From Sphingobacterium multivorum (GTDB lineage Bacteria; Bacteroidota; Bacteroidia; Sphingobacteriales; Sphingobacteriaceae): 64,000 nucleotides of DNA. Shown one piece after another: positions 1 to 64,000 of this stretch. The stretch is from positions 558,001 through 622,000 of the forward strand of contig NZ_UAUU01000011.1 of NCBI RefSeq assembly GCF_900457465.1, written 5' to 3'. Position 1 is the stretch's first letter, and every line of letters begins with the position of its first letter. A program made the position numbers and the translations under genes. The notes under the pieces were generated by a model. It was given only the letters and a program-made list of their open reading frames with translations, did not search any database and was not told the origin of the DNA.

Positions 1-2384
1 AACAATATTTTTTAAAGCGGGAGAAAATATCTCTATTGCCTTATAGCAATGTCCGTCAGTACAGGGAATAGAGTTGAAATTACGGATGTAATACTGCACA
101 AAACTTGGAACCTTCTCGCTTCCACCTTTGTAATAATACAATGTTTTGGAACATTTCTCTAGGAACTCGTCCCAACCAATTAGCATCTTTGACCAGAAGA
201 ATTTGGAAAAGTCAGGTAATGCTAGATGCTGTCTGAAATCTATCGCCGTAAAATTTTGCACCGAGTGCTGACCTGAATATTTCCAGGGATGATAGATCTT
301 AGGATAATATAAATTGTGCTCAAGCCATTCAAAATAATCCTTGGATTCAATGTACTGCTTTTCAAATTTGCTTCGCTCAAACTTTTCTTCTTTAATATCT
401 ATCGTTATAGATTCCCGAACCCCAATCTTTTTAAAGAATATTTTCCATTCCGAAGCCGCTTGAACGGTTTCGGCATAGTTATCAACTAGGAAGTCAGCAT
501 TAGGGATTACAGCAGATAAACTTTTTTCTGGGTTGTAAAAATCGGATAAATACGCCCGTCCTGGAAGCCGAAGGCCGTTAACTGTAAGAACTTTCAATGA
601 TTTTAATGCTTCATAGTCGGCCTCGGAAAGCACTTTAGACGTAGATACTCTGAAAACAAACCTGGTAATGCTAATGGCGTTATCATCAATGATTTTATTA
701 CCCATTATAAACGGAACAATTGCTTTACGAAAAATTTCAAGGTTCGTGGGTTCTTTCACGCCGAGTTGTTGCAGCCATTTCATGACGTTTGGACTTTTTG
801 AAAAATGATCTAAGACCTTGGGATGAATGAAACTAAGGTTATCAAATTCGGTATCGGTATCTTCCTCCTTCCAAGGAAAGAAAATTTCCTTCGGAGTTTT
901 GATGTTTCCTGAATTATCAAGAATAAATGCTGCATCAGCCAATATTGGTAACCAATTTTGGTTATTCCCGTTTAAGGTTCTGTTGAAAAAAAATACAATT
1001 AGATTTATCCCCTGAGAAGAATTGTTGATGATGCCGGTGGTAATGAGTTGCAGTACATTATCGAAAGTGAATTGCCTAGTACCGAGACCCGATGTATTGG
1101 CCTGGTCCCTGACAACAATGTCTATCACACCATGATTGTTATCAAGCTTAAAGAAGTTCCTGACAAGCTCGGGATCGAAATATTCAGTAAATCTGGTTTG
1201 ATCAATTATTCCGTTAGCTATTGAGACGTAAAAATCACTTTTCTGTTTAGGAATAAAGTCAACCGTCCTGGAGGCAATCTCCAAACTTTCATTATAAGCT
1301 TTTTGAATATCAGTAAGGTTGTATGCTGGAAACTTGCCTTTTAGCAACGTAAGTACGTCATGGCAGAAGTCAGTTTTCTGGAGTTCCAAAAACCAATCTA
1401 TTTGTTTTAGAGCGATTTCAGATAGTAAAAATTCGTTCCATGGGTTAGCCATCAAATCCGTGCGCTCAGCATTGGTGAGGAAATCACCATTCATCAGGAA
1501 AGGAAAACCTAGATCAGCCTTGGTAGGAAGGTAGGAGTAAAGCACAGCACTTTTTAAAGGCAAAAACTGTCTGTCTTTAACACTTGCCGCAAATGTGATT
1601 TTTGTCGAGGTTGCTTCTTTTAGTTTTTTAGGACATTCGGTATCGGATAAAGCATTAAGCTTGATGCTCAGTTCCTCTTGGTGTTATTATAAAGATTGAT
1701 AACACCGTCTTCTTCCAGACCTTTTGATAACTGTGTAATAATATTCTCGTGATCGTAAAAAGTAATTGTTCCAATACGTCTTAGAAACAGCATGATCTGG
1801 CAATCCTTCAATACTTTTTCTATCTCTGTCAGTATTATATCTCTGTTGCTAACTGCAATAATTGTATTAACGCGAATTGGGTCGCAATAAGTTGTTACTT
1901 CATCAACTGGATTGTTTGTCCAAATTGGAATTACCTGCCAGGGATACTCCTCATAGTTTTTATAACCTTCGTATCTTTTATCAAAGCGAAACGAGTAATC
2001 ACCTGATATGATATGTGCATAGTCTGAAGAGCCGAAAACAGATTTGAATCCTATGCCCTTATACCCCGTTTTTTCAACGCTTTTGTCTTTTTCACTTGCC
2101 TTATTTCCAATTCCCGAGATGCCTCTTACATCGCTCTCAGTGAAGTGTGCTCCACTATGAGAAAACACAAGGTAGTTTTCTAGCAATCGAAACGATACAT
2201 CTATTTGCTTGTCACTTCCTGTCGAAGCGTCGTCTGCATTTTGAAGCAATTCAAATACAAACCTATTTATGTGCCCGAAAACGGTTTTGGACAAAGTATT
2301 AATCAATCGCGCTAAATCACGCGAATTGCTGTCATTTTTAGCTTTTTCTTCAAATATTTGCTCAACGAGATCTTTTGCATTCAT
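1..2384 (-). CDS. Sacsin/Hsp90-type (GHKL) ATPase-domain protein, partial, one frameshift
   Basis: Large protein with an N-terminal histidine-kinase/Hsp90-like ATPase domain of the sacsin type: an N-box ELLQNADDA near residue 45 and a glycine box KTGYKGIGFKSVF near residue 105. The residues that follow (LYNN, then QEELSIKLNALSDT) belong together, but one base is missing around 1676-1680 (CCC read as CC on the coding strand), giving a premature stop at 1668. The reading frame then stays open to the window edge, so about 795 residues are visible and the C-terminus is cut off. Proteins of this class are often large, of unknown role, and found near restriction or defence genes. Its position beside a recombinase suggests island cargo. 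ATPase fold: fairly sure; a defence role: inference. Confidence 0.7.
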
Positions 2385-2482
2385 AATGGGGACGGTTTGT
2401 GGTTGGACTGGTGTAAATATATTCCAGCTTAGGCGATCAAGATAATAAAAATAGTGATTAATCCGTAATTTGCTCCTTTAAC

Positions 2483-2659
2483 TCAGTGCATTTTGAATCT
2501 AGGTAAAATGTTCCCTAGGGAAAAATCACATCCAAAATTAGGGAGATCAGTTCTTAAAATGAACCCTGCTGATTGATTAAGAATCTGTTGCAGCGCTATA
2601 ACTGATTTATCGCTATTTATTGAGTTTCCGTATACTTTTGGGAAATAATAGAATGCCAT
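2483..2659 (-). CDS. Small hypothetical protein (58 aa), possibly truncated
   Basis: A 58-codon ORF upstream of the ATPase gene and on the same strand. It begins MAFYYFPKVYGNS and contains GFILRTDLPNFGCDFSL, which faintly resembles the start of DUF4365-type proteins (a G-F-I-x-R ... D-x-G pattern). If one A in the AAAA before the stop is a sequencing insertion, the frame would run on to end in TELKEQITD. It may be a real short protein or the remnant of a longer one. No Shine-Dalgarno is visible, which is normal here. Function unknown. Confidence 0.35.
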   Translation of the reverse strand: MAFYYFPKVYGNSINSDKSVIALQQILNQSAGFILRTDLPNFGCDFSLGNILPRFKMH

Positions 2660-2807
2660 GGCTTTTTTTTATTCAACTTAGATACCATAAATATAACAAT
2701 ATCAAGAAATCTAAAATAAAGTTCGAATAACTTCGTATAGATTTCTTAGATACTCTGCTTAATTTGCTTACTTTTTGAAAACCTCTTATTTGTAAGTATT
2801 CTATTTG

Positions 2808-2963
2808 TCAATATTTATCTGGTTTTGTTGTGATCCAAATAAATATAAGCCATGTAAAAAATACCAATGAAAATCCAATCCAAGGATTTTTCATACCGAG
2901 AGCAGCAAAAAGCCCAATCGTGGATAGAATACACAAGAATAAAAATAATAATAAGGTCTTCAT
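2808..2963 (-). CDS. Small two-helix membrane protein (51 aa)
   Basis: A 51-residue ORF starting MKTLLLFLFLCILSTIG, with two hydrophobic segments (about residues 3-22 and 29-45) separated by a short polar loop GMKNPW and ending in a charged tail TTKPDKY. The composition is clearly that of a membrane protein rather than random sequence. It lies downstream of the recombinase gene on the same strand, after a 12-bp hairpin. Function unknown; it could be an orphan island gene. Confidence 0.4.
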   Translation of the reverse strand: MKTLLLFLFLCILSTIGLFAALGMKNPWIGFSLVFFTWLIFIWITTKPDKY

Positions 2964-2983
2964 TATTTAGAAAGGATGAAATT

Positions 2984-3010
2984 ATACTGCAACGATTTTC
3001 GTTGCAGTAT
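2984..3010. terminator. 12-bp perfect hairpin after the recombinase gene
   Basis: Perfect inverted repeat ATACTGCAACGA / TCGTTGCAGTAT with a 3-nt TTT loop, immediately after the recombinase stop codon. There is no strong T-run, so it may be a weak terminator or an mRNA-stabilising hairpin. Confidence 0.5.
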
Positions 3011-3016
3011 ATCAGA

Positions 3017-4324
3017 TTAAGCTGCTTGTTTGTTTTTATGTTTCTTTTTCTTCGATTTTTTTGAATTATCTTTTTTCGAGTCGATTTTTCTTAGAATTCT
3101 CATTACCTTCTTTTGAACATCGTCAACAATCTTCCAGTCTTTCTCAATATAAATATCGGTTACTCTATTTCCCTCATCGACATGATTCAAAGCTAAGGAG
3201 ACATCATCTTTATTTAGGCGACATCTATTTCTAGCAGTACTCGCAAAAGTATGTCTCGCCCAATATAGGGTGAGATTTTTAATGCCGGTTAGGTTACGAA
3301 GGTGAAGCATTCCCTTTGATAATGCGTAATTAAGGTAATTCGGATTTCTATATCGGTTTCGTAGTTTTTCGATATATTTTTCGAGAAGTGGTTTCGCCTC
3401 GTCAATTATTCTAATGCTAATAAATGCATTGTCTTTTCTTAAATCTTTTGTCTTTTTCCGATTGTAATCAATTCTACCATTTCGGATATCTGATCTATTT
3501 AAGTAATAAAGATCTACAGCATTTATTCCGCATAGATAGAATGATAGCATATACAATTCTTTGGCTAACTCAGCTCGACTGTTAGGTACAGTAGGCCAAT
3601 CTCTTAATTTTAAAACATCATCTATTTCATTGTTTCTATTTTTTGTTAGAGGAGGAGAACCTACCTTATACTTTGAGAAAGGATAATGTTTAATTCGATA
3701 GATCCCTAAATCTTCGTTATTGTATTTTTTCCTTGCCTCATTAAAGAGTGTCCTTAGATCTCGCATGTGATTATGTAGTCCACTGTCTGATAAACCCTTT
3801 TCGGTTGTAACGACTGAATTTCCAAATTGATTAATCCTAGTCATGGTTCTATCGGACTTCAGGAATCGTTCATACATAAACAACATGTTTGAATTTATTT
3901 CCTTTATGGAGACAGTATGTCTTTTAAAATAATCAACAAGGCTATTGCATATAGCTGTATGGTTTTTGGCTGTTCCGCTTCTTCCATCAGATTTTAATCG
4001 TTCGATATGGTCCCTACAAAACGAGATGAATTCAACATCTTCATCCATATCTTTCAGGTAATCTTTTAATGCTTCCGCTGTAAAATATTCGAGCCTTCCA
4101 TCAAGCTCACTGATCGCTTTACGGTATTCCTTAAGTTGATCATTTAACTTGTCAAGAACAAAGGTGTCTTTGATCTTTTTTTCTTTGGTGAGCTGTTTCT
4201 GAACAACGTAGTGATTAGTATCCAAAAACTTTCTTTCTCCCTTGTGATAGACACAGATTTTTACATTGTAGGTGCCATCGGATTTCTTGTGGTGTTCATA
4301 AACTTTTGCGCTTACGGTTGCCAT
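3017..4324 (-). CDS. Tyrosine-type site-specific recombinase (integrase)
   Basis: 435-residue integrase with an N-terminal arm-binding part, a central SAM-like core-binding domain (about 95-200) and a C-terminal catalytic domain (about 225-410). Visible catalytic elements are the H-x-x-R box as WARHTFAS, the downstream His in ALNHVDEG, and the nucleophile in VTDIYIEKDW. The first-Arg box reads GINAVDLYYL, with Asn where Arg is usual, a variation known among Bacteroidetes conjugative-transposon integrases. The C-terminus is a Lys-rich tail. It probably inserted the adjacent island at the tRNA-Met gene 190 bp away. Confidence 0.88.
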   Translation of the reverse strand: MATVSAKVYEHHKKSDGTYNVKICVYHKGERKFLDTNHYVVQKQLTKEKKIKDTFVLDKLNDQLKEYRKAISELDGRLEYFTAEALKDYLKDMDEDVEFISFCRDHIERLKSDGRSGTAKNHTAICNSLVDYFKRHTVSIKEINSNMLFMYERFLKSDRTMTRINQFGNSVVTTEKGLSDSGLHNHMRDLRTLFNEARKKYNNEDLGIYRIKHYPFSKYKVGSPPLTKNRNNEIDDVLKLRDWPTVPNSRAELAKELYMLSFYLCGINAVDLYYLNRSDIRNGRIDYNRKKTKDLRKDNAFISIRIIDEAKPLLEKYIEKLRNRYRNPNYLNYALSKGMLHLRNLTGIKNLTLYWARHTFASTARNRCRLNKDDVSLALNHVDEGNRVTDIYIEKDWKIVDDVQKKVMRILRKIDSKKDNSKKSKKKKHKNKQAA

Positions 4325-4470
4325 AATCTTTTTTCTTTAGCACGTAAAAATTCCCGTTACATATTTGTTACATTTTTACGTGAAGTTCAACAAAAAACTA
4401 TGCAAAACTGGCCAAATAGGGTAGTTGTCCCATGGCCATTCCATCAATGAAATTTGATGGAAAGAAACGA

Positions 4471-4508
4471 AAAAAAGCGGCTTTTCTGCATAGAAAAGCC
4501 GCTTTTTT
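4471..4508 (-). terminator. Terminator of tRNA-Met
   Basis: Perfect 17-bp inverted repeat with a 4-nt GCAT loop and A/T-rich ends (AAAAAAGCGG...CCGCTTTTTT), just downstream of the tRNA on the minus strand. Confidence 0.85.
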
Positions 4509-4514
4509 GCTTTG

Positions 4515-4588
4515 TGCTCCCACCTGGGCTCGAACCAGGGACCAAAAGATTATGAGTCTTCTACTCTAACCGACTGAGCTATAGGAGC
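4515..4588 (-). tRNA. tRNA-Met (CAT)
   Basis: 74-nt cloverleaf. Acceptor GCTCCTA pairs with TGGGAGC, followed by A73; D arm GCTC...GAGT; anticodon stem GAAGA/TCTTT with loop CTCATAA; T arm CCTGG-TTCGAGC-CCAGG. The anticodon is CAT. G1-C72 pairing argues for elongator Met rather than initiator; an Ile2 (lysidine-modified) identity cannot be excluded. CCA is not encoded. Its 3' end is the likely attachment site of the adjacent integrase. Confidence 0.92.
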
Positions 4589-4678
4589 AGGTCGTTTTGT
4601 TTTGTCAATTTAAACAGCTGTTGTGCCGTTTTGACGATGCAATTATCGATATTTGTATCGATATTTCAAAATAATTCA

Positions 4679-5311
4679 ATGGAAAAAATTAAAAATATTG
4701 TTCTTGATTATGGGAATGTGATCTTCATGATCGACTTTGTAAAATTGAAAGATGCTTTTACTCAGTTAGGTATAGAAAATGTGGATGCCGTATTTGGACA
4801 TCATGGTCAAAGTGCACTTTTTGATAATTTTGATAAAGGAAAAATTGATTCTACGCAATTCCGTGAGGGGATAAGAGCATTAACCCAAAATCCAGCCCTG
4901 ACGGACGAACAGATTGATACGGCCTGGAACAGTTTGCTGCTTGGTGTACCACAAGGTAACCATGAGATTCTAGTTCAGTTGAAAGATCGATACCGAACAT
5001 TTTTGTTAAGTAACAATAATGCAATTCATTATGCCTATTGTATGAATGATATTCATCAAAAATATGGTGTTGCCGACAATGAAGGTTTTTTTGAAAAGAC
5101 CTATTATTCCCATTTAGTGGGGATGCGCAAACCAGATGCGGAAATATTTGAATTGGTCATGCAAGAACAACAATTGGATCCGGCGGAGACTTTATTTATT
5201 GATGATAGTCCGCAACATCTGGCGACAGCAAAACAATTGGGTTGGCATACAGCATTGTGTACTAGGGAGAAACCCTTAAAAGTTTTGTTGGAAGAATACG
5301 GATTGTTATAA
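4679..5311 (+). CDS. HAD-IA family hydrolase (YihX-like sugar phosphatase type)
   Basis: 210-residue haloacid-dehalogenase-type hydrolase. Motif I is VLDYGNVIF, with Gly after the nucleophile pair as in the YihX/glucose-1-phosphatase branch; motif II FLLSNNN; motif III Lys in GMRKPDAEIF; motif IV LFIDDS. I chose the ATG at 4679 over one 48 nt upstream because the conserved domain starts right there. The likely reaction is dephosphorylation of a small phosphorylated metabolite; the substrate is unknown. It is a single gene between the tRNA and rpsU. Confidence 0.82.
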   Translation: MEKIKNIVLDYGNVIFMIDFVKLKDAFTQLGIENVDAVFGHHGQSALFDNFDKGKIDSTQFREGIRALTQNPALTDEQIDTAWNSLLLGVPQGNHEILVQLKDRYRTFLLSNNNAIHYAYCMNDIHQKYGVADNEGFFEKTYYSHLVGMRKPDAEIFELVMQEQQLDPAETLFIDDSPQHLATAKQLGWHTALCTREKPLKVLLEEYGLL

Positions 5312-5349
5312 AAAAATAATTTTGTTTTCCTTTTTAAAAAGAAATAGCT

Positions 5350-5390
5350 TACCTTTGTCCCACTTTAAATTTAAAAGCGGCGAAAGGAGG
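5350..5390 (+). promoter_or_regulatory. rpsU promoter -7 box and strong Shine-Dalgarno
   Basis: TACCTTTG at 5350-5357 matches the Bacteroidetes TAnnTTTG -7 box. AAAGGAGG at 5383-5390, 12 nt before the ATG, is a full Shine-Dalgarno, which most genes in this window lack. In Flavobacterium, bS21-containing ribosomes hide their anti-SD and those lacking bS21 translate the SD-bearing rpsU mRNA, giving autoregulation; the same is inferred here. Confidence 0.7.
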
Positions 5391-5402
5391 TATATATAAC
5401 GC

Positions 5403-5597
5403 ATGATTATCGTAAATGTAAAAGAAGGAGAATCTTTAGATAGAGCATTGAAACGTTTCAAAAAGAAATTCGAAAAAACTGGAGTTTTAAGAGAATTACG
5501 TTCACGTCAAGCTTACGAAAAGAGATCTGTAACTCGTCGCATTCAAGTGAAAAAAGCGATTTACAAACAATCTTTGAATCAAGATGTAGCTAACTAA
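5403..5597 (+). CDS. rpsU: 30S ribosomal protein bS21
   Basis: 64-residue, strongly basic small-subunit protein with the family signature [19 protein letters not shown], a full-length member. It binds near the 3' end of 16S rRNA; in Bacteroidetes it helps block the anti-Shine-Dalgarno, so its level can set which mRNAs are translated. It has its own promoter and a strong SD upstream and a good terminator downstream, so it forms a monocistronic unit ahead of the xer-type recombinase and hpf. Confidence 0.96.
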
Positions 5598-5623
5598 TTG
5601 ATTCGCTGAGAATTTTAAAATAT

Positions 5624-5655
5624 AAAGGGAAAAGCCTAGCTTTTCCCTTTTTTTT
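5624..5655 (+). terminator. Terminator of rpsU
   Basis: 12-bp stem AAAGGGAAAAGC / GCTTTTCCCTTT with a 3-nt loop, running into a T-tract. Confidence 0.9.
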
Positions 5656-5698
5656 GTGCTTTTAAGTTTGTAATTTAAGCTATATAGCGAGGGAAAAT

Positions 5699-6579
5699 AT
5701 GTTGGAAAAGGAGTTTATTCGGTTTTTGCAGATTGAAAAAAGGTATTCAGAACATACGGTTATTGCCTATAAGCATGAGTTGGAGATGTTCCAGTCTTTT
5801 TTGGATCGTGAGGGACTGACTGTGCAGGATATCGTATACCGTGATTTACGTCATTATTTCGCGCAAATGGTAGAGTCCGGAAAAAATGCAAGTTCAGTCA
5901 ACCGGAGTATGTCCTCCATGCGAACTTATTTTAAATTTTTGCAAAGAGAAGAGTGTATTGCGAAAAATCCCATGACGCTTATTAAAGCGTTAAAAACTGC
6001 TAAAAAATTACCGGTTGTTGTTGAAAAGGAAAAGCTGGTCCGTTTGTTGGATCAGATGGGGCAGGAGCAGGATGGGTTTGAATCCTGCCGCGATTATATG
6101 GTTATGGAATTGTTGTTCGGTACCGGGATTCGGTTGGCAGAATTGTTGAAAATTAAGGAGCAGGATATAGATTTTTTAATAAAAATATTCTTATATTAGG
6201 TAAAAGGAACAAAGAACGCTTGGTTCCGATCAATAATCTTTTATTGAAAGAATTGAAAAACTATTTGCAACAAAAGGCGACGCAATTTGTTGATACTAAT
6301 AACAGCTTACTAATCGTTACGAAAGAAGGAAAGCCAGCATATGCCAAGCTGATCTATGCTATTGTACATCGGCAATTGACGCTGATTTCTACTCAAGGTA
6401 AGAGAAGTCCTCATATTTTGAGACATACTTTCGCAACGGCCCTGTTGGACAACGGGGCGGATTTAAATGCAATTAAAGAGCTGCTGGGGCATGCAGGGCT
6501 TGCGGCAACACAAGTGTATACGCATAACTCAGCAGAACGATTGAAGTCAATTTATAAACAAGCTCATCCAAAAGCTTAA
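5699..6579 (+). CDS. xerC: XerC/XerD-type tyrosine recombinase, one frameshift
   Basis: About 294-residue chromosome-dimer recombinase: N-terminal SAM-like domain (RFLQIEKRYSEHTV) and catalytic domain with Arg in GTGIRLAELL, HILRHTFATALL, LLGHAGLAATQVYTHNS including the Tyr nucleophile. The frame breaks at 6172-6177, where a run of seven T should encode DIDFFNKNILILGKRN but six are present. The gene is probably intact in the organism because chromosome dimer resolution is a core function. XerC versus XerD cannot be settled from sequence alone; a recombinase between rpsU and hpf is common in Bacteroidetes. Confidence 0.85.
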
Positions 6580-6583
6580 AAAA

Positions 6584-6589
6584 AGGAGG
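6584..6589 (+). promoter_or_regulatory. Shine-Dalgarno before hpf
   Basis: AGGAGG with a short 4-nt spacer to the ATG. It is the second strong SD in this cluster, but lies in an A-rich stretch, so chance or suboptimal spacing is possible. Confidence 0.55.
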
Positions 6590-6593
6590 AAAA

Positions 6594-6953
6594 ATGAACA
6601 TTACTGTGCAATCCATTCGATTTACTGCTGATCAAAAGCTAATCGAGTTTATCAAAAAGAAAACAGGAAAATTGGAGCAGTTTTTGGATTCCATTATTGG
6701 TGGCGAATGCTACCTGCGATTGGAAAATGTCGATGATGAGGCAAATAAAATTTCAGAAATTAAATTAAATATCCCGGGAAGCCAGCTTTTTGCGAAAGGG
6801 CAAGCGAAGAGCTTTGAGGAGGCGACAGATATTGCTGTCGAATCCTTGCGTAGACAGATTAATAAACATAAAACAAAGACAAAAAATACAGTTATCAATG
6901 GACGTAATGAAGTTCTTACCCTAGAGGAAGAAGAAGAGGAAGAATACGATTAA
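6594..6953 (+). CDS. hpf: Ribosome hibernation factor HPF/RaiA family (short form)
   Basis: 119-residue protein starting MNITVQSIRFTADQKL, with the alpha/beta fold of HPF/YfiA up to about residue 100 and an acidic Glu-rich tail (LTLEEEEEEEYD). It binds 30S/70S ribosomes in stationary phase to block tRNA and mRNA binding. The length fits the short form without the dimerising C-terminal domain of long HPF. It begins 14 bp after the recombinase stop and is preceded by an SD, so co-transcription with xerC is likely. Confidence 0.88.
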   Translation: MNITVQSIRFTADQKLIEFIKKKTGKLEQFLDSIIGGECYLRLENVDDEANKISEIKLNIPGSQLFAKGQAKSFEEATDIAVESLRRQINKHKTKTKNTVINGRNEVLTLEEEEEEEYD

Positions 6954-6982
6954 TAACTATTAAAATATAGATGTAAATGTAG

Positions 6983-7014
6983 GAGGTCAGTTATAGAAAC
7001 TGGCCTCTTTTTTT
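6983..7014 (+). terminator. Terminator of hpf
   Basis: 10-bp stem GAGGTCAGTT / AACTGGCCTC (one G-T pair) followed by seven T. Confidence 0.85.
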
Positions 7015-7196
7015 GTACCGCTCTATTGTAATTGGTCCGTAAGAACCTAACGTGGATTTTCGGGGCTGTTGATCCATGTGAAATTAGGAAGGATTTATTT
7101 CCATTACTCGCTGAAAGGCTTATTTATATTAAATCAAAATAATCTTCTGTTTTACTTGGATTGATTATAAATAATATTTATTTTTGATCGATTTAA

Positions 7197-7589
7197 ATGA
7201 TAAGGGAAATAGAAATGTCAAAATTGGTTTGTCCGTTAGCACATGTTGAGGAAGTGTTTTCAACTATAGTAGGTACAGTTTATCAATGTAGCCGCAAAAA
7301 TTGTTTCTGGTTGGAATATAATAATGAAACAACGTCTTTCTCGGTATCGGATTTTTTGAAATTTAAGAAACGTATCGATGGGATTGATGTTGAGCATATG
7401 CTTCATGATACAACACGCTCATCTGATTTTGAAATCATTATGCCTTTTCGTACAGAAAGATGTTTCATCTTAACTGTAGCGGATGTGCTCCAGTTGCGCG
7501 AATTATTAGATGGCGCTAAATTTATGATGGAATTGAATAGCGTTGTCAGAACTTGTTTGCAGGTTTCGCCATTTGCGGTTTTCGCTTAG
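7197..7589 (+). CDS. Conserved hypothetical protein (DUF6686-like)
   Basis: 130 residues, soluble, no signal peptide. It has a Cys pair in YQCSRKNCFWLEYN reminiscent of a small beta-sheet/zinc-knuckle start, then FSVSDFLKFKKRID and a helical C-terminal half ending in LNSVVRTCLQV. This layout resembles the Bacteroidetes family DUF6686, but I cannot confirm membership. An alternative start at Met7 (MSKLVCPLA) is equally plausible. It is followed directly by the insertion sequence, whose left end may also act as its terminator. Confidence 0.6.
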   Translation: MIREIEMSKLVCPLAHVEEVFSTIVGTVYQCSRKNCFWLEYNNETTSFSVSDFLKFKKRIDGIDVEHMLHDTTRSSDFEIIMPFRTERCFILTVADVLQLRELLDGAKFMMELNSVVRTCLQVSPFAVFA

Positions 7590-7615
7590 GTAGTATATAT
7601 AAACGAATTTAAAAA

Positions 7616-7648
7616 GAGGCTGTCTCAAAAAGGCAGTCTCTTTTTTTT
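7616..7648 (+). terminator. Left-end hairpin of the IS (terminator-like)
   Basis: GAGGCTGTC / GGCAGTCTC stem (two G-T pairs) followed by eight T. It would stop transcription entering the element from outside. Confidence 0.65.
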
Positions 7649-7720
7649 CATTATCTAAGGTTTATTATTTGTTTTAACGGTTTGATTTTCATATATTTAT
7701 AGTGTAAACAAAAAGGATAT

Positions 7721-9256
7721 ATGCCATCTCAAAGACCTACTTTTAAGCCTTACTATCAGGACCAGATCATGGCCATTCCTCCAACTTTGGACGAACTGGT
7801 GGCCAAAGGTCATCCGGTACGTATCGTTAACGATGTAATCAACCGGATCAACATCCAGTCCCTATTGGACGCTTATAAGATAAAAGGCTGCTCCAGTTAT
7901 CATCCGCAGATGTTGTTGAAAGTTTTGGTGTTTGGCTACGTAAGCAATGTCTACAGCAGTCGCAAATTGGAAACGGCGTGCCGGGAGAACATCAATTTCA
8001 TGTGGCTGAGCGGCATGAGCTATCCCGACCACAATACCATCAACAGATTTCGAGGCGTTCGTTTGAAAGAAGCACTTCGTAGTGTATTTGAAGAAGTTGT
8101 CAAACTCCTGTCCGAAGAAGGTCTGCTGAGTATAGAAGATGTTTACACCGATGGCACCAAGATTGAAGCCAATGCTAACAAATACACCTTTGTCTGGAAA
8201 AAAGCTATCCAGACCAATAAGGAGAAGATGAAAGCTGCCTTAAAAGATATTTGGGAATACGCCCAAAGTATCGCCAAAGCAGAGGACAACCTTCCGGAAC
8301 CTCCCGATCTGACAACAATTGACCGCGAAAAAGTTCAGGCTACGGTCGATAACCTGAACCGGGTCTTGTCCGATAAACCTTCGGTAAGCAAGAAGATGAG
8401 GGCAAAGTTGCGCTATGCGACTAAAAACTACCCGGCCAAGATTGTTCAATATGAAGAGCAGGAAGTAACGCTTGGAGATAGAAATAGTTATAGCAAGACA
8501 GATCCCGATGCTACTTTTATGCGCATGAAAGAGGATCATATGAAAAATGGCCAGCTCAAACCAGGTTATAACATTCAGATATCTACTTCCAATCAATACA
8601 TCGTCAATTACACCATACATCCCAACCCCACAGATACCACAACGCTACCCGGTCATCTGGCACAACATGAGGCGAGCTTTGGGGAAATACTGAAAACCAT
8701 TACCGCAGATGCTGGCTATGGCAGCCAGGAGAACTATGCGTTACTAGAAGGGAAAAACATTGGGGCCTATGTGAAATATGGTATGTTTGACAAGGAGCAG
8801 AAAAAGAGTTATTCGGGCAAGAAGCCATTCTCCGTTGATAAACTACATTATAACCCTGCAAAAGATTGCTATATCTGTCCAATGGGACAGGAAATGAACT
8901 GCATAGGTCTATTTACACAAAAGACCTCCACAGGTTTCGAGCAAAAAATAAAAAGATATCAGGCAAAAAACTGCACAAACTGCCCATTGAACGGTGCTTG
9001 CCACAAATCACAGGGCAATAGAATCATCCAGATAAATGAACAGCTTGAGGCTTATAAAGATAGAGCATACGGATTGCTTAACAGCGATGTCGGTATAGCC
9101 AAAAGAAAACAGCGATGTCACGATGTCGAACCAGTCTTTGGAAACATAAAACAGAACCACGGGTTCCGAAGATTTATGCTCCGCGGTAAGGAAAAAGTGT
9201 CCATAGAATGGGGGTTATTGGCTATAGCGCAAAATCTAAGGAAAAAAGCAGCTTAA
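7721..9256 (+). CDS. IS1182-family DDE transposase
   Basis: 511-residue transposase with an N-terminal DUF772-type helical domain (HPQMLLKVLVFGY, PDHNTINRFR) and an RNase-H-like DDE core: first Asp in VYTDGTKIEAN, second Asp in ITADAGYGSQEN, and Glu in DVEPVFGNIKQNHGF. A Cys-rich segment (CYICPMGQEM, CTNCPLNGACH) sits between the last two, as in this family. Its base composition is richer in C than neighbouring genes, consistent with recent transfer. No frameshifts; likely active. It catalyses cut-and-paste movement of its own element. Confidence 0.94.
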   Translation: MPSQRPTFKPYYQDQIMAIPPTLDELVAKGHPVRIVNDVINRINIQSLLDAYKIKGCSSYHPQMLLKVLVFGYVSNVYSSRKLETACRENINFMWLSGMSYPDHNTINRFRGVRLKEALRSVFEEVVKLLSEEGLLSIEDVYTDGTKIEANANKYTFVWKKAIQTNKEKMKAALKDIWEYAQSIAKAEDNLPEPPDLTTIDREKVQATVDNLNRVLSDKPSVSKKMRAKLRYATKNYPAKIVQYEEQEVTLGDRNSYSKTDPDATFMRMKEDHMKNGQLKPGYNIQISTSNQYIVNYTIHPNPTDTTTLPGHLAQHEASFGEILKTITADAGYGSQENYALLEGKNIGAYVKYGMFDKEQKKSYSGKKPFSVDKLHYNPAKDCYICPMGQEMNCIGLFTQKTSTGFEQKIKRYQAKNCTNCPLNGACHKSQGNRIIQINEQLEAYKDRAYGLLNSDVGIAKRKQRCHDVEPVFGNIKQNHGFRRFMLRGKEKVSIEWGLLAIAQNLRKKAA

Positions 9257-9353
9257 AAAGCTACTTTTTGTTCTTTTTCTTCCCAAATGAACAGTTCTGT
9301 GAAATAATCAACAAACAACTCACAAATCTATCGCATAGCCATATTTAATAAAA

Positions 9354-9388
9354 AAGCTGCCTCAATAAATTTGAGACAGCTTCTTTTT
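9354..9388 (+). terminator. Right-end hairpin of the IS, transposase terminator
   Basis: Stem AAGCTGCCTCAA / TTGAGACAGCTT (one mismatch) with a short loop and a T-rich tail; it doubles as the right inverted repeat. Confidence 0.7.
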
Positions 9389-9703
9389 GTTTTGTGGTGA
9401 CCTTATTTAATTTTAATTTAAATAAGTCTCAATGGACTACCTTTTGTTTTTTGGTTGGCATTCCTGATTTTAAGTCCTTTCTGCAACTTATTGTTTTATT
9501 TGATGGCTTATTGAAAGTATCAATATTACGTATTTGTAATTGTATTGATTCTAAACAAGTTGTGGTTTGTTTGTCTAATTTAGACTGAATTTGTATTACA
9601 TATTCTTGATACACATTTTGAATATCTGCTGTATCTTTGTGATGTAGTCAGGTGATCATGTGTTTCACTTGTTCATGTTTTAGAAATTAAACTTAAGGTA
9701 AAT
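9389..9703. other. Intergenic region between the IS and ferritin
   Basis: A/T-rich, no convincing gene. The short ORFs on both strands here show no recognisable protein features. The right end carries the ferritin promoter; the rest shows no repeat or structured element that I can support. Confidence 0.5.
9632..9639 (+). promoter_or_regulatory. Candidate -7 box of the ferritin promoter
   Basis: TATCTTTG matches TAnnTTTG, 65 nt before the start codon. A TTG lies 23 nt upstream, slightly longer than the usual spacing. Confidence 0.5.
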
Positions 9704-10231
9704 ATGAAAGATTTATTGAAATTAAAATCTTCTTTGAAAGAAGAGATCGAAAATATATTGAATGCACAGATTAAAGTTGAAGCTCATTCTTCAGCATTAT
9801 ATTTGGCAATGTCTTCATGGTGTGATGATCAGGGTTTGGAAAATGCTTCCGAGTTTTTTGCGAAACAATCCAACGAAGAACGCGAGCACATGTTGAAGCT
9901 TTTCAATTATATTAACAACCGCGGTGGTCGTGCAATTTCTCCGGAAGTTACAGGTATTCCTCAAGATTTTGAATCATTCCGTGGTGTATTTGAGCAAACA
10001 TTGGAACAAGAGATGTTTGTTACTGAACAATTCAATAATATTGCGGATAGATGTGCGAAGGAAAAAGACTACGTAACTTTTAACTTTGTTCAATGGTTCT
10101 TGGAAGAGCAAGTGGAGGAGGAGTTTGTTGCAAGACGTATTCTTGAATTATTCGATGTAATCGGTGAAGATGGTACTGGCCGTTGGGAAATTGATAAGCA
10201 CCTCGTTAAGGTTACCTTTGCGGGTGAATAA
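9704..10231 (+). CDS. ftnA: Ferritin
   Basis: 175-residue four-helix-bundle ferritin of the non-haem bacterial type. Ferroxidase ligands are visible as the early Glu in IKVEAHSSALYLA, the ExxH pair in NEEREHMLKLF, and the later FLEEQVEEE. It oxidises Fe2+ with O2 or peroxide and stores Fe3+ in a 24-mer shell in the cytoplasm. It has its own promoter and terminator. A second, more divergent ferritin lies at 56.1 kb, and FeoAB at 29-31 kb could supply iron. Confidence 0.92.
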   Translation: MKDLLKLKSSLKEEIENILNAQIKVEAHSSALYLAMSSWCDDQGLENASEFFAKQSNEEREHMLKLFNYINNRGGRAISPEVTGIPQDFESFRGVFEQTLEQEMFVTEQFNNIADRCAKEKDYVTFNFVQWFLEEQVEEEFVARRILELFDVIGEDGTGRWEIDKHLVKVTFAGE

Positions 10232-10257
10232 TAAATTGTAAAAAATAGTGTAAGAAA

Positions 10258-10287
10258 CGAGCTGTTGAGAAAACAGCTCGTTTTTTT
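10258..10287 (+). terminator. Terminator of ferritin
   Basis: 9-bp stem CGAGCTGTT / AACAGCTCG followed by seven T. Confidence 0.88.
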
Positions 10288-10364
10288 ATATACAAAATCA
10301 CAACTTTTTACGTTAATAGCTTAAGAATTCTTATATTGAATTGTATTATTGCAAAGTCTATTTG

Positions 10365-13136
10365 ATGGAACTAAAGGACGGGAATATTATCCGGTTAGTA
10401 CTTTTTTTAGCTATAACGAACTTGTTTTTTTTTACCCAAAACCACTTTAGGGCAGGTGTCAAAAAAAGAGGTTTATGGCATTGTTGTCGATACAGCTGGA
10501 AGGCCCCTAAATGGTGTAAGTGTTCACCTGACGAGTTCCCGCGATACCTTGTTCTCATCAACTTCCGCAACAGGTTATTTTCATTTTAATCGTGTACTGG
10601 GTAATGATATTCGTATTAGCTGTAGCCAGCTGGGCCTTAGTATCTTGGAACGTAGTTATCCCTTGTACAATAGCACGACAGCTAAATTGGATGTTGGAAA
10701 ATTGACCATGTTTCCCCATGTATCCCTTTTAAAAGAAGTTGTTGTACTAAAATATAAACCCATTGTCTATAAGCAGGATACTGTTCAATTTAATCTGGAT
10801 GCTTTTCAATTTGATCGTCGGGCACTCTTAGAAGAGGCTCTTAAGGCATTACCCAATATTCAGGTCTCGCGGGATGGTTCTGTCTACGCCTTCGGTAAGC
10901 CCATATCCTCTGTTAAGGTGGATGGTAAAAAATTCTTTGGTGGCGATGTGCTCACCGCCACACGCAATCTTCCTGCAGATTTTGTGAAAAAGCGTTCAAG
11001 TTATTGATTTTTTATGGTGACGAGGCGACGGCAAAAGGAATTAAAAGTGCTGAATCCGAAAAAGTTCTGAATATTGTGCTCAAAGATGATAAGAAGAAAA
11101 TTACTTTTGGTCAAGCTACGCTTGGCGGTGGTTCGGTAGATCGTTACTTGGGGAGTGCTGGACTGAATCGTTTCAATGACGGTAAAGAGTACTCTGTTAT
11201 TGCCTCGGTCAATAATACCAATACCAACCTTTTTTCTTTCGGTTCTCCCAATGGCGGGGAACGGGAGCGGGAAATGGGTGAGCTAGCGGATTTTGCGGAC
11301 CCGACAGACGGCGTCAATAAAATCGGCTCTGTAGGTGGTAGTTTCTCTAGTCCGCTTTCTAAAACGGTAACAGCAAGCGGAAAATATAGCTTTACGCAAC
11401 GTAATAATTATATCCAGGGAAATTCCTTATTACAATCGATATATGGGTATGGCAAAGCCGCGAATAATCTGATTAGTAATTTTGAAGATTACAAAATAAA
11501 ATCAATCGATCGTATCCATAAAATGGACTGGGATTTTGATATGAAGCTGTCGCCCAAAGATCAGCTTAAAATATCGCCCAAACTATCTTGGACCAATTCG
11601 ACCAGCAATACGTTAAAAGATAGAAGGATCCAAAATAATCGGTTAAGTAGTACGGGGAACTACGGCGCGGCCAATAGTACAGAAAGCCCTGCTGCGGCTT
11701 TAGATCTTTTTTACGTGCGAAGTTTTACTAAACCGGGGCGGAAAGTACTTTATACTTTGCATACGGATTTTAATTCCTTGGATAAAGATGAGGAAGTGCG
11801 CGATTTTAATAGAGCGATCGACAGCAGCTTGAACGTGCCAAAAATAACGGAAACTTACCTGAATCAAATGGTCCGTTCCAGCAATGAGAATAAAAATATC
11901 CAAAGTCGCTTGTCGTTGGTGGAGCCCGTTGATTTAGGTGGTACCTTGGAGATCAATTACGATTTCGATTATACCAAAATTGATGCCCGTCGCTCTACTT
12001 TTGACAATAACAATAATTTTAACAACGGGCCCATACTGGTGGATTCACTTAGTTTGAAGTACGACTATTCTTTCGCAAGCAATAAAGTCGGCATGATTTA
12101 CCGCCAAGACTTAAGCGAAAAAGTAAAGGTAAACTTCGGTTTTGCAGTTCAGCCGTCCGAATTAACGGGAAGTTCAACAGATAAACTGATAAAAACCTCC
12201 TATTCAAATGTTAATCTCGTGCCCTCTGCTGGATTGAAATGGAAGTTTACCAAAGAAGAGGATCTTTCTATGGACTATTATGGACGTAATAACCAGCCTA
12301 GTTTCTATCAGATACAGCCGGTGGTTGACAATACCAACACACAGAATATTGTGATCGGAAATAAGGATTTGAAATCTGAATTTGCACATAGTATTGTTTC
12401 AAAGTATCGCAAATCCATCACGCGGAGGGGACAATATCTGGAAGCCAGTCTTGCTTTTAACTTAGTAAATGATAAGATTGTAGCCAACCGGACAATTGAA
12501 CCTAATTCAACGATACAGAAAACGACTTATCGCAATACAGAAGGCTACTATGATATTAAGAGCTATTATTTGTTTACAGCTTCTTTATTGTCGGATAATT
12601 TGCAGATGAGCTTAAATGGCAATGCAGATTATTACAACAATATTTCGTACGTCAATGATAAAAAGAGCTTTGGTGGACACTTTTTGTTTACACAAGCCCT
12701 TCAATTCCGCTATACCTGGAGTGATATTTTTGAAGCGGAATTAAATGGCAACTATTCGTTGAACAGGGCCACATTTGACTGGCCTGTACAAGATAATATC
12801 ACGGCGCATTCCGGAATCGTTGGTTTGGGATCTAAAGCTTATTTGGGCAAACATTTTACCATGGGACTTGAACTTTCTCAAAAATTTAATGCGGGTTATT
12901 CGAGCTCATGGAACAATATTAATCCAACGATAATCAACGCCTATATGGAATATACTTTTGGAAGGAATAACTTGGGTATGTTGAGATTTCAGGGATTCGA
13001 TCTAATGAATCAGAATACTGGAATTTCACGTGCCGTGGTGGGAAATGATATTTTAGACGTTCGAAACAATCGTTTGGCTCGTTATTTTATGCTTTCGCTC
13101 AATATAAGATTACAGAAATATCCCAAAAAATCATGA
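10365..13136 (+). CDS. Outer membrane beta-barrel protein with carboxypeptidase-regulatory domain, three frameshifts
   Basis: About 923 residues once repaired. It has a signal peptide (MELKDGNIIRLVLFLAITN), a carboxypeptidase-regulatory-like domain (VYGIVVDTAGRPLNGVSV), a plug-like part (LKALPNIQVSRDG, VKVDGKKFFGGD, VQVIDFYGDEA) and a long beta-barrel of the outer-membrane beta-barrel family. Three one-base insertions break it: a T in the run near 10430, an A near 10990 and a T near 11011; together they restore frame. Such proteins resemble TonB-dependent receptors but often lack known ligands. It overlaps the next gene by 4 bp, so the two are co-transcribed. Confidence 0.82.
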
Positions 13137-14105
13137 TGAAAGCTGTCATTATTACTGAACCGGGTGGACCCGAAGTTTTGGAAGTCCGCGATGTGGAGAT
13201 GCCGCAGATCGGTGAACTGGAAGTTTTAGTAGAAGCAAAGGCTGCAGGTGTAAATAGACCTGATGTTTTTCAGCGTAAAGGGAACTATCCGGCACCTGCC
13301 GGGGTGGATGCGCGGATACCTGGATTAGAAATAGCAGGGGTTATTGTCGCAAAGGGAACCGGGGTCGCTGACTGGAACATTGGTGATCGTGTATGTGCAC
13401 TCGTAGCGGGTGGAGGTTATGCAAACTATGCTAAGGTCTATCAGGGACATTGTTTGCCTATTCCCGATCATTTAGATTTCGCGGAAGCAGCCTCGCTGCC
13501 TGAGACCGTATTTACAGTATGGGACAATGTCTTTCGAAGAGGGAATTTGCAGACCGGCGATCATTTTTTGGTACACGGTGGTGCTGGTGGGATTGGCAGT
13601 ACGGCAATTCAGTTAGCGGCCTTGTTTGGTGCAGCAGTATATACGACAGTCAGCTCATCTGAAAAGGCTAGCTTTTGTAAATCATTGGGAGCAACCAAAA
13701 CAATAAATTATAAAACGGAGGATTTTCTGGAGGCGCTGAAGCCTTTGGGGGTTGATGTTATTTTAGACAGTATTGGTGGTTCATATTTTGAGAAAAATAT
13801 CAACCTTTTTGAACCCCGATGGTCGTTTAGTATATATTAATGCGATGGAAAGCGTAATAGTCGAGTTAAACTTGCTCAAATTAATGCAGAAACGGATTGT
13901 TTTAACGGGAAGTACATTACGGGCGAGAGACCGTGAATTTAAGCAAGTGCTACGGGATGATATCTGGTCTCAGGTATGGCCGAAACTTAGCGCTGGCGAT
14001 TTCAAACCGACCTTATACCGGGTGCTTCCTTTTGCCGAGGCTGCTGAAGCCCATCGATTGATGGAAGATTCAAGCTTATTGGGTAAAATCGTCTTAAGTT
14101 TTTGA
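13133..14105 (+). CDS. NAD(P)H-quinone oxidoreductase, zinc-independent MDR family, one frameshift
   Basis: About 324 residues, medium-chain dehydrogenase/reductase of the quinone oxidoreductase (PIG3-like) branch: catalytic GroES-like domain (GVNRPDVFQRKGNYP), NADPH-binding GGAGGIGSTAIQLA, and substrate-end LNPDGRLVYINAM. It lacks the zinc-binding Cys/His set. One extra T near 13808 splits the frame. It reduces quinones or enones with NADPH. It overlaps the outer-membrane gene start-to-stop (ATGA) and converges with the AraC gene by a 12-bp overlap. The physiological substrate is unknown. Confidence 0.87.
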
Positions 14106-14957
14106 TCGCTGAAAGCTGAGCGGCGTGGTGCCGGTTACATTTTTGAAGTATTTATGGAAGCTTGAAAAGTTTTGAAAACCTGATTCAAAGCAGATCTGCT
14201 TCACCGTCTGTTTGTTTTCTATTAATAAATTGCAAGCGGTTTTCACGCGCATTTCGATCAGAAATTGAAAGAGCGTTTTTCCTATCTGTGATTTGAAATA
14301 ACGGCAGAAGGAATTTGGGGTCATTCCCGTGAGAGAGGCAAGTTCTTGCAGGCGTATCTGGTCGCGATAATTTTCACCGATATATTGCATGGCAATCTGC
14401 ATACGGTTGGCATCCTGATCTTGCAGCTGGATGGTAAAAGTGGGGCTCGTTAACAGATCATGTTGTTCTTCGGCCGAAATATACTGTAATATTTCTAATA
14501 AATGAATAATACGTGGGGTACCTGTTGCTGCCAAGATAGCGTCAATTAATTGCGCAGTTTTTAGTCGGCTGCACTCCAATAATGAAATGCCTCTTTTGGA
14601 GACGCGAATAAGGTCTTTGATGGATTTATTTTCAGGTAAATTAATAAAATCATTTCCCCAAAAGTTCTCTTTAAAATGAAGCACACGAATATCTGCGCTT
14701 TCTGCTTCTTCCTCTTGAAGATAAATTTCGTCAAATAACCAATAATGAGGTAGGTTTGAACCCACAAGGGTGATATCGCCCGATTCAAAGCGCCGGACAC
14801 TATCGCCAATAAATTGGGTGCCTGAGCCTTTGGCGAAATAAATTAATTCCAGTTCTTCGTGGTAATGCCAAAGATTATGGTACTGAGGTGTATTGTCTCT
14901 ACGCGCGTTGAACGAATGCTCAAGATTGCTATTTAAATGAAGCAGCTGTGCTTTCAT
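14094..14957 (-). CDS. AraC-family transcriptional regulator (putative fucose locus regulator)
   Basis: 287 residues: cupin-like sensor domain at the N-terminus (LWHYHEELELIYFAKGSG) and a double helix-turn-helix at the C-terminus (LQELASLTGMTPNSFCRYFK, then VKQICFESGFQNFSSFHKYF). It lies divergent from the fucP operon, separated by about 145 bp, the usual place for a local sugar-responsive activator. The ligand is inferred to be L-fucose or a catabolite from context only. Confidence 0.85.
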   Translation of the reverse strand: MKAQLLHLNSNLEHSFNARRDNTPQYHNLWHYHEELELIYFAKGSGTQFIGDSVRRFESGDITLVGSNLPHYWLFDEIYLQEEEAESADIRVLHFKENFWGNDFINLPENKSIKDLIRVSKRGISLLECSRLKTAQLIDAILAATGTPRIIHLLEILQYISAEEQHDLLTSPTFTIQLQDQDANRMQIAMQYIGENYRDQIRLQELASLTGMTPNSFCRYFKSQIGKTLFQFLIEMRVKTACNLLIENKQTVKQICFESGFQNFSSFHKYFKNVTGTTPLSFQRSKT

Positions 14958-15101
14958 AATTATGAAATATATGCAGTAAAGTTACATAATTCAGTTTATC
15001 TATGGTAATATAGCTTAATAATTTGATAATATACTTGAATATTGTCTAGCATTTTTAAGCTTATTTTACATTAAATAACTACTTATAACCATTTGAAAAA
15101 T

Positions 15102-16367
15102 ATGACGAATAAAAAGAGTTACGCATTTGCCTTGATTTTGGTGACATCCTTGTTCTTTTTCTGGGGATTTATTCATAACCTTGATCCGATCTTAATTCCG
15201 CATTTGAGGAATGCCTTTAGTTTATCCCATTTCCAGGCTTCCTTAGTCGATTCGGCTGTATTTATCGCTTATTTTGTGATGGCGATTCCTGCTGGAATTA
15301 TCATGAAAAAATATGGCTATAAAGCGGGTATTTTGATTGGATTGATCTTTTTTGCCATTGGCTGTTTTCTTTTTGTACCTGCGGCCAATACGATAAGTTA
15401 TGTTTTCTTTTTGGGGGCATTGTTCGTTGTAGCCTGTGGTCTTACCATTCTGGAAACCGCTGCAAATCCGTATGTAGCGATTTTGGGAGATCCAGCTTCT
15501 TCGGCGCAACGGCTTAATTTTGCGCAGTCCTTTAATGGACTAGCAGCCTTTGTTGCTCCGATTTTTGGTGGAAAATTTATTTTATCCCATGAACCCAAAT
15601 AACAGGAAGAACTGGCGCAAATGGCTGAGCAGGCAAAGATGGCGTATATTCAGTCGGAAACAGCTGCTGTGAAATTGCCTTATGTAGTATTGGGAATATT
15701 GATTTTATTGATCGCTGCCTTGTTTTTCTTTACCAAATTACCTGATATCAAAGATGCCGAGGAAGAAGGTAGAGCTGGTTTTTTCCACGCGTTGCGTCAT
15801 AAAAATGTGCGTTGGGCCGTGGTGGCTCAATTTTTCTATGTGGGAGCGCAAGTCTGTATTTTAAGCTTCCTGGTATTGTATGCAACAGAAGCTGCGGGCA
15901 TATCGGGTAAGGATGGGGCCGATTATGCTGGGTTTGCGGGATTGGCTTTTATGTTGGGCCGGTTTATCGGTACATTTTTTATGCGTTTTGTATCAGCATC
16001 CCAGCTTCTGATCATCTATTCCGCTATAGCGATCGTTCTATCCCTATTTGTCATCTTCGGATCAGGTATTCAGACCTTGTATGCATTGATCGGTATTGCA
16101 TTCTTTATGTCTATTATGTTTCCGACGATATTCGCGTTTGGTGTACAAGGTATCGGTGCCGATACCAAATCTGCTTCCAGTTTGATCGTCATGTCTATTG
16201 TTGGTGGTGCTTTGTTACCTCCAATTTTGGGCTTTATCTCGGATAAAACAGGACATTTCCAGTATGGCTATTTTGTGCCATTGGTTTGTTTTATTGTTGT
16301 CTTATTGTTTGCTTTCCAAAATAGAAATATCAGTATTGCGGAAACCGAAAATCTTAAATCACATTAA
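15102..16367 (+). CDS. fucP: L-fucose:H+ symporter FucP, interrupted by an in-frame stop
   Basis: About 421 codons, major-facilitator sugar symporter. The FucP hallmarks are FFFWGFIHNLDPILIP in the first helix and ETAANPYVAILGDP in the fifth; twelve hydrophobic segments are spread over the full span. A TAA at 15600-15602 lies in frame in the central cytoplasmic loop, between SHEPK and QEELAQM; the frame is unchanged on both sides, so this is a single substitution rather than an indel, or a sequence error. I start at the ATG at 15102 rather than an upstream TTG. First gene of the fucose operon; it would import L-fucose with a proton. Confidence 0.85.
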
Positions 16368-16377
16368 TTAGTTAGTA

Positions 16378-16710
16378 ATGAAAAGATATGTCATGGCTTT
16401 AGATCTTGTGGACGATCCACAATTGATCAAGGAATATGAGGATTACCACCGTGAGGTTTGGCCGGAAATAAAACGTTCGATTCTGGATGCAGGTATTCTG
16501 CAGATGGAGATCTATCGTTTTGAAAATAGATTGTTTATGAACATGGAGGTGGGTGAAGACTTTTCATTTGAGAAAAAATCGGCTATGGATGCTGCCAATG
16601 AAAAAGTACAGGAATGGGAACAGCTGATGTGGAAATACCAGGCGGCCATTCCGGGGGCAAAGCCGGGAGAGAAATGGGTAATGATGACAAAAATATTTGA
16701 ATTAGTATAA
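16378..16710 (+). CDS. L-rhamnose/L-fucose mutarotase (RhaM/DUF718 family)
   Basis: 110 residues with the family start MKRYVMALDLVDDPQLIKEY and the catalytic HREVWPEI segment; a dimeric ferredoxin-like alpha/beta-barrel fold. It converts sugar anomers. Members in fucose loci (for example in Campylobacter) act on L-fucose; here its place 10 bp after fucP and before the dehydratase makes fucose the likely substrate. Confidence 0.85.
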   Translation: MKRYVMALDLVDDPQLIKEYEDYHREVWPEIKRSILDAGILQMEIYRFENRLFMNMEVGEDFSFEKKSAMDAANEKVQEWEQLMWKYQAAIPGAKPGEKWVMMTKIFELV

Positions 16711-16712
16711 TT

Positions 16713-18371
16713 ATGGCTATACAGCGCTATTTACAGATCCATCCAATGGATAATGTCCTTGTTGCATTACAGGACTTGGCTGCGGGAACAACGATTGTTT
16801 TTGAAGGTAAGGAATTTACATTAAAGCAAGCTGTTGCTGCCAAACATAAATTCACCATCCAGCCAATGGAACAAGATACGGAGATATTGATGTATGGTGT
16901 TCTGGTAGGAAAATTGAATACTCCCCTAGCTGAAGGGGAACTCATTACCACTGAAAACTTGCGCCATGCGTCGGAAGATTTTAAAATGGGCAATCGCAAG
17001 ACAGCCTGGACAAAACCTGATGTTTCTGCATTTAAAGATAAAACGTTCAATGGATTCCACCGTTCAAATGGGACTGTTGGAACGGCCAATTACTGGTTGG
17101 TTATTCCATTGGTTTTTTGCGAAAATAGAAATGTATTGACCCTGAAGGCTGCTTTTGAAGAAAAGTTGGGCTATAAAGTAAAAGCCAATAATTACGTGTC
17201 TGAGGTAGAAGATCTCATTAGCTTATATAAGTCTGGTGCTGATGTAAATGCGATTCTTAGTCAGGATCTACTTGCTAATTCGACTTCCAGTGAGCAGGAA
17301 CGCCTGTTCAAAAATGTCGATGGAATCAAGTTTTTAAACCATGAAATGGGCTGCGGCGGAACCCGCATGGATTCGGATGCCTTATGTGGCCTTTTGGCTG
17401 GTTATATCACCCATCCGAATGTGGCGGGGGCAACGGTATTGAGTTTAGGATGTCAGCATGCGCAGGCTTCCATTCTGAAAGCTGAAATTGAAAAGCGAAG
17501 TCCAGGTTTTGATCGACCACTGTATATTTTCGAACAACAGAAAGAAGGAACTGAAAAAGAGCTTATGCAAAAGGCGATTAAAGCAACTTTTGCAGGGATG
17601 ATGCAAGCGGATAAAAATGAGCGCAAACCAGCCTCATTGGACAAATTGTGTATAGGTCTGGAATGTGGTGGTTCAGACGGATTTTCGGGCATCTCGGCCA
17701 ATCCGGCGCTCGGATTTGTATCAGATATTTTGGTGACTTTAGGCGGATCGGTGATTCTGGCGGAGTTTCCTGAATTATGCGGCGTGGAACAGGAGTTGAG
17801 TGATCGTTGTATCGATGAGCCAACGGCGGAGCGTTTTATGTCGCTGATGCGTACTTACAACGCAAAAGCTGAAGCTGATGGTTCGGGATTCTATATGAAT
17901 CCTTCTCCGGGCAATATTCGTGATGGTTTAATTACTGACGCAATTAAGTCTGCTGGGGCTGCCAAAAAAGGAGGAACATCACCTGTTGCAGCAGTGATTG
18001 ATTATCCTGAATTGGCCAACGGTCCGGGGTTAAACTTATTATGTACGCCTGGTAATGATGTGGAAAGTACAACTGCAGAAGTGGCAGCAGGTGCTAATAT
18101 TGTCTTGTTTACTACGGGGCTGGGTACCCCTACAGGTAACCCGATTGCACCTGTTGTGAAACTATCAACAAATACCAAGACTTTTGAGAAAATGCCCGAT
18201 ATCCTGGATTTGAACTGTGGTACCATTATCGAAGGTACAGAGACTATTGAGGAAGCCGCACACCGTATTTGGGATTATGTAATAGAGGTTGCTTCTGGTG
18301 AAGTGAAACCGAAGGCGGTGTTGTTGGGGCAAGACGATTTCATACCATGGCGTAGAGGTGTTTCTTTGTAG
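16713..18371 (+). CDS. UxaA-family dehydratase (altronate dehydratase-like; putative L-fuconate dehydratase)
   Basis: 552 residues: N-terminal SAF domain (about 10-90) and a large UxaA catalytic domain with NHEMGCGGTRMDSDALCGLL, LSLGCQ, GLECGGSDGFSGISANPALG and FTTGLGTPTGNPIAPV. The family removes water from sugar acids using iron or manganese. UxaA normally acts on D-altronate, but no uronate genes are present; it lies 2 bp after the mutarotase within a fucose locus, so L-fuconate to 2-keto-3-deoxy-L-fuconate is the likely reaction, replacing the enolase-type FucD. Function is context-based. Confidence 0.85.
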   Translation: MAIQRYLQIHPMDNVLVALQDLAAGTTIVFEGKEFTLKQAVAAKHKFTIQPMEQDTEILMYGVLVGKLNTPLAEGELITTENLRHASEDFKMGNRKTAWTKPDVSAFKDKTFNGFHRSNGTVGTANYWLVIPLVFCENRNVLTLKAAFEEKLGYKVKANNYVSEVEDLISLYKSGADVNAILSQDLLANSTSSEQERLFKNVDGIKFLNHEMGCGGTRMDSDALCGLLAGYITHPNVAGATVLSLGCQHAQASILKAEIEKRSPGFDRPLYIFEQQKEGTEKELMQKAIKATFAGMMQADKNERKPASLDKLCIGLECGGSDGFSGISANPALGFVSDILVTLGGSVILAEFPELCGVEQELSDRCIDEPTAERFMSLMRTYNAKAEADGSGFYMNPSPGNIRDGLITDAIKSAGAAKKGGTSPVAAVIDYPELANGPGLNLLCTPGNDVESTTAEVAAGANIVLFTTGLGTPTGNPIAPVVKLSTNTKTFEKMPDILDLNCGTIIEGTETIEEAAHRIWDYVIEVASGEVKPKAVLLGQDDFIPWRRGVSL

Positions 18372-18420
18372 TTGGGTATAATGAGTTTATTGAAAATCCA
18401 TGACAACTAATCATTTACAT

Positions 18421-19734
18421 ATGAAACTTAAACATGTAATCTGTGGTTTAGCCTTGCTGATGGGATCAGTATCCGCGAGCTATAGCCAGCAACATTATCA
18501 ACCGAGTCCCGAAAATCTGAAAAATAGGGAGTGGTTTGAACAATCTCGGTTTGGTGTTTTTATCCATTGGGGGGTATATAGTGTGCTGGGGGATGGTGAG
18601 TGGGTCATGAACAACCAGAATATCAGTTTGGATGAATATGCATTGCTGCCTAAATTTTTCAATCCAATTTCCTTTAATGCGAAAGAATGGGCGAAGTTAT
18701 TTAAACAGGCAGGGGCAAAGTATATCACCTTTACGACCAGACATCATGATGGATTTTCGATGTGGAACAGCCAGGTTTCGGACTATAATGTGGTGAAGAA
18801 ATCTCCCTTCAAACGCGATATTGTGAAAGAGTTGGTGGAAGCTTGCCGTGCCGAAGGGATAAAAGTGATGTTCTACTATTCGCTTTTAGACTGGCACCGG
18901 GATGATTATCTGCCTGTTGGTAAAACGGGTGGTGGCATTGCGGGGCGCGATTCAACGAAAGGGGATTGGAATCATTATGTCCAGTTTATGAAAAGCCAAT
19001 TAACGGAGCTGTTGAGCAACTACGGTGAGATCGATGGGATCTGGTTTGATGGTCATTGGGACAAGCCCAATGAAGATTGGCATTTCAAAGAAATCTATGA
19101 ATTGATTCATACCTTACAGCCACAGTGCTTGGTGGGTAACAACCACCATCTGGCGCCATTTGAAGGGGAAGATTTTCAGATGTTCGAACGTGATTTACCT
19201 GGAGAGAATACTACTGGGTTCGGCACGAAAGCGCATGATGTTGGGAAACTACCGAAGGAAGTATGTGGAACAATTGCAGGATCTTGGGGATTTGAGCTGA
19301 AAGATCGGACACGAAAATCCTTTCAGGAAGTGCTGAAATACCTGGTCAAGGCAGCTAGTCATGGTTCCAATTTATTGCTCAATGTTGGCCCGATGCCAAA
19401 CGGTGAGATTCAGGACTATCAACAGGAGCGCTTGAAAGAACTTGGAAAATGGCTATCGGTGTATGGTGAAACAATCTATGGAACAGCGGGTGGGGCGGTG
19501 TCACCAACAGACGATTATGCGTTGACAAAAAAAGGAAACCAAGTGTATCTACATGTGTTTAAAACGGATAAAAAGGAATTGTTGATTAATAACCTTCCTT
19601 ATCAGGTGAAAAAAGTAAGCACATTTATCGGAAAGAAAGAGATTAAGTTTAGTTATAAGAACAATAGTCTACGCTTGGATTTGCCAACATCGACAGATGA
19701 AGCAGATTTGGTATTGACATTAACAATTAAATAA
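18421..19734 (+). CDS. Secreted alpha-L-fucosidase (GH29)
   Basis: 437 residues with a signal peptide (MKLKHVICGLALLMGSVSA, cleavage near SYSQQ). The GH29 catalytic barrel includes the conserved RFGVFIHWGVYSV, FTTRHHDGFSMW, and the nucleophile Asp in DGIWFDGHWD; a short C-terminal beta domain follows from about residue 350. I start at 18421 because an ATG 21 nt upstream would spoil the signal peptide. It releases terminal L-fucose from glycans in the periplasm or outside. It ends 2 bp before the SDR gene, so it is in the fucose operon. Confidence 0.93.
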   Translation: MKLKHVICGLALLMGSVSASYSQQHYQPSPENLKNREWFEQSRFGVFIHWGVYSVLGDGEWVMNNQNISLDEYALLPKFFNPISFNAKEWAKLFKQAGAKYITFTTRHHDGFSMWNSQVSDYNVVKKSPFKRDIVKELVEACRAEGIKVMFYYSLLDWHRDDYLPVGKTGGGIAGRDSTKGDWNHYVQFMKSQLTELLSNYGEIDGIWFDGHWDKPNEDWHFKEIYELIHTLQPQCLVGNNHHLAPFEGEDFQMFERDLPGENTTGFGTKAHDVGKLPKEVCGTIAGSWGFELKDRTRKSFQEVLKYLVKAASHGSNLLLNVGPMPNGEIQDYQQERLKELGKWLSVYGETIYGTAGGAVSPTDDYALTKKGNQVYLHVFKTDKKELLINNLPYQVKKVSTFIGKKEIKFSYKNNSLRLDLPTSTDEADLVLTLTIK

Positions 19735-19736
19735 CA

Positions 19737-20503
19737 ATGGGAAAATTAGAAACAAAAGTAGCTGTAATTACCGGTGGTGGTAGTGGGATAGGCCGTGCGA
19801 TCAGTCTGCAATTTGCTGCAGAAGGAGCAAAAGTTCATATTCTGGATTTGAATGAAGATGGCGGTAAGGCTGTAGTTGATGAGATCTTGGCTTTGGGTGG
19901 TCAGGCTGCATTTAATCGTTGTAATGTAACTGATCAACAAGAAATTACTGCTATAGCACAAAATATCGGAAAAATTGATATTTTAGTAAATAATGCTGGT
20001 ATCGCTCATGTTGGTAATTTGGAAAATTGTCAATCAGAAGATTTTGAGCGTGTTTTTAATGTGAATGTTAAGGGAGCTTATAATGCATTGCATGCTATTG
20101 TGCCGATGATGAAGGCGCAGGGTTCGGGAGCAATCCTTAATTTAGCATCCATAGCTGCATGGGTTGGTATCACGGATCGTTTTGCGTATTCGATGAGCAA
20201 GGGGGCTATTTACGCGATGTCAATGTCTGTAGCACGGGATTACATGGCCTATGGTATTCGTTGCAATAGCATTCGCCTGCACGTGTACATACCCCATTTT
20301 GTGGATGGATTTATCGCAAAAAAACTATCCTGGAAAAGAGGAAGAAATGTTTTGAAAAACTATCAGCAAGCCAACCAATAGGCCGCATGGCGCAACCGGA
20401 AGAAATTGCCAAATTAGCACTTTTCTTGTGTAGTGACGATGCTGGATTTATTACTGGAAATGACTACCCTATTGACGGTGGTTTTATTAAATTGAATAAT
20501 TAA
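19737..20503 (+). CDS. SDR dehydrogenase (putative 2-keto-3-deoxy-L-fuconate dehydrogenase), four indels
   Basis: About 255 residues, short-chain dehydrogenase: NAD-binding TGGGSGIGRAI, NNAG at IDILVNNAGIAH, catalytic Ser in LASIAAW and YSMSKGA with Tyr/Lys. The 3' third is damaged by four single-base changes in a 90-bp stretch (missing T near 20267, extra T near 20300, extra A near 20330, extra T near 20350); reading through them recovers ISPARVHTPFVDGF, GRMAQPEEIAKLALF and TGNDYPIDGGF up to the stop at 20503. It lies between the fucosidase and the FAH hydrolase, which fits oxidation of the keto-deoxy acid to the 2,4-diketo acid. Confidence 0.8.
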
Positions 20504-20544
20504 AAAGCTAAAAATAAAATATCTTTTATCTCAATACTATAAAA

Positions 20545-21403
20545 ATGAAATTAATACGTTTTGGAGCTCAAGGCAAGGAGAAAATAGGTGTTCAGATCGA
20601 TGGTGTAAATTACGATGTAAGCGCATTTGGTGGTGATTACAATGAACAATTCTTTGCAGAGAATGGTGTAGCCCGTTTAGAAGAATTTGTGAAGGCAAAT
20701 GAAGGTAAGTTGATTGGAAGTTCCTCAAGGCGAACGTATCGGAGCACCTTTTGCCCGCCCATCCAAAATTGTTTGTATTGGATTGAACTATTTAGACCAT
20801 GCCAAGGAAACAAATGCACCAATTCCTGCTGAACCGATCATCTTTATGAAATCGACCACTTCGTTGGTAGGTCCATACGATAATGTGATGATTCCGAAAG
20901 ATTCTGTAAAAACAGATTGGGAGGTGGAATTCTGTATTGTGATCGGTAAAAAAGCTTCTTATATAGAAGAGCATGAAGCCTTAGATTATGTGGTCGGTTA
21001 TGTATTGCACAACGATGTTTCCGAACGTGAGTATCAGCTGGAACGTGGCGGTACTTGGGATAAAGGAAAAGGATGTGATACGTTTGCACCGATGGGACCT
21101 TTCATGGCGACAAAAGAAGAAATCAAAGATATCAACAATGTGCGTCTATGGTTGAAGGTAAACGGAAAAACCTACCAAGATGGTAATACCAAGGATTTAA
21201 TCTTTTCGGTGGCGCATGTAGTATCCTATGTGTCTAAATTTATGACTTTGTTGCCTGGCGACGTTATTTCAACAGGTACACCTGCAGGTGTTGGGTTAGG
21301 ATTTAATCCACCGATTTATTTGAAGCCTGGCGATGTGATCGAGTTAGGAGCAGATGGTCTTGGAGAGTCCCGTCAGACTGTGGTAGCGTATTCAAAAAAT
21401 TAA
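20545..21403 (+). CDS. FAH-family hydrolase (putative 2,4-diketo-3-deoxy-L-fuconate hydrolase), one frameshift
   Basis: About 286 residues, fumarylacetoacetate-hydrolase fold: N-terminal cap, then KIVCIGLNYLDHAKET, metal ligands in DWEVEFCIVIGKKA and HNDVSEREYQ, and GTPAGVGLGFNPP. One extra G near 20716 splits the frame (LIEVPQGERIGAPF is restored when it is removed). Enzymes of this branch in fucose and rhamnose pathways split 2,4-diketo-3-deoxy acids into pyruvate and L-lactate. The substrate is inferred from the operon. Confidence 0.84.
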
Positions 21404-21428
21404 TTGCTCATTAGGTTTTCTTTTCATT

Positions 21429-22256
21429 ATGCGTATAGATACCCATCAGCATTTCTGGAAATTCGATCCAATTAGAGATAGTTGGATTACCGAAGAAATG
21501 CAAGTCATCAGACGTGATTTCACCCCTTTGGATATTCAATTTGTGCTTGAACGAAATGGATTTGGAGGGAGTGTTGCTGTTCAGGCGGATCAATCCAACG
21601 AAGAGACTGCTTATTTGGTTCAGCTGGCTAGTGATTATCCTTTTATTAAAGGCGTAGTGGGCTGGATTGATCTTCAAGCAGCGGATATTCGACAACAGTT
21701 GGATGGCTATCAATCAGCTACGGTCATCAAAGGATTTCGTCATATTGTTGAAGGAGAAGCTGACCCTGATTTTCTCATTCGCCCTGCGGTATTAAACGGG
21801 CTGAAGGCCTTAGCAGATTATGGTTATACGTATGATCTGCTCATCCGTCCACGACATTATGCGGCAACGTTGGATTGTGTGCAGCAAAATCCAAATCTTC
21901 AATTTGTATTGGATCATATTGCCAAACCGCCGATCAAGTCGAAAGCATTTGATGAGTGGGCGGCGTTTATCGATGCGCTATCTGCCTTTCCAAATGTCGT
22001 ATGTAAAGTTTCGGGACTTGCAACAGAGGCCGATTGGGAAGGATGGAAACTTGATGATTTTAAGCAATATCTGGAGCATATCTTTGCGCGTTTTGGAAAG
22101 GAGCGCATTATGTACGGGTCAGATTGGCCGGTATGTCTATTGGCGGCATCCTACGAAGAAAGTATTGCCATCGTTGAGGATAAATTAGGGCAATTTACGG
22201 CTGAAGAGAAGAACGCATTTTGGGCAGAGAACGCAATACGCGTGTATAATCTTTAA
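21429..22256 (+). CDS. Amidohydrolase (putative L-fuconolactonase)
   Basis: 275 residues of the amidohydrolase-2 barrel: DTHQHFW near the N-terminus, FRHIVEGEADPDFL, FVLDHIAKPPI, and the metal-binding MYGSDWPVCLL. The family includes fuconolactonase, which opens L-fucono-1,5-lactone to L-fuconate. It is the last gene of the main fucose operon, 25 bp after the FAH gene, and is followed by a strong terminator. Confidence 0.85.
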   Translation: MRIDTHQHFWKFDPIRDSWITEEMQVIRRDFTPLDIQFVLERNGFGGSVAVQADQSNEETAYLVQLASDYPFIKGVVGWIDLQAADIRQQLDGYQSATVIKGFRHIVEGEADPDFLIRPAVLNGLKALADYGYTYDLLIRPRHYAATLDCVQQNPNLQFVLDHIAKPPIKSKAFDEWAAFIDALSAFPNVVCKVSGLATEADWEGWKLDDFKQYLEHIFARFGKERIMYGSDWPVCLLAASYEESIAIVEDKLGQFTAEEKNAFWAENAIRVYNL

Positions 22257-22263
22257 AAGGAAA

Positions 22264-22310
22264 AACTTCAGCATGCTATGAAAGGGAAAAATAGCATGCT
22301 GAAGCTTTTT
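22264..22310 (+). terminator. Terminator of the fucose operon
   Basis: 14-bp perfect stem CTTCAGCATGCTAT / ATAGCATGCTGAAG with an 11-nt loop, followed by C and T5. Confidence 0.9.
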
Positions 22311-22435
22311 ATTGGTCATGAAGCTGGATAATGGGCTTAATGACGTCAATATAAATTATTCAATAACCAGAGAACGAATTCATTGTTGCGAATGTTAACC
22401 ACAATCAATGAAACAAACCATTCAATAAAAGTATT

Positions 22436-23226
22436 ATGGATCTTCATTTAAAAGATAAAGTTGTTATTGTTACCGGCGGAGCAAAAGGAATCGGGCGGGC
22501 TGTAGTCCACGCGTTGGCTAAAGAACAGGCTATTCCTGTCATTGTTGGCCGTAAACAAGCTGATAATGAAAAAGTCAAAGAAGAAATAAAGCAATTTGGT
22601 GTGGATGCACTCTGTATTGAAGCAGAATTATCTAAACCCGAAGATTGTGAAAGAGCCGTTCAAAAGACATTGGAAGTGTACGGGCGGATCGATGGTTTGG
22701 TGAATAATGCCGGACAAAATGATGGTGTTGGATTGGCATCGGGCAACTATGAAAGATTTGTTGCTTCGCTACATAAGAACTTAATTCACTACTATCTGAT
22801 GGCACATCACGCTTTGGATGCGTTGAAAGCATCTAAGGGCAGTATCGTGAATATTTCGTCCAAAACTGGTGAAACAGGGCAGGGCAATACCTCGGCTTAT
22901 GCGGCATCCAATGGTGGACGTAATGCACTTACGCGAGAGTGGGCTGTAGAATTGTTGCCTTACTCGATTCGTGTCAATGCCATTATTGTGGCAGAATGTG
23001 CAACTCCCAATACGATACCTGGATTCAAACCTTATCAAATCCGGAGGAGACATTGAAAAAAATTACGGACCGCATTCCATTGGAGCATCGCATGACCACA
23101 GCAGCGGAAATCGCCGATACAACAGTCTTTTTGCTGTCTAACAAATCAAGTCATACAACTGGTCAATTGATTCATGTGGACGGTGGCTATGTGCATCTTG
23201 ATCGGTCGATTATTGCTGAATCGTAG
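22436..23226 (+). CDS. SDR dehydrogenase (putative L-fucose dehydrogenase), one frameshift
   Basis: About 263 residues: start MDLHLKDKVVIVTGGAKGIG, NNAG at DGLVNNAGQNDG, catalytic NISSKTGETGQGNTSAYAASNGG. One C is missing near 23008 (CCCC read as CCC); repair gives AECATPQYDTWIQTLSNPEE and the C-terminal TGQLIHVDGGYVHLDRS. The sequence style matches sugar dehydrogenases that oxidise L-fucose to its lactone with NAD(P). It sits after the operon terminator, so it may have its own promoter. The substrate is inferred from context and overall similarity. Confidence 0.8.
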
Positions 23227-23440
23227 CAGAAAAGCGATTGGGTTTTGGAAATTAAACTTGAGTGGATTTTAAAAAGACAACGCCGGTTCATTTCCAAAAT
23301 CCATGATCTTTTTTTTGATAATATCCCTCAATTAATCAATGAAAATAACACCCATTGAATTCAGGCAGTAGGAGTATGATGAATTTTCTATACGGCGGAG
23401 ATGTGGGGGGGATGTTATATAAAATGCAGTTAGCTAAAAC

Positions 23441-23473
23441 AAAAAAAGCTTGTTCATTGAACAAGCTTTTTTT
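23441..23473 (-). terminator. Terminator of the tRNA-Phe pair
   Basis: 16-bp perfect inverted repeat AAAAAAAGCTTGTTCA / TGAACAAGCTTTTTTT, immediately downstream of the tRNAs on the minus strand. Confidence 0.9.
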
Positions 23474-23474
23474 G

Positions 23475-23547
23475 TGGTGCCACCTGGGTTCGAACCAGGG
23501 ACACAAGGATTTTCAGTCCTTTGCTCTACCAGCTGAGCTATGGCACC
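23475..23547 (-). tRNA. tRNA-Phe (GAA)
   Basis: 73 nt. Acceptor GGTGCCA/TGGCACC with A73; D arm GCTC...GAGC; anticodon loop CTGAAAA with anticodon GAA; T arm CCTGG-TTCGAAC-CCAGG. Second member of a tandem pair. Confidence 0.95.
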
Positions 23548-23589
23548 AGTTGACCTTTTATTTAAATCTGTGATCATCAGATTGAAGCG

Positions 23590-23662
23590 TGGTGCCACCT
23601 GGGTTCGAACCAGGGACACAAGGATTTTCAGTCCTTTGCTCTACCAGCTGAGCTATGGCACC
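23590..23662 (-). tRNA. tRNA-Phe (GAA), second copy
   Basis: 73 nt, identical to the copy 42 bp away; same anticodon GAA. It is the first of the pair in the direction of transcription. Confidence 0.95.
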
Positions 23663-23851
23663 GCTTTTTTGCTATGGGTTTGTTCCCCTATTGCGATGCA
23701 AATATAGTCCGATAATTTGAATTCTAAAACTTTTATGCAGATTATTTTCGTACTTTTTTTCGAACGTGTTGATTTTGATCGAGATAAAATTACAAGAAAC
23801 TAACATATAGGAAAAGGAATAAGCTGTATCTTTGCATTTCAATAATTAGAG

Positions 23852-24943
23852 ATGAGTAAAAGAGGAAGAGTTTTAGTTGCAATGAGTGGAGGGGTAGATA
23901 GCTCCGTTGCTTCTGTCATGCTCCACGAACAAGGATATGAGGTTATCGGTATCACGATGAAGACATGGGATTATGCATCCGCAGGTGGCTCGTCGAAAGA
24001 AACCGGATGTTGTAGCCTTGATAGTATCAATGACGCTCGTACATTAGCCGTAAACTATGGTTTCCCTCATTATATATTAGATATACGTGATGAGTTTGGA
24101 GATTTTGTGATTGACAATTTTGTAGAAGAATATATTGCTGGGCGCACGCCTAACCCATGCGTGTTGTGTAATACCCACATTAAGTGGGAGGCTTTGATGA
24201 AACGCGCTGACAAATTGGACTGTGAGTTTATCGCTACCGGGCACTATGCTAATATCCGTATGCACGACAATGGTCGTTATGTGATATCAAAAGGTAAGGA
24301 TGAAAACAAAGATCAATCTTACGTTTTATGGGGCGTATCACAAGAAAATCTTGCCCGGACACAGTTTCCGTTAGGATCTTTCACGAAAAAGGAGATTCGT
24401 CAGATGGCTTTGGATATGGGACAGAAGGAATTGGCCAATAAGTCGGAGAGTTATGAAATCTGTTTCGTTCCTGACAACGACTACCGTGCGTTTTTGAGAC
24501 ATAAGGTGCCAACGTTGGATCAACAAATTGGTCCCGGTAACTTTATTCTTTCCGATGGTACCGTTGTAGGTAAACATATTGGTTACCCTTATTTCACCAT
24601 CGGTCAGCGTAAAGGCTTAGGTATTGCCTTGGGTAAACCGATGTTTGTGATTGAGATCCTTCCGGAAAGTAATACGGTCGTATTGGGTGAAGAACATGAA
24701 CTTGAAAAGTCACATGCTTACGTTCGTAATGTGAACTTTGTGAAATATGCAGGACTAGATCAACCGATGGAAGCAATTTCAAAGGTACGTTACAAAGACT
24801 CTGGTGCTTTGTCGACCATATCCCAAGAAGGCGATAAAGTGCGTATAGATTTTGTGCACAATGTGAAAGGTATTGCTCCAGGGCAATCGGCCGTTTTTTA
24901 TGAAGGCAATGATTTACTCGGTGGTGGTTTCTTAATGAAATAA
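23852..24943 (+). CDS. mnmA: tRNA 2-thiouridylase MnmA
   Basis: 363 residues, full length. PP-loop AMSGGVDSSVAS at residues 10-21 binds ATP; catalytic Cys in TPNPCVLCN and the second Cys in SYEICFVPD; tRNA-contact KGKDENKDQSYVLWG. It adds sulfur to U34 of Lys, Glu and Gln tRNAs. A TATCTTTG -7 box lies 18 nt before the start codon. It is monocistronic, followed by its own terminator. Confidence 0.96.
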   Translation: MSKRGRVLVAMSGGVDSSVASVMLHEQGYEVIGITMKTWDYASAGGSSKETGCCSLDSINDARTLAVNYGFPHYILDIRDEFGDFVIDNFVEEYIAGRTPNPCVLCNTHIKWEALMKRADKLDCEFIATGHYANIRMHDNGRYVISKGKDENKDQSYVLWGVSQENLARTQFPLGSFTKKEIRQMALDMGQKELANKSESYEICFVPDNDYRAFLRHKVPTLDQQIGPGNFILSDGTVVGKHIGYPYFTIGQRKGLGIALGKPMFVIEILPESNTVVLGEEHELEKSHAYVRNVNFVKYAGLDQPMEAISKVRYKDSGALSTISQEGDKVRIDFVHNVKGIAPGQSAVFYEGNDLLGGGFLMK

Positions 24944-24979
24944 ATAGAAGCTGGACTGAGATCTAAAATAAGAATTTTA

Positions 24980-25013
24980 ATCCCTATACTGCCGCTGCGG
25001 TATAGGGATTTTT
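24980..25013 (+). terminator. Terminator of mnmA
   Basis: Hairpin ATCCCTATAC...GTATAGGGAT with a GC-rich top, followed by T5. Confidence 0.85.
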
Positions 25014-25130
25014 ATTTGGTTTAAAATACGCTTTATTGGGACTTCAAACTAGAAGATATTCGCTTTCCCGCTTTGTGAAAAATTGGAAATTTTAATTTGT
25101 TTTTGCTAATAAAATTAGTAATTTTAACCT

Positions 25131-26195
25131 ATGAATTCATCGGAATATTTGAAGGGCAGAGGGGCGCAGATCAATCCCAATAACAAATTTTTTTCTAATC
25201 AATACGTGCTGGAACATGTGGAGGGGCTGGATGAAGAATTTTTGGGTGCCGAGAAAACACAATTTATTCCGACACATCCAAAATCCATTATATCCAAATC
25301 AAATAGCCCGGATCTACGTTTTGAACGATCCATTAATCCCTATCAGGGCTGTGAGCATGGTTGTATTTATTGTTACGCGCGCAATTCGCATGAGTACTGG
25401 GGCTTTAGTGCTGGGTTGGATTTTGAACGTAAGATCCTAGTAAAACATAATGCGGCTCAGCTTCTCGAACAGGAGTTTAGAAAATCGAGCTATCAACCCG
25501 ATTTGATTATGCTTTCAGGCAATACGGACTGTTATCAACCGATTGAACGGAAGCTGGGCATCACACGCTCGCTTTTAGAATTGATGGTCAAATACCAACA
25601 TCCGGTCTCTATCATCAGCAAAAATGTACTGATGCGACGGGATTTTGATCTTTTGCGCGAGCTTGCAGCACACAATCTGGTTTCCGTTGCTGTGACCATC
25701 AATTCGCTGCGCGAGGAGGTACGTCAGAAAATGGAACCTCGGACTGCTACAGCGTCGGCCCGTTTGAAACTGATCGAGGGATTGACAGGGATTGGTGTAC
25801 CCGTCATGTTAATGATGGCCCCCATCGTTCCGGGGATCAATAGTGATGAGATTTCAGATTTGATTCGTTCGGGAGCAGATGCGGGAGCCATTACGGCCTC
25901 TTATACCATCGTGAGGCTCAATGGACAGATCGGTGGTATCTTTAAAGATTGGCTCTATCAAAACTATCCTGATCGTGCTGAAAAGGTATTACACTGGATC
26001 GAAGCCTGTCATGGTGGAAAAATTAACGATACCGATTTTGGACGGAGGATAAAAGGGGATGGCCATATGGCTGAGAGTTTACAGCATTTATTCAAGCTTT
26101 CCGTCAAGAAATTTATGAATAATGGGACGCTTCCCTCCTTGAGAAGAGATCTTTTCCGCTTGCCCGATGCAGGAACGCAGCTGGGCTTATTTTAG
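25131..26195 (+). CDS. Radical SAM protein (PA0069/SplB-like family)
   Basis: 354 residues. The 4Fe-4S motif is CEHGCIYCYARNSHEYWG (CxxxCxxC); upstream FERSINPYQG and downstream IMLSGNTDCYQPIE, VSIISKNVLMRRD and MMAPIVPGINSDE are typical of the PA0069 group, relatives of spore photoproduct lyase. It generates a 5'-deoxyadenosyl radical; the substrate is not known. It is a single gene, with no operon partner that would suggest a job. Confidence 0.88.
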   Translation: MNSSEYLKGRGAQINPNNKFFSNQYVLEHVEGLDEEFLGAEKTQFIPTHPKSIISKSNSPDLRFERSINPYQGCEHGCIYCYARNSHEYWGFSAGLDFERKILVKHNAAQLLEQEFRKSSYQPDLIMLSGNTDCYQPIERKLGITRSLLELMVKYQHPVSIISKNVLMRRDFDLLRELAAHNLVSVAVTINSLREEVRQKMEPRTATASARLKLIEGLTGIGVPVMLMMAPIVPGINSDEISDLIRSGADAGAITASYTIVRLNGQIGGIFKDWLYQNYPDRAEKVLHWIEACHGGKINDTDFGRRIKGDGHMAESLQHLFKLSVKKFMNNGTLPSLRRDLFRLPDAGTQLGLF

Positions 26196-26247
26196 TTATT
26201 GTTGTCAAATGGTAGCATTAAATTAAGCCATTTGTGTAATTTTAAAC

Positions 26248-26790
26248 ATGGAAATTAGAACAGAACGGCTCAAGCTTAGATCCGTAGAGAAAATAGATTT
26301 GGAAAAGATCCATTCCCTATTAATGTATCCTGAATCTGCATTATTTAATCCGAGTGGATTTCCGAATGGAATAGCCCATACAGAGCAAATGGTGGAAGCT
26401 TGGTCGGCGCAAATCAATGAATTGGATGCCAGAAAGGATTATACCTTTTATATAGAAACCCTTGAAGGGAAAGAGTTTATTGGTCTAATTAATATCAGTG
26501 TTGTCAAGCTGCGCTATCGAAATTCAGAAGTATGGTTTAAGCTTGTTCCGACAATGTGGAATAAGGGCTATGCAACAGAGGCATTGAACCGAATCCTGAC
26601 ATTTGGTTTCAAGGAACTTAATTTTCATAGAATTGAGGGCGGTTGTGCTGTTGGAAATATCGCCTCCGCTAAAGTAATGGAGAAAGTCGGCATGGTCAAA
26701 GAGGCGCGCAGACGGAAAATTTTGCCGTTAAAAGATGGTTGGAGCGACAATTATGAATTTGCTATTCTCGAGGAGGAATACCCGCATTAA
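26248..26790 (+). CDS. GNAT-family N-acetyltransferase (RimJ/RimL type)
   Basis: 180 residues with the RimJ-type opening IRTERLKLRSVEKIDL and the acetyl-CoA binding region WNKGYATEALNRIL followed by HRIEGGCAVGNIASAKVMEKVG. It probably acetylates the N-terminal amine of a protein or a small amine; the acceptor is unknown. Confidence 0.87.
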   Translation: MEIRTERLKLRSVEKIDLEKIHSLLMYPESALFNPSGFPNGIAHTEQMVEAWSAQINELDARKDYTFYIETLEGKEFIGLINISVVKLRYRNSEVWFKLVPTMWNKGYATEALNRILTFGFKELNFHRIEGGCAVGNIASAKVMEKVGMVKEARRRKILPLKDGWSDNYEFAILEEEYPH

Positions 26791-26801
26791 ATTTTAGCAA
26801 G

Positions 26802-26835
26802 AAAGCCTGATTCATGCAATGAATCAGGCTTTTTT
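26802..26835 (+). terminator. Terminator of the acetyltransferase gene
   Basis: Stem AAGCCTGATTCAT / ATGAATCAGGCTT with a T-run; convergent with the permease gene. Confidence 0.85.
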
Positions 26836-26860
26836 ATGGACAAGATCAAGGTTCTGTGAA

Positions 26861-28279
26861 CTAAGATTTCTTTCTTTTGATCAAAACATAACTCACATAG
26901 AGTAATATAAGCCAAGCAGGGATCAATTCTACCGGAAGTTTCATCCCTGTTATCCACATGATGCCAAGTACAGCGATCAAAAAGATCAGACAGATATAAT
27001 TACTTAAAGGATACAGAAAGGATGGAAACTTGGTGCGTAAGTGGGCATCGAGTTTATTCTTTCTGAAATACAAGTGTGTAATGGAAATCATGACCCAGTT
27101 TATAATCAGTGAAGATACCACCAGCGACATCAGGATCTCCAAGGCATTTTTAGGTGCTACATAGTTGATAAATACACAAATCGCCGCGAACAGTGCCGAA
27201 ACTAAAATCGCGTTAATAGGCGCATGATTCTTGTTGAGTTTCGAAAGAAAACGGGGTGCATTTCCCTGCTCTGCCAATCCATATAACATTCTGCTATTGC
27301 TGTACACGCTGCTATTATAAACAGATAATGCAGCGGTAAGGACAATAAGATTTAGCGCATTTGCGATAATTTTTGTGAAATAGAAGGTCTTTCCAAAGAT
27401 CGTAAATTCAAACCCATTGAGTTTGTCAAACACCAGCACAAAGGGACTTGTATCGGCGGTGATATTTGTCCACGGTGTCAAAGAGAAAAGAATAATCAAT
27501 GCACCTACGTAAAAGATTAAGATTCGATAGATAACCTGGTTGGTCGCTTTGGGGATGTTCTTTTCGGGATGCTCGGCCTCGGCAGCAGTGATACCAACCA
27601 ACTCCAGGCCACCGAAAGAAAACATGATCAATGCTATGGCGGAAAGAAGGCCTTCAAAACTTCCATCCGCTGTTTGGCTAAACCAACCTTTTGGGAAAAA
27701 ACCACCATGTGAAGTCAGGTTGCTGAGACTTGCCTGCTCCCCTCCAGTACCGCTTACCAATAAATATGCACCAAAAACAATCATGGCAATGATTGCAACA
27801 ACCTTGATAATGGAAAACCAAAATTCCGTCTCGCCATAAATTTTGACTGAGGCAAGATTAAGGGCGTTGATTGCAAAGAAGAAAAATAAACTTGATGCCC
27901 ATAAAGGTATTTCCGGCCACCAGAATTGTACATAAACGCCTATCGCTGTGAGTTCGGCCATGCTGACTAAGATATACAGCACCCAATAGTTCCAGCCCGA
28001 AGCATAACCCGCAAAAGAACCCCAGTATTTATTGGCGAAGTAGCTAAAACTTCCTGAAACAGGTTCCTCAACAACCATCTCACCCAACTGGCGCATAATA
28101 AAAAAAGCAATAATTCCGGCGAAAGCATAGCCGAGGATAACAGCTGGCCCAGCCAATGTGGCAGCCTTCCCAATACCTAGAAATAAGCCCGTTCCGATTG
28201 CACCACCCAGGGCAATTAATTGAATATGTCTGTTTTGAAGTCCTCTTTTTAACTCCTCCTTATTGTTCTGTTTCTCCAT
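26861..28279 (-). CDS. Amino acid permease (APC superfamily, AAT family)
   Basis: 472 residues, twelve hydrophobic helices. The AAT signature LQNRHIQLIALGGAIGTGLFLG is present at the start (helix 1) and EEPVSGSFSYFANKYWG after helix 2, with AAEAEHPEKNIPKATNQV in the loop before helix 7. It is an inner-membrane proton-coupled importer of one or more amino acids; the specificity (ProY/AnsP/LysP-like) cannot be assigned. Confidence 0.9.
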   Translation of the reverse strand: MEKQNNKEELKRGLQNRHIQLIALGGAIGTGLFLGIGKAATLAGPAVILGYAFAGIIAFFIMRQLGEMVVEEPVSGSFSYFANKYWGSFAGYASGWNYWVLYILVSMAELTAIGVYVQFWWPEIPLWASSLFFFFAINALNLASVKIYGETEFWFSIIKVVAIIAMIVFGAYLLVSGTGGEQASLSNLTSHGGFFPKGWFSQTADGSFEGLLSAIALIMFSFGGLELVGITAAEAEHPEKNIPKATNQVIYRILIFYVGALIILFSLTPWTNITADTSPFVLVFDKLNGFEFTIFGKTFYFTKIIANALNLIVLTAALSVYNSSVYSNSRMLYGLAEQGNAPRFLSKLNKNHAPINAILVSALFAAICVFINYVAPKNALEILMSLVVSSLIINWVMISITHLYFRKNKLDAHLRTKFPSFLYPLSNYICLIFLIAVLGIMWITGMKLPVELIPAWLILLYVSYVLIKRKKS

Positions 28280-28554
28280 GTGTATGGTTAATACGGTTAC
28301 TAGTCTGTTTTAATCTGGTCCTTAGATACGGAAAAACCCATGAGGCTATTTGCTCCCGCCAAGGATCGTTTGAGCAAAATCAATGACGCCAGAAGAATTA
28401 CCTGTTTATCGTAAAGCTTCCCAGCGAACGATTTGCCCTAAGCGCATAAAGTTAATAAAACACTTAGGTATTTGTGCACATTCTGTTGTGGTTTTAATGT
28501 ATTTCGTTGTTTTTTTATAAACAATAGCGAGGGGCCTGTTTGACTCAGAAATAG
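28280..28554. other. Long leader upstream of the permease gene
   Basis: Noncoding region of about 275 bp between the permease start and the feo terminator. A TTTGCTC...GAGCAAA pairing exists near 28350-28376 on the leader strand, but I cannot match it to a known riboswitch. No gene supported. Confidence 0.35.
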
Positions 28555-28585
28555 AAAGCGCCGTAATTTGGAAATACGGCGCTTT
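28555..28585 (-). terminator. Terminator of the feo operon
   Basis: 11-bp perfect stem AAAGCGCCGTA / TACGGCGCTTT with a 9-nt loop, placed about 80 bp after the last feo gene. Confidence 0.75.
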
Positions 28586-28666
28586 ATGAATTAGCAGCTA
28601 GTGTGATTTTTGGCCACTCTAACTAATAACGAAATCTTATTTGTAAATGCTACTCAAAAAGATAAA

Positions 28667-28828
28667 TTAATTTGCTTTTTGTGTTTTTTCTACGCCGCAG
28701 TCGCATCCGCAGCCTTTCGAGCAGCTCGACTTGCCCTTTAGTGATTTTCGGACATTTTTAACGACATACCACACAGCCGCCAAAACGAGCATTCCTACGA
28801 TGAGATATTGTACTGTTAAATTATCCAT
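28667..28828 (-). CDS. FeoB-associated Cys-rich membrane protein
   Basis: 53 residues: one transmembrane helix (QYLIVGMLVLAAVWYVV) followed by a basic stretch and a Cys cluster KSSCSKGCGCDCG. This short family is regularly encoded right after feoB and is thought to assist ferrous iron transport at the membrane, perhaps by binding iron. Its start is 6 bp from the feoB stop, so it is in the same operon. Confidence 0.88.
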   Translation of the reverse strand: MDNLTVQYLIVGMLVLAAVWYVVKNVRKSLKGKSSCSKGCGCDCGVEKTQKAN

Positions 28829-28834
28829 AGCTTT

Positions 28835-30937
28835 TTATTTTAAAAGTTGATAAGCAATCAAGGCACTGAAATACGCCAAGCCTGTCATAAAACCAAGCTG
28901 TATCAAAGTCCATTTCCACGAGCCTGTTTCCCTCTTTACTGCTGCAATTGTACTCATACATTGCATAGCAAAAGCATAGAAAAGTAATAAGGATACACCA
29001 GAAGCTAAATTATAAGCCGGTAAACCGGTATTCCTGTTAATTTCGCTTTTCATTTTGCCTAATACCGTTGTTTTAGATGCTTCATCTTCGATATCCACTT
29101 CGTCACCAAGGCTATATACTGTGGCCATTGTGCCTACAAAAACTTCACGGGCAGCAAACGAAGAAATAAGACCTATGCCCATCTTCCAGTCGTAGCCTAA
29201 TGGTTCAACAACAGGTTCAATAGCCATGCCAAGATAGCCAAGGAAAGAGTGTTCCAGACGGTAAGATGAAACTTCATGGTCCAAATCGGCTTCGGACAGG
29301 TTGGGGTTATTTTTTGTCACATATTCCTCCGCCCGGCTAAATTTATCGTTCGGACCAAAACTACCCAATGCCCATAGGATAACGGAAATGGCTAAAATGA
29401 TTTTACCTGCGCCGAAAACAAAGCTTGATGCTTTTTCCCATACATTTAAGGCTACGTTTTTCCAATCTGGAGTCTTATAGGTGGGGAGTTCAAAGATTAG
29501 AAATGATTTGTGTTTTGATTTGATGACTTTGGTCAGGATAATCGCCGATAGCAAAGCTGCGAATATTCCAAGTAGGTACATCACAAACAATACAATACCT
29601 TGTATTTGAAAGCCCCCTAATTTCGTGTCCGGTATCACCAGTCCGATCAGAACGATATAAATAGGTAGACGTGCTGAGCAGGTCATAAAAGGCGTTACCA
29701 GAATAGTGACCAGTCTTTCTTTGCTATTTTCGATGTTACGTGCCGACATAACCGCAGGAACAGCACAGGCTACGCCCGAAATCAATGGAATCACTGATTT
29801 TCCATTCAGCCCGAAAGGGCGAAGCCAGCGGTCCATCAGGAAAACAACACGGCTCATATAGCCCGTTTCTTCCATGATCGAGATAAAGATGTATAAAATA
29901 ACGATCTGTGGAATGAAGATCACAATTCCGCCAATACCTTTGATAATACCATTGCTGAGCAAGTCGGTCAATGGCCCTGCCGGCAATGCTGTTTGTATAT
30001 AGGCTGCAAGATCACCAAATAAACCATCGATAAAATCCATGGCTGGTCCAGACCAGGTATAAATTGCCTGGAAGATTAAAAAGAGGATTCCAAAGAAGAT
30101 GACATAGCCAAAGATGGGATGAAGCAGGATGCTATCAATCGTATTGGTTTTGTTTTTATTGGAGGATTCATCCTTTGCATAGATTTCAGCAAGGCTGCTA
30201 TCCAGGGACTTACTACGCAAAATGGCTTCGTCTTTTTGCAGTCTCTCGGCGCGTAATTGGTGTTTTTCACGGATTTGTTGAATCGCCTGATTTTTTTCTT
30301 TCGATAAAAAGGATACCTCGCCTTTGGCCAGGTATTGCCAGGTATGGTATTCCGTATCTAATGGAAAAAGACGTTTGGTTTCTTCTAATGCGGCATCAGC
30401 TTCTTTGGGTAGGCTAAATTTGCTGATATACATGGGCGGAACAGCATCAAAGTTTTTGATCAGCTGATCGATACCTTGTCCCGTACGTGCATTGGTTTCG
30501 TAGACTTTTGTATTTAATAGCTGCTCAAGCTTCTGAACATCTATTGTAATTCCTTTTTCTTTGGCTTCATCTATCATATTGATGACAAAGATGGCCGGCA
30601 GACCGAGCTCCCGGGCCTGCTGATAAAGAATAATAGACCGCTTTAAGTTCGTAGGTTCAGCGACGACAACGACAAGGTTAGGTCTGAAACTACTTTCTTT
30701 ATTGACTAAAGTGTTGAAAACAACTTCTTCGTCCAGCGAAGTTGGGAACAGGGTATATGTTCCCGGTAAATCAATAATACGATAAATTTTGTTGTTGGCT
30801 TTTACTTGCCCCTCACGTTTTTCGACCGTAATACCGGGATAATTTCCTACTTTCTGATTTAATTTTGTAATCCGGTTAAATAGAGATGTTTTACCCACAT
30901 TTGGATTACCCAAAAGTGCAATAATCGGGTTATTCAT
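28835..30937 (-). CDS. feoB: Ferrous iron transporter FeoB
   Basis: 700 residues. N-terminal G domain (1-165) with G1 LGNPNVGKTSLFN, G3 DLPGTYTLFP and G4 NMIDE; a helical linker; then a membrane part with two Gate repeats, including SGVACAVPAVMSAR and the metal-site Cys in FMTCSARLPIY. GTP-dependent uptake of Fe2+ across the inner membrane. It overlaps feoA by one base. Expression probably falls under the 7-1-7 operator upstream of feoA. Confidence 0.96.
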   Translation of the reverse strand: MNNPIIALLGNPNVGKTSLFNRITKLNQKVGNYPGITVEKREGQVKANNKIYRIIDLPGTYTLFPTSLDEEVVFNTLVNKESSFRPNLVVVVAEPTNLKRSIILYQQARELGLPAIFVINMIDEAKEKGITIDVQKLEQLLNTKVYETNARTGQGIDQLIKNFDAVPPMYISKFSLPKEADAALEETKRLFPLDTEYHTWQYLAKGEVSFLSKEKNQAIQQIREKHQLRAERLQKDEAILRSKSLDSSLAEIYAKDESSNKNKTNTIDSILLHPIFGYVIFFGILFLIFQAIYTWSGPAMDFIDGLFGDLAAYIQTALPAGPLTDLLSNGIIKGIGGIVIFIPQIVILYIFISIMEETGYMSRVVFLMDRWLRPFGLNGKSVIPLISGVACAVPAVMSARNIENSKERLVTILVTPFMTCSARLPIYIVLIGLVIPDTKLGGFQIQGIVLFVMYLLGIFAALLSAIILTKVIKSKHKSFLIFELPTYKTPDWKNVALNVWEKASSFVFGAGKIILAISVILWALGSFGPNDKFSRAEEYVTKNNPNLSEADLDHEVSSYRLEHSFLGYLGMAIEPVVEPLGYDWKMGIGLISSFAAREVFVGTMATVYSLGDEVDIEDEASKTTVLGKMKSEINRNTGLPAYNLASGVSLLLFYAFAMQCMSTIAAVKRETGSWKWTLIQLGFMTGLAYFSALIAYQLLK

Positions 30938-31176
30938 TATTTCTGATCAATAAGGATGACTTTAGCTTCTGATTTGCGGATAGCAATTAAGGCGTTATTA
31001 GCACTAATATTTAGACATATGGGACCGTCCAAAGGTGCGATATGTTTCACTTCTACTTCAGTACCAGGTATAAACCCCAATTCGAAAAATTTAGCTGGAA
31101 TTTCGTGTGAATCAAAATCAATAATTACCGCTTTTTCCCCTTTTTTTAGCTTATCTAAGCTAGTTCTATTACGCAT
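30937..31176 (-). CDS. feoA: Ferrous iron transport protein FeoA
   Basis: 79 residues with an SH3-like fold: KLKKGEKAVIIDFDSHEI, FELGFIPGTEVEVKHIAPLDGP. Cytoplasmic partner needed for FeoB activity. First gene of the feoA-feoB-Cys-rich operon; stop and start codons overlap with feoB by one base, indicating translational coupling. Confidence 0.93.
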   Translation of the reverse strand: MRNRTSLDKLKKGEKAVIIDFDSHEIPAKFFELGFIPGTEVEVKHIAPLDGPICLNISANNALIAIRKSEAKVILIDQK

Positions 31177-31198
31177 CTGCCTGTTTTTTTGAATTCTT

Positions 31199-31236
31199 CA
31201 AATATACAGAATTTCTACCATTTAGAATGATTCTAA
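31199..31236 (-). promoter_or_regulatory. feoA promoter with a 7-1-7 Fur-family operator candidate
   Basis: TATATTTG (31199-31206, minus strand) matches the -7 box. TTAGAAT-C-ATTCTAA on that strand (31222-31236) is a perfect 7-1-7 palindrome like Fur/PerR boxes, ending 15 nt upstream of the -7 box and so covering the -33 region. Binding would block transcription of feoAB when iron is ample. It lies between feoA and the divergent marR-type gene. Confidence 0.6.
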
Positions 31237-31304
31237 TGTCATAGTTATGTATTTAGTAAAAAACAGCTATCTTTACTATTCAGAACGATTAATTATCAAC
31301 CAGA

Positions 31305-31754
31305 ATGAAGATTGAGGACGAAATCAAAGTAAGTAAATTCAGCAATGAATGGCATCGTTGTACGGTAAATATTCTATATACGTACAATTGGATTAACAAT
31401 GAGCTTGAACAGCGAGCTGCCAAAGAAGGGATCACTTTGAAACAGTTTAATGTCTTGCGCATATTGAGGGGCCAATATCCTAAGCCTGCAACCAATAATC
31501 TGATTAAATCAAGAATGTTGAGTACCACCCCTGACATCTCGCGTATGATTGATCGCATGGTTTCCAAAGAATTGGTTTCACGTTGTCAATCGGGTGGAGA
31601 TAAAAGGGCTGTGGATTTGGTTATCACCGAGAAGGGCTTGGAGATTCTTAAGAATCTAGATGAGGAAATGCTGATGAAGGATCTTTTACCCAATCGAATT
31701 AGTGAAGAAGAGGCAATGACGTTAAGTACACTGTTGGATAAACTTCGCGGCTAA
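31305..31754 (+). CDS. MarR-family transcriptional regulator
   Basis: 149 residues, winged helix: recognition part SRMLSTTPDISRMIDRM and wing SRCQSGGDKRAVDLVIT with the Asp-Lys-Arg of MarR proteins. It is a dimeric repressor responding to small molecules or redox. It is divergent from feoA across 128 bp that include the 7-1-7 palindrome; whether it controls itself, feo or other genes is not visible. Confidence 0.87.
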   Translation: MKIEDEIKVSKFSNEWHRCTVNILYTYNWINNELEQRAAKEGITLKQFNVLRILRGQYPKPATNNLIKSRMLSTTPDISRMIDRMVSKELVSRCQSGGDKRAVDLVITEKGLEILKNLDEEMLMKDLLPNRISEEEAMTLSTLLDKLRG

Positions 31755-31759
31755 AGAAA

Positions 31760-32569
31760 TTAATGCGCATGGTCATGATGTTCATGATCATGCGGTTGTT
31801 GGTGTTGATCGTGCCCATGATCATGTTCTCCGACAAATAAGAAACTTCCGAGTGCAATCGCAACACCTGCAATCACAGCGATCATTTTCTTTTTATTGAA
31901 TTTATGATGGTCAATGGAGCCCGATTCAAAAAGTATCGTCGTCGATATGTGTAAGAAGATACCAATAACGACGGCCATGATTTTATCAAAATATTGCTGG
32001 ATATTCCCTACTTCACCTGCACTGATGGCTTTGCTCAGCAAAAAGCCAAAAGGGGTCATTGCCGCAAATAAAGCCAGTGTAATGAGGATGGTATTTTTCT
32101 TTAAATGTGTGCTTATTAGAATACTTCCCAACGCAAATGCGGCCGGAATGTGGTGGATGGATATGCCTAGTGCAAGTTCTGTCTGATGTGTAGCCGCAAG
32201 TGGCATTCCCTCGAGGAAAGCATGAAGACATAGGCTGAACATAATACCGATTGGAAAACGATGGCTATGGTGGTCATGATCATTTTCGGTATGGATATGG
32301 CCATGTTCGATCCCTTGGGAGAACTGTTCAAGAAATAGCTGGAAAAGAAATCCAGCAAGTACATAAATACCCAATACTTCAGGTGAAGTATTGTTGGACT
32401 GATAGACATGCGGAATGAGGTGAAGCACAGTAATAGAGAATAAATAGGCTCCACTAAAAGAAAGGATGAGTTTAAGGAAGCTGGTTCCTTTCTTTTGTAC
32501 AAAAAATACAGCAATTCCACTTGCAAATGCAGGTATGAATAAAATTAAAATCAATAAAATTGAATTCAT
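31760..32569 (-). CDS. ZIP-family divalent metal transporter
   Basis: 269 residues, eight hydrophobic helices. Metal-site motifs are HAFLEGMPLA in the fourth and HHIPAAFALGS in the fifth helix. A His-rich loop (GHIHTENDHDHHSH) and a His-rich C-terminal tail (HDHGHDQHQQPHDHEHHD) probably buffer metal. Likely uptake of zinc or iron across the inner membrane. It overlaps the PAP2 gene by one base, so the two are co-transcribed; it converges with the marR gene. Confidence 0.9.
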   Translation of the reverse strand: MNSILLILILFIPAFASGIAVFFVQKKGTSFLKLILSFSGAYLFSITVLHLIPHVYQSNNTSPEVLGIYVLAGFLFQLFLEQFSQGIEHGHIHTENDHDHHSHRFPIGIMFSLCLHAFLEGMPLAATHQTELALGISIHHIPAAFALGSILISTHLKKNTILITLALFAAMTPFGFLLSKAISAGEVGNIQQYFDKIMAVVIGIFLHISTTILFESGSIDHHKFNKKKMIAVIAGVAIALGSFLFVGEHDHGHDQHQQPHDHEHHDHAH

Positions 32570-33180
32570 TATACGTGTTCAGTTTTAAAAAAGCTAGGCA
32601 CAAACCGTTTAAATAAGTAGCCTGTTGCCAATCCAACCAGAATACCTAAGGCTGAACCACACAGGACATCAAACGGGTAATGGACACCAACATAAATTTG
32701 AGAGGCTGAGATTAGGGTTGCCCAGGTAATACAAAGCCAAAGCGCATGTTTCCATCTTCTCCGGAAAAGTACAATCCAGAAAAAAGCTAGGGAAAAATGA
32801 TTGGCCGCGTGAGAGGATGTAAAGCTGAAGCCCGAACCGCATCGCACTCGGATGTTGACATTTTCTTTAAACTCCACGTCGTTACATGGTCTAATCCTTT
32901 TTACAGTCTTTTTGATCAAATGAGAGGATATACCATCGGAAATTCCGAAAGTAACCAAGGTCATGGCAACAATTAGGATACCTGTTTTTCCATAGGTCTT
33001 AATGAAAAATATGATCAGAAATAAATACAAAGGTGCCCAAGTGTATGGATTGCGTAATATCGGCAATAACCAATCAAATACGGGGTTACTCAAGCCTTGA
33101 TTAATGGCCAGAAAAATCTCTTGATCGATGTGTACTAATTGTTGAATCATAAATGTTGCTGATGACAATGAAATTCCCAA
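32569..33180 (-). CDS. PAP2-family membrane phosphatase
   Basis: Up to 203 residues, six hydrophobic segments. Catalytic motifs: KKTVKRIRPCND (KxxxxxxRP), SSHAANHFSLAFF (PSGH-type with an altered start) and SASQIYVGVHYPFDV (SRxxxxxHxxxD-type). Such enzymes remove phosphate from undecaprenyl pyrophosphate, lipid A or phosphatidic acid. A start at Met11 (33150) is as likely as 33180, since it fits the family N-terminus MIQQLVHIDQEIF. Substrate unknown. Confidence 0.85.
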   Translation of the reverse strand: MGISLSSATFMIQQLVHIDQEIFLAINQGLSNPVFDWLLPILRNPYTWAPLYLFLIIFFIKTYGKTGILIVAMTLVTFGISDGISSHLIKKTVKRIRPCNDVEFKENVNIRVRCGSGFSFTSSHAANHFSLAFFWIVLFRRRWKHALWLCITWATLISASQIYVGVHYPFDVLCGSALGILVGLATGYLFKRFVPSFFKTEHV

Positions 33181-33350
33181 ACTTTAAAAACTCACTTTTC
33201 AAAAGTAAAAATAATTTCATTGCAAACGGTTGTTTCTTTTAAAAACAACTTTGTTGCAACAAATATACGTTAAATATTCATTAATTATAATTTTAATTCG
33301 ATATTTTATTGCCATTGTGCTAAATTTACACGTTAATCAATTCAAAAGAA

Positions 33351-34733
33351 ATGACTTTAATTAAATCAATATCAGGAATACGAGGTACGATCGGCGGACG
33401 TGCTGGAGAGGCACTTACCCCAATAGATATCGTTAAGTTTACAGCTGCTTATGGCAAAATAATTGTTAAGCAGAGTGGTATCAAAAAAATTGTTGTCGGA
33501 AGAGATGCGCGTGTTTCTGGTGAGATGGTAAGTAATTTGGTGATTGGAACCCTACAAAGCATCGGTGTTGATGTGGTTGACCTGGGTCTTTCAACAACGC
33601 CAACGGTAGAGATTGCCGTACCGATGGAAAAAGCAGCGGGTGGTATTATTTTTACTGCTTCACACAACCCCGGTCAATGGAACGCACTAAAGTTATTAAA
33701 TGCAAAGGGTGAATTCATTTCAGATGCTGAAGGGCAAGAAGTATTGGCCCTTGGTGAATCCTTAGACTTTGATTTTTCCGAAGTGGAAGAACTGGGACAA
33801 GTTCATAAAGATTATTCATACTTACAGAAACATGTAGACGCTGTGTTGGCACTGGAATATGTGGATAAAGAAGCCATCAAAGCGGCTAATTTTAAAGTTG
33901 CTTTGGATGCAGTCAACAGTACCGGTGGTACATTTATTCCAGCGTTATTGGATGCACTTGGTGTACAGACAATCTTTAAAATCCATTGTGAGCCAAATGG
34001 TCAATTCCCGCATAATCCAGAACCATTGAAAGAGAATTTGACGGATCTATCGGCTGCGGTTATTGAACACAAAGCTGATTTAGGGATTGCCGTAGATCCG
34101 GATGTAGATCGATTGGTCTTTATGATGGAGGATGGCGAGCTATTTGGTGAAGAATATACCCTAGTTGCCGTAGCGGACTATTTATTGCAGCATAAAAAAG
34201 GAAATACCGTTTCCAATTTATCTTCTACACGCGCACTACGTGATGTGACTAAAGCACATGGTGGCGAGTACTATGCGGCGGCTGTGGGCGAAGTCAACGT
34301 GGTTACAAAGATGAAAGAAGTCGATGCTGTCATTGGCGGAGAAGGAAACGGTGGTGTTATCTACCCGGCATCTCATTATGGCCGTGATGCGCTGGTAGGC
34401 GTGGCCATCTTCTTGACACATTTGGCTAAGCTTGGTAAAAAAGCCTCCGAATATCGTGCTTCTTTACCGCAATACTTTATGTCAAAAAACAAGATCACGC
34501 TGACTCCGGAATTGGACATTGACAACCTATTGGCCAAAATGGAGGAAAAATATAAGCATGAAGACCATTCGACAATCGATGGCTTGAAAATAGACTTTGA
34601 AAATGAATGGGTGCATTTGCGTAAATCGAATACCGAACCGATTATTCGGATTTACTCGGAGGGACCTACGCCTGAAGCTGCTGAGCAGATCGCGCAGCGG
34701 ATTATCAGCGAAATTGAAGAAATAATTAAATAA
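33351..34733 (+). CDS. glmM: Phosphoglucosamine mutase
   Basis: 460 residues of the alpha-D-phosphohexomutase family. The phosphoserine loop is FTASHNPGQWNALK, the metal-binding loop DPDVDRLV, the sugar loop GGEGNGGVIYP and the phosphate loop RKSNTEPIIRIY. It turns glucosamine-6-phosphate into glucosamine-1-phosphate for peptidoglycan and LPS. The Bacteroidetes form lacks some features of classical GlmM, so other phosphohexomutase activity is possible. Monocistronic with a terminator. Confidence 0.9.
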   Translation: MTLIKSISGIRGTIGGRAGEALTPIDIVKFTAAYGKIIVKQSGIKKIVVGRDARVSGEMVSNLVIGTLQSIGVDVVDLGLSTTPTVEIAVPMEKAAGGIIFTASHNPGQWNALKLLNAKGEFISDAEGQEVLALGESLDFDFSEVEELGQVHKDYSYLQKHVDAVLALEYVDKEAIKAANFKVALDAVNSTGGTFIPALLDALGVQTIFKIHCEPNGQFPHNPEPLKENLTDLSAAVIEHKADLGIAVDPDVDRLVFMMEDGELFGEEYTLVAVADYLLQHKKGNTVSNLSSTRALRDVTKAHGGEYYAAAVGEVNVVTKMKEVDAVIGGEGNGGVIYPASHYGRDALVGVAIFLTHLAKLGKKASEYRASLPQYFMSKNKITLTPELDIDNLLAKMEEKYKHEDHSTIDGLKIDFENEWVHLRKSNTEPIIRIYSEGPTPEAAEQIAQRIISEIEEIIK

Positions 34734-34766
34734 AAAAAAAAAGCTGCATACGCAGCTTTTTTTTTT
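34733..34766 (+). terminator. Terminator of glmM
   Basis: A-tract, short stem AAAAGCTGC / GCAGCTTTT with a 4-nt loop and a long T-run, starting at the stop codon. Confidence 0.88.
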
Positions 34767-34821
34767 AAGAGTGATCTCAGCGAAAGCGTATTGTCTGAGC
34801 GATTACGAAGTTTTATAATGT

Positions 34822-36892
34822 ATGATTAGAAAGATCATTTTAGGTACGTATTGTTTTCTTAGTTTAATCTTATTTGTCTTTCCGACAAATGCCCAGCAGC
34901 CAATGGACGAAATCAATGGGCTGTTAGACCGTTGGCACAAAACCTCGGGCGAGGTAAAGTATGGCCCGTTTTTGAATGTTATTGCTTCAGATGGCGTTAT
35001 TTTGGGTACTGATCATGATGAAAGGTGGGATAAAGCACATGCAGAGAAGTTCACCGATCAATATTTCAATCCAAAAAATGCCTGGACCTACACCTATGAC
35101 AAGCGGCATATCAGCTTTAATGCCGATAGCACGACGGCCTGGTTTGATGAAACGTTTAAGATCAATACCAAGTCCTTTCGTGGCGTGGGCGTATTAAGTA
35201 AGCAGGACAATGAATGGAAGCTTCGTCAATACAGCATGTCCATGTCGGCACCTTATGCGGATGTGAAAGCGGCCGTAGGTGGAAAGGCAGGTCAGAAAAT
35301 TCACAGTAACCTGTTATTGGTGATGGTGCTGTTTTTCTTTATGGCTATGTTATTTGTGCTGAGCCAACGCCTCAAGATCTCTTACCCCATTCTGTTGGTT
35401 ATTGGCGGACTTGTGATCTCGTTGATCCCAGGGCACCTGTCATAAGTGTTGATCCCGATATCGTGTTTATGGTATTTTTGCCACCCTTGCTTTTTGAAGC
35501 GGCCTGGTATACCAATTGGGGAATTTTCTAAAGTGGCGACGGTCTATTTTTATCATGGGCTTTGGTTTGGTCTTCTTCACATCGCTGGCGATTGCCTACT
35601 TTTCGGTCAGTATTATTCCGGGATTTACCTTGGCGCTGGGCTTTTTACTGGGTGGGATTATCTCTCCTCCAGATGCCGTGGCTGCTAGTTCTGTCCTGAA
35701 AGGGGTAAGTATTCCGAAACGTGGAATTGCGATATTGGAAGGGGAAAGCCTAGTGAATGATGCAGCCTCATTGACGGTATTTAGATTTGCATCCATTGCG
35801 ATTCTTACTGGCCAGTTTGTGATGAGCAATGCGACGACGCAGTTTCTGATGTTATCGGTCATGGGGTTGTCGTTGGTCTGGTCATCGGTCACATCCTCTA
35901 TATATTCCTACGTTATGTTGCTAAGTCGTCGAGTATTTCAACACCCATAACCCTTATTGCACCTTACCTGATGTATATTGTTGCGGAGCATTTTGAGTAG
36001 TCGGGGTCTTGGCCGTGGTTAGTGGCGGATTGTTTCTTTCCTTCCGGGCAGGGATTACCTCAACTATCATACACGGATCCAAACCAAAGAAGTGTGGGCG
36101 ACAGTGGGTTTTCTCTTAAATGGATTTGTCTTTATCCTCATTGGACTTGAACTCCCGGTGATCATCAATGGTTTGGGGGAATACTCCATGGAGGAAGCTA
36201 TTGATTATGCATTGGCGATTTGTGTAATTGTTATAGTTTTGCGATTAATCGCCGTTTATCTTTCGGCTTTTGTTCCCAGGATATTGTTCAAACGGGTCCG
36301 CATCAAGGAAAAGAGTCCAGGATGGAAATTGCCCCTGGTCGTTGGCTGGGCCGGTATGCCCGGAGTGGTTTCTTTGGCATCAGCATTAGCAATACCATTG
36401 ACGTTATATGATGGAACGGCCTTCCCACACCGAAATCTGATTTTGTTCATTACCTTTGTGGTTATTTTAGTGACGCTTGTTTTTCAGGGGCTTACATTGC
36501 CTTTGTTGATTAAATTGATAAAAATTGAAGAGGTCGATGAGCAAGCTTCGATGGAAGAACAGATCGATGAGATTCGGGTACGTCTTGGCAAAGAATCTAT
36601 TGCATATCTGGATAAACATTACGCAAAGGAAATGCTGGAGCATGAGACAATCGCCCGTGTTAAAGAGCAGATTATCCGGAGCGTAAATGCATCGGAACGA
36701 GCAAAAGAGGAGGATACCCGTGCGCAGCTTTCTGCAGTAAGGGGGCTCTATAATAAAATTATGTTGGAACTTTTAGCGCTACGTCGTGACGGTCTGTACA
36801 AGATCAAGGAAAGCAAGGCTTTTGACAGCGATGTCATTAAAGAGATCGAGTATTCCCTGGATTTGGAGGAATCGCGTTTGTCGCGTAAGTAG
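34822..36892 (+). CDS. Na+/H+ antiporter (CPA1) fused to an N-terminal secreted NTF2-like domain, five frameshifts
   Basis: About 690 residues after repair. Signal peptide (MIRKIILGTYCFLSLILFV), an NTF2/SnoaL-like domain (about 25-150), then in the same open frame a twelve-helix CPA1 exchanger with PPDAVAASSVLKGVSIPKR and ILEGESLVNDAASL, and a helical cytoplasmic tail. Five single bases are missing, mostly in G runs (near 35429, 35525, 35866, 35996, 36052); their sum restores frame. The domain fusion itself needs no repair, but separate genes are the usual arrangement, so a lost stop/start is possible. Exchanges Na+ for H+ at the inner membrane. Confidence 0.75.
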
Positions 36893-36976
36893 TTATTTAT
36901 AAGTGCGTAAATCTCGGTTTTGGACGACAAAACCTAGCGGCACAGTGCTGCAAAAAATAGTGTGTAGTGTTGCAGG

Positions 36977-37015
36977 AAATAGCGAATTTAGCTTATAATG
37001 CTAAATTCGCTATTT
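36977..37015. terminator. 16-bp hairpin between convergent genes
   Basis: Perfect stem AAATAGCGAATTTAGC / GCTAAATTCGCTATTT with a 7-nt loop. The stop codon of the minus-strand gene (36993-36995) sits in the loop, so its last codons form half of the stem. Confidence 0.75.
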
Positions 37016-38015
37016 TGCCTTTATCGCCCACTAAAAATATCGCTCGACCTTTTTTTGCCTTTTGGACGGCATTGAAACTTTCCTTTCCAATAGGCGTCCA
37101 GTTTTTTCCGCCGTCATTCGATAGGTCTGTACCCGAAGTGCCCGTGCTGATCAGCTGTTTTTTTGAAAGATAAATAACGGCCGACTTAAAGCCAGCGGGT
37201 GCTGTCTGTGGTGCAGACCATGTTTTGCCGCCATCGTTGGTTAGCAGGCTATTTTTGTCTTTGTTTTTATCCGCCTTATAATCGCCACCGACGACAATAC
37301 CCGTTTTTGATGTGTTAAATGCGACAGAAAAAGGGCCGGTGCTATTTGTGCCCTGAATGATGGGGCAGCTGTAACGTTGCCATGTGTTACCCTGATCCTT
37401 GCTGCTGTAGATATTGGAAACTGTCCCACCTGTGGCAATCCAATATGTTCCGCTGTTATCGCAATATATTGATGTTCCACTGGCTGCAAAACCGGCCTCG
37501 CCATCGGTAATGGTAAAGTGCATATTCGGGGATATATCTTTCCAGGACCTTCCGAAATCGGTGCTTTTCAATAGCGGCATTTTTCCCTGAATGGCGTCGC
37601 CAAAGGCAATGCCGACCCCTTTTGATGTAAAAGCAAAACCGTCATAAAATATTTCGGGCCGCTTGTCATTGAATACTTCTTTCCAGCTTCGACCACCATC
37701 CTGTGTGCTTAAGATAATGGCAGGGGAACCGGCCGATATAATTAAGGCTTCATGCTCATCAAATGCTTCGATATCCCTAAAATCTGTTTTTTCGTAGCCA
37801 ATTGGATTGACCCACTGCCAGTTTTTTCCAGCATCGGTGCTGAGCCCAACTGTCCCATTGCTTCCGCTTACCCATAGAGTTGTATCATCAACTACACTTA
37901 AACCTCTGTAGCTGCTATTTCGTTCTTGATTTACGATGTTAATTTTTGCTTGTTGAGCACTCAAATGGCTCAGGAGAAAGATTTGGATAATAAGGGCAAG
38001 AAATAAAGGTTTCAT
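36993..38015 (-). CDS. Secreted beta-propeller protein with Asp-box repeats (Ycf48-like)
   Basis: 340 residues with a signal peptide (MKPLFLALIIQIFLLSHLSA). Six Asp-box type repeats are visible: STDAGKNWQW, TQDGGRSWKE, STDFGRSWKD, SKDQGNTWQR, TNDGGKTWSA and SNDGGKNWTP, about one per propeller blade. This resembles the photosystem-II stability factor/Ycf48-like group of sialidase-fold proteins, which in non-photosynthetic bacteria have no known function and are often labelled oxidoreductase. Probably periplasmic or surface-exposed. Confidence 0.83.
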   Translation of the reverse strand: MKPLFLALIIQIFLLSHLSAQQAKINIVNQERNSSYRGLSVVDDTTLWVSGSNGTVGLSTDAGKNWQWVNPIGYEKTDFRDIEAFDEHEALIISAGSPAIILSTQDGGRSWKEVFNDKRPEIFYDGFAFTSKGVGIAFGDAIQGKMPLLKSTDFGRSWKDISPNMHFTITDGEAGFAASGTSIYCDNSGTYWIATGGTVSNIYSSKDQGNTWQRYSCPIIQGTNSTGPFSVAFNTSKTGIVVGGDYKADKNKDKNSLLTNDGGKTWSAPQTAPAGFKSAVIYLSKKQLISTGTSGTDLSNDGGKNWTPIGKESFNAVQKAKKGRAIFLVGDKGKIANLAL

Positions 38016-38028
38016 GTGGTTATGATTT

Positions 38029-38502
38029 TTATTTAAACAAATCTACTCGTCTTTTTGAAACTTTCCCCTGTTTTTTTAAGATTGTTTTGCGGAGCTGGAG
38101 AAATCCAACGGTCATTTTCCGTGGTGATTTAAAATAAGGGATACTCAATACGACCAACAGTGCGATGCAGGCCGAAGTTCCAAGTGCTCCACCGTAGCCG
38201 GTGAAAAATTTACTTGTATTAAGCAGAATCGTTGTAAAGATAATGCCGGCAAGGGCTAAACCAAAATAAGTTGATAACTGACTTTTTGATACCATACCTA
38301 TAAATGATGCACCGATAAAAATCGGCGGAATATATTGTGCAAGATAGGGCGAAACACTTTGTGGGAAGAAATGAAGAAAACCTGCGACAAATAATGTCAG
38401 CAATGCTGATGAACGCACTGCTCCTTGGTGAAATTTGGTATTGACATAGTAGGTCGCTGTGCTCCCTATAACTCCAACGAGGTATAAAATGAATGTTTCC
38501 AT
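38029..38502 (-). CDS. Multi-helix membrane protein of unknown function (paralogue A)
   Basis: 157 residues with about five hydrophobic helices and a basic C-terminal tail. It shares with its upstream neighbour the pattern PPIFIGASFIGMVS, LALAGIIFTTILLNTSK and GYGGALGTSA, in the same order and spacing, so the two are duplicated or domain-split relatives. I do not recognise the family. It begins 1 bp after the neighbour's stop, indicating an operon and possibly a two-subunit membrane complex. Confidence 0.7.
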   Translation of the reverse strand: METFILYLVGVIGSTATYYVNTKFHQGAVRSSALLTLFVAGFLHFFPQSVSPYLAQYIPPIFIGASFIGMVSKSQLSTYFGLALAGIIFTTILLNTSKFFTGYGGALGTSACIALLVVLSIPYFKSPRKMTVGFLQLRKTILKKQGKVSKRRVDLFK

Positions 38503-38503
38503 A

Positions 38504-39061
38504 TTACTTAAAAATGTATAACAGGAGGTAGGTCAGTGAAACACCCAGGAAGGCCAATGTTCCTAGTTTACCGCCGACACCATTTAATAAACTTTTCGAT
38601 ACGATCAGAAAGATCGCTGTAAAAATACTGGCTGCTAAAATAAAAGAGAACCCATGCGCCACCTGCGCATTGGACATCCCTACAAATGCACCGCAATAAA
38701 TTGCTGCCGGAAGGTGGGGTAGATAGCTTGAATTTTTGTTGATATTGGGAATGAACGAGGCGATGGTACCTGTCAGCGCTGCGCCCAACACAGGGCCCAA
38801 ACCGAAAATCTGATTGAAATAGTAGGATGCAATCGCTCCTACAGGTACCCAAATAGCAATTTTAATCGATTCATATTCATGCCTGTGATGATGAATGGGC
38901 GACTTGAGGTAACTGTATAAGATCAGTAAGGACAGTAGGCCGATAAAAGCCAATACAATATAAGAATGTGTGTTTTCTACAAAGATGGCCACTAAAAAAA
39001 GGGCCTGAATGACAAATAATAAACAGATGCTTATTATCCTAAATTTCTGCCGGGCTTGCAT
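38504..39061 (-). CDS. Multi-helix membrane protein of unknown function (paralogue B)
   Basis: 185 residues. Two N-terminal helices and a His/Lys loop (KSPIHHHRHEYES), then a region matching the downstream paralogue: PAAIYCGAFVGMS, ILAASIFTAIFLIVSK and GVGGKLGTLA. The extra N-terminal part distinguishes it from its neighbour. No catalytic motif is evident. First gene of a two-gene unit. Confidence 0.7.
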   Translation of the reverse strand: MQARQKFRIISICLLFVIQALFLVAIFVENTHSYIVLAFIGLLSLLILYSYLKSPIHHHRHEYESIKIAIWVPVGAIASYYFNQIFGLGPVLGAALTGTIASFIPNINKNSSYLPHLPAAIYCGAFVGMSNAQVAHGFSFILAASIFTAIFLIVSKSLLNGVGGKLGTLAFLGVSLTYLLLYIFK

Positions 39062-39088
39062 TTAAATAAATTTAGGCAAAGGTACTGA

Positions 39089-40111
39089 TTATTTGTCTAT
39101 TCTATTGGTAGATTTTCTTTTTATCAATATAGGGTCAAGAACAATCTGTTCGATTGCTTCGTATGGACTTTTTTGTTTGACCATTTTCAGAAAGAGCTTA
39201 GCACATTCTTCGCCCATTTTGTTGGCCTGCTGGTCGATACTTGACAGTGTGGGCGTGATAAAAGAAGAAAAGGTCTGGTTTGCAAAACCGATCACACCAG
39301 TTGTTGGAATAGCAATATTTGCAGTTTTTAATGCTTGTATTATCCCGACAGCTGTAAAGTCATCGCCACCAATAAAGGCGTCAGGTTGGATTGCAGATTT
39401 TAGAATCTGTTCGGTTCCTTTGATACCGGCTTCAATGGATAAGTCGCCGCGAATAATAAAGTCCTTCTGCGGGGAAATCTGCGCGTCTTTTAGGGCGGCT
39501 TCGAAACCATGGAAACGATCCTGAAAAATCGCTATTTCTTTATCCGTTGTGATAAAGGCAATATTTTTGTAGCCCTGTTCAAGTAAATGCTGTGTTGCGA
39601 GGTAGCCTGCTTTAAAATCATCAAGTTTGACCACGGGAGCAGGAATATTTTTATGCGTACGGTCAAAAATAACCAAACATTTGCGCTGATTGATCACTTC
39701 CTGAAAATGCTGGGTTTCCTGCGTTTCTAGCGACAACGAAGCAATAATGCCGTCCACCTGGGCTTCCAGTAAAGTCTTCACGCCATTAACTTCATCCTCA
39801 AAAGATTCATTCGATTGATAAAGCAATAGACTATAATTGTGTTTTTTTAACTCTTTTTCAATACTATGTACCGCCTCTGCAAAAAAATGAATTTGCATGG
39901 TCGGTACGATGACTCCAATTGTATTGGACTTGCCCGAGGAAAGGGAGGACGCTAGCTTATTGACACTATAATTTAATTCCTTTGCTTTATCAAGCACAAG
40001 CTTGCGTGTCGCCTCGCTGATCGTAGGCACATTATTCAATGCGCGCGATACGGTAGAGACTGTCACTCCAAGCGCACGGGCAATATCGTAAATTGTCGTT
40101 TTTTTATTCAC
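39089..40111 (-). CDS. LacI-family transcriptional regulator (putative xylose repressor)
   Basis: 340 residues: N-terminal helix-turn-helix TIYDIARALGVTVSTVSRALNN with the hinge SVNKLASSLSSGKSNTIGVIVP, then a periplasmic-binding-protein-like sensor domain (VDGIIASLS, FDRTHKNIP, GYKNIAFIT, PDAFIGGDDFTAVG). It is divergent from xylB, and a 14-bp palindrome typical of LacI-family sites lies in the shared promoter region. Probably represses the xylose genes until a xylose-derived ligand binds. Confidence 0.9.
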   Translation of the reverse strand: MNKKTTIYDIARALGVTVSTVSRALNNVPTISEATRKLVLDKAKELNYSVNKLASSLSSGKSNTIGVIVPTMQIHFFAEAVHSIEKELKKHNYSLLLYQSNESFEDEVNGVKTLLEAQVDGIIASLSLETQETQHFQEVINQRKCLVIFDRTHKNIPAPVVKLDDFKAGYLATQHLLEQGYKNIAFITTDKEIAIFQDRFHGFEAALKDAQISPQKDFIIRGDLSIEAGIKGTEQILKSAIQPDAFIGGDDFTAVGIIQALKTANIAIPTTGVIGFANQTFSSFITPTLSSIDQQANKMGEECAKLFLKMVKQKSPYEAIEQIVLDPILIKRKSTNRIDK

Positions 40112-40140
40112 GCTCCAAAGTAAATAATTTTATTTAATAT

Positions 40141-40185
40141 TTTGATAATTCAGAAACATATCCTACTTTTATGCAACCGGTTGCA
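40141..40185 (+). promoter_or_regulatory. xylB promoter with a LacI-type operator
   Basis: TTTG at 40141-40144, 19 nt, then TACTTTTA (near the TAnnTTTG -7 box). TGCAACCGGTTGCA at 40172-40185 is a perfect 14-bp palindrome of the LacI/CcpA class, directly after the -7 box, so a bound repressor would block initiation. Confidence 0.65.
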
Positions 40186-40234
40186 ATGTTTGTTTCCGCC
40201 TTTGTTTTAAAATAACCAGTTTCAATTAATTACC

Positions 40235-41719
40235 ATGTATTTATTAGGTATAGACGTAGGTACTTCTTCCGTAAAGGTTTCGATTGTTGAGGCATCTTCG
40301 CAACGCAAGGTTTGCTCGGTGCAATATCCGGACGTAGAAGCTCCCATTATAACGGTGGAGCCCAATTGGGCTGAACAAAACCCGCTCGATTGGTGGGACT
40401 ACTTTAAACAGGCTTTATTGAAGGCAAATGCGTTAGGGTTATACGATCCCAAAGCGATTTCCGCCATTGGTATTGCCTATCAGATGCACGGCTTAGTTAT
40501 CGTCGATAAAGATCAGAACGTGTTGCGAAATGCAATTATCTGGTGCGATAGCAGGGCTGTAGAAATAGGGAATGCTGCTTTCGATGAAATCGGAAGATCT
40601 TTTAATCTGAGCCATCACTTGAATTCTCCGGGGAATTTTACGGCGTCTAAGCTGGCTTGGGTGAAGGCTAATGAACCGGCGATCTATGAAAAAATAGATA
40701 AGATCATGCTGCCGGGCGATTTTATCGCCATGAAACTTTCGGGACAGGTGACAACTTCCATATCAGCCTTGTCTGAGGGAATATTTTGGGATTTCAAAAA
40801 CAATAAGCTGTCGGATACCATCATGGATTATTATGGCTTTGAGGATCATCTTATTCCTGAGATCTTACCCGTGTTTTCGACCCATGGACAGATTAAAACA
40901 GCTGTTGCCGAGGAGCTTGGCCTCTCTGGCACAGTGACTATCAATAATAAAGCTGGTGATCAGCCCAATAACGCACTTTCCCTCAATGTCCTTCAACCCG
41001 GGGAAGTTGCCGCGACCGCGGGCACTTCAGGGGTTATCTATGGGGTGAGCGACCAGTTGATTGCAGACCGTGAATCGCGCGTCAATACATTTGCACACGT
41101 CAATTATCGCGAGGATGATATCCGTACAGGGGTATTGCTCTGTATCAATGGGACCGGTATTATGAATAGTTGGGGCAGAAGGTTACTGGGGCGTGATTTA
41201 TCCTATGAACAGATTAATGCACTAGCCGGCGCATCACCTATTGGTAGCAAAGGATTACAGGTTGTCCCATTCGGCAATGGCGCCGAACGCATGCTCAATA
41301 ACCAAACAGTGGGGGCATCAATTACAGCGATAGATTTGAACAGACATGAGACAAGCGATATTTTACGCGCTATACAGGAAGGGATTGCCTATGCCTTCCG
41401 CTATGGCCTGGATATCATGCGTGAAAACAATTTGTATCCAAATATGATTCGTGCGGGGTATGCAAATTTATTCTTGAGCTCCGTTTTTAGGGAGTCATTT
41501 GTGGGGGCAACAAACGTTCCTGTGGAGATCTTCAATCACGACGGGAGTATTGGAGCCGCTCTTGGAGCAGGTATAGGAAGTGGGTATTATGCCGATTTTA
41601 CAGAAGCTTTTCGTTCTTTGAAACCTGTTTATACAGTGGAACCTCAATTTGTAGTGCAATATGAGGAGCACTATCAGCAATGGAAGGAATTATTAAACAA
41701 ACAAATAAATAACAAATAA
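40235..41719 (+). CDS. xylB: Xylulokinase
   Basis: 494 residues, FGGY carbohydrate kinase. The N-terminal phosphate loop is [12 protein letters not shown], sugar-site residues include [11 protein letters not shown] and [10 protein letters not shown], and the second domain has [20 protein letters not shown] and the C-terminal [13 protein letters not shown]. Phosphorylates D-xylulose with ATP. It starts the xylB-xylA-transporter operon; xylA begins 1 bp after its stop. Confidence 0.94.
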
Positions 41720-41720
41720 G

Positions 41721-43049
41721 ATGAATATTATTAAAGGGAAAAAGGAATTTTTCAAAGGCGTTGGCCAAATTCAATTCGAAGGAAAAGACAGCACAAATCC
41801 ATTGGCTTTCCGTTATTATAATCCAAAACAAATTGTTGGTGGCAAGACCATGGAAGAGTATTTTAAATTTGCCTGTTCATACTGGCATTCTTTCAACGGT
41901 AACGGATCTGATCCATTTGGCGGACCGACACATCAATTTCCATGGGATGAAAGCAACGACGTAATCACGAGGGCAAAAGATAAAATGGATGCAGCATTTG
42001 AATTTATTAGTAAAATAAATATCCCCTATTATTGCTTTCATGATGTGGACTTAATTGATTACTCGGATAATGTGGTTGAAAATGAAAAACGTCTGTCAAC
42101 TATCGTTGATTATGCGAAGGAAAAACAAAAGGAAAGCGGTATAAAATTGCTTTGGGGAACAGCCAACCTTTTTAGCCATAAACGCTATATGAATGGAGCT
42201 GCAACTAACCCTGATTTTCATGTTCTTGCACATGGTGGAGCACAGGTCAAGGCAGCTTTGGACGCAACGATTGCTCTTGGTGGTGAAAATTATGTTTTCT
42301 GGGGTGGAAGAGAGGGGTATATGAGCCTTTTAAATACCAATATGAAGCGTGAGCAGGAACATCTTGCACAGTTTTTACATATGGCCAAGGATTATGCCCG
42401 CAAAAATGGTTTTAAAGGAACTTTCTTTATCGAGCCGAAACCATGTGAGCCTACAAAACATCAATACGATTATGATGCGGCTACTGTGCTGGGCTTCCTG
42501 CGTCAGTATAATCTTTTGGAAGATTTTAAATTAAATTTAGAGGTAAACCATGCGACATTGGCCGGACATACGTTTCAGCATGAGCTACAGGTTGCTGTAG
42601 ATGCAGGTAAATTGGGCTCCATTGATGCTAACCGCGGTGATTATCAAAATGGATGGGATACGGATCAATTTCCGAATGACATCAATGAATTGACCGAAGC
42701 CATGTTGATTATTTTAGAAGGTGGTGGTTTCCAAGGGGGCGGTGTGAACTTTGATGCCAAAATCCGCCGGAATTCCACAGATCCTGAAGATCTGTTTTAT
42801 GCACATATTGGTGGGATGGATCTTTTTGCACGCGCTCTAATTACGGCAGATCGTATCCTGCAGGACTCGGACTACAAAAAAATTCGGACAGACCGTTATG
42901 CTTCGTTTGACGCAGGTCATGGCGCATCGTTTGAAGATCGTAAATTAACTTTGGAAAACTTAAGGGATTTAGCAGTGGAATTGGGTGAGCCTAAAACCAT
43001 CAGTGGTAAACAGGAGTATTTAGAAAATTTGGTCAATAGATATATATAG
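41721..43049 (+). CDS. xylA: Xylose isomerase
   Basis: 442 residues, group II xylose isomerase. Active-site segments: [12 protein letters not shown] with the catalytic His, [48 protein letters not shown] and [18 protein letters not shown], supplying the two metal sites. Converts D-xylose to D-xylulose. Second gene of the xylose operon. Confidence 0.96.
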
Positions 43050-43100
43050 TTCTAAAAATATTTCTATATTAGGCGATCAAATTAAACCAATTACCAATAC

Positions 43101-44782
43101 ATGAATAATTATTTAAGCACAAAAGATTACATCGTTTTCCTGATCTACTTTGTTATTGTAGCAGGTTACGGATTATGGGTGTATTATCGCAAGAAATCTG
43201 AATCTGTAGGTTCCAAAGACTATTTTTTGGCTGAGGGGTCATTGACGTGGTGGGCTATCGGAGCCTCACTTATTGCATCCAATATTTCGGCCGAGCAATT
43301 TATCGGTATGAGCGGTTCCGGATTTAAGATGGGATTGGCGATTTCAACTTACGAGTGGATGGCTGCCATTACACTGATTGTCGTTGCGGTATTTTTTATC
43401 CCGGTATACTTAAAGAACAAGATCTTTACGATGCCACAGTTTCTCCATAAACGATATAATGGAACTGTTGCGATGATCATGGCCGTTTTTCTGGTTATTG
43501 CTGTATGTTGTCGTTAATTTGACATCCATCCTCTATTTGGGAGCCATTGCGGTAAGTAGTATTTCCGGTATCAGTCTGGAGGCCTGCATGTATGCCATTG
43601 CGATTTTTGCTGTGATCATTACATTGGGAGGAATGAAAGTAATCGGTTATACGGATATTATTCAGGTTTTCTTTTGGTATTGGGTGGTTTGGCGACCACT
43701 TACCTAGCCTTGAACCTCGTTTCAGAGCACTATGGTGGATCAGGAGTATTGGAAGGCTATCACTTGATGACCGAAAAAGCTTCCGACCACTTTCATATGA
43801 TTCTGGATCGTAAGAATGAGAACTATCTCGATTACCGGGGCTAACCGTATTGGATTGGCGGTATGTGGATCGTTAATTTGAACTACTGGGGATGTAATCA
43901 ATACATCACGCAACGCGCGCTTGGAGCAGATTTGAAAACCGCGAGAAACGGTATCTTGTTTGCAGCATTTCTGAAGTTATTAATGCCTATCATTGTTGTG
44001 TTGCCGGGTATTGCAGCCTATGTCATGTGGAAAGATGGCTTGTTCCAAAATGAAATGATGCAACATGGTGAGGTAAACCCTGACCACGCTTATCCAGTTT
44101 TGTTGAATTTATTGCCAGCAGGTTTAAAAGGCTTGTCTTTTGCGGCATTAACAGCTGCAGTGGTCGCTTCTTTGGCAGGTAAAGCAAACAGTATCGCGAC
44201 AATCTTCTCCTTGGATATTTATAAAAAAGTATTCAATACAGAAGCATCGGGATAAGAAATTGGTCAATATCGGGCAAGCTGACTGTTGTGGTTGCCATGA
44301 TCTTGGGTGTGCTGATTGCTCCACATTTGGGGTATTGATAAAAAAGGTGGATTCCAATATATTCAAGAATATACGGGTTTTGTATCTCCAGGTATTTTTG
44401 CGATGTTCATTTTAGGATTCTTCTGGAAGAAAGCAACTTCAAATGCGGCTTTGTTTGCAACAATTGGAGGTTTTAATTTTCTCCATCATCTTCAAAAAAT
44501 TGCCAGATTGGGTCGATCTGTCATTCTTGTCATCGACAGGTTTCTCTGTTCCAAATCCAACAACAGGAGTCTACGAAATTCCATTTTTGGATAGAATGGG
44601 ATTCGTCTTCGTGATCTGTATTATCGGTATGATTCTCATCAGTATTGTCGACAATAAGCGTGGGTGTCGTGCCAGCTGGATTGGAAGTTGATACCACGAT
44701 GTTTAAACCACACCGGGCGTTTTTGGTCATTGCATTGATCGTAGCGCTATTGGTTACAGCATTATATTCTATTTATTGGTAA
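43101..44782 (+). CDS. Sodium:solute symporter (putative xylose transporter), nine indels
   Basis: About 560 residues after repair, SSS family: start DYIVFLIYFVIVAGYGLWV, sodium-site IASNISAEQFIGMSGSG, then LYVVVNLTSILYLGA, GGMKVIGYTDIIQVF, NYWGCNQYITQRALGA and LTAAVVASLAGKANSIATIF. Nine single-base changes break it (extra T near 43488; missing T near 43675 and 43828; extra G near 43845, 44252, 44270, 44330 and 44651; extra A near 44478), together keeping one frame. All are in homopolymers, suggesting error. Its place after xylA points to Na+-coupled xylose import. Confidence 0.8.
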
Positions 44783-44804
44783 TCCAATAGCAAATAAGAT
44801 TTTA

Positions 44805-44841
44805 AAAACTCCTATCAATCTCGGTTGATAGGAGTTTTTTT
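44805..44841 (+). terminator. Terminator of the xylose operon
   Basis: 14-bp stem AAAACTCCTATCAA / TTGATAGGAGTTTT with a short loop and T-run. Confidence 0.9.
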
Positions 44842-44904
44842 GTTGTTTTAAAAATACCTATCTTGGTTTAAACTAAAACCATTGCTTAACGAAAGATTGC
44901 TGCT

Positions 44905-46173
44905 ATGAAAAGAAGAAGTACCCTGCTACTGACGACGATATTTGGATTACTTACTACCGGTATGCCGATGCTGAGTTCAGCTCAGCGCACACAGAAACCA
45001 CCTTTACATGGAAAACATTGGATGGCTATTACGGGTAAGCCCTTGGCGGCAACAGCGGGTGCCCAACTATTCCAACAAGGCGGAAATGCGGTGGACGCTG
45101 CTTGTGCCATGCTCGCAGCAACCTGTACGATGTGGGATGTTTTGAGTTGGGGCGGAGAGACGCAGGCCTTAATTTATCATCCGAAATTAAAGAAGGTTAT
45201 TGCCATAAATGCCTTGGGGGTAGCACCCAGTGGAGCGACAGTTGATTTTTTTAGGTCAAAGGGCTATGAATTTCCACCTGAATATGGCCCCCTTGCTGCG
45301 GTTACTCCGGGTACGCCCGGCGGATTGTGCTATATGTTGGCTCATTATGGAACGAAAAGTCTTGCAGAGGTATTGGCTCCTGCTCTTGAAATGGCTGCGG
45401 GTTATCCCATTGATGCACAAACAGCAACGAGTATAGAGCGGGGTAAAGACCGCATTAAAGAATGGCCCTACAGTAAAAAGGTGTTTTTAGTACATGAAGG
45501 GAAATCCTGGGAAGCTCCCGAGGCGGGAGAGGTTTTTGTACAGCAGGATCTGCATAAGACCCTGTCCAAATTGGTAGAAGCCGAAAAGAAGGCCCTAGCA
45601 GCGGGAAAAGACAGGAAAGCCGCAATCATGGCTGCTTACGACCGGTTTTATACCGGCGATATTGCCGGGAATACTGGGGTGGGCATGAGTCAGCGCCTAC
45701 AGAGTTTTGTCTTAGATTCGTTGATTAACCCGTTCAATGTGGTCGAGCCAGGCAAAAGACCGCGTGTAACGCTCACCCCTTCGATGGCTTTGAAAAACGG
45801 AAAACCTTACCTTTCTTTTGCCGTGCAGGGCGGAGATACTCAGGATCAGAATTTACTGCAATTTTTCTTGAATATGGTCGAGTTTGGTATGACGCCACAA
45901 CAAGCCAGCGAGGCGGCCAATATCAACAGTAATCAGCTTTGGCTATCGCTGGGAGGAACAAAGACCGATGATCGAAAACCGCGCTCAGGTAGCCTGCTAT
46001 TGGACAAAAATACCGCTCCAGCAATTATTGAACAATTGAAGAAAATGGGGTATAGCATTCAGCTCGGCGATCGTACCAGTGGACCTATCAATGCGATTTA
46101 TTTCGATCAGCAGCACCGTACACTTTGGGGCGGCAGTAGCAACAATGGGGAGGATTACGGCATCGGGTGGTAG
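44905..46173 (+). CDS. Gamma-glutamyltransferase-like protein lacking the catalytic centre
   Basis: 422 residues with a signal peptide (MKRRSTLLLTTIFGLLTTG). The large-subunit start is clear (ATAGAQLFQQGGNAVDAACA, LGVAPSGATVDFF, AAVTPGTPGGLCYML), and the end of the small subunit is clear (EPGKRPRVTLTPSMALKNG, VQGGDTQDQNLLQF). Between DRFYTGDIA and NTGVGMSQ, family members have roughly 190 more residues, including the nucleophilic Thr at the autocleavage site; these are missing without a frame change. It is therefore unlikely to process or transfer glutamyl groups; it may be a decayed gene or a binding protein. Confidence 0.8.
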   Translation: MKRRSTLLLTTIFGLLTTGMPMLSSAQRTQKPPLHGKHWMAITGKPLAATAGAQLFQQGGNAVDAACAMLAATCTMWDVLSWGGETQALIYHPKLKKVIAINALGVAPSGATVDFFRSKGYEFPPEYGPLAAVTPGTPGGLCYMLAHYGTKSLAEVLAPALEMAAGYPIDAQTATSIERGKDRIKEWPYSKKVFLVHEGKSWEAPEAGEVFVQQDLHKTLSKLVEAEKKALAAGKDRKAAIMAAYDRFYTGDIAGNTGVGMSQRLQSFVLDSLINPFNVVEPGKRPRVTLTPSMALKNGKPYLSFAVQGGDTQDQNLLQFFLNMVEFGMTPQQASEAANINSNQLWLSLGGTKTDDRKPRSGSLLLDKNTAPAIIEQLKKMGYSIQLGDRTSGPINAIYFDQQHRTLWGGSSNNGEDYGIGW

Positions 46174-46259
46174 TATTTCATTGGCTTTGCTTAGGTTTCG
46201 GTTTTGTTATCTCCACTGTATTTATTATCTTACCTACTGATCGGAAACTGATTTTTGTT

Positions 46260-46862
46260 ATGGAGGTAGTGTCAATAAATATTCGTTTGTTTTTCAGCCT
46301 GATGAAGCTGGTATTGTCTTGGTAGATGGCTTGAAGCGGCGATTACGTGCATCGTTAGCCGAACTGCTTCCCGACAAAAACAAAGGCTGGTATCCCAGTT
46401 GCAATTCCAAAGCTCATGTAACGATATGTGCTTTTGAAGCAGATGCGTGTAAACTGACAATGGCTATTGAGGCTTTGCAGGAGACTTTGGTCTATGAGCG
46501 TAGTCAGTATGTTTATTTCGATCATTTTTCATCATTTGCGGGTGGTGCTTTCTATATTGCACCAACTGTGCACGCCCGGAGTTATCTCAAGGACCGGGCG
46601 CGGAAGGTTGTTCAAACATTGACGGAGTTTGATTTGATCGAGATTAGCGACGAACCCCATATTTTCGATTGGGCGACGTCTGGAGCCAGAGCAGCTTGAA
46701 ATCGCAAAAGAACAGTTGCGGTCTGTCGATCTGAGCTTTATGTGCAAGGGCGTTCATGTGCGGCAGTATAAGCCTGATTTAGGTCAGTACGAGATCATCG
46801 ATTTTATCCAATTTGGCAACCAATCGAAGGAAAATTCTGGCCAGCTGGCATTTAAATTCTAA
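46260..46862 (+). CDS. 2'-5' RNA ligase-like 2H phosphoesterase, two frameshifts
   Basis: About 200 residues. The first 2H motif is in SNSKAHVTICAFE (HVT) and the second in EPHISIGRRLEPEQ (HIS), typical of LigT-type phosphoesterases. A missing A near 46276 separates the start (MEVVS) from NKYSFVFQPDEAG, and an extra T near 46665 interrupts EPHISIG; the two cancel. These enzymes open or form 2'-5' or cyclic phosphodiester links in RNA or nucleotides; the substrate here is unknown. Confidence 0.75.
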
Positions 46863-46946
46863 TAATATCGCGGTTTAATTGCCTAATAATGTAAAGCTTT
46901 TTATCTTTAAGGCTGACAATACACGATATTGCACTTATAGTACTTT

Positions 46947-48824
46947 ATGCATTACGACGAATCTCATCATAAATCCCTATCTGATATCCATGAAAGTGTC
47001 GATGTCAATCAAGGGAAATCCAAATTTAAGAAGATACTTAGTTTCTTTGGTCCAGCTTATCTCATTAGCGTGGGGTATATGGATCCAGGCAACTGGGCTA
47101 CCGATCTTGCTGGAGGAAGCCAATTTGGCTATACCCTGATTTGGGTGCTGTTGATGAGTAATATCATGGCACTGGTGTTACAGAATCTATGCGCGCGCCT
47201 AGGTATTGTACGCGGTAAAGACCTTGCGCAGTGTAACAGAGAGACCTATCCTAAACGGATGAATTTTGTGCTCTATGTGCTTGCTGAAATTGCAATAGCA
47301 GCCTGTGATCTGGCGGAGGTTTTGGGAATGGCAATCGGTCTTAACCTCCTTTTTGGAATCGATTTGCTTTGGGGAGTAATGATCAGTTTTGCAGATACCT
47401 TCTTGCTGCTCTATCTGCAGAAGCTGGGGATGCGAAAAATGGAACTCTTTATCATTGGACTTATCGCGCTTATTGGCATGTGTTTCATGGTAGAAATGTT
47501 TTTGGCGAAACCTGATTTTGCAGAGGTAGCCACCGGATTTATCCCCAGTATCCCGAATAGCGCTGCATTATATATTGCCATAGGAATTATAGGTGCAACC
47601 GTCATGCCGCATAACCTGTATCTGCATTCGGCCCTGGTGCAAACGCGAAAAATTGACAGGAATGAGGTTTCTATCCGAAAATCGCTCAAGTATAACTTTT
47701 GGGATAGTGCCATCGCCTTGAACCTGGCCTTTTTGGTGAATGCGGCAATATTGATTCTTGCAGCCTCTGTTTTTCACAAGAACGGTATGCATGACGTGGC
47801 CGAGCTTGAAGATGCTTATCACCTATTGGGCAACCTTCTTGGAACGGAATGGGCCTCAAAATTGTTTGCTGTTGCCTTGATTCTTGCCGGACAGAGCTCA
47901 ACGGTGACGGGAACCCTAGCTGGACAGATTGTGATGGAGGGATACCTTCGCTTGCGGATTAGTCCGACCTTGCGGAGGATTATAACGCGGCTTTTGGCTA
48001 TTATCCCGGCTGTATTGGTGATACTCATTTCGGGTGAAGGTCGCGTTGGTCAGCTGCTGATCTTTAGTCAGGTGATCTTGAGTATGCAGCTCGCTTTTGC
48101 CGTCATCCCGTTGATCCATTTTGTGAGCGATAAAGTCAAGATGGGCACTTTTGCCATTAAACCGTTAACGAAAGTAGCGGCCTGGCTGATCGCGGCCATT
48201 ATCGCTGTTTTGAATTTTAAATTAGTATACGACGAAGTGGTCGGCTGGATTGGTGAGGCCAACAATATTGTAGTAACCGTATTATTGATCTTGGGCGCAG
48301 TGGGCTTGTTTGCCTTATTGATGATGACCGTATTATACCCTATTTTACTTAAATCAAAACCAACGGAGCTGGAGGTGCACCCACCATTTGAGGCTTTGCA
48401 TTTTGAGCATAAGGGCTCTTTTAAGAAAGTAGTGATTGCATTGGATTTCTCAAATTCAGATCAGAAAGTAATCCAATATGCTTTACAGCTTTCGCACGAG
48501 GATACTTCTTTTGTGGTTGTACATATTGTTGAGAGTGCATCGGTAAAGTATACCGGAGATTCGACAGATGATTTTGAATCGCGTCAGGATTTGGAACGAC
48601 TGAAATTGTATGCAGACTTTCTCTTGTCCAAAGGACATCAGACGGAATATGAATTAGGTTACAATAACCGGATCAAGTGCATTGCTGAAATTTGTGAAAA
48701 CTATAAAGCTGATCTGTTAGTTGTAGGCAGTCATGGACATAATGGGCTGAAGGATTTTGTTTTTGGTGAGACAGTTAACAAGCTGCGGCATGCAGTGAAA
48801 GTACCTGTTTTTATTGCTCAATAG
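46947..48824 (+). CDS. mntH: Nramp-family Mn2+/Fe2+ transporter with a C-terminal UspA domain
   Basis: 625 residues. Residues 1-470: Nramp transporter with the metal-binding MDPGNWATDLAGG of helix 1 and VMPHNLYLHSALVQT of helix 6, eleven hydrophobic helices. Residues about 480-625: a universal stress protein fold ending in the ATP-binding LVVGSHGHNGLKDFVFGET. The transporter would take up Mn2+ or Fe2+ with H+; the cytoplasmic UspA part may gate or report on nucleotide or stress state. No frameshifts, so the fusion is genuine in sequence. Confidence 0.92.
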   Translation: MHYDESHHKSLSDIHESVDVNQGKSKFKKILSFFGPAYLISVGYMDPGNWATDLAGGSQFGYTLIWVLLMSNIMALVLQNLCARLGIVRGKDLAQCNRETYPKRMNFVLYVLAEIAIAACDLAEVLGMAIGLNLLFGIDLLWGVMISFADTFLLLYLQKLGMRKMELFIIGLIALIGMCFMVEMFLAKPDFAEVATGFIPSIPNSAALYIAIGIIGATVMPHNLYLHSALVQTRKIDRNEVSIRKSLKYNFWDSAIALNLAFLVNAAILILAASVFHKNGMHDVAELEDAYHLLGNLLGTEWASKLFAVALILAGQSSTVTGTLAGQIVMEGYLRLRISPTLRRIITRLLAIIPAVLVILISGEGRVGQLLIFSQVILSMQLAFAVIPLIHFVSDKVKMGTFAIKPLTKVAAWLIAAIIAVLNFKLVYDEVVGWIGEANNIVVTVLLILGAVGLFALLMMTVLYPILLKSKPTELEVHPPFEALHFEHKGSFKKVVIALDFSNSDQKVIQYALQLSHEDTSFVVVHIVESASVKYTGDSTDDFESRQDLERLKLYADFLLSKGHQTEYELGYNNRIKCIAEICENYKADLLVVGSHGHNGLKDFVFGETVNKLRHAVKVPVFIAQ

Positions 48825-48919
48825 GTTCTCAGTGACTATCTCAAAGAGTCTCTGTCTATTCACTGTAATTTTATTGCGGAAAAAGTGAGCGGGGCGATCG
48901 CTAAGTGCTAAATAATTCT

Positions 48920-48927
48920 TATTTTTG
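48920..48927 (+). promoter_or_regulatory. -7 box before the PurF-like gene
   Basis: TATTTTTG fits TAnnTTTG, 17 nt before the start codon; no clear -33 TTG. Confidence 0.4.
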
Positions 48928-48944
48928 CGACATCAAATCAAGAT

Positions 48945-50855
48945 ATGAGCGACGCTATTAAACACGAGTGCGGAATCGCACTAATTCGCCTGTTAAAACC
49001 CTTATCTTATTATCAGGAAAAATATGGTACGCCATTTTATGGCATCAACAAATTGTACCTATTAATGGAAAAACAGCACAACCGTGGACAAGACGGGGCT
49101 GGAATTGCAACCATTAAATTTGATGTAAAACCTGGAAATCGTTACATTTCGCGTTATAGAGCTATGGGCTCAACTGCTGTGGCAGACATATTCGAATATG
49201 TACAGAAAAAATTTGCTTCTGTTCAGAAAGCATTTCCAGAGGAGTCAAAAGATACGCAATGGTTAAAAGATAACGTAAGTTTTACGGGGGAAGTACTTTT
49301 AGGACATTTGCGCTATGGAACGCATGGAAAGAACAGTATCGAAAGCTGTCACCCATTTTTGAGACAAAACAATTGGATGTCTCGTAATTTGGTGGTAGCG
49401 GGTAACTTCAACATGACCAATGTGGACGAATTGTTGCAACAGTTATACGAGTTGGGACAACATCCAAAAGAAAAAGCGGATACCGTAACCGTTTTGGAAA
49501 AAATTGGCCATTTCTTGGATGATGAGAACCAAGATCTGTTCGATCAATTCAAAAAAGAAGGTCATTCTAATATTGAGATCAGCTCGCTGATTGCTAAAAA
49601 TATTGATGTTACCAAAATATTGAAGCGTTCGGCCAAAACGTGGGATGGCGGTTACACCATCGCAGGTATCTTTGGTCATGGTGATGCTTTTGTGATGCGC
49701 GACCCAGCGGGTATCCGTCCTGCGTTTTATTATCAGGATGAGGAGATCTTGGTGGTAGCATCGGAAAGACCGGTCATCCAAACTGCATTCAATATTCCTA
49801 TTGGTGCTGTAAAGGAAATTAAACCAGGTCATGCCCTGATCGCTAAAAAAGATGGTACTGTATCCCAAGAGATGTTTAGACAACCCGTAGAACAACGTTC
49901 TTGCTCTTTCGAACGGATCTACTTCTCGCGTGGATCAGATGCTGATATCTATCAAGAACGTAAAGAATTAGGAAGATTACTGGTGCCTCAGGTATTGGAA
50001 TCTGTCAAAAATAACATCAAAAATACCGTATTCTCGTTTATTCCAAATACAGCCGAAGTATCTTACTATGGCCTAATGGATGGTATCAATGCCTACGTTC
50101 GGGATTTTCAAAAAGAGACGCTATTAAATCGTTCAGAAAAGATTTCTGATGAGGAGTTAGATGAAATCTTGAGTATCAAACCTCGTTTTGAAAAACTCAA
50201 CGTAAAGGATGCTAAACTGCGTACCTTCATTACACAAGATGCGGACCGTACCGATATGGTACAACATGTATACGATACGACTTACGGTATTGTAAAAGAT
50301 CATGAAGATACCATCGTTGCCATTGACGATTCGATCGTTAGAGGAACAACGTTGAAACAAAGTATCTTGACGATCCTGGATCGTTTGAATCCGAAAAAAA
50401 TTGTGATTGTTTCTTCTGCCCCGCAAATTCGTTACCCAGATTGTTACGGTATTGATATGTCACGTATGGGTGAGTTTGTCGCATTCGAAGCGGCAATTAA
50501 TCTCCTCAAACAACGTGGTATGGCACATATTATTGATGAAGTTTATCAAAAATGTGTGTTGTCAATGACCCAAGATGTTCATGAGATCGAGAATTATGTT
50601 AAAGCGATCTACGCACCGTTTACGGATGAAGAGATCTCAGAAGAAATTGCTCGTATTGTAAGACCTCACCACCTAAAGGCAGAGCTTGAAGTAGTTTACC
50701 AAACATTGGATAATTTACACAAAGCTTGTCCGGACCATAAAGGTGATTGGTACTTCTCGGGTGATTATCCAACACCTGGTGGAAACAAGGTTGTTAACAA
50801 AGCGTATATGAACTGGATTGAAGGAAAGAATGTAAGAGCATATTTCAGCAGCTAA
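48945..50855 (+). CDS. Amidophosphoribosyltransferase-like protein (long PurF paralogue)
   Basis: 636 residues, longer than ordinary PurF (about 470-510). The class II glutaminase domain begins with Cys10 (HECGIALIRLL) after a nine-residue leader that would have to be removed to free the Cys; HNRGQDGAGIAT and LLGHLRYGTHG follow. The phosphoribosyltransferase domain holds the PRPP loop VAIDDSIVRGTTLKQS. The extra length is in the N-domain insertions and the C-terminus. Such long paralogues occur in Bacteroidetes beside a standard PurF, so the exact reaction is uncertain. Confidence 0.85.
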   Translation: MSDAIKHECGIALIRLLKPLSYYQEKYGTPFYGINKLYLLMEKQHNRGQDGAGIATIKFDVKPGNRYISRYRAMGSTAVADIFEYVQKKFASVQKAFPEESKDTQWLKDNVSFTGEVLLGHLRYGTHGKNSIESCHPFLRQNNWMSRNLVVAGNFNMTNVDELLQQLYELGQHPKEKADTVTVLEKIGHFLDDENQDLFDQFKKEGHSNIEISSLIAKNIDVTKILKRSAKTWDGGYTIAGIFGHGDAFVMRDPAGIRPAFYYQDEEILVVASERPVIQTAFNIPIGAVKEIKPGHALIAKKDGTVSQEMFRQPVEQRSCSFERIYFSRGSDADIYQERKELGRLLVPQVLESVKNNIKNTVFSFIPNTAEVSYYGLMDGINAYVRDFQKETLLNRSEKISDEELDEILSIKPRFEKLNVKDAKLRTFITQDADRTDMVQHVYDTTYGIVKDHEDTIVAIDDSIVRGTTLKQSILTILDRLNPKKIVIVSSAPQIRYPDCYGIDMSRMGEFVAFEAAINLLKQRGMAHIIDEVYQKCVLSMTQDVHEIENYVKAIYAPFTDEEISEEIARIVRPHHLKAELEVVYQTLDNLHKACPDHKGDWYFSGDYPTPGGNKVVNKAYMNWIEGKNVRAYFSS

Positions 50856-50873
50856 GTTCAAAATTATATTAAA

Positions 50874-50905
50874 GAGGGATGCATTTATGCGTCCCTTTTT
50901 TTTTA
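50874..50905 (+). terminator. Terminator of the PurF-like gene
   Basis: Stem GGGATGCAT / ATGCGTCCC (one G-T pair) followed by a T-run. Confidence 0.85.
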
Positions 50906-50989
50906 TATATTCGTACCAATTAGTGTCAATATCCTAAATTAAAAAACCAATTAAAGCAAGGGAAATTGCTGTCCGTAAATAAACCGATC

Positions 50990-52255
50990 ATGAAGCATAT
51001 TTTTAAGAGTCTCTATTTTCAAGTCATCGTTGGGATACTTGTGGGGATCATCTGTGGTATCTATTACCCTGACTTCGCTGTCAAGCTAAAACCATTGGGA
51101 GACGCTTTTATTAAACTGATCAAGATGGTTATTGCGCCATTGATTTTTAGTTCCATTGTGATCGGTATAGCTGGAATGCAGGATACGAAAAAAGTGGGAA
51201 AAATCGGCTTGACTTCCATTATCTATTTCGAGATCATGACCACGATTGCCCTGATTATCGGTCTGGTCTTTGTTAATTGGATACAGCCGGGGACCGGGAT
51301 GAACGCCGATCCAGCGAGCCTTGATGTATCTTCGATATCCCATTACATCTCAGAATCCAAGAAACCACATGGTTTTATGGATTTTATCATCGGGATCATT
51401 CCAGATAATGTGATTGCTGCGGTAGCTTCGGACAACATGTTGCAGGTACTCGTTTTTGCCGTACTATTTGGGATCGGTATGACAAAAATCGGGCAGAAAG
51501 CTTCCGAGCCGGTCCTCCATGTATTGCAATCTTTTCTGAAGGTGCTCTTCTCCATTATCAAAATGATCATGTACCTGGCGCCAATCGGTGCAATGGGAGC
51601 AATGGGTTTTACGATCGGTAAGTTTGGGATCCAGGCCTTATCCAAACTCGGTATGTTGATGTTGAGCTTCTACCTAACCTGTTTTATTTTCGTGGTCATC
51701 GTGATTGGAGCGGTATTGTATTTTTATCTCAAGGTGAATGTTTTTAAGTTTTTAAAATACATCAAGGAAGAAATTCTGATTGTATTGGGGACTTCCTCTT
51801 CAGAGTCCGCATTGCCTGGAATTATGCAGAAAATGGAAGATGCGGGTTGTGCCAAGCCTGTTGTGGGTTTAGTTATCCCCACGGGCTATTCTTTCAATCT
51901 GGATGGGACAAGTATCTATCTGACCATGGCAGCGGTTTTTATTTCGCAGGCCCTCAATATGCATCTCAGCCTGGAGCAGGAAATTACCTTATTGCTGGTG
52001 TTGTTATTGACCTCTAAAGGTGCTGCAGGTGTAACAGGAAGTGGTTTCGTTACCCTCGCTGCGACCTTGCCTGTTGTTGGCCATGTACCGGTGGAATCAG
52101 TCGCTTTGATCTTTGGTGTGGATCGTTTTATGAGTGAAGCAAGGGCGATAACCAATTTGATCGGAAATTCAGCCGCAACGCTGGTCATTTCAAAATATGA
52201 AAATAGTTTGGACGAGGAACTTTTGCATGAAAAGCTGGGATCTAAACGCGTATAA
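50990..52255 (+). CDS. Dicarboxylate/amino acid:cation symporter (DAACS, GltP/DctA type)
   Basis: 421 residues from the ATG at 50990 ([15 protein letters not shown]); an upstream TTG start is unlikely. Hallmarks are the serine-rich reentrant loop [13 protein letters not shown], the NMDGT-type motif here [15 protein letters not shown], and the second hairpin [20 protein letters not shown], followed by [16 protein letters not shown]. Inner-membrane Na+ or H+-coupled uptake of glutamate, aspartate or C4-dicarboxylates. Convergent with lon. Confidence 0.93.
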
Positions 52256-52287
52256 TCGGTGAGCGGAATAGGTATAGATTGTATAAC

Positions 52288-52322
52288 AAAGGTGCTATCC
52301 AAATTCTTTGGATAGCACCTTT
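52288..52322. terminator. Bidirectional terminator between the symporter gene and lon
   Basis: Stem AAAGGTGCTATCCAAA / TTTGGATAGCACCTTT, near-perfect, between convergent stop codons. Confidence 0.88.
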
Positions 52323-52345
52323 AATTCAAAACCCTTCGGTATGTG

Positions 52346-54823
52346 TTAATTCTCTTTTTTGGTATTTTCTATATCTTGAGCCAGATCGATGGCACCCATT
52401 ACTTTTTCTTCCAATAGCGCGAGCTTGATCACCTGCGACATTTCAGTCACATAGTGGAACTGCATATCTTTGATATAATCTTCCTTGATCTCCAGGATGT
52501 CTTTTTCATTGGATTTACAGAGAATAATATCTTTGATGTTCGCGCGTTTTGCAGCAAGAATTTTCTCCTTTATACCGCCAACAGGCAATACTTTTCCGCG
52601 TAACGTAATTTCACCTGTCATGGCTAGTTTTTCCTTCACTTTACGTTGGGTAAACAGCGATGTCAGTGCGGTGAGCATCGTTATACCAGCTGAAGGGCCA
52701 TCTTTTGGAATAGCACCTGCTGGAACGTGAATATGGATATCCCAATGGTCGAAAACACGATAGTTAATGCCGAAATCCGAAGCGTGGGCTTTCAGGTAGG
52801 CTAGTGCAATCGACGCAGATTCTTTCATGACATCACCCAAATTACCGGTCAGGCTCAAACGTCCTTTTCCTGGGCTCAGTGAAGATTCTATAAATAAGAT
52901 ATCACCACCTACGGAAGTCCAGGCCAAGCCTGTTACGACACCGGCGACATTGTTATTTTCGTAGATGTCCTTATCAAATATTGGGGCACCTAGGATATCA
53001 AGTAGATCTTGTTCGTTTATACTTGGACTGTAATCCTTTTCCATGACAATACGTGTTGCAATACCACGTACGACAGAGCCGATCTTTTTTTCTAATCCGC
53101 GGACGCCAGATTCACGTGTGTAATCCTCAATAATCTGTTCGATGATCTTCGCTTTTAACGAGACATCTTTGGATGCCATTCCATGCATTTCGCGTTGTTT
53201 TGGCAAAAGGTGTTTTTTCGCGATTTCGATTTTTTCCTCGATGGTATAGCCATTCACTTCGATAATTTCCATCCGATCCAATAGCGCAGGTTGAATAGAA
53301 CTCAAAGAATTGGCTGTCGCGATAAACATCACTTTGGAAAGGTCAAACTCCATTTCCACATAATGGTCATAGAAATGTGTGTTTTGTTCTGGATCCAATA
53401 CCTCCAATAAGGCCGACGAAGGATCTCCTTTGAAATCTGCGCTCATTTTATCGATTTCGTCCAGAATAAAAACCGGATTTGCTGCCCCTGCTTTTTTCAA
53501 GGACTGAATGATACGGCCCGGCATTGCGCCGATATAGGTTTTGCGGTGTCCTCTGATTTCTGCTTCATCGCGTACACCACCCAAAGCCATACGGGTATAT
53601 TTGCGTCCTAAAGCTTTGGCAATGGATCTTCCCAAGGAGGTTTTACCCACTCCCGGAGGGCCTACCAAACAAAGAATAGGTGCTTTCATATCATTTTTTA
53701 ATTTCAATACCGCAAGGTATTCAATGATACGTTTTTTTACTTTCTCGAGTCCGTAATGATCTTTGTCGAGCACTTTTTGTGCTTTGTTTAGATCAAAATT
53801 GTCTTTTGTTGTTTCATTCCAAGGTAGATCTAGCAAAAGCTCAAGGTAATTGAGCTGTACCGAATAATCTGCAGCAGCAGGATTGATCCGCGATAGCTTT
53901 TCGAGTTCCTTTGTGAAATGTTTTTCGACATCAACACTCCATTTCTTTTTCTTACCCCGTTTTTTAAGCTCTTCCAGCTCAAGATCGGGCGTATTGCCAC
54001 CCAGCTCTTCCTGAATTGTTTTGAGCTGTTGGTTCAGGAAATAGTCACGTTGTTGTTTGTCAAGGTCGACACGTACTTTATTCTGAATCTGGTGCTTTAG
54101 TTCCAACATCTGGATTTCTGTCGTCAGCAGTTCCAATAAAAGTTTGGCACGGTTCTCCACTTTGGGTATCTGAAGCAGTTCCTGTTTTCTGATCATTTCG
54201 ACATTGATATTCGACGAAATGAAGTTGATCAGAAACGAGGGACTTTCAATATTTTTGATGGCTATACCAGCTTCACTAGGTAAGTTTGGCGAAAGTTGGA
54301 TGATCTGCAGCGCCATTTCTTTTAAAGTAGAAATTGTCGCTTTAAAGTGCTTGGTCATCTTCGGTTTCGCTTCGTTGAATTTCTCCACACGCGCCTTTAA
54401 ATAAGGTTCGGTTTCGACAATTTCCAACAAGTTGAACCGTTGTTTTCCCTGGATAATGACGGTGGTATTACCATCAGGCATTTGGAGTACTTTAATGATA
54501 TGAGCTACAGTGCCCACTTTATTTAGTTCTTCAAATCCTGGGTCCTCTACAGTCATATCCTTCTGAGAAACAACACCAATAGTTTTGCTGCCTTTATAAG
54601 CTTCTTTGACTAATTTGATGGATTTATCTCGACCTACGGTAATCGGAATGACAACACCGGGAAATAATACGGTATTACGTAAAGGCAAAATAGACAATGC
54701 TTCTGGAATTTCAGCATTCGCCATATTATCTTCATCCTCTTGTGTAAGTAAAGGGAAGAATTCGGTATCCTCTGCAACGATTGGAATTGCTTGACTGAAA
54801 TCAAAAGTTTCGAATTTGCTCAT
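52346..54823 (-). CDS. lon: ATP-dependent protease Lon
   Basis: 825 residues from the ATG at 54823 (MSKFETFDFSQAIP); a start 54 nt upstream is open but unsupported. N-terminal substrate domain (about 40-240: LSILPLRNTVLFPGVVIPI), coiled segment, AAA+ module with Walker A GPPGVGKTSLG and Walker B VFILDEIDKM, and C-terminal peptidase with the catalytic Ser in KDGPSAGITM and Lys in VGGIKEKILAA. Degrades misfolded and regulatory proteins in the cytoplasm. A sigma-54-type promoter lies about 90 nt upstream. Confidence 0.96.
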   Translation of the reverse strand: MSKFETFDFSQAIPIVAEDTEFFPLLTQEDEDNMANAEIPEALSILPLRNTVLFPGVVIPITVGRDKSIKLVKEAYKGSKTIGVVSQKDMTVEDPGFEELNKVGTVAHIIKVLQMPDGNTTVIIQGKQRFNLLEIVETEPYLKARVEKFNEAKPKMTKHFKATISTLKEMALQIIQLSPNLPSEAGIAIKNIESPSFLINFISSNINVEMIRKQELLQIPKVENRAKLLLELLTTEIQMLELKHQIQNKVRVDLDKQQRDYFLNQQLKTIQEELGGNTPDLELEELKKRGKKKKWSVDVEKHFTKELEKLSRINPAAADYSVQLNYLELLLDLPWNETTKDNFDLNKAQKVLDKDHYGLEKVKKRIIEYLAVLKLKNDMKAPILCLVGPPGVGKTSLGRSIAKALGRKYTRMALGGVRDEAEIRGHRKTYIGAMPGRIIQSLKKAGAANPVFILDEIDKMSADFKGDPSSALLEVLDPEQNTHFYDHYVEMEFDLSKVMFIATANSLSSIQPALLDRMEIIEVNGYTIEEKIEIAKKHLLPKQREMHGMASKDVSLKAKIIEQIIEDYTRESGVRGLEKKIGSVVRGIATRIVMEKDYSPSINEQDLLDILGAPIFDKDIYENNNVAGVVTGLAWTSVGGDILFIESSLSPGKGRLSLTGNLGDVMKESASIALAYLKAHASDFGINYRVFDHWDIHIHVPAGAIPKDGPSAGITMLTALTSLFTQRKVKEKLAMTGEITLRGKVLPVGGIKEKILAAKRANIKDIILCKSNEKDILEIKEDYIKDMQFHYVTEMSQVIKLALLEEKVMGAIDLAQDIENTKKEN

Positions 54824-54910
54824 AGTATTTATTTTGTGTATTTGGCAGTCGCTGACATGTTGACGGCTGACTTTCAAATTTTAAGCTTCTATTATTGTTT
54901 CCCCTATATT

Positions 54911-54926
54911 GCAAGGGAAGTGCCAA
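54911..54926 (-). promoter_or_regulatory. Sigma-54-type (-24/-12) promoter candidate for lon
   Basis: On the minus strand TTGGCACTTCCCTTGC fits the TTGGCAC-N5-TTGC consensus exactly, with the correct spacing, 88 nt before the lon start. Start of transcription would be near 54900. No activator gene is seen nearby. Confidence 0.6.
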
Positions 54927-55165
54927 TTGCTAAAAGTGAGCAAAATTACAAATCTATTTTCTAGAATAGGAAAAAAAGGCAGGTTAAATAAAATTTATCT
55001 GCCATTTGTTGGAGAAATAGGCATAATAATTGTAATATTGGAATGTGAAAGGGCACCGATGGCAGTTCTTGCGTTTAAAGAAATCAATCGGCGGTTTTTT
55101 CAAAAATGTAGAAACGATCACACGTGATCATTAAAGAGTGAATATAAAAACGTAACTAGTTAGAT
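54927..55165. other. Intergenic region upstream of lon and the TPR gene
   Basis: The rest of the 342-bp gap holds no convincing gene. A 72-codon ORF at 54909-55127 has no recognisable feature and crosses the lon promoter. A/T-rich; it probably contains the promoter of the TPR gene, which I cannot place. Confidence 0.45.
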
Positions 55166-55822
55166 ATGAATTTAAAATCATTTAAATTGGGTTTGTTTAC
55201 TGGGGTTTTTGCCTTAGTTGCTTTTAGCGCGAATGCACAACAACCAAAACAGGCTGAGCATAGCAACGCTAATGTGAGAATGGGGCAGAAAGCTCTTTTG
55301 GATGGTGATTTCAAGAATGCAGAGTCATACTTGACTAAAGCCCTCCCTCAGGAAGGGAAAGATCCGGACGTATTATATATGTTGGGATATTCTCAATTTC
55401 AAAATGGTGATTATAAAAAATCAGCGGAGACTTTTGGAAAAGTAGTTGCATTGAACGGTAAAAATGCAAATGCTTTATATTTCAAAGCGAAAGCAACAAA
55501 CAACCTCGCTACTCAATCCACAAATAAGACATCTGTTGCCAACAAAGAGCAGTTGTTGAAAGTTGCTATTGAGGATTATTCAAAAGCAATTGCCATTACG
55601 CCTACTGATTCGAAATTCTATCAAAATAGAGCGATTGCGAATCGTGATTTAGGTATCTTGATCGGAACAGCGGGTACGCCGAATTACAATAAGGCAATGG
55701 CAACTGACGCTTATAACAATGCAATCAAGGATTATGAAAAAGTGTTGAGCTTTGATGCATCGAAAAAAGATATTCAAACAGAAATCAAAAAAGCGAAAGT
55801 ATATAGAGATAACTTGAAATAG
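55166..55822 (+). CDS. Secreted tetratricopeptide-repeat protein
   Basis: 218 residues. Signal peptide (MNLKSFKLGLFTGVFALVAFSANA, cut before QQPKQ). TPR-like helix pairs follow: RMGQKALLDGDFKNAESYLTK, PDVLYMLGYSQFQNGDYKKSA, NALYFKAKATNNLATQS and KFYQNRAIANRDLG up to the end. Probably a periplasmic scaffold for protein interactions; no partner is evident. It is transcribed alone and has a terminator. Confidence 0.82.
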   Translation: MNLKSFKLGLFTGVFALVAFSANAQQPKQAEHSNANVRMGQKALLDGDFKNAESYLTKALPQEGKDPDVLYMLGYSQFQNGDYKKSAETFGKVVALNGKNANALYFKAKATNNLATQSTNKTSVANKEQLLKVAIEDYSKAIAITPTDSKFYQNRAIANRDLGILIGTAGTPNYNKAMATDAYNNAIKDYEKVLSFDASKKDIQTEIKKAKVYRDNLK

Positions 55823-55841
55823 TATCGCTATAAAAGCATAG

Positions 55842-55875
55842 AAAAAGGGAATGCCAATGGTATTCCCTTTTTTTT
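55842..55875 (+). terminator. Terminator of the TPR gene
   Basis: Stem AAAAGGGAATGCC / GGTATTCCCTTTT (one mispair) with T8. Confidence 0.85.
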
Positions 55876-55885
55876 GTGCTTATTA

Positions 55886-55945
55886 ATTTTGTACCTATTG
55901 ATTTTGTACCTATTGATTTTGTACCTATTGATTTTGTAACTATTG
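55886..55945. repeat. Tandem repeat, four units of 15 bp
   Basis: ATTTTGTACCTATTG occurs three times exactly and a fourth time with one change (AACT for ACCT), head to tail, followed by a partial unit. Intergenic, just after a terminator. Looks like slippage-type expansion. Confidence 0.9.
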
Positions 55946-56093
55946 ATTTGTGCCGGTTGAAATGTACTTATAGGAATGTAACGGTTGGTCACAAATGAGA
56001 TCCAGTTTCATTTAGAGGGGTGAGTTTCGGCAGTTTTTACTCGATAAATTTCAAACGAAATAAGCACTGAAACTGTTCTTTTCCTAAATCAAA

Positions 56094-56657
56094 ATGAATA
56101 TTATGGAAACGAATCGATTGTCAAAGGAAATGCAGGAAATTTTAATCAGTCAGATGACAAAAGAGGCTGAGGCTGCACAGATTTATTTGGCGTTGGGGGT
56201 ATGGGCAGATGATCAGGGTTATGGCGGAATCGCCAATTTTCTGTATAGACATGCCCAGGAAGAGCGAAATCACATGACTAAAATTATGGGTTATATTCTG
56301 GAAAGAGGTGGACGCCCCAGAATACAGGCTATTGCAGCGCCCCCAGCTGACCCGCAATCGCTGACCGAATGCTTTAATCGCGTTTTTAAACATGAAGTAG
56401 ATAATACCGAAGCGATCTATAACATTGTCAATTTAGCGTTGGCGGAGAAGGACTGGGCAACATGGAACTTTGCACAGTGGTTTGTTAAGGAACAGATCGA
56501 GGAAGAGAAGTTAGCATTGGAATTGATTGATAAGTTGAAAATCGCTGGTGGTGACCGAGCTTCAGATGAATCCTTGTTTGCGTTGGATTCCTCCCTTGAA
56601 GCCATGCCCGACGAAGTAGCCTTGGCAAGGGAAGCGACAGCAGATGATCCCAAATAA
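56094..56657 (+). CDS. Ferritin-family protein (second ferritin)
   Basis: 187 residues (or 184 from the ATG at 56103). Four-helix ferritin fold: the early Glu in TKEAEAAQIYLALG, ExxH as QEERNHMTKIM, and later FVKEQIEEEKLALEL. The C-terminal 25 residues after the fold are acidic and lack ferritin similarity (SLEAMPDEVALAREATADD). It is about a third identical by eye to the ferritin at 9.7 kb, so the two probably differ in role or expression. Iron storage or detoxification. Confidence 0.87.
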   Translation: MNIMETNRLSKEMQEILISQMTKEAEAAQIYLALGVWADDQGYGGIANFLYRHAQEERNHMTKIMGYILERGGRPRIQAIAAPPADPQSLTECFNRVFKHEVDNTEAIYNIVNLALAEKDWATWNFAQWFVKEQIEEEKLALELIDKLKIAGGDRASDESLFALDSSLEAMPDEVALAREATADDPK

Positions 56658-56667
56658 TTGTAAAATA

Positions 56668-56700
56668 GAAAAAGGCGGGATCGTAGATCCCGCCTTTTTC
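56668..56700. terminator. Bidirectional terminator between the ferritin and TonB receptor genes
   Basis: Perfect 15-bp stem GAAAAAGGCGGGATC / GATCCCGCCTTTTTC with a 3-nt loop, usable from both sides. Confidence 0.9.
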
Positions 56701-56749
56701 TATTTTACTGTGTACTAATCTTAATCGACTCGTTTGTGCTAAGCTAAAT

Positions 56750-59045
56750 TTACTTTATGCGCAATGGCATATATACACCGAAGGTGATGTTTCTACCCAT
56801 ATTGTAGACACCAAAGCTCGTGTCTTCCTGTGAAAGACGTCCTGGGCGCAATCGGCTCAACGCATCGTAATAACGTTTGTTGGTCAAGTTTGAAGCTGCT
56901 GCAAATACTTTCAGTTGCTGCGATCCGAGATGTAATGTCGTACCGATTCCTGCGTTTAATAAAGTATACGAGTTTTGCTGGCGTTTCGAAGGTTTCATCA
57001 ATGCGGTTCTGTTTGAAATAATTGTCCAGCCCCACAGAAACGTAGAAAGCATTCAATCCGCTAATCTTGGGCTCAAGACGCAGTGTATTGTGTACAACGC
57101 CAGCTGGAATCAATGCCAAGGGTCTGTTAAAGGTATTGTTCTGTGCATGGGTATAGCTAAATGTATTATCCAGGTGTATCCAATTTAACAGGTGAAAATT
57201 CAGGCTTCCTTCGACACCGTAAAGATTGGCGTTTACCTGGCCATAGCGATATACGTCGTAGGTATGCGAATCGCCATCTTCACCCACAACGGTTTTCGTG
57301 TCGCCTTTTGTTGTTGAGGCATAGATAAAATTGTGGATATAGTTTTCGTAGATTCCGACACTTCCTGTAACGATGCTATGCCCAAACTCGAGGGTTGCAT
57401 CCGCTTGGTAACTTCGTTCAGGTTTCAGGTTTTCATTACCAACTTCATAGCGGTACGTTCCTTCGTGTACCCCGTTGGAACCTAATTCTGCTGGATTAGG
57501 CGCTCTAAAAGCCGAACCGGCATTCGCTTTGAAATTGAGGTCTTCGCTGAAAATATGGGTATATCCAAGCGCTCCACTCACATTGCTGAAACTATTTTTA
57601 AAACCAGCGAACTGCTCTTCATCTTCAATAAAGAGCTGCTTGCCTTTGTTTTTGACGTAGTCATAGCGTAATCCAACGTTAAAGGTATTTTCGCCCCAGG
57701 TTTTCTTTGCATAGCCAAAAGCGCCCAATTCCAACTGATCATAGGCCGGAATTAAGAATTCAACGCCTTTATTTAAACTGTGTTCCTGGCTAGCACTAAT
57801 GCCAAATACATGTTGCCAGCCATTTTTTTCACTTAAAGAATATTTTGCGTCAAGTGAATACGTATTCAGGTCAAAGAATAAGGAAGGTGTTGCTTCTTCA
57901 AGCTCCCGACGTTGATTTTTTTGATAGCCCAGATCAAGTTTTAAACTACCGGAACCGATGATAAAGTTATTGTTGAGGGCCAGTTTGTAATGGCGGATGT
58001 CCTGCTTGGGGAAATCTAAGGTCCGGCTTTTTGAGTTTATGTAAAGTGGGTCACCAGGTTCGGCGTCGTAAAAGCCGATATTATTTTTCAGGTATGAAAA
58101 ATTCAGATGAGAGTAGCCCCATTGCTTGTTTAGCCCGAGCATACCGCTGAAATTACTGGTATTAAAACCACTATTGCCATAGCGGCCTGCGGGCGTGTTA
58201 TAAGAATAGGCGTTTTGATAAGAACCACGCCCACGCCATACGAAGCCATTTTCATTACCGGTAAGCATAACCGAACTATTGGTTAGTCCGTTGTTGGTGG
58301 AGTAGCTGCTCAATACTTCACCTTTAAATTGCCCAGCTGTAGGAACATTTGGTTCAAGCACATTGATTACACCGCCAATAGCATCAGATCCGTACATCAA
58401 AGAGGCTGCACCACGCAGGACCTCCACACGATCCGGTTGATTTTGGTCGATTTCAATGCCATGTTCGTCGCCCCATTGCTGTCCCATCTGTTTGACACCA
58501 TCGCTCACCGTGACGACACGATTATAACCGAGTCCCCGTATAACAGGTTTTGAAATGCCTTGTCCCGTTGTGATCTGGCTTAGTCCGGGAACTTGTCGGG
58601 CAAGAGCATCAATAAGATTCGTAGCATTTCCCTGCAATTCATCTTTGGAGATTACAGCAACCGAGGTACTGTTGCGACGGCTCTGTGAGGTGACCAATGT
58701 ACCCGTAACGACGACTTCATTGGTTTCAATAATACTTTCGGTTAGGGCGAAATCGAGGGAAAGATTTTCCGAAGTTAGATCGACGGTCTTGACAACGGAC
58801 TGATAACCCAAGAAACGGACCTCAACCAAGTAGCGTCCACTTGAAGGAAGTGATTTAAAGCTATAATGACCTTGTTGGTCTGATGCGGTGCTCGAACGAA
58901 GCTGTTGCAGTGATATTGTTGCACCAGCAATGGGAAGATTAGTTTTTGCATCCGTTACTTTACCGCTGATTGTTGCGGCGAGAGCTGGAAATATGGAGAA
59001 ATAAGTGGCAAGCATAAAAATGCAGCCTATAATTTTAAGTTTCAT
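56750..59045 (-). CDS. TonB-dependent outer membrane receptor, metal-type, one frameshift
   Basis: About 765 residues. Signal peptide (MKLKIIGCIFMLATYFSIFPALA), carboxypeptidase-regulatory domain (GKVTDAKTNLPIAGATISL), plug (NEVVVTGTLVTSQSRRN, LARQVPGLSQITTG, PVIRGLGYNRVVTVSDG, VEVLRGAASLMYGSDAIGG) and a 22-strand-type barrel with SNLTNKRYYDAL and a C-terminal ITFGVYMPLRIK. One extra A near 56975 breaks the frame before the last strands. The plug resembles ZnuD-like and related metal receptors, and a His-rich secreted protein is encoded just upstream, so zinc or copper uptake is inferred. Confidence 0.85.
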
Positions 59046-59206
59046 CTGTACGAATAATTTTTACGTATATAACATCAAGCAAGACAGCAGCTCAATAACT
59101 CATCGTATGAATTCTTGAGACTGTCGAGTTCTAAAAACTTGTATGAAGTCGTTTGTCGCAATAATGAGAAGAGTATATGAATGACATTATTGGACTTATG
59201 TAAAAA

Positions 59207-59521
59207 TTAAGCGATGGGGGGACCACGATTGCCAGAAAGCAGTGATCGAATAACTTGATCTCCGGTGATAAACAGTCCATATTCAATCTGCTGGGTCGGA
59301 AGTATTAATTCATGCAGCGTAAAATGGAAAAGAATTTGTGGGTGTGAGTTTTGATCACAAATGGAGCACTTGGGATGATCCGTGTGGTGTTTTTTTGCAG
59401 GACTGTCTACGATACTGAGTGTAGTTTGCGTATGCGCATGGGTATACACAATGAACTGACCAATTAAGAAGGTCAATAAGAGCATTAATGCTGCGAATTT
59501 GTTCAATGAGATACCTTTCAC
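59207..59521 (-). CDS. Small secreted His-rich protein (DUF2946-like)
   Basis: 104 residues with a signal peptide (MKGISLNKFAALMLLLTFLIGQF). After it come THAHTQTT, KKHHTDHPKCSICDQNSHP (a His/Cys metal-site pattern) and the C-terminal GNRGPPIA, the RGPP ending seen in DUF2946-type proteins. It is encoded 160 bp before the TonB-dependent receptor on the same strand; both may serve metal capture at the envelope. Metal identity unknown. Confidence 0.65.
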   Translation of the reverse strand: MKGISLNKFAALMLLLTFLIGQFIVYTHAHTQTTLSIVDSPAKKHHTDHPKCSICDQNSHPQILFHFTLHELILPTQQIEYGLFITGDQVIRSLLSGNRGPPIA

Positions 59522-59578
59522 GCTAAAACCACTACGTTTAAACCCACGTTTTCTCTTGAGTTATTTTGTTAATCAGAT

Positions 59579-59608
59579 CAAAGGTAAGGAAAATATAATA
59601 CAAAGCAA
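59579..59608 (-). promoter_or_regulatory. Promoter of the His-rich protein/TonB receptor unit
   Basis: On the minus strand TTG (59606-59608), 19 nt, then TACCTTTG (59579-59586), a good match to the Bacteroidetes -33/-7 consensus. Confidence 0.6.
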
Positions 59609-59673
59609 TTGTGTTGCATTTATTATTTTGAACCGATTATCGAAAAGATGTGATAGGGGATACCCGTCGGAAC

Positions 59674-59712
59674 AAAAAAAAAGTGTCTATCCAAAGATTA
59701 GATAGACACTTT
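59674..59712 (-). terminator. Terminator of the gpmI-lipoprotein unit
   Basis: Stem AAAGTGTCTATC / GATAGACACTTT with a 9-nt loop, followed by a T-run on the minus strand. Confidence 0.85.
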
Positions 59713-59733
59713 GCATATGATCGATAAGGTTGT

Positions 59734-60321
59734 TTATTTTTTGGAAGGAATAAACTTGCCTTTAATTTCATATTGATTGGCATCCAAGCCTTGGACATCT
59801 TGAAATTTGACAATGCGATAAAGCGAGTCCGTATAATAGTCTAATTTTTCTTGACTATCGTATAAGGTATTTGTTATCTTTTTATCGATATGGATGTGTT
59901 TTACCTTTTCGTTGTTATCAAACTCGATGCGTAACTTTTGTATTTGTAGTTCTTTCTTTTTAGCTGTAAATTCTGTTACACAGTCTACAGCTTTAACTTC
60001 ATACAGTGATGGATCGAAGTTTTTGCTGATGTCGGCAGCTTGAAAGGCGGAAAGTTCATTTTTCCAGTTGCTAATTTTCAGTTCCTTTTGTTCTTTTTCT
60101 CCATCTTTGTTGACAGATTTTAGAACCGAGGGGTTGAGTTGCTGCAGGCGATTGACCTCGGCAGTAAAGAATGAATCAACAGAAAATATGTCTGAAGATT
60201 TTTGAGGACCTTTTGTCGCGGATGGAGATCCACAGCTCCAAAAAAGCAGCGCACTGCCCATAACAAGGGAAAGTGCTCTGCCACTATTTATAAGTAAATT
60301 ATTATTCTGATACCAATACAT
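59734..60321 (-). CDS. Putative lipoprotein of unknown function
   Basis: 195 residues. A hydrophobic stretch (ALSLVMGSALLFWSC) ends in a lipobox-like LFWSCGS, with acylation predicted at the Cys. The mature part is hydrophilic and rich in Lys/Asp, with no known motif. The start codon lies within the end of gpmI (20-bp overlap), so the two are co-transcribed. Probably an envelope protein. Confidence 0.65.
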   Translation of the reverse strand: MYWYQNNNLLINSGRALSLVMGSALLFWSCGSPSATKGPQKSSDIFSVDSFFTAEVNRLQQLNPSVLKSVNKDGEKEQKELKISNWKNELSAFQAADISKNFDPSLYEVKAVDCVTEFTAKKKELQIQKLRIEFDNNEKVKHIHIDKKITNTLYDSQEKLDYYTDSLYRIVKFQDVQGLDANQYEIKGKFIPSKK

Positions 60322-61834
60322 TTCCTGTCATTTCAACGGGGATATTGACGCCTAAAAGCTGTAAGACGGTTGGGGCAATATCACCTAATTTACCATCTGC
60401 TATTTTCTTATACTGATCGTCAATCAAGATACATGGAACCAAATTGGTTGTATGTGCCGTATTTGGCGATCCATCTTCATTGACCATAAACTCGGAGTTA
60501 CCGTGGTCGGCCAAAATAATAAAGGAGTAACCATTTTTAAGGCCTGTCTCAACAACCGTTTTTGTACATTGATCAACAGTTTCCACTGCTTTTATAACAG
60601 CCTCAAAAACACCCGTGTGACCTACCATGTCAGGATTCGCAAAATTCAGGCAGATAAAATCAGGTTGAAGTGTTTCCATATCGTTGACGATAGCTTCAGT
60701 AATTCCTTGAGCAGACATCTCCGGTTGAAGATCGTAGGTCGCTACTTTTGGAGATGGAACCAACAGGCGGTTTTCACCTTCAAATTGCTGTTCACGACCT
60801 CCTGAAAAGAAAAATGTCACGTGCGGATATTTCTCTGTTTCGGCGATGCGCGTTTGCGTTTTATGATTTGCTTCCAACACTTCACCCAGGGTATTGGTCA
60901 AGTTATCTTTTTGGAAGACCACCCTGACATTTTGGAATGTTTCATCGTAAGATGTCATAGTCACATAATATAGATCCAAGGGTTGTAGATCATATTCTGG
61001 AAAAGCCTTTTGTGTTAAAGCGATGGTAATCTCGCGGCCACGATCTGTTCTGAAGTTATAACAGAAGACCACATCACCTTCTTGGATTGTTGCTACCGGA
61101 GTACCGTTGGCGTCAACCAATGCGATTGGTTTCACAAACTCATCGGTTACACCTTCGTCGTATGATTTTTGGATCGATGCAACAAGGTCATTGGATTTTT
61201 CACCTTCCGCTTTTACTAAAAGATCGTATGCTAATTTCACACGTTCCCATCTGTTGTCGCGGTCCATGGCATAATATCGACCGATTGCAGAGGCAAAAGT
61301 GCCCGTTGTCGTTTTTAAATAGTCTTGTAGATCCCTGACATAGCCAATACCAGAGTTTGGATCTGTATCACGGCCATCTAAAAATGCATGTACAAATACC
61401 TGGTCACTTGTCAAGCCAGCATGTTTTGCAGCATCACATAAGCCTTTTAAGTGCTTTGTATGTGCGTGTACACCACCATCGGAAAGTAATCCGATTAAAT
61501 GTACCTTTTTGTTATTTTCCAATGCATATTTAAATGCGTCTTGAATAATAGGATCCGTATTGAATACGCCATCGTTGACAGCTTTGTGAATACGACCCAA
61601 TTCTTGATAGACGATTCTTCCGGCGCCAAGATTCATGTGACCAACCTCCGAGTTACCCATCTGTCCTGCAGGCAGTCCAACAGCTTCACCAGAAGCCTCT
61701 AAGCTCGAGTTTGGATAAGCTTCTAATAAATGATCTAAAAATGGGGTGTTTGCAGCTTCAACTGCATTTGATTTATCATGTTTTCCATATCCTAGTCCGT
61801 CTAGGATCATGAGTGCAACTTTTTTCTTATTCAT
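60302..61834 (-). CDS. gpmI: 2,3-bisphosphoglycerate-independent phosphoglycerate mutase
   Basis: 510 residues, alkaline-phosphatase fold. Metal site ALMILDGLGYG, catalytic Ser in GQMGNSEVGHMNLGAG near residue 62, substrate segment FLDGRDTDPNSG and metal ligands NFANPDMVGHTG, LADHGNSEFM and NTAHTTNLVP. Interconverts 3- and 2-phosphoglycerate in glycolysis, using manganese. Upstream promoter matches the consensus well. Confidence 0.96.
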   Translation of the reverse strand: MNKKKVALMILDGLGYGKHDKSNAVEAANTPFLDHLLEAYPNSSLEASGEAVGLPAGQMGNSEVGHMNLGAGRIVYQELGRIHKAVNDGVFNTDPIIQDAFKYALENNKKVHLIGLLSDGGVHAHTKHLKGLCDAAKHAGLTSDQVFVHAFLDGRDTDPNSGIGYVRDLQDYLKTTTGTFASAIGRYYAMDRDNRWERVKLAYDLLVKAEGEKSNDLVASIQKSYDEGVTDEFVKPIALVDANGTPVATIQEGDVVFCYNFRTDRGREITIALTQKAFPEYDLQPLDLYYVTMTSYDETFQNVRVVFQKDNLTNTLGEVLEANHKTQTRIAETEKYPHVTFFFSGGREQQFEGENRLLVPSPKVATYDLQPEMSAQGITEAIVNDMETLQPDFICLNFANPDMVGHTGVFEAVIKAVETVDQCTKTVVETGLKNGYSFIILADHGNSEFMVNEDGSPNTAHTTNLVPCILIDDQYKKIADGKLGDIAPTVLQLLGVNIPVEMTGNVLVSE

Positions 61835-61841
61835 CGTATAA

Positions 61842-61872
61842 CAAAGATAATCTTAATTTTAGAATCTATCAA
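61842..61872 (-). promoter_or_regulatory. gpmI promoter
   Basis: On the minus strand TTG (61870-61872), 20 nt, TATCTTTG (61842-61849): a near-ideal Bacteroidetes primary-sigma promoter just before the start codon, implying a very short leader. Confidence 0.7.
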
Positions 61873-61995
61873 CGCATCTTAAAAAGTTCCCTTGTTAATC
61901 CCTAATAATTTTATAGGTTTGTGGCATAGTTTATGTTCGGTTAAAAAACGGAGCTACCTAATGATTGATATGGATGATAGAAGCTGTTCTATAAT

Positions 61996-62466
61996 ATGTT
62001 GAGCTATATGAAATTTTTAAGCTATTGCGTATTTATACTTATTACTAGTCTTTTTGTACACACTGCGGCCTTCGGGCATTATTTAAGAGAAGTAAATACA
62101 GTGGTAAAGGTAGCTTTGCCAGGTGATGATGATTCTTTAGGAAGTATTTCAGAGGAACTGAAATCGTATTTGAAAGAAGGTAATGCAAAAAATATGGCCA
62201 AGTATTTCGGCTCAAACTTAACCTTATCTATTTTGGGGGAGAATGGCGTATACACAAAGTATCAGTCAGAAATCATGTTGGCGGCATTTTTTAATCAGCA
62301 TAAACCCAAGACTGTTAAATTGACGCAAGCCAGCAATGCGAACAATGGCTATCAATATTTTACATTTACATTAGCTACAGAACAAACAAACTATCGTGTC
62401 TTTATTAAGATCGGCGTAGGAAATAATAACCATTCGATTGAAGAGCTAAGAATCGGCAAAAATTAA
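61996..62466 (+). CDS. DUF4783-like secreted protein
   Basis: 156 residues (or 152 from the second Met). Signal peptide (MKFLSYCVFILITSLFVHTAAFG), then an NTF2-like alpha/beta domain: ISEELKSYLKEGNAKNMAKYF, LTLSILGENGVYTKYQSEIML, FFNQHKPKTVKLTQASN and NYRVFIKIGVGNN. It matches the DUF4783 pattern and sits beside nadC, as is usual in Bacteroidetes. Function unknown. Confidence 0.8.
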   Translation: MLSYMKFLSYCVFILITSLFVHTAAFGHYLREVNTVVKVALPGDDDSLGSISEELKSYLKEGNAKNMAKYFGSNLTLSILGENGVYTKYQSEIMLAAFFNQHKPKTVKLTQASNANNGYQYFTFTLATEQTNYRVFIKIGVGNNNHSIEELRIGKN

Positions 62467-62543
62467 AGCTAGCGATGCTTTTTTTATAAATCTATTTTTC
62501 GATTAAAAAATTATTCCACATCTTAGCCCAATAAATAGTATTT

Positions 62544-63401
62544 ATGGAGAAGGAAATCAAGGACTATCTGGCCCATTTTGTAAAACAGGCTGTCGCGGAG
62601 GATTTGGGCGATGGAGATCATACCTCACTTTCTACGATTGAAACTGGCGCACAAGGTGAAGCCAAATTGATTGTTAAGGATAACGGTATTTTAGCAGGGG
62701 TCGAAGTGGCGCAGGCGATTATTGCCTATATTGACGATACGTTGACCTGCGAGGTGTTTATCCACGATGGAAGTCAGGTTAAAGTAGGTGATATTGCTTT
62801 TTATGTGAGGGGAAATATCCAAAGTATTTTGCTGGCAGAGCGTTTGGTGCTGAATGTCATGCAGCGTATGAGTGGCATTGCGACAACTACCCGAAAATAC
62901 GTAGACCTTCTCAAAGGTACAGGTACGAAAGTTTTGGATACCCGGAAAACCACACCCTTATTGCGTGTATTGGAGAAAGAAGCCGTCCGCATAGGAGGTG
63001 GGACCAATCATCGTTTTGGTCTTTTTGATATGATTTTAATTAAGGACAATCATGTGGACTATAGTGGCGGTATTGTACCGGCTCTAAAGCGCGCAAATGA
63101 TTACAGAAAGAACCTAAATAAACCAATAGAAATAGAAATTGAAGTCCGAAATTTTGCGGAGCTTGATGAAGTTCTTAACTTTGGCGAAGTGGACCGAATC
63201 ATGTTAGATAATTTTTCGCCGCAGGATGTAGCCAAAGCTGTTCAGCTAATTGACCATCGATTCAAGACAGAGGCCTCTGGGGGAATAACTTTCGACACGA
63301 TCCGATCGTATGCGGAGGCTGGGGTAGATTATATTTCAGTAGGTGCTTTGACACACAGTGTAAGGAGCCTGGATCTTAGTCTGAAGGCCAAATTAATATA
63401 A
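62544..63401 (+). CDS. nadC: Nicotinate-nucleotide diphosphorylase (carboxylating)
   Basis: 285 residues, full length. Quinolinate and PRPP site motifs: LDTRKTTPLLRVLEKEAV, IGGGTNHRFGLFDMILIKDNH, IEIEVRNFAELDEVL, DRIMLDNFSP and EASGGITFDTIRSYAEAGVDYISVG. Makes nicotinate mononucleotide from quinolinate in NAD synthesis. plsY follows 15 bp later on the same strand, which suggests co-transcription. Confidence 0.96.
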   Translation: MEKEIKDYLAHFVKQAVAEDLGDGDHTSLSTIETGAQGEAKLIVKDNGILAGVEVAQAIIAYIDDTLTCEVFIHDGSQVKVGDIAFYVRGNIQSILLAERLVLNVMQRMSGIATTTRKYVDLLKGTGTKVLDTRKTTPLLRVLEKEAVRIGGGTNHRFGLFDMILIKDNHVDYSGGIVPALKRANDYRKNLNKPIEIEIEVRNFAELDEVLNFGEVDRIMLDNFSPQDVAKAVQLIDHRFKTEASGGITFDTIRSYAEAGVDYISVGALTHSVRSLDLSLKAKLI

Positions 63402-63416
63402 GAACTGATTTAATTA

Positions 63417-64000
63417 ATGATATCGATTTATTTAGTAACTGCAGTATTACTAGCTTATTTGTTTGGTTCCATACCTACAGCAGTTTGGTTGGGACAGGCA
63501 TTTTATGGGGTAGATGTTCGTGAGTACGGTAGCGGTAATGCTGGGGCGACTAACACCTTTCGCGTCTTGGGCCCTAAAGCGGGATCGATCGTGATGTTTG
63601 TAGATATATTTAAAGGCTGGACAGCAACAAACCTGGCTTATTTAATAGAACTGGGGCAAAATACCAGCGATGTCCAATTTGTCAACTTTCAGTTGGCACT
63701 TGGCGTTATTGCGGTATTAGGACATTTGTTTCCTGTATTTGCAGGGTTTAGAGGTGGAAAAGGGGTGGCAACCCTGTGTGGTATGATCCTCGCTATACAT
63801 ACACCTGCCGCTTTGGTCTGTGTTTCAGTGTTTATCATCATCCTGCTGACAACTCATTATGTTTCGCTCGGTTCCATTTCTGCAGGTTTTGCATTTCCTT
63901 TTAGTTTGGCCTTTATTTTTAAAACAACGATACCTTCTGTGCTGCTTTACGGAATAGCCATCTGTATTCTGTTGTTAATTACCCACCAAAAGAATATAGA
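63417..64000 (+). CDS. plsY: Acyl-phosphate glycerol-3-phosphate acyltransferase PlsY, partial
   Basis: First about 194 residues; the gene runs past the window edge. Family motifs: LAYLFGSIPTAVWLGQ, YGSGNAGATNTFRVLGP, LGHLFPVFAGFRGGKGVAT and THYVSLGSIS, spread over several membrane helices. It transfers an acyl group from acyl-phosphate to glycerol-3-phosphate, the first step of phospholipid synthesis. Confidence 0.94.
   Translation, partial: MISIYLVTAVLLAYLFGSIPTAVWLGQAFYGVDVREYGSGNAGATNTFRVLGPKAGSIVMFVDIFKGWTATNLAYLIELGQNTSDVQFVNFQLALGVIAVLGHLFPVFAGFRGGKGVATLCGMILAIHTPAALVCVSVFIIILLTTHYVSLGSISAGFAFPFSLAFIFKTTIPSVLLYGIAICILLLITHQKNI

Follow-up and report, generated by a model that had tools for sequence, protein, structure and literature searches.

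A predicted sigma-54 promoter of lon in Sphingobacterium multivorum, with a conserved palindrome in its leader and a candidate activator

The lon gene of Sphingobacterium multivorum is preceded by a -24/-12 site which, taken together with the regulon to which we assign it, very probably represents a sigma-54 promoter within a Bacteroidota sigma-54 protein-quality-control (heat-shock) regulon. The gene lies in a stretch of 64,000 nt (contig NZ_UAUU01000011.1, positions 558,001 to 622,000), called the window here. RpoN-polymerase would bind the lon -24/-12 element and remain closed, and an AAA+ enhancer-binding protein sitting on copies of a palindrome near the promoter (CYGMCA-N3-TGKCRG) would open the closed complex, most likely, we infer, upon the build-up of misfolded proteins. 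The most likely activator would be P0001, a receiver-less protein encoded beside lptE. The features concerned are collected in Table 1.

Table 1. Features of the lon region and the candidate activator gene; positions are those of the window unless a contig or locus is named
Feature	Position	Strand	Evidence or remark
lon, endopeptidase La, 825 aa	52346..54823	minus	TIGR00763, E 3.7e-280
Inverted repeat CCGTCAACATGTCAG in lon leader (+ strand: CTGACATGTTGACGG)	54852..54866	minus	44 nt after last -12 base; 11 of 12; candidate activator site
Predicted sigma-54 -24/-12 promoter TTGGCACTTCCCTTGC of lon	54911..54926	minus	exact pattern, alignment, matrix score, conservation
Possible housekeeping -7 box (TAnnTTTG) TAGATTTG	54949..54956	minus	upstream of sigma-54 site; consensus from the accessible text of PMC9723704
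Degenerate upstream repeat CTGCCTTTTTTTCCT	54968..54982	minus	42 nt before lon TGG; weak, 8 of 12
P0001, receiver-less sigma-54 activator next to lptE	G000:C3, L114:8679-9953	minus	domain search

The sigma-54 consensus is composed of GG at -24 and GC at -12 (TGGCAC-N5-TTGC), and the lon site matches it exactly with standard spacing. On the minus strand it reads from 54926 to 54911, and 87 nt separate its last base from the A of the lon ATG (54823); the first-pass annotation, which had claimed a match of the right spacing and orientation before lon, was correct on the letters and the strand. The start codon agreed with those of relatives, whose matches reaching query residue 1 all begin at ATG, and the N-terminus of the product, a protein that we take to be COG0466, was 100% identical with that of S. 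siyangense.

Taken alone, the strict string is no more frequent in the genome than expected by chance, and it proves little. Exact TGGCACN5TTGC occurred as a single copy in the window, where 3 copies with one mismatch were found vs 3.8 expected from shuffles, and the 6-Mb genome contained 2 exact copies (the second within an ORF) vs 3 for the reversed control. Enrichment of the strict motif was therefore rejected as proof of a promoter, since it is over-represented neither in the window nor in the genome. TTGGCAYN5TTGC was found three times vs 0 for the control, namely at lon, at an intergenic position beside RNA-like units and within an ORF; the wider TTGGYAYN5TTGYW gave 28 genomic sites vs 16 for the control, with 15 of the 28 inside ORFs.

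The lack of enrichment in window and genome is what a chance string before lon would give, but the conservation of the site refuted this reading. The first-pass annotation had suggested looking for the same motif before lon in relatives, and we found TTGG(C/T)A(C/T)-N5-TTG at most 300 nt from the match start in 63/67 assessable Bacteroidota loci, retained amid otherwise diverging DNA. The count started from 68 loci of other genomes, 67 of which had at least 150 nt upstream; L014, with only 39 nt, was left out. The pattern was present without exception in the 52 assessable loci from Sphingobacterium, Parapedobacter and Rhinopithecimicrobium, and it was absent in four of the 67 (L066, L069, L070 and L072). 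Through alignment of 21 loci hand-picked for spread, the site was revealed as the best-kept block upstream of the lon ATG. Under a matrix derived from 22 lon sites, all from other genomes, the site in the window scored 25.0, and the highest value among 97 control upstream regions of the same genome was 13.8. Because the site is conserved before lon, a chance match was rejected, and we give it virtually no credence.

Genes of lon's kind often have two promoters, and lon might be transcribed mainly from a housekeeping promoter (the box TAGATTTG or another), with sigma-54 adding little. This is consistent with the TAnnTTTG box upstream of the sigma-54 site, which follows the flavobacterial -7 consensus given in the accessible text of PMC9723704. 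Yet such a box occurred within 60 nt upstream in just 15/63 lon loci, and 13 of these belong to the nearest species group, while the sigma-54 site is kept, so we consider a mainly housekeeping origin quite improbable.

The sigma-54 reading of the lon site also accords with the gene content. The first-pass annotation had named a genome without rpoN as evidence against its proposal; rpoN was found, and its product contains all three sigma-54 domains. Four proteins with a full sigma-54 activator domain were revealed in the genome, three with a receiver domain and one without (P0001).

A lon promoter of this type has been reported before in a flavobacterium, and a class-level prediction exists for Bacteroidota, so it is less new than the first-pass annotation supposed. 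In Flavobacterium psychrophilum, according to the accessible text of PMC9723704, a transcription start site mapped at 1168709 precedes Lon (THC0290_0994) and has a sigma-54-type motif; it belongs to cluster B254, in which lon is co-expressed with groESL, dnaK, grpE-dnaJ and htpG; clpB belongs to B415. The genes of that sigma-54 (SM4) regulon bear -24/-12-like sites in the window's genome as well, with clpC in addition; the difference is that 5' ends were mapped in F. psychrophilum, whereas the Sphingobacterium sites are known from sequence alone (PMC9723704, accessible text). A 2025 survey (PMC12316311) predicted, in the text available, sigma-54 enrichment before heat-shock genes and the ATP-dependent proteases COG0542, COG0466 and COG1066 in Flavobacteriia and Bacteroidia, the same kinds of targets as here, but this is a class-level matrix prediction, and the main text of the survey never contains 'sphingobacter'. 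The earlier claim that lon is under RpoN control through an enhancer-binding activator is supported by rpoN, the activators, the motif in 63/67 relatives' loci and the mapped 5' end of F. psychrophilum (PMC9723704, accessible text), and for Sphingobacterium such control is predicted; we infer that the promoter is in use there.

In the part of the literature found, the switching of Bacteroidota chaperones and Lon is partly worked out and no activator is named: the accessible text of PMC9723704 notes three PF00158 proteins and assigns none to these promoters. Its main text contains 'palindrom' and 'inverted repeat' 0 times, and a literature search with limited coverage of subscription journals brought up neither the palindrome nor a role for P0001. 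The new part, not found in print, is the conserved palindrome at fixed spacing together with a candidate activator. With the invariant recognition segment of the latter, they make the missing half open to binding assay and deletion.

Through a loose-pattern search of the window's genome, we found -24/-12-like sites before dnaK (TTGGCATAAGGGTTGA), grpE (TTGGCAAAAACTTTGA), htpG (TTGGAACACTGATTGT), clpB (TGGCACTTCAATTGT), groES (TTGGCATAAAAGATGA) and clpC (TGGCTTAATTGTTGA), their TGG located 59-100 nt before the gene start; the same search gave no site in the upstream DNA of rpoN, P0001 or mreB. As a group, these six sites (lon excluded) outscored the 97 control upstream regions (Mann-Whitney p = 0.0011). 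Singly, dnaK, htpG and clpB stood out, with 2, 2 and 3 of 97 controls scoring as high, and grpE, groES and clpC were unremarkable (10, 21 and 48 of 97). The regulon sites before lon, dnaK, grpE, groES, htpG and clpB were thus all present, with a clear score at lon, dnaK, htpG and clpB and a weak one at grpE and groES. A -24/-12-like site preceded grpE in 27/27 loci evaluated from other genomes. This set comprised 30 genomes drawn from the 50 of the activator search described below (the other 20 were left out); two gave no grpE match, 28 loci were fetched, and L193 was excluded as its frame was not settled.

Three observations were made beside these promoters. The dnaK gene of the assembly is split into three overlapping frames (L131:1492-3394; G000:C2:376213-378115), perhaps by an assembly error. 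Among the controls, TAGGCATAATAATTGTA at 55018-55034 of the window (plus strand), upstream of a divergent TPR-like gene at 55166, gave the fourth best of the 97 scores, with a similar sequence in L012, L020 and L026. The best-scoring control region contained TTGGCACAAATCTCGCA, before a YqgE/AlgH-like gene (named by eye; L137, 2344-2907, minus strand) adjoining htpG.

The palindrome in the lon leader scored at least 10 of 12 in 56/63 promoter-bearing loci and below 10 in the other 7. In 51 of the 56 it begins 44-45 nt after the -12 element, the distant L073 and L075 included; the remaining five start at 34, 43, 46, 47 and 56 nt. Among 28 representatives hand-picked for spread, 26 leaders reached a score of 10, and in 24 (all except L020, L062, L073 and L074) the observed score was reached by no more than 0.6% of 500 dinucleotide shuffles. 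The half-sites co-vary in part: many Sphingobacterium have CTGACA..TGTCGG and Parapedobacter has CTGCCA..TGGCGC, a pattern that recognition by a dimer would predict. Upstream of the lon -24 element the copies are weaker: the best one, at 9-10 of 12, was located 42-43 nt before TGG in 31/63 loci and 53-54 nt before it in 6/63, and no upstream copy of at least 9 was found in 19/63.

The palindrome was also found at the other proteostasis promoters. A score of at least 10 of 12 occurred at all seven (6/6 besides lon, within 250 nt) vs 3/97 control regions of 250 nt, a contrast that is not fully independent, as the consensus was written after viewing lon, grpE and other promoters. The distances in the window's genome were 12 nt at htpG, 11 at clpC, 12 and 43 at grpE, 52 at clpB, 53 at dnaK, and 74 and 88 at groES; the copies at htpG, clpC, clpB, dnaK and groES score 10, and those at grpE differ. 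In 24/27 grpE loci of other genomes, the end of a copy scoring at least 10 is located 10-12 nt upstream of TGG, the exceptions being L192 (no copy of at least 9), L196 (41 nt) and L199 (21 nt). A further copy is frequent, with its end 42-45 nt upstream of TGG. Several of the gaps appear to differ by near multiples of the helical turn.

The palindrome alone is not enriched genome-wide, with 6 copies vs 7 for the control, or 9 vs 14 when one mismatch is allowed. Of these nine, three belong to promoter regions (one at lon, a tandem pair at grpE), a further five fall within ORFs, and the last (L120) sits where two short ORFs meet. No palindrome was found within 160 nt of the other 27 TTGGYAYN5TTGYW sites. 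Because none but lon carries the palindrome nearby, the intergenic sites of this wider pattern may answer to other activators. Six of these palindrome-free intergenic sites (L087, L089, L093, L103, L107 and L108) precede genes that we named by eye as outer-membrane-like, DUF805-like, NlpE-like lipoprotein, another lipoprotein, DUF1573-like and lipocalin-like, and they are perhaps the regulon of another sigma-54 activator.

At lon the palindrome is located downstream of the point where transcription is expected to start, but at grpE, htpG and clpC it is upstream of -24. Sigma-54 activators usually bind upstream of -24 and can also act from downstream, and we consider that the lon leader copy would activate rather than repress. 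The downstream lon copy would suit a repressor just as well, but an activator is favoured by the copies located upstream at grpE, htpG and clpC.

The promoter might thus be a sigma-54 promoter whose palindrome is the operator of a separate repressor (or the site of another activator), with a receiver-type activator driving lon. The fixed place of the lon palindrome in the expected transcribed leader is consistent with such an operator, and a repressor also tolerates the downstream placing at lon and the upstream placing at grpE; the position upstream of -24 at grpE, htpG and clpC is, on the contrary, the usual side of an activator. As for the driver, a second activator composed of receiver and AAA+ domains exists in the window's genome, where it measures 463 aa and gives a weak HTH_8 match, and in the other genomes read, and it was located 5.4 kb (L210) and 3.5 kb (L211) from grpE. 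But its three short versions, with the loop GAFTSA/GSFTSA, gave no helix-turn-helix match on scanning (L210:7488-8654, 388 aa; L211:5824-6975, 383 aa; L212:2869-4044, 391 aa), and a protein of this form probably could not read the palindrome alone. Reading these activators of about 390 aa as receiver-less proteins was rejected, as they contain receiver and AAA+ domains and no helix-turn-helix match. Taken as a whole, a separate operator combined with a receiver-type driver seems to us rather unlikely.

We therefore return to P0001 as the activator; it is the best candidate because, in the genomes with the short receiver-type form, only P0001 of the two shared activators has a DNA-binding end. 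It is composed of Sigma54_activat, AAA lid and HTH_8 domains, and its GAFTGA-like loop reads GSFTGA. The activator search took in 50 of the 68 lon genomes (the other 18 were left out), and P0001 was found at full length in 49 of the 50 with 50-100% identity, missing only from the genome of L072. Its neighbourhood was also kept: by a simple pattern, a miaB-like end was located upstream in 30/30 loci and an lptE-like start downstream in 27/30, and by eye an lptE-like gene was seen in 9 and a miaB-like gene in 7 of 11 more distant loci; we take these neighbours to be miaB and lptE on sequence likeness. The P0001 segment LGISERTLYRKI was invariant in 19/19 aligned proteins, an alignment in which all 18 loci tried were included. 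The chances that P0001 binds the palindrome are, in our judgement, about even.

P0001 resembles PspF-type proteins in its N-terminal AAA+ sigma-54 activator domain and C-terminal Fis-type helix-turn-helix, but it scores 270.5 bits against the PspF model cut-off of 443.55, and it differs also in having about 120 residues that separate its lid domain from the helix-turn-helix. Between the AAA+ and DNA-binding parts we found a partly conserved stretch, ERDLLYKVLFDMKKDMxDLKKLV, which is a possible place for control. We might speculate, and hold it quite possible though slightly short of probable, that P0001 is one phylum-wide master activator that drives the Bacteroidota heat-shock response via sigma-54, reading the palindrome at lon, grpE, htpG, dnaK and related genes, and that it may link the quality control of proteins with that of the outer membrane (LptE).

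Three tandem small-RNA-like units were observed in G000:C8 near 74.8-75.4 kb (L080:1003-1108, about 1240-1312 and 1502-1597). They contain no ORF reaching 70 aa and gave no Rfam match above the gathering score. CATAAATTTAGGTTAATAATT is common to all three units, each of which closes with a terminator-like hairpin whose loop is rich in C, and the first and third start with the sigma-54-like sites TTGGCATCTTTCTTGA and TTGGCATAGGTATTGC.
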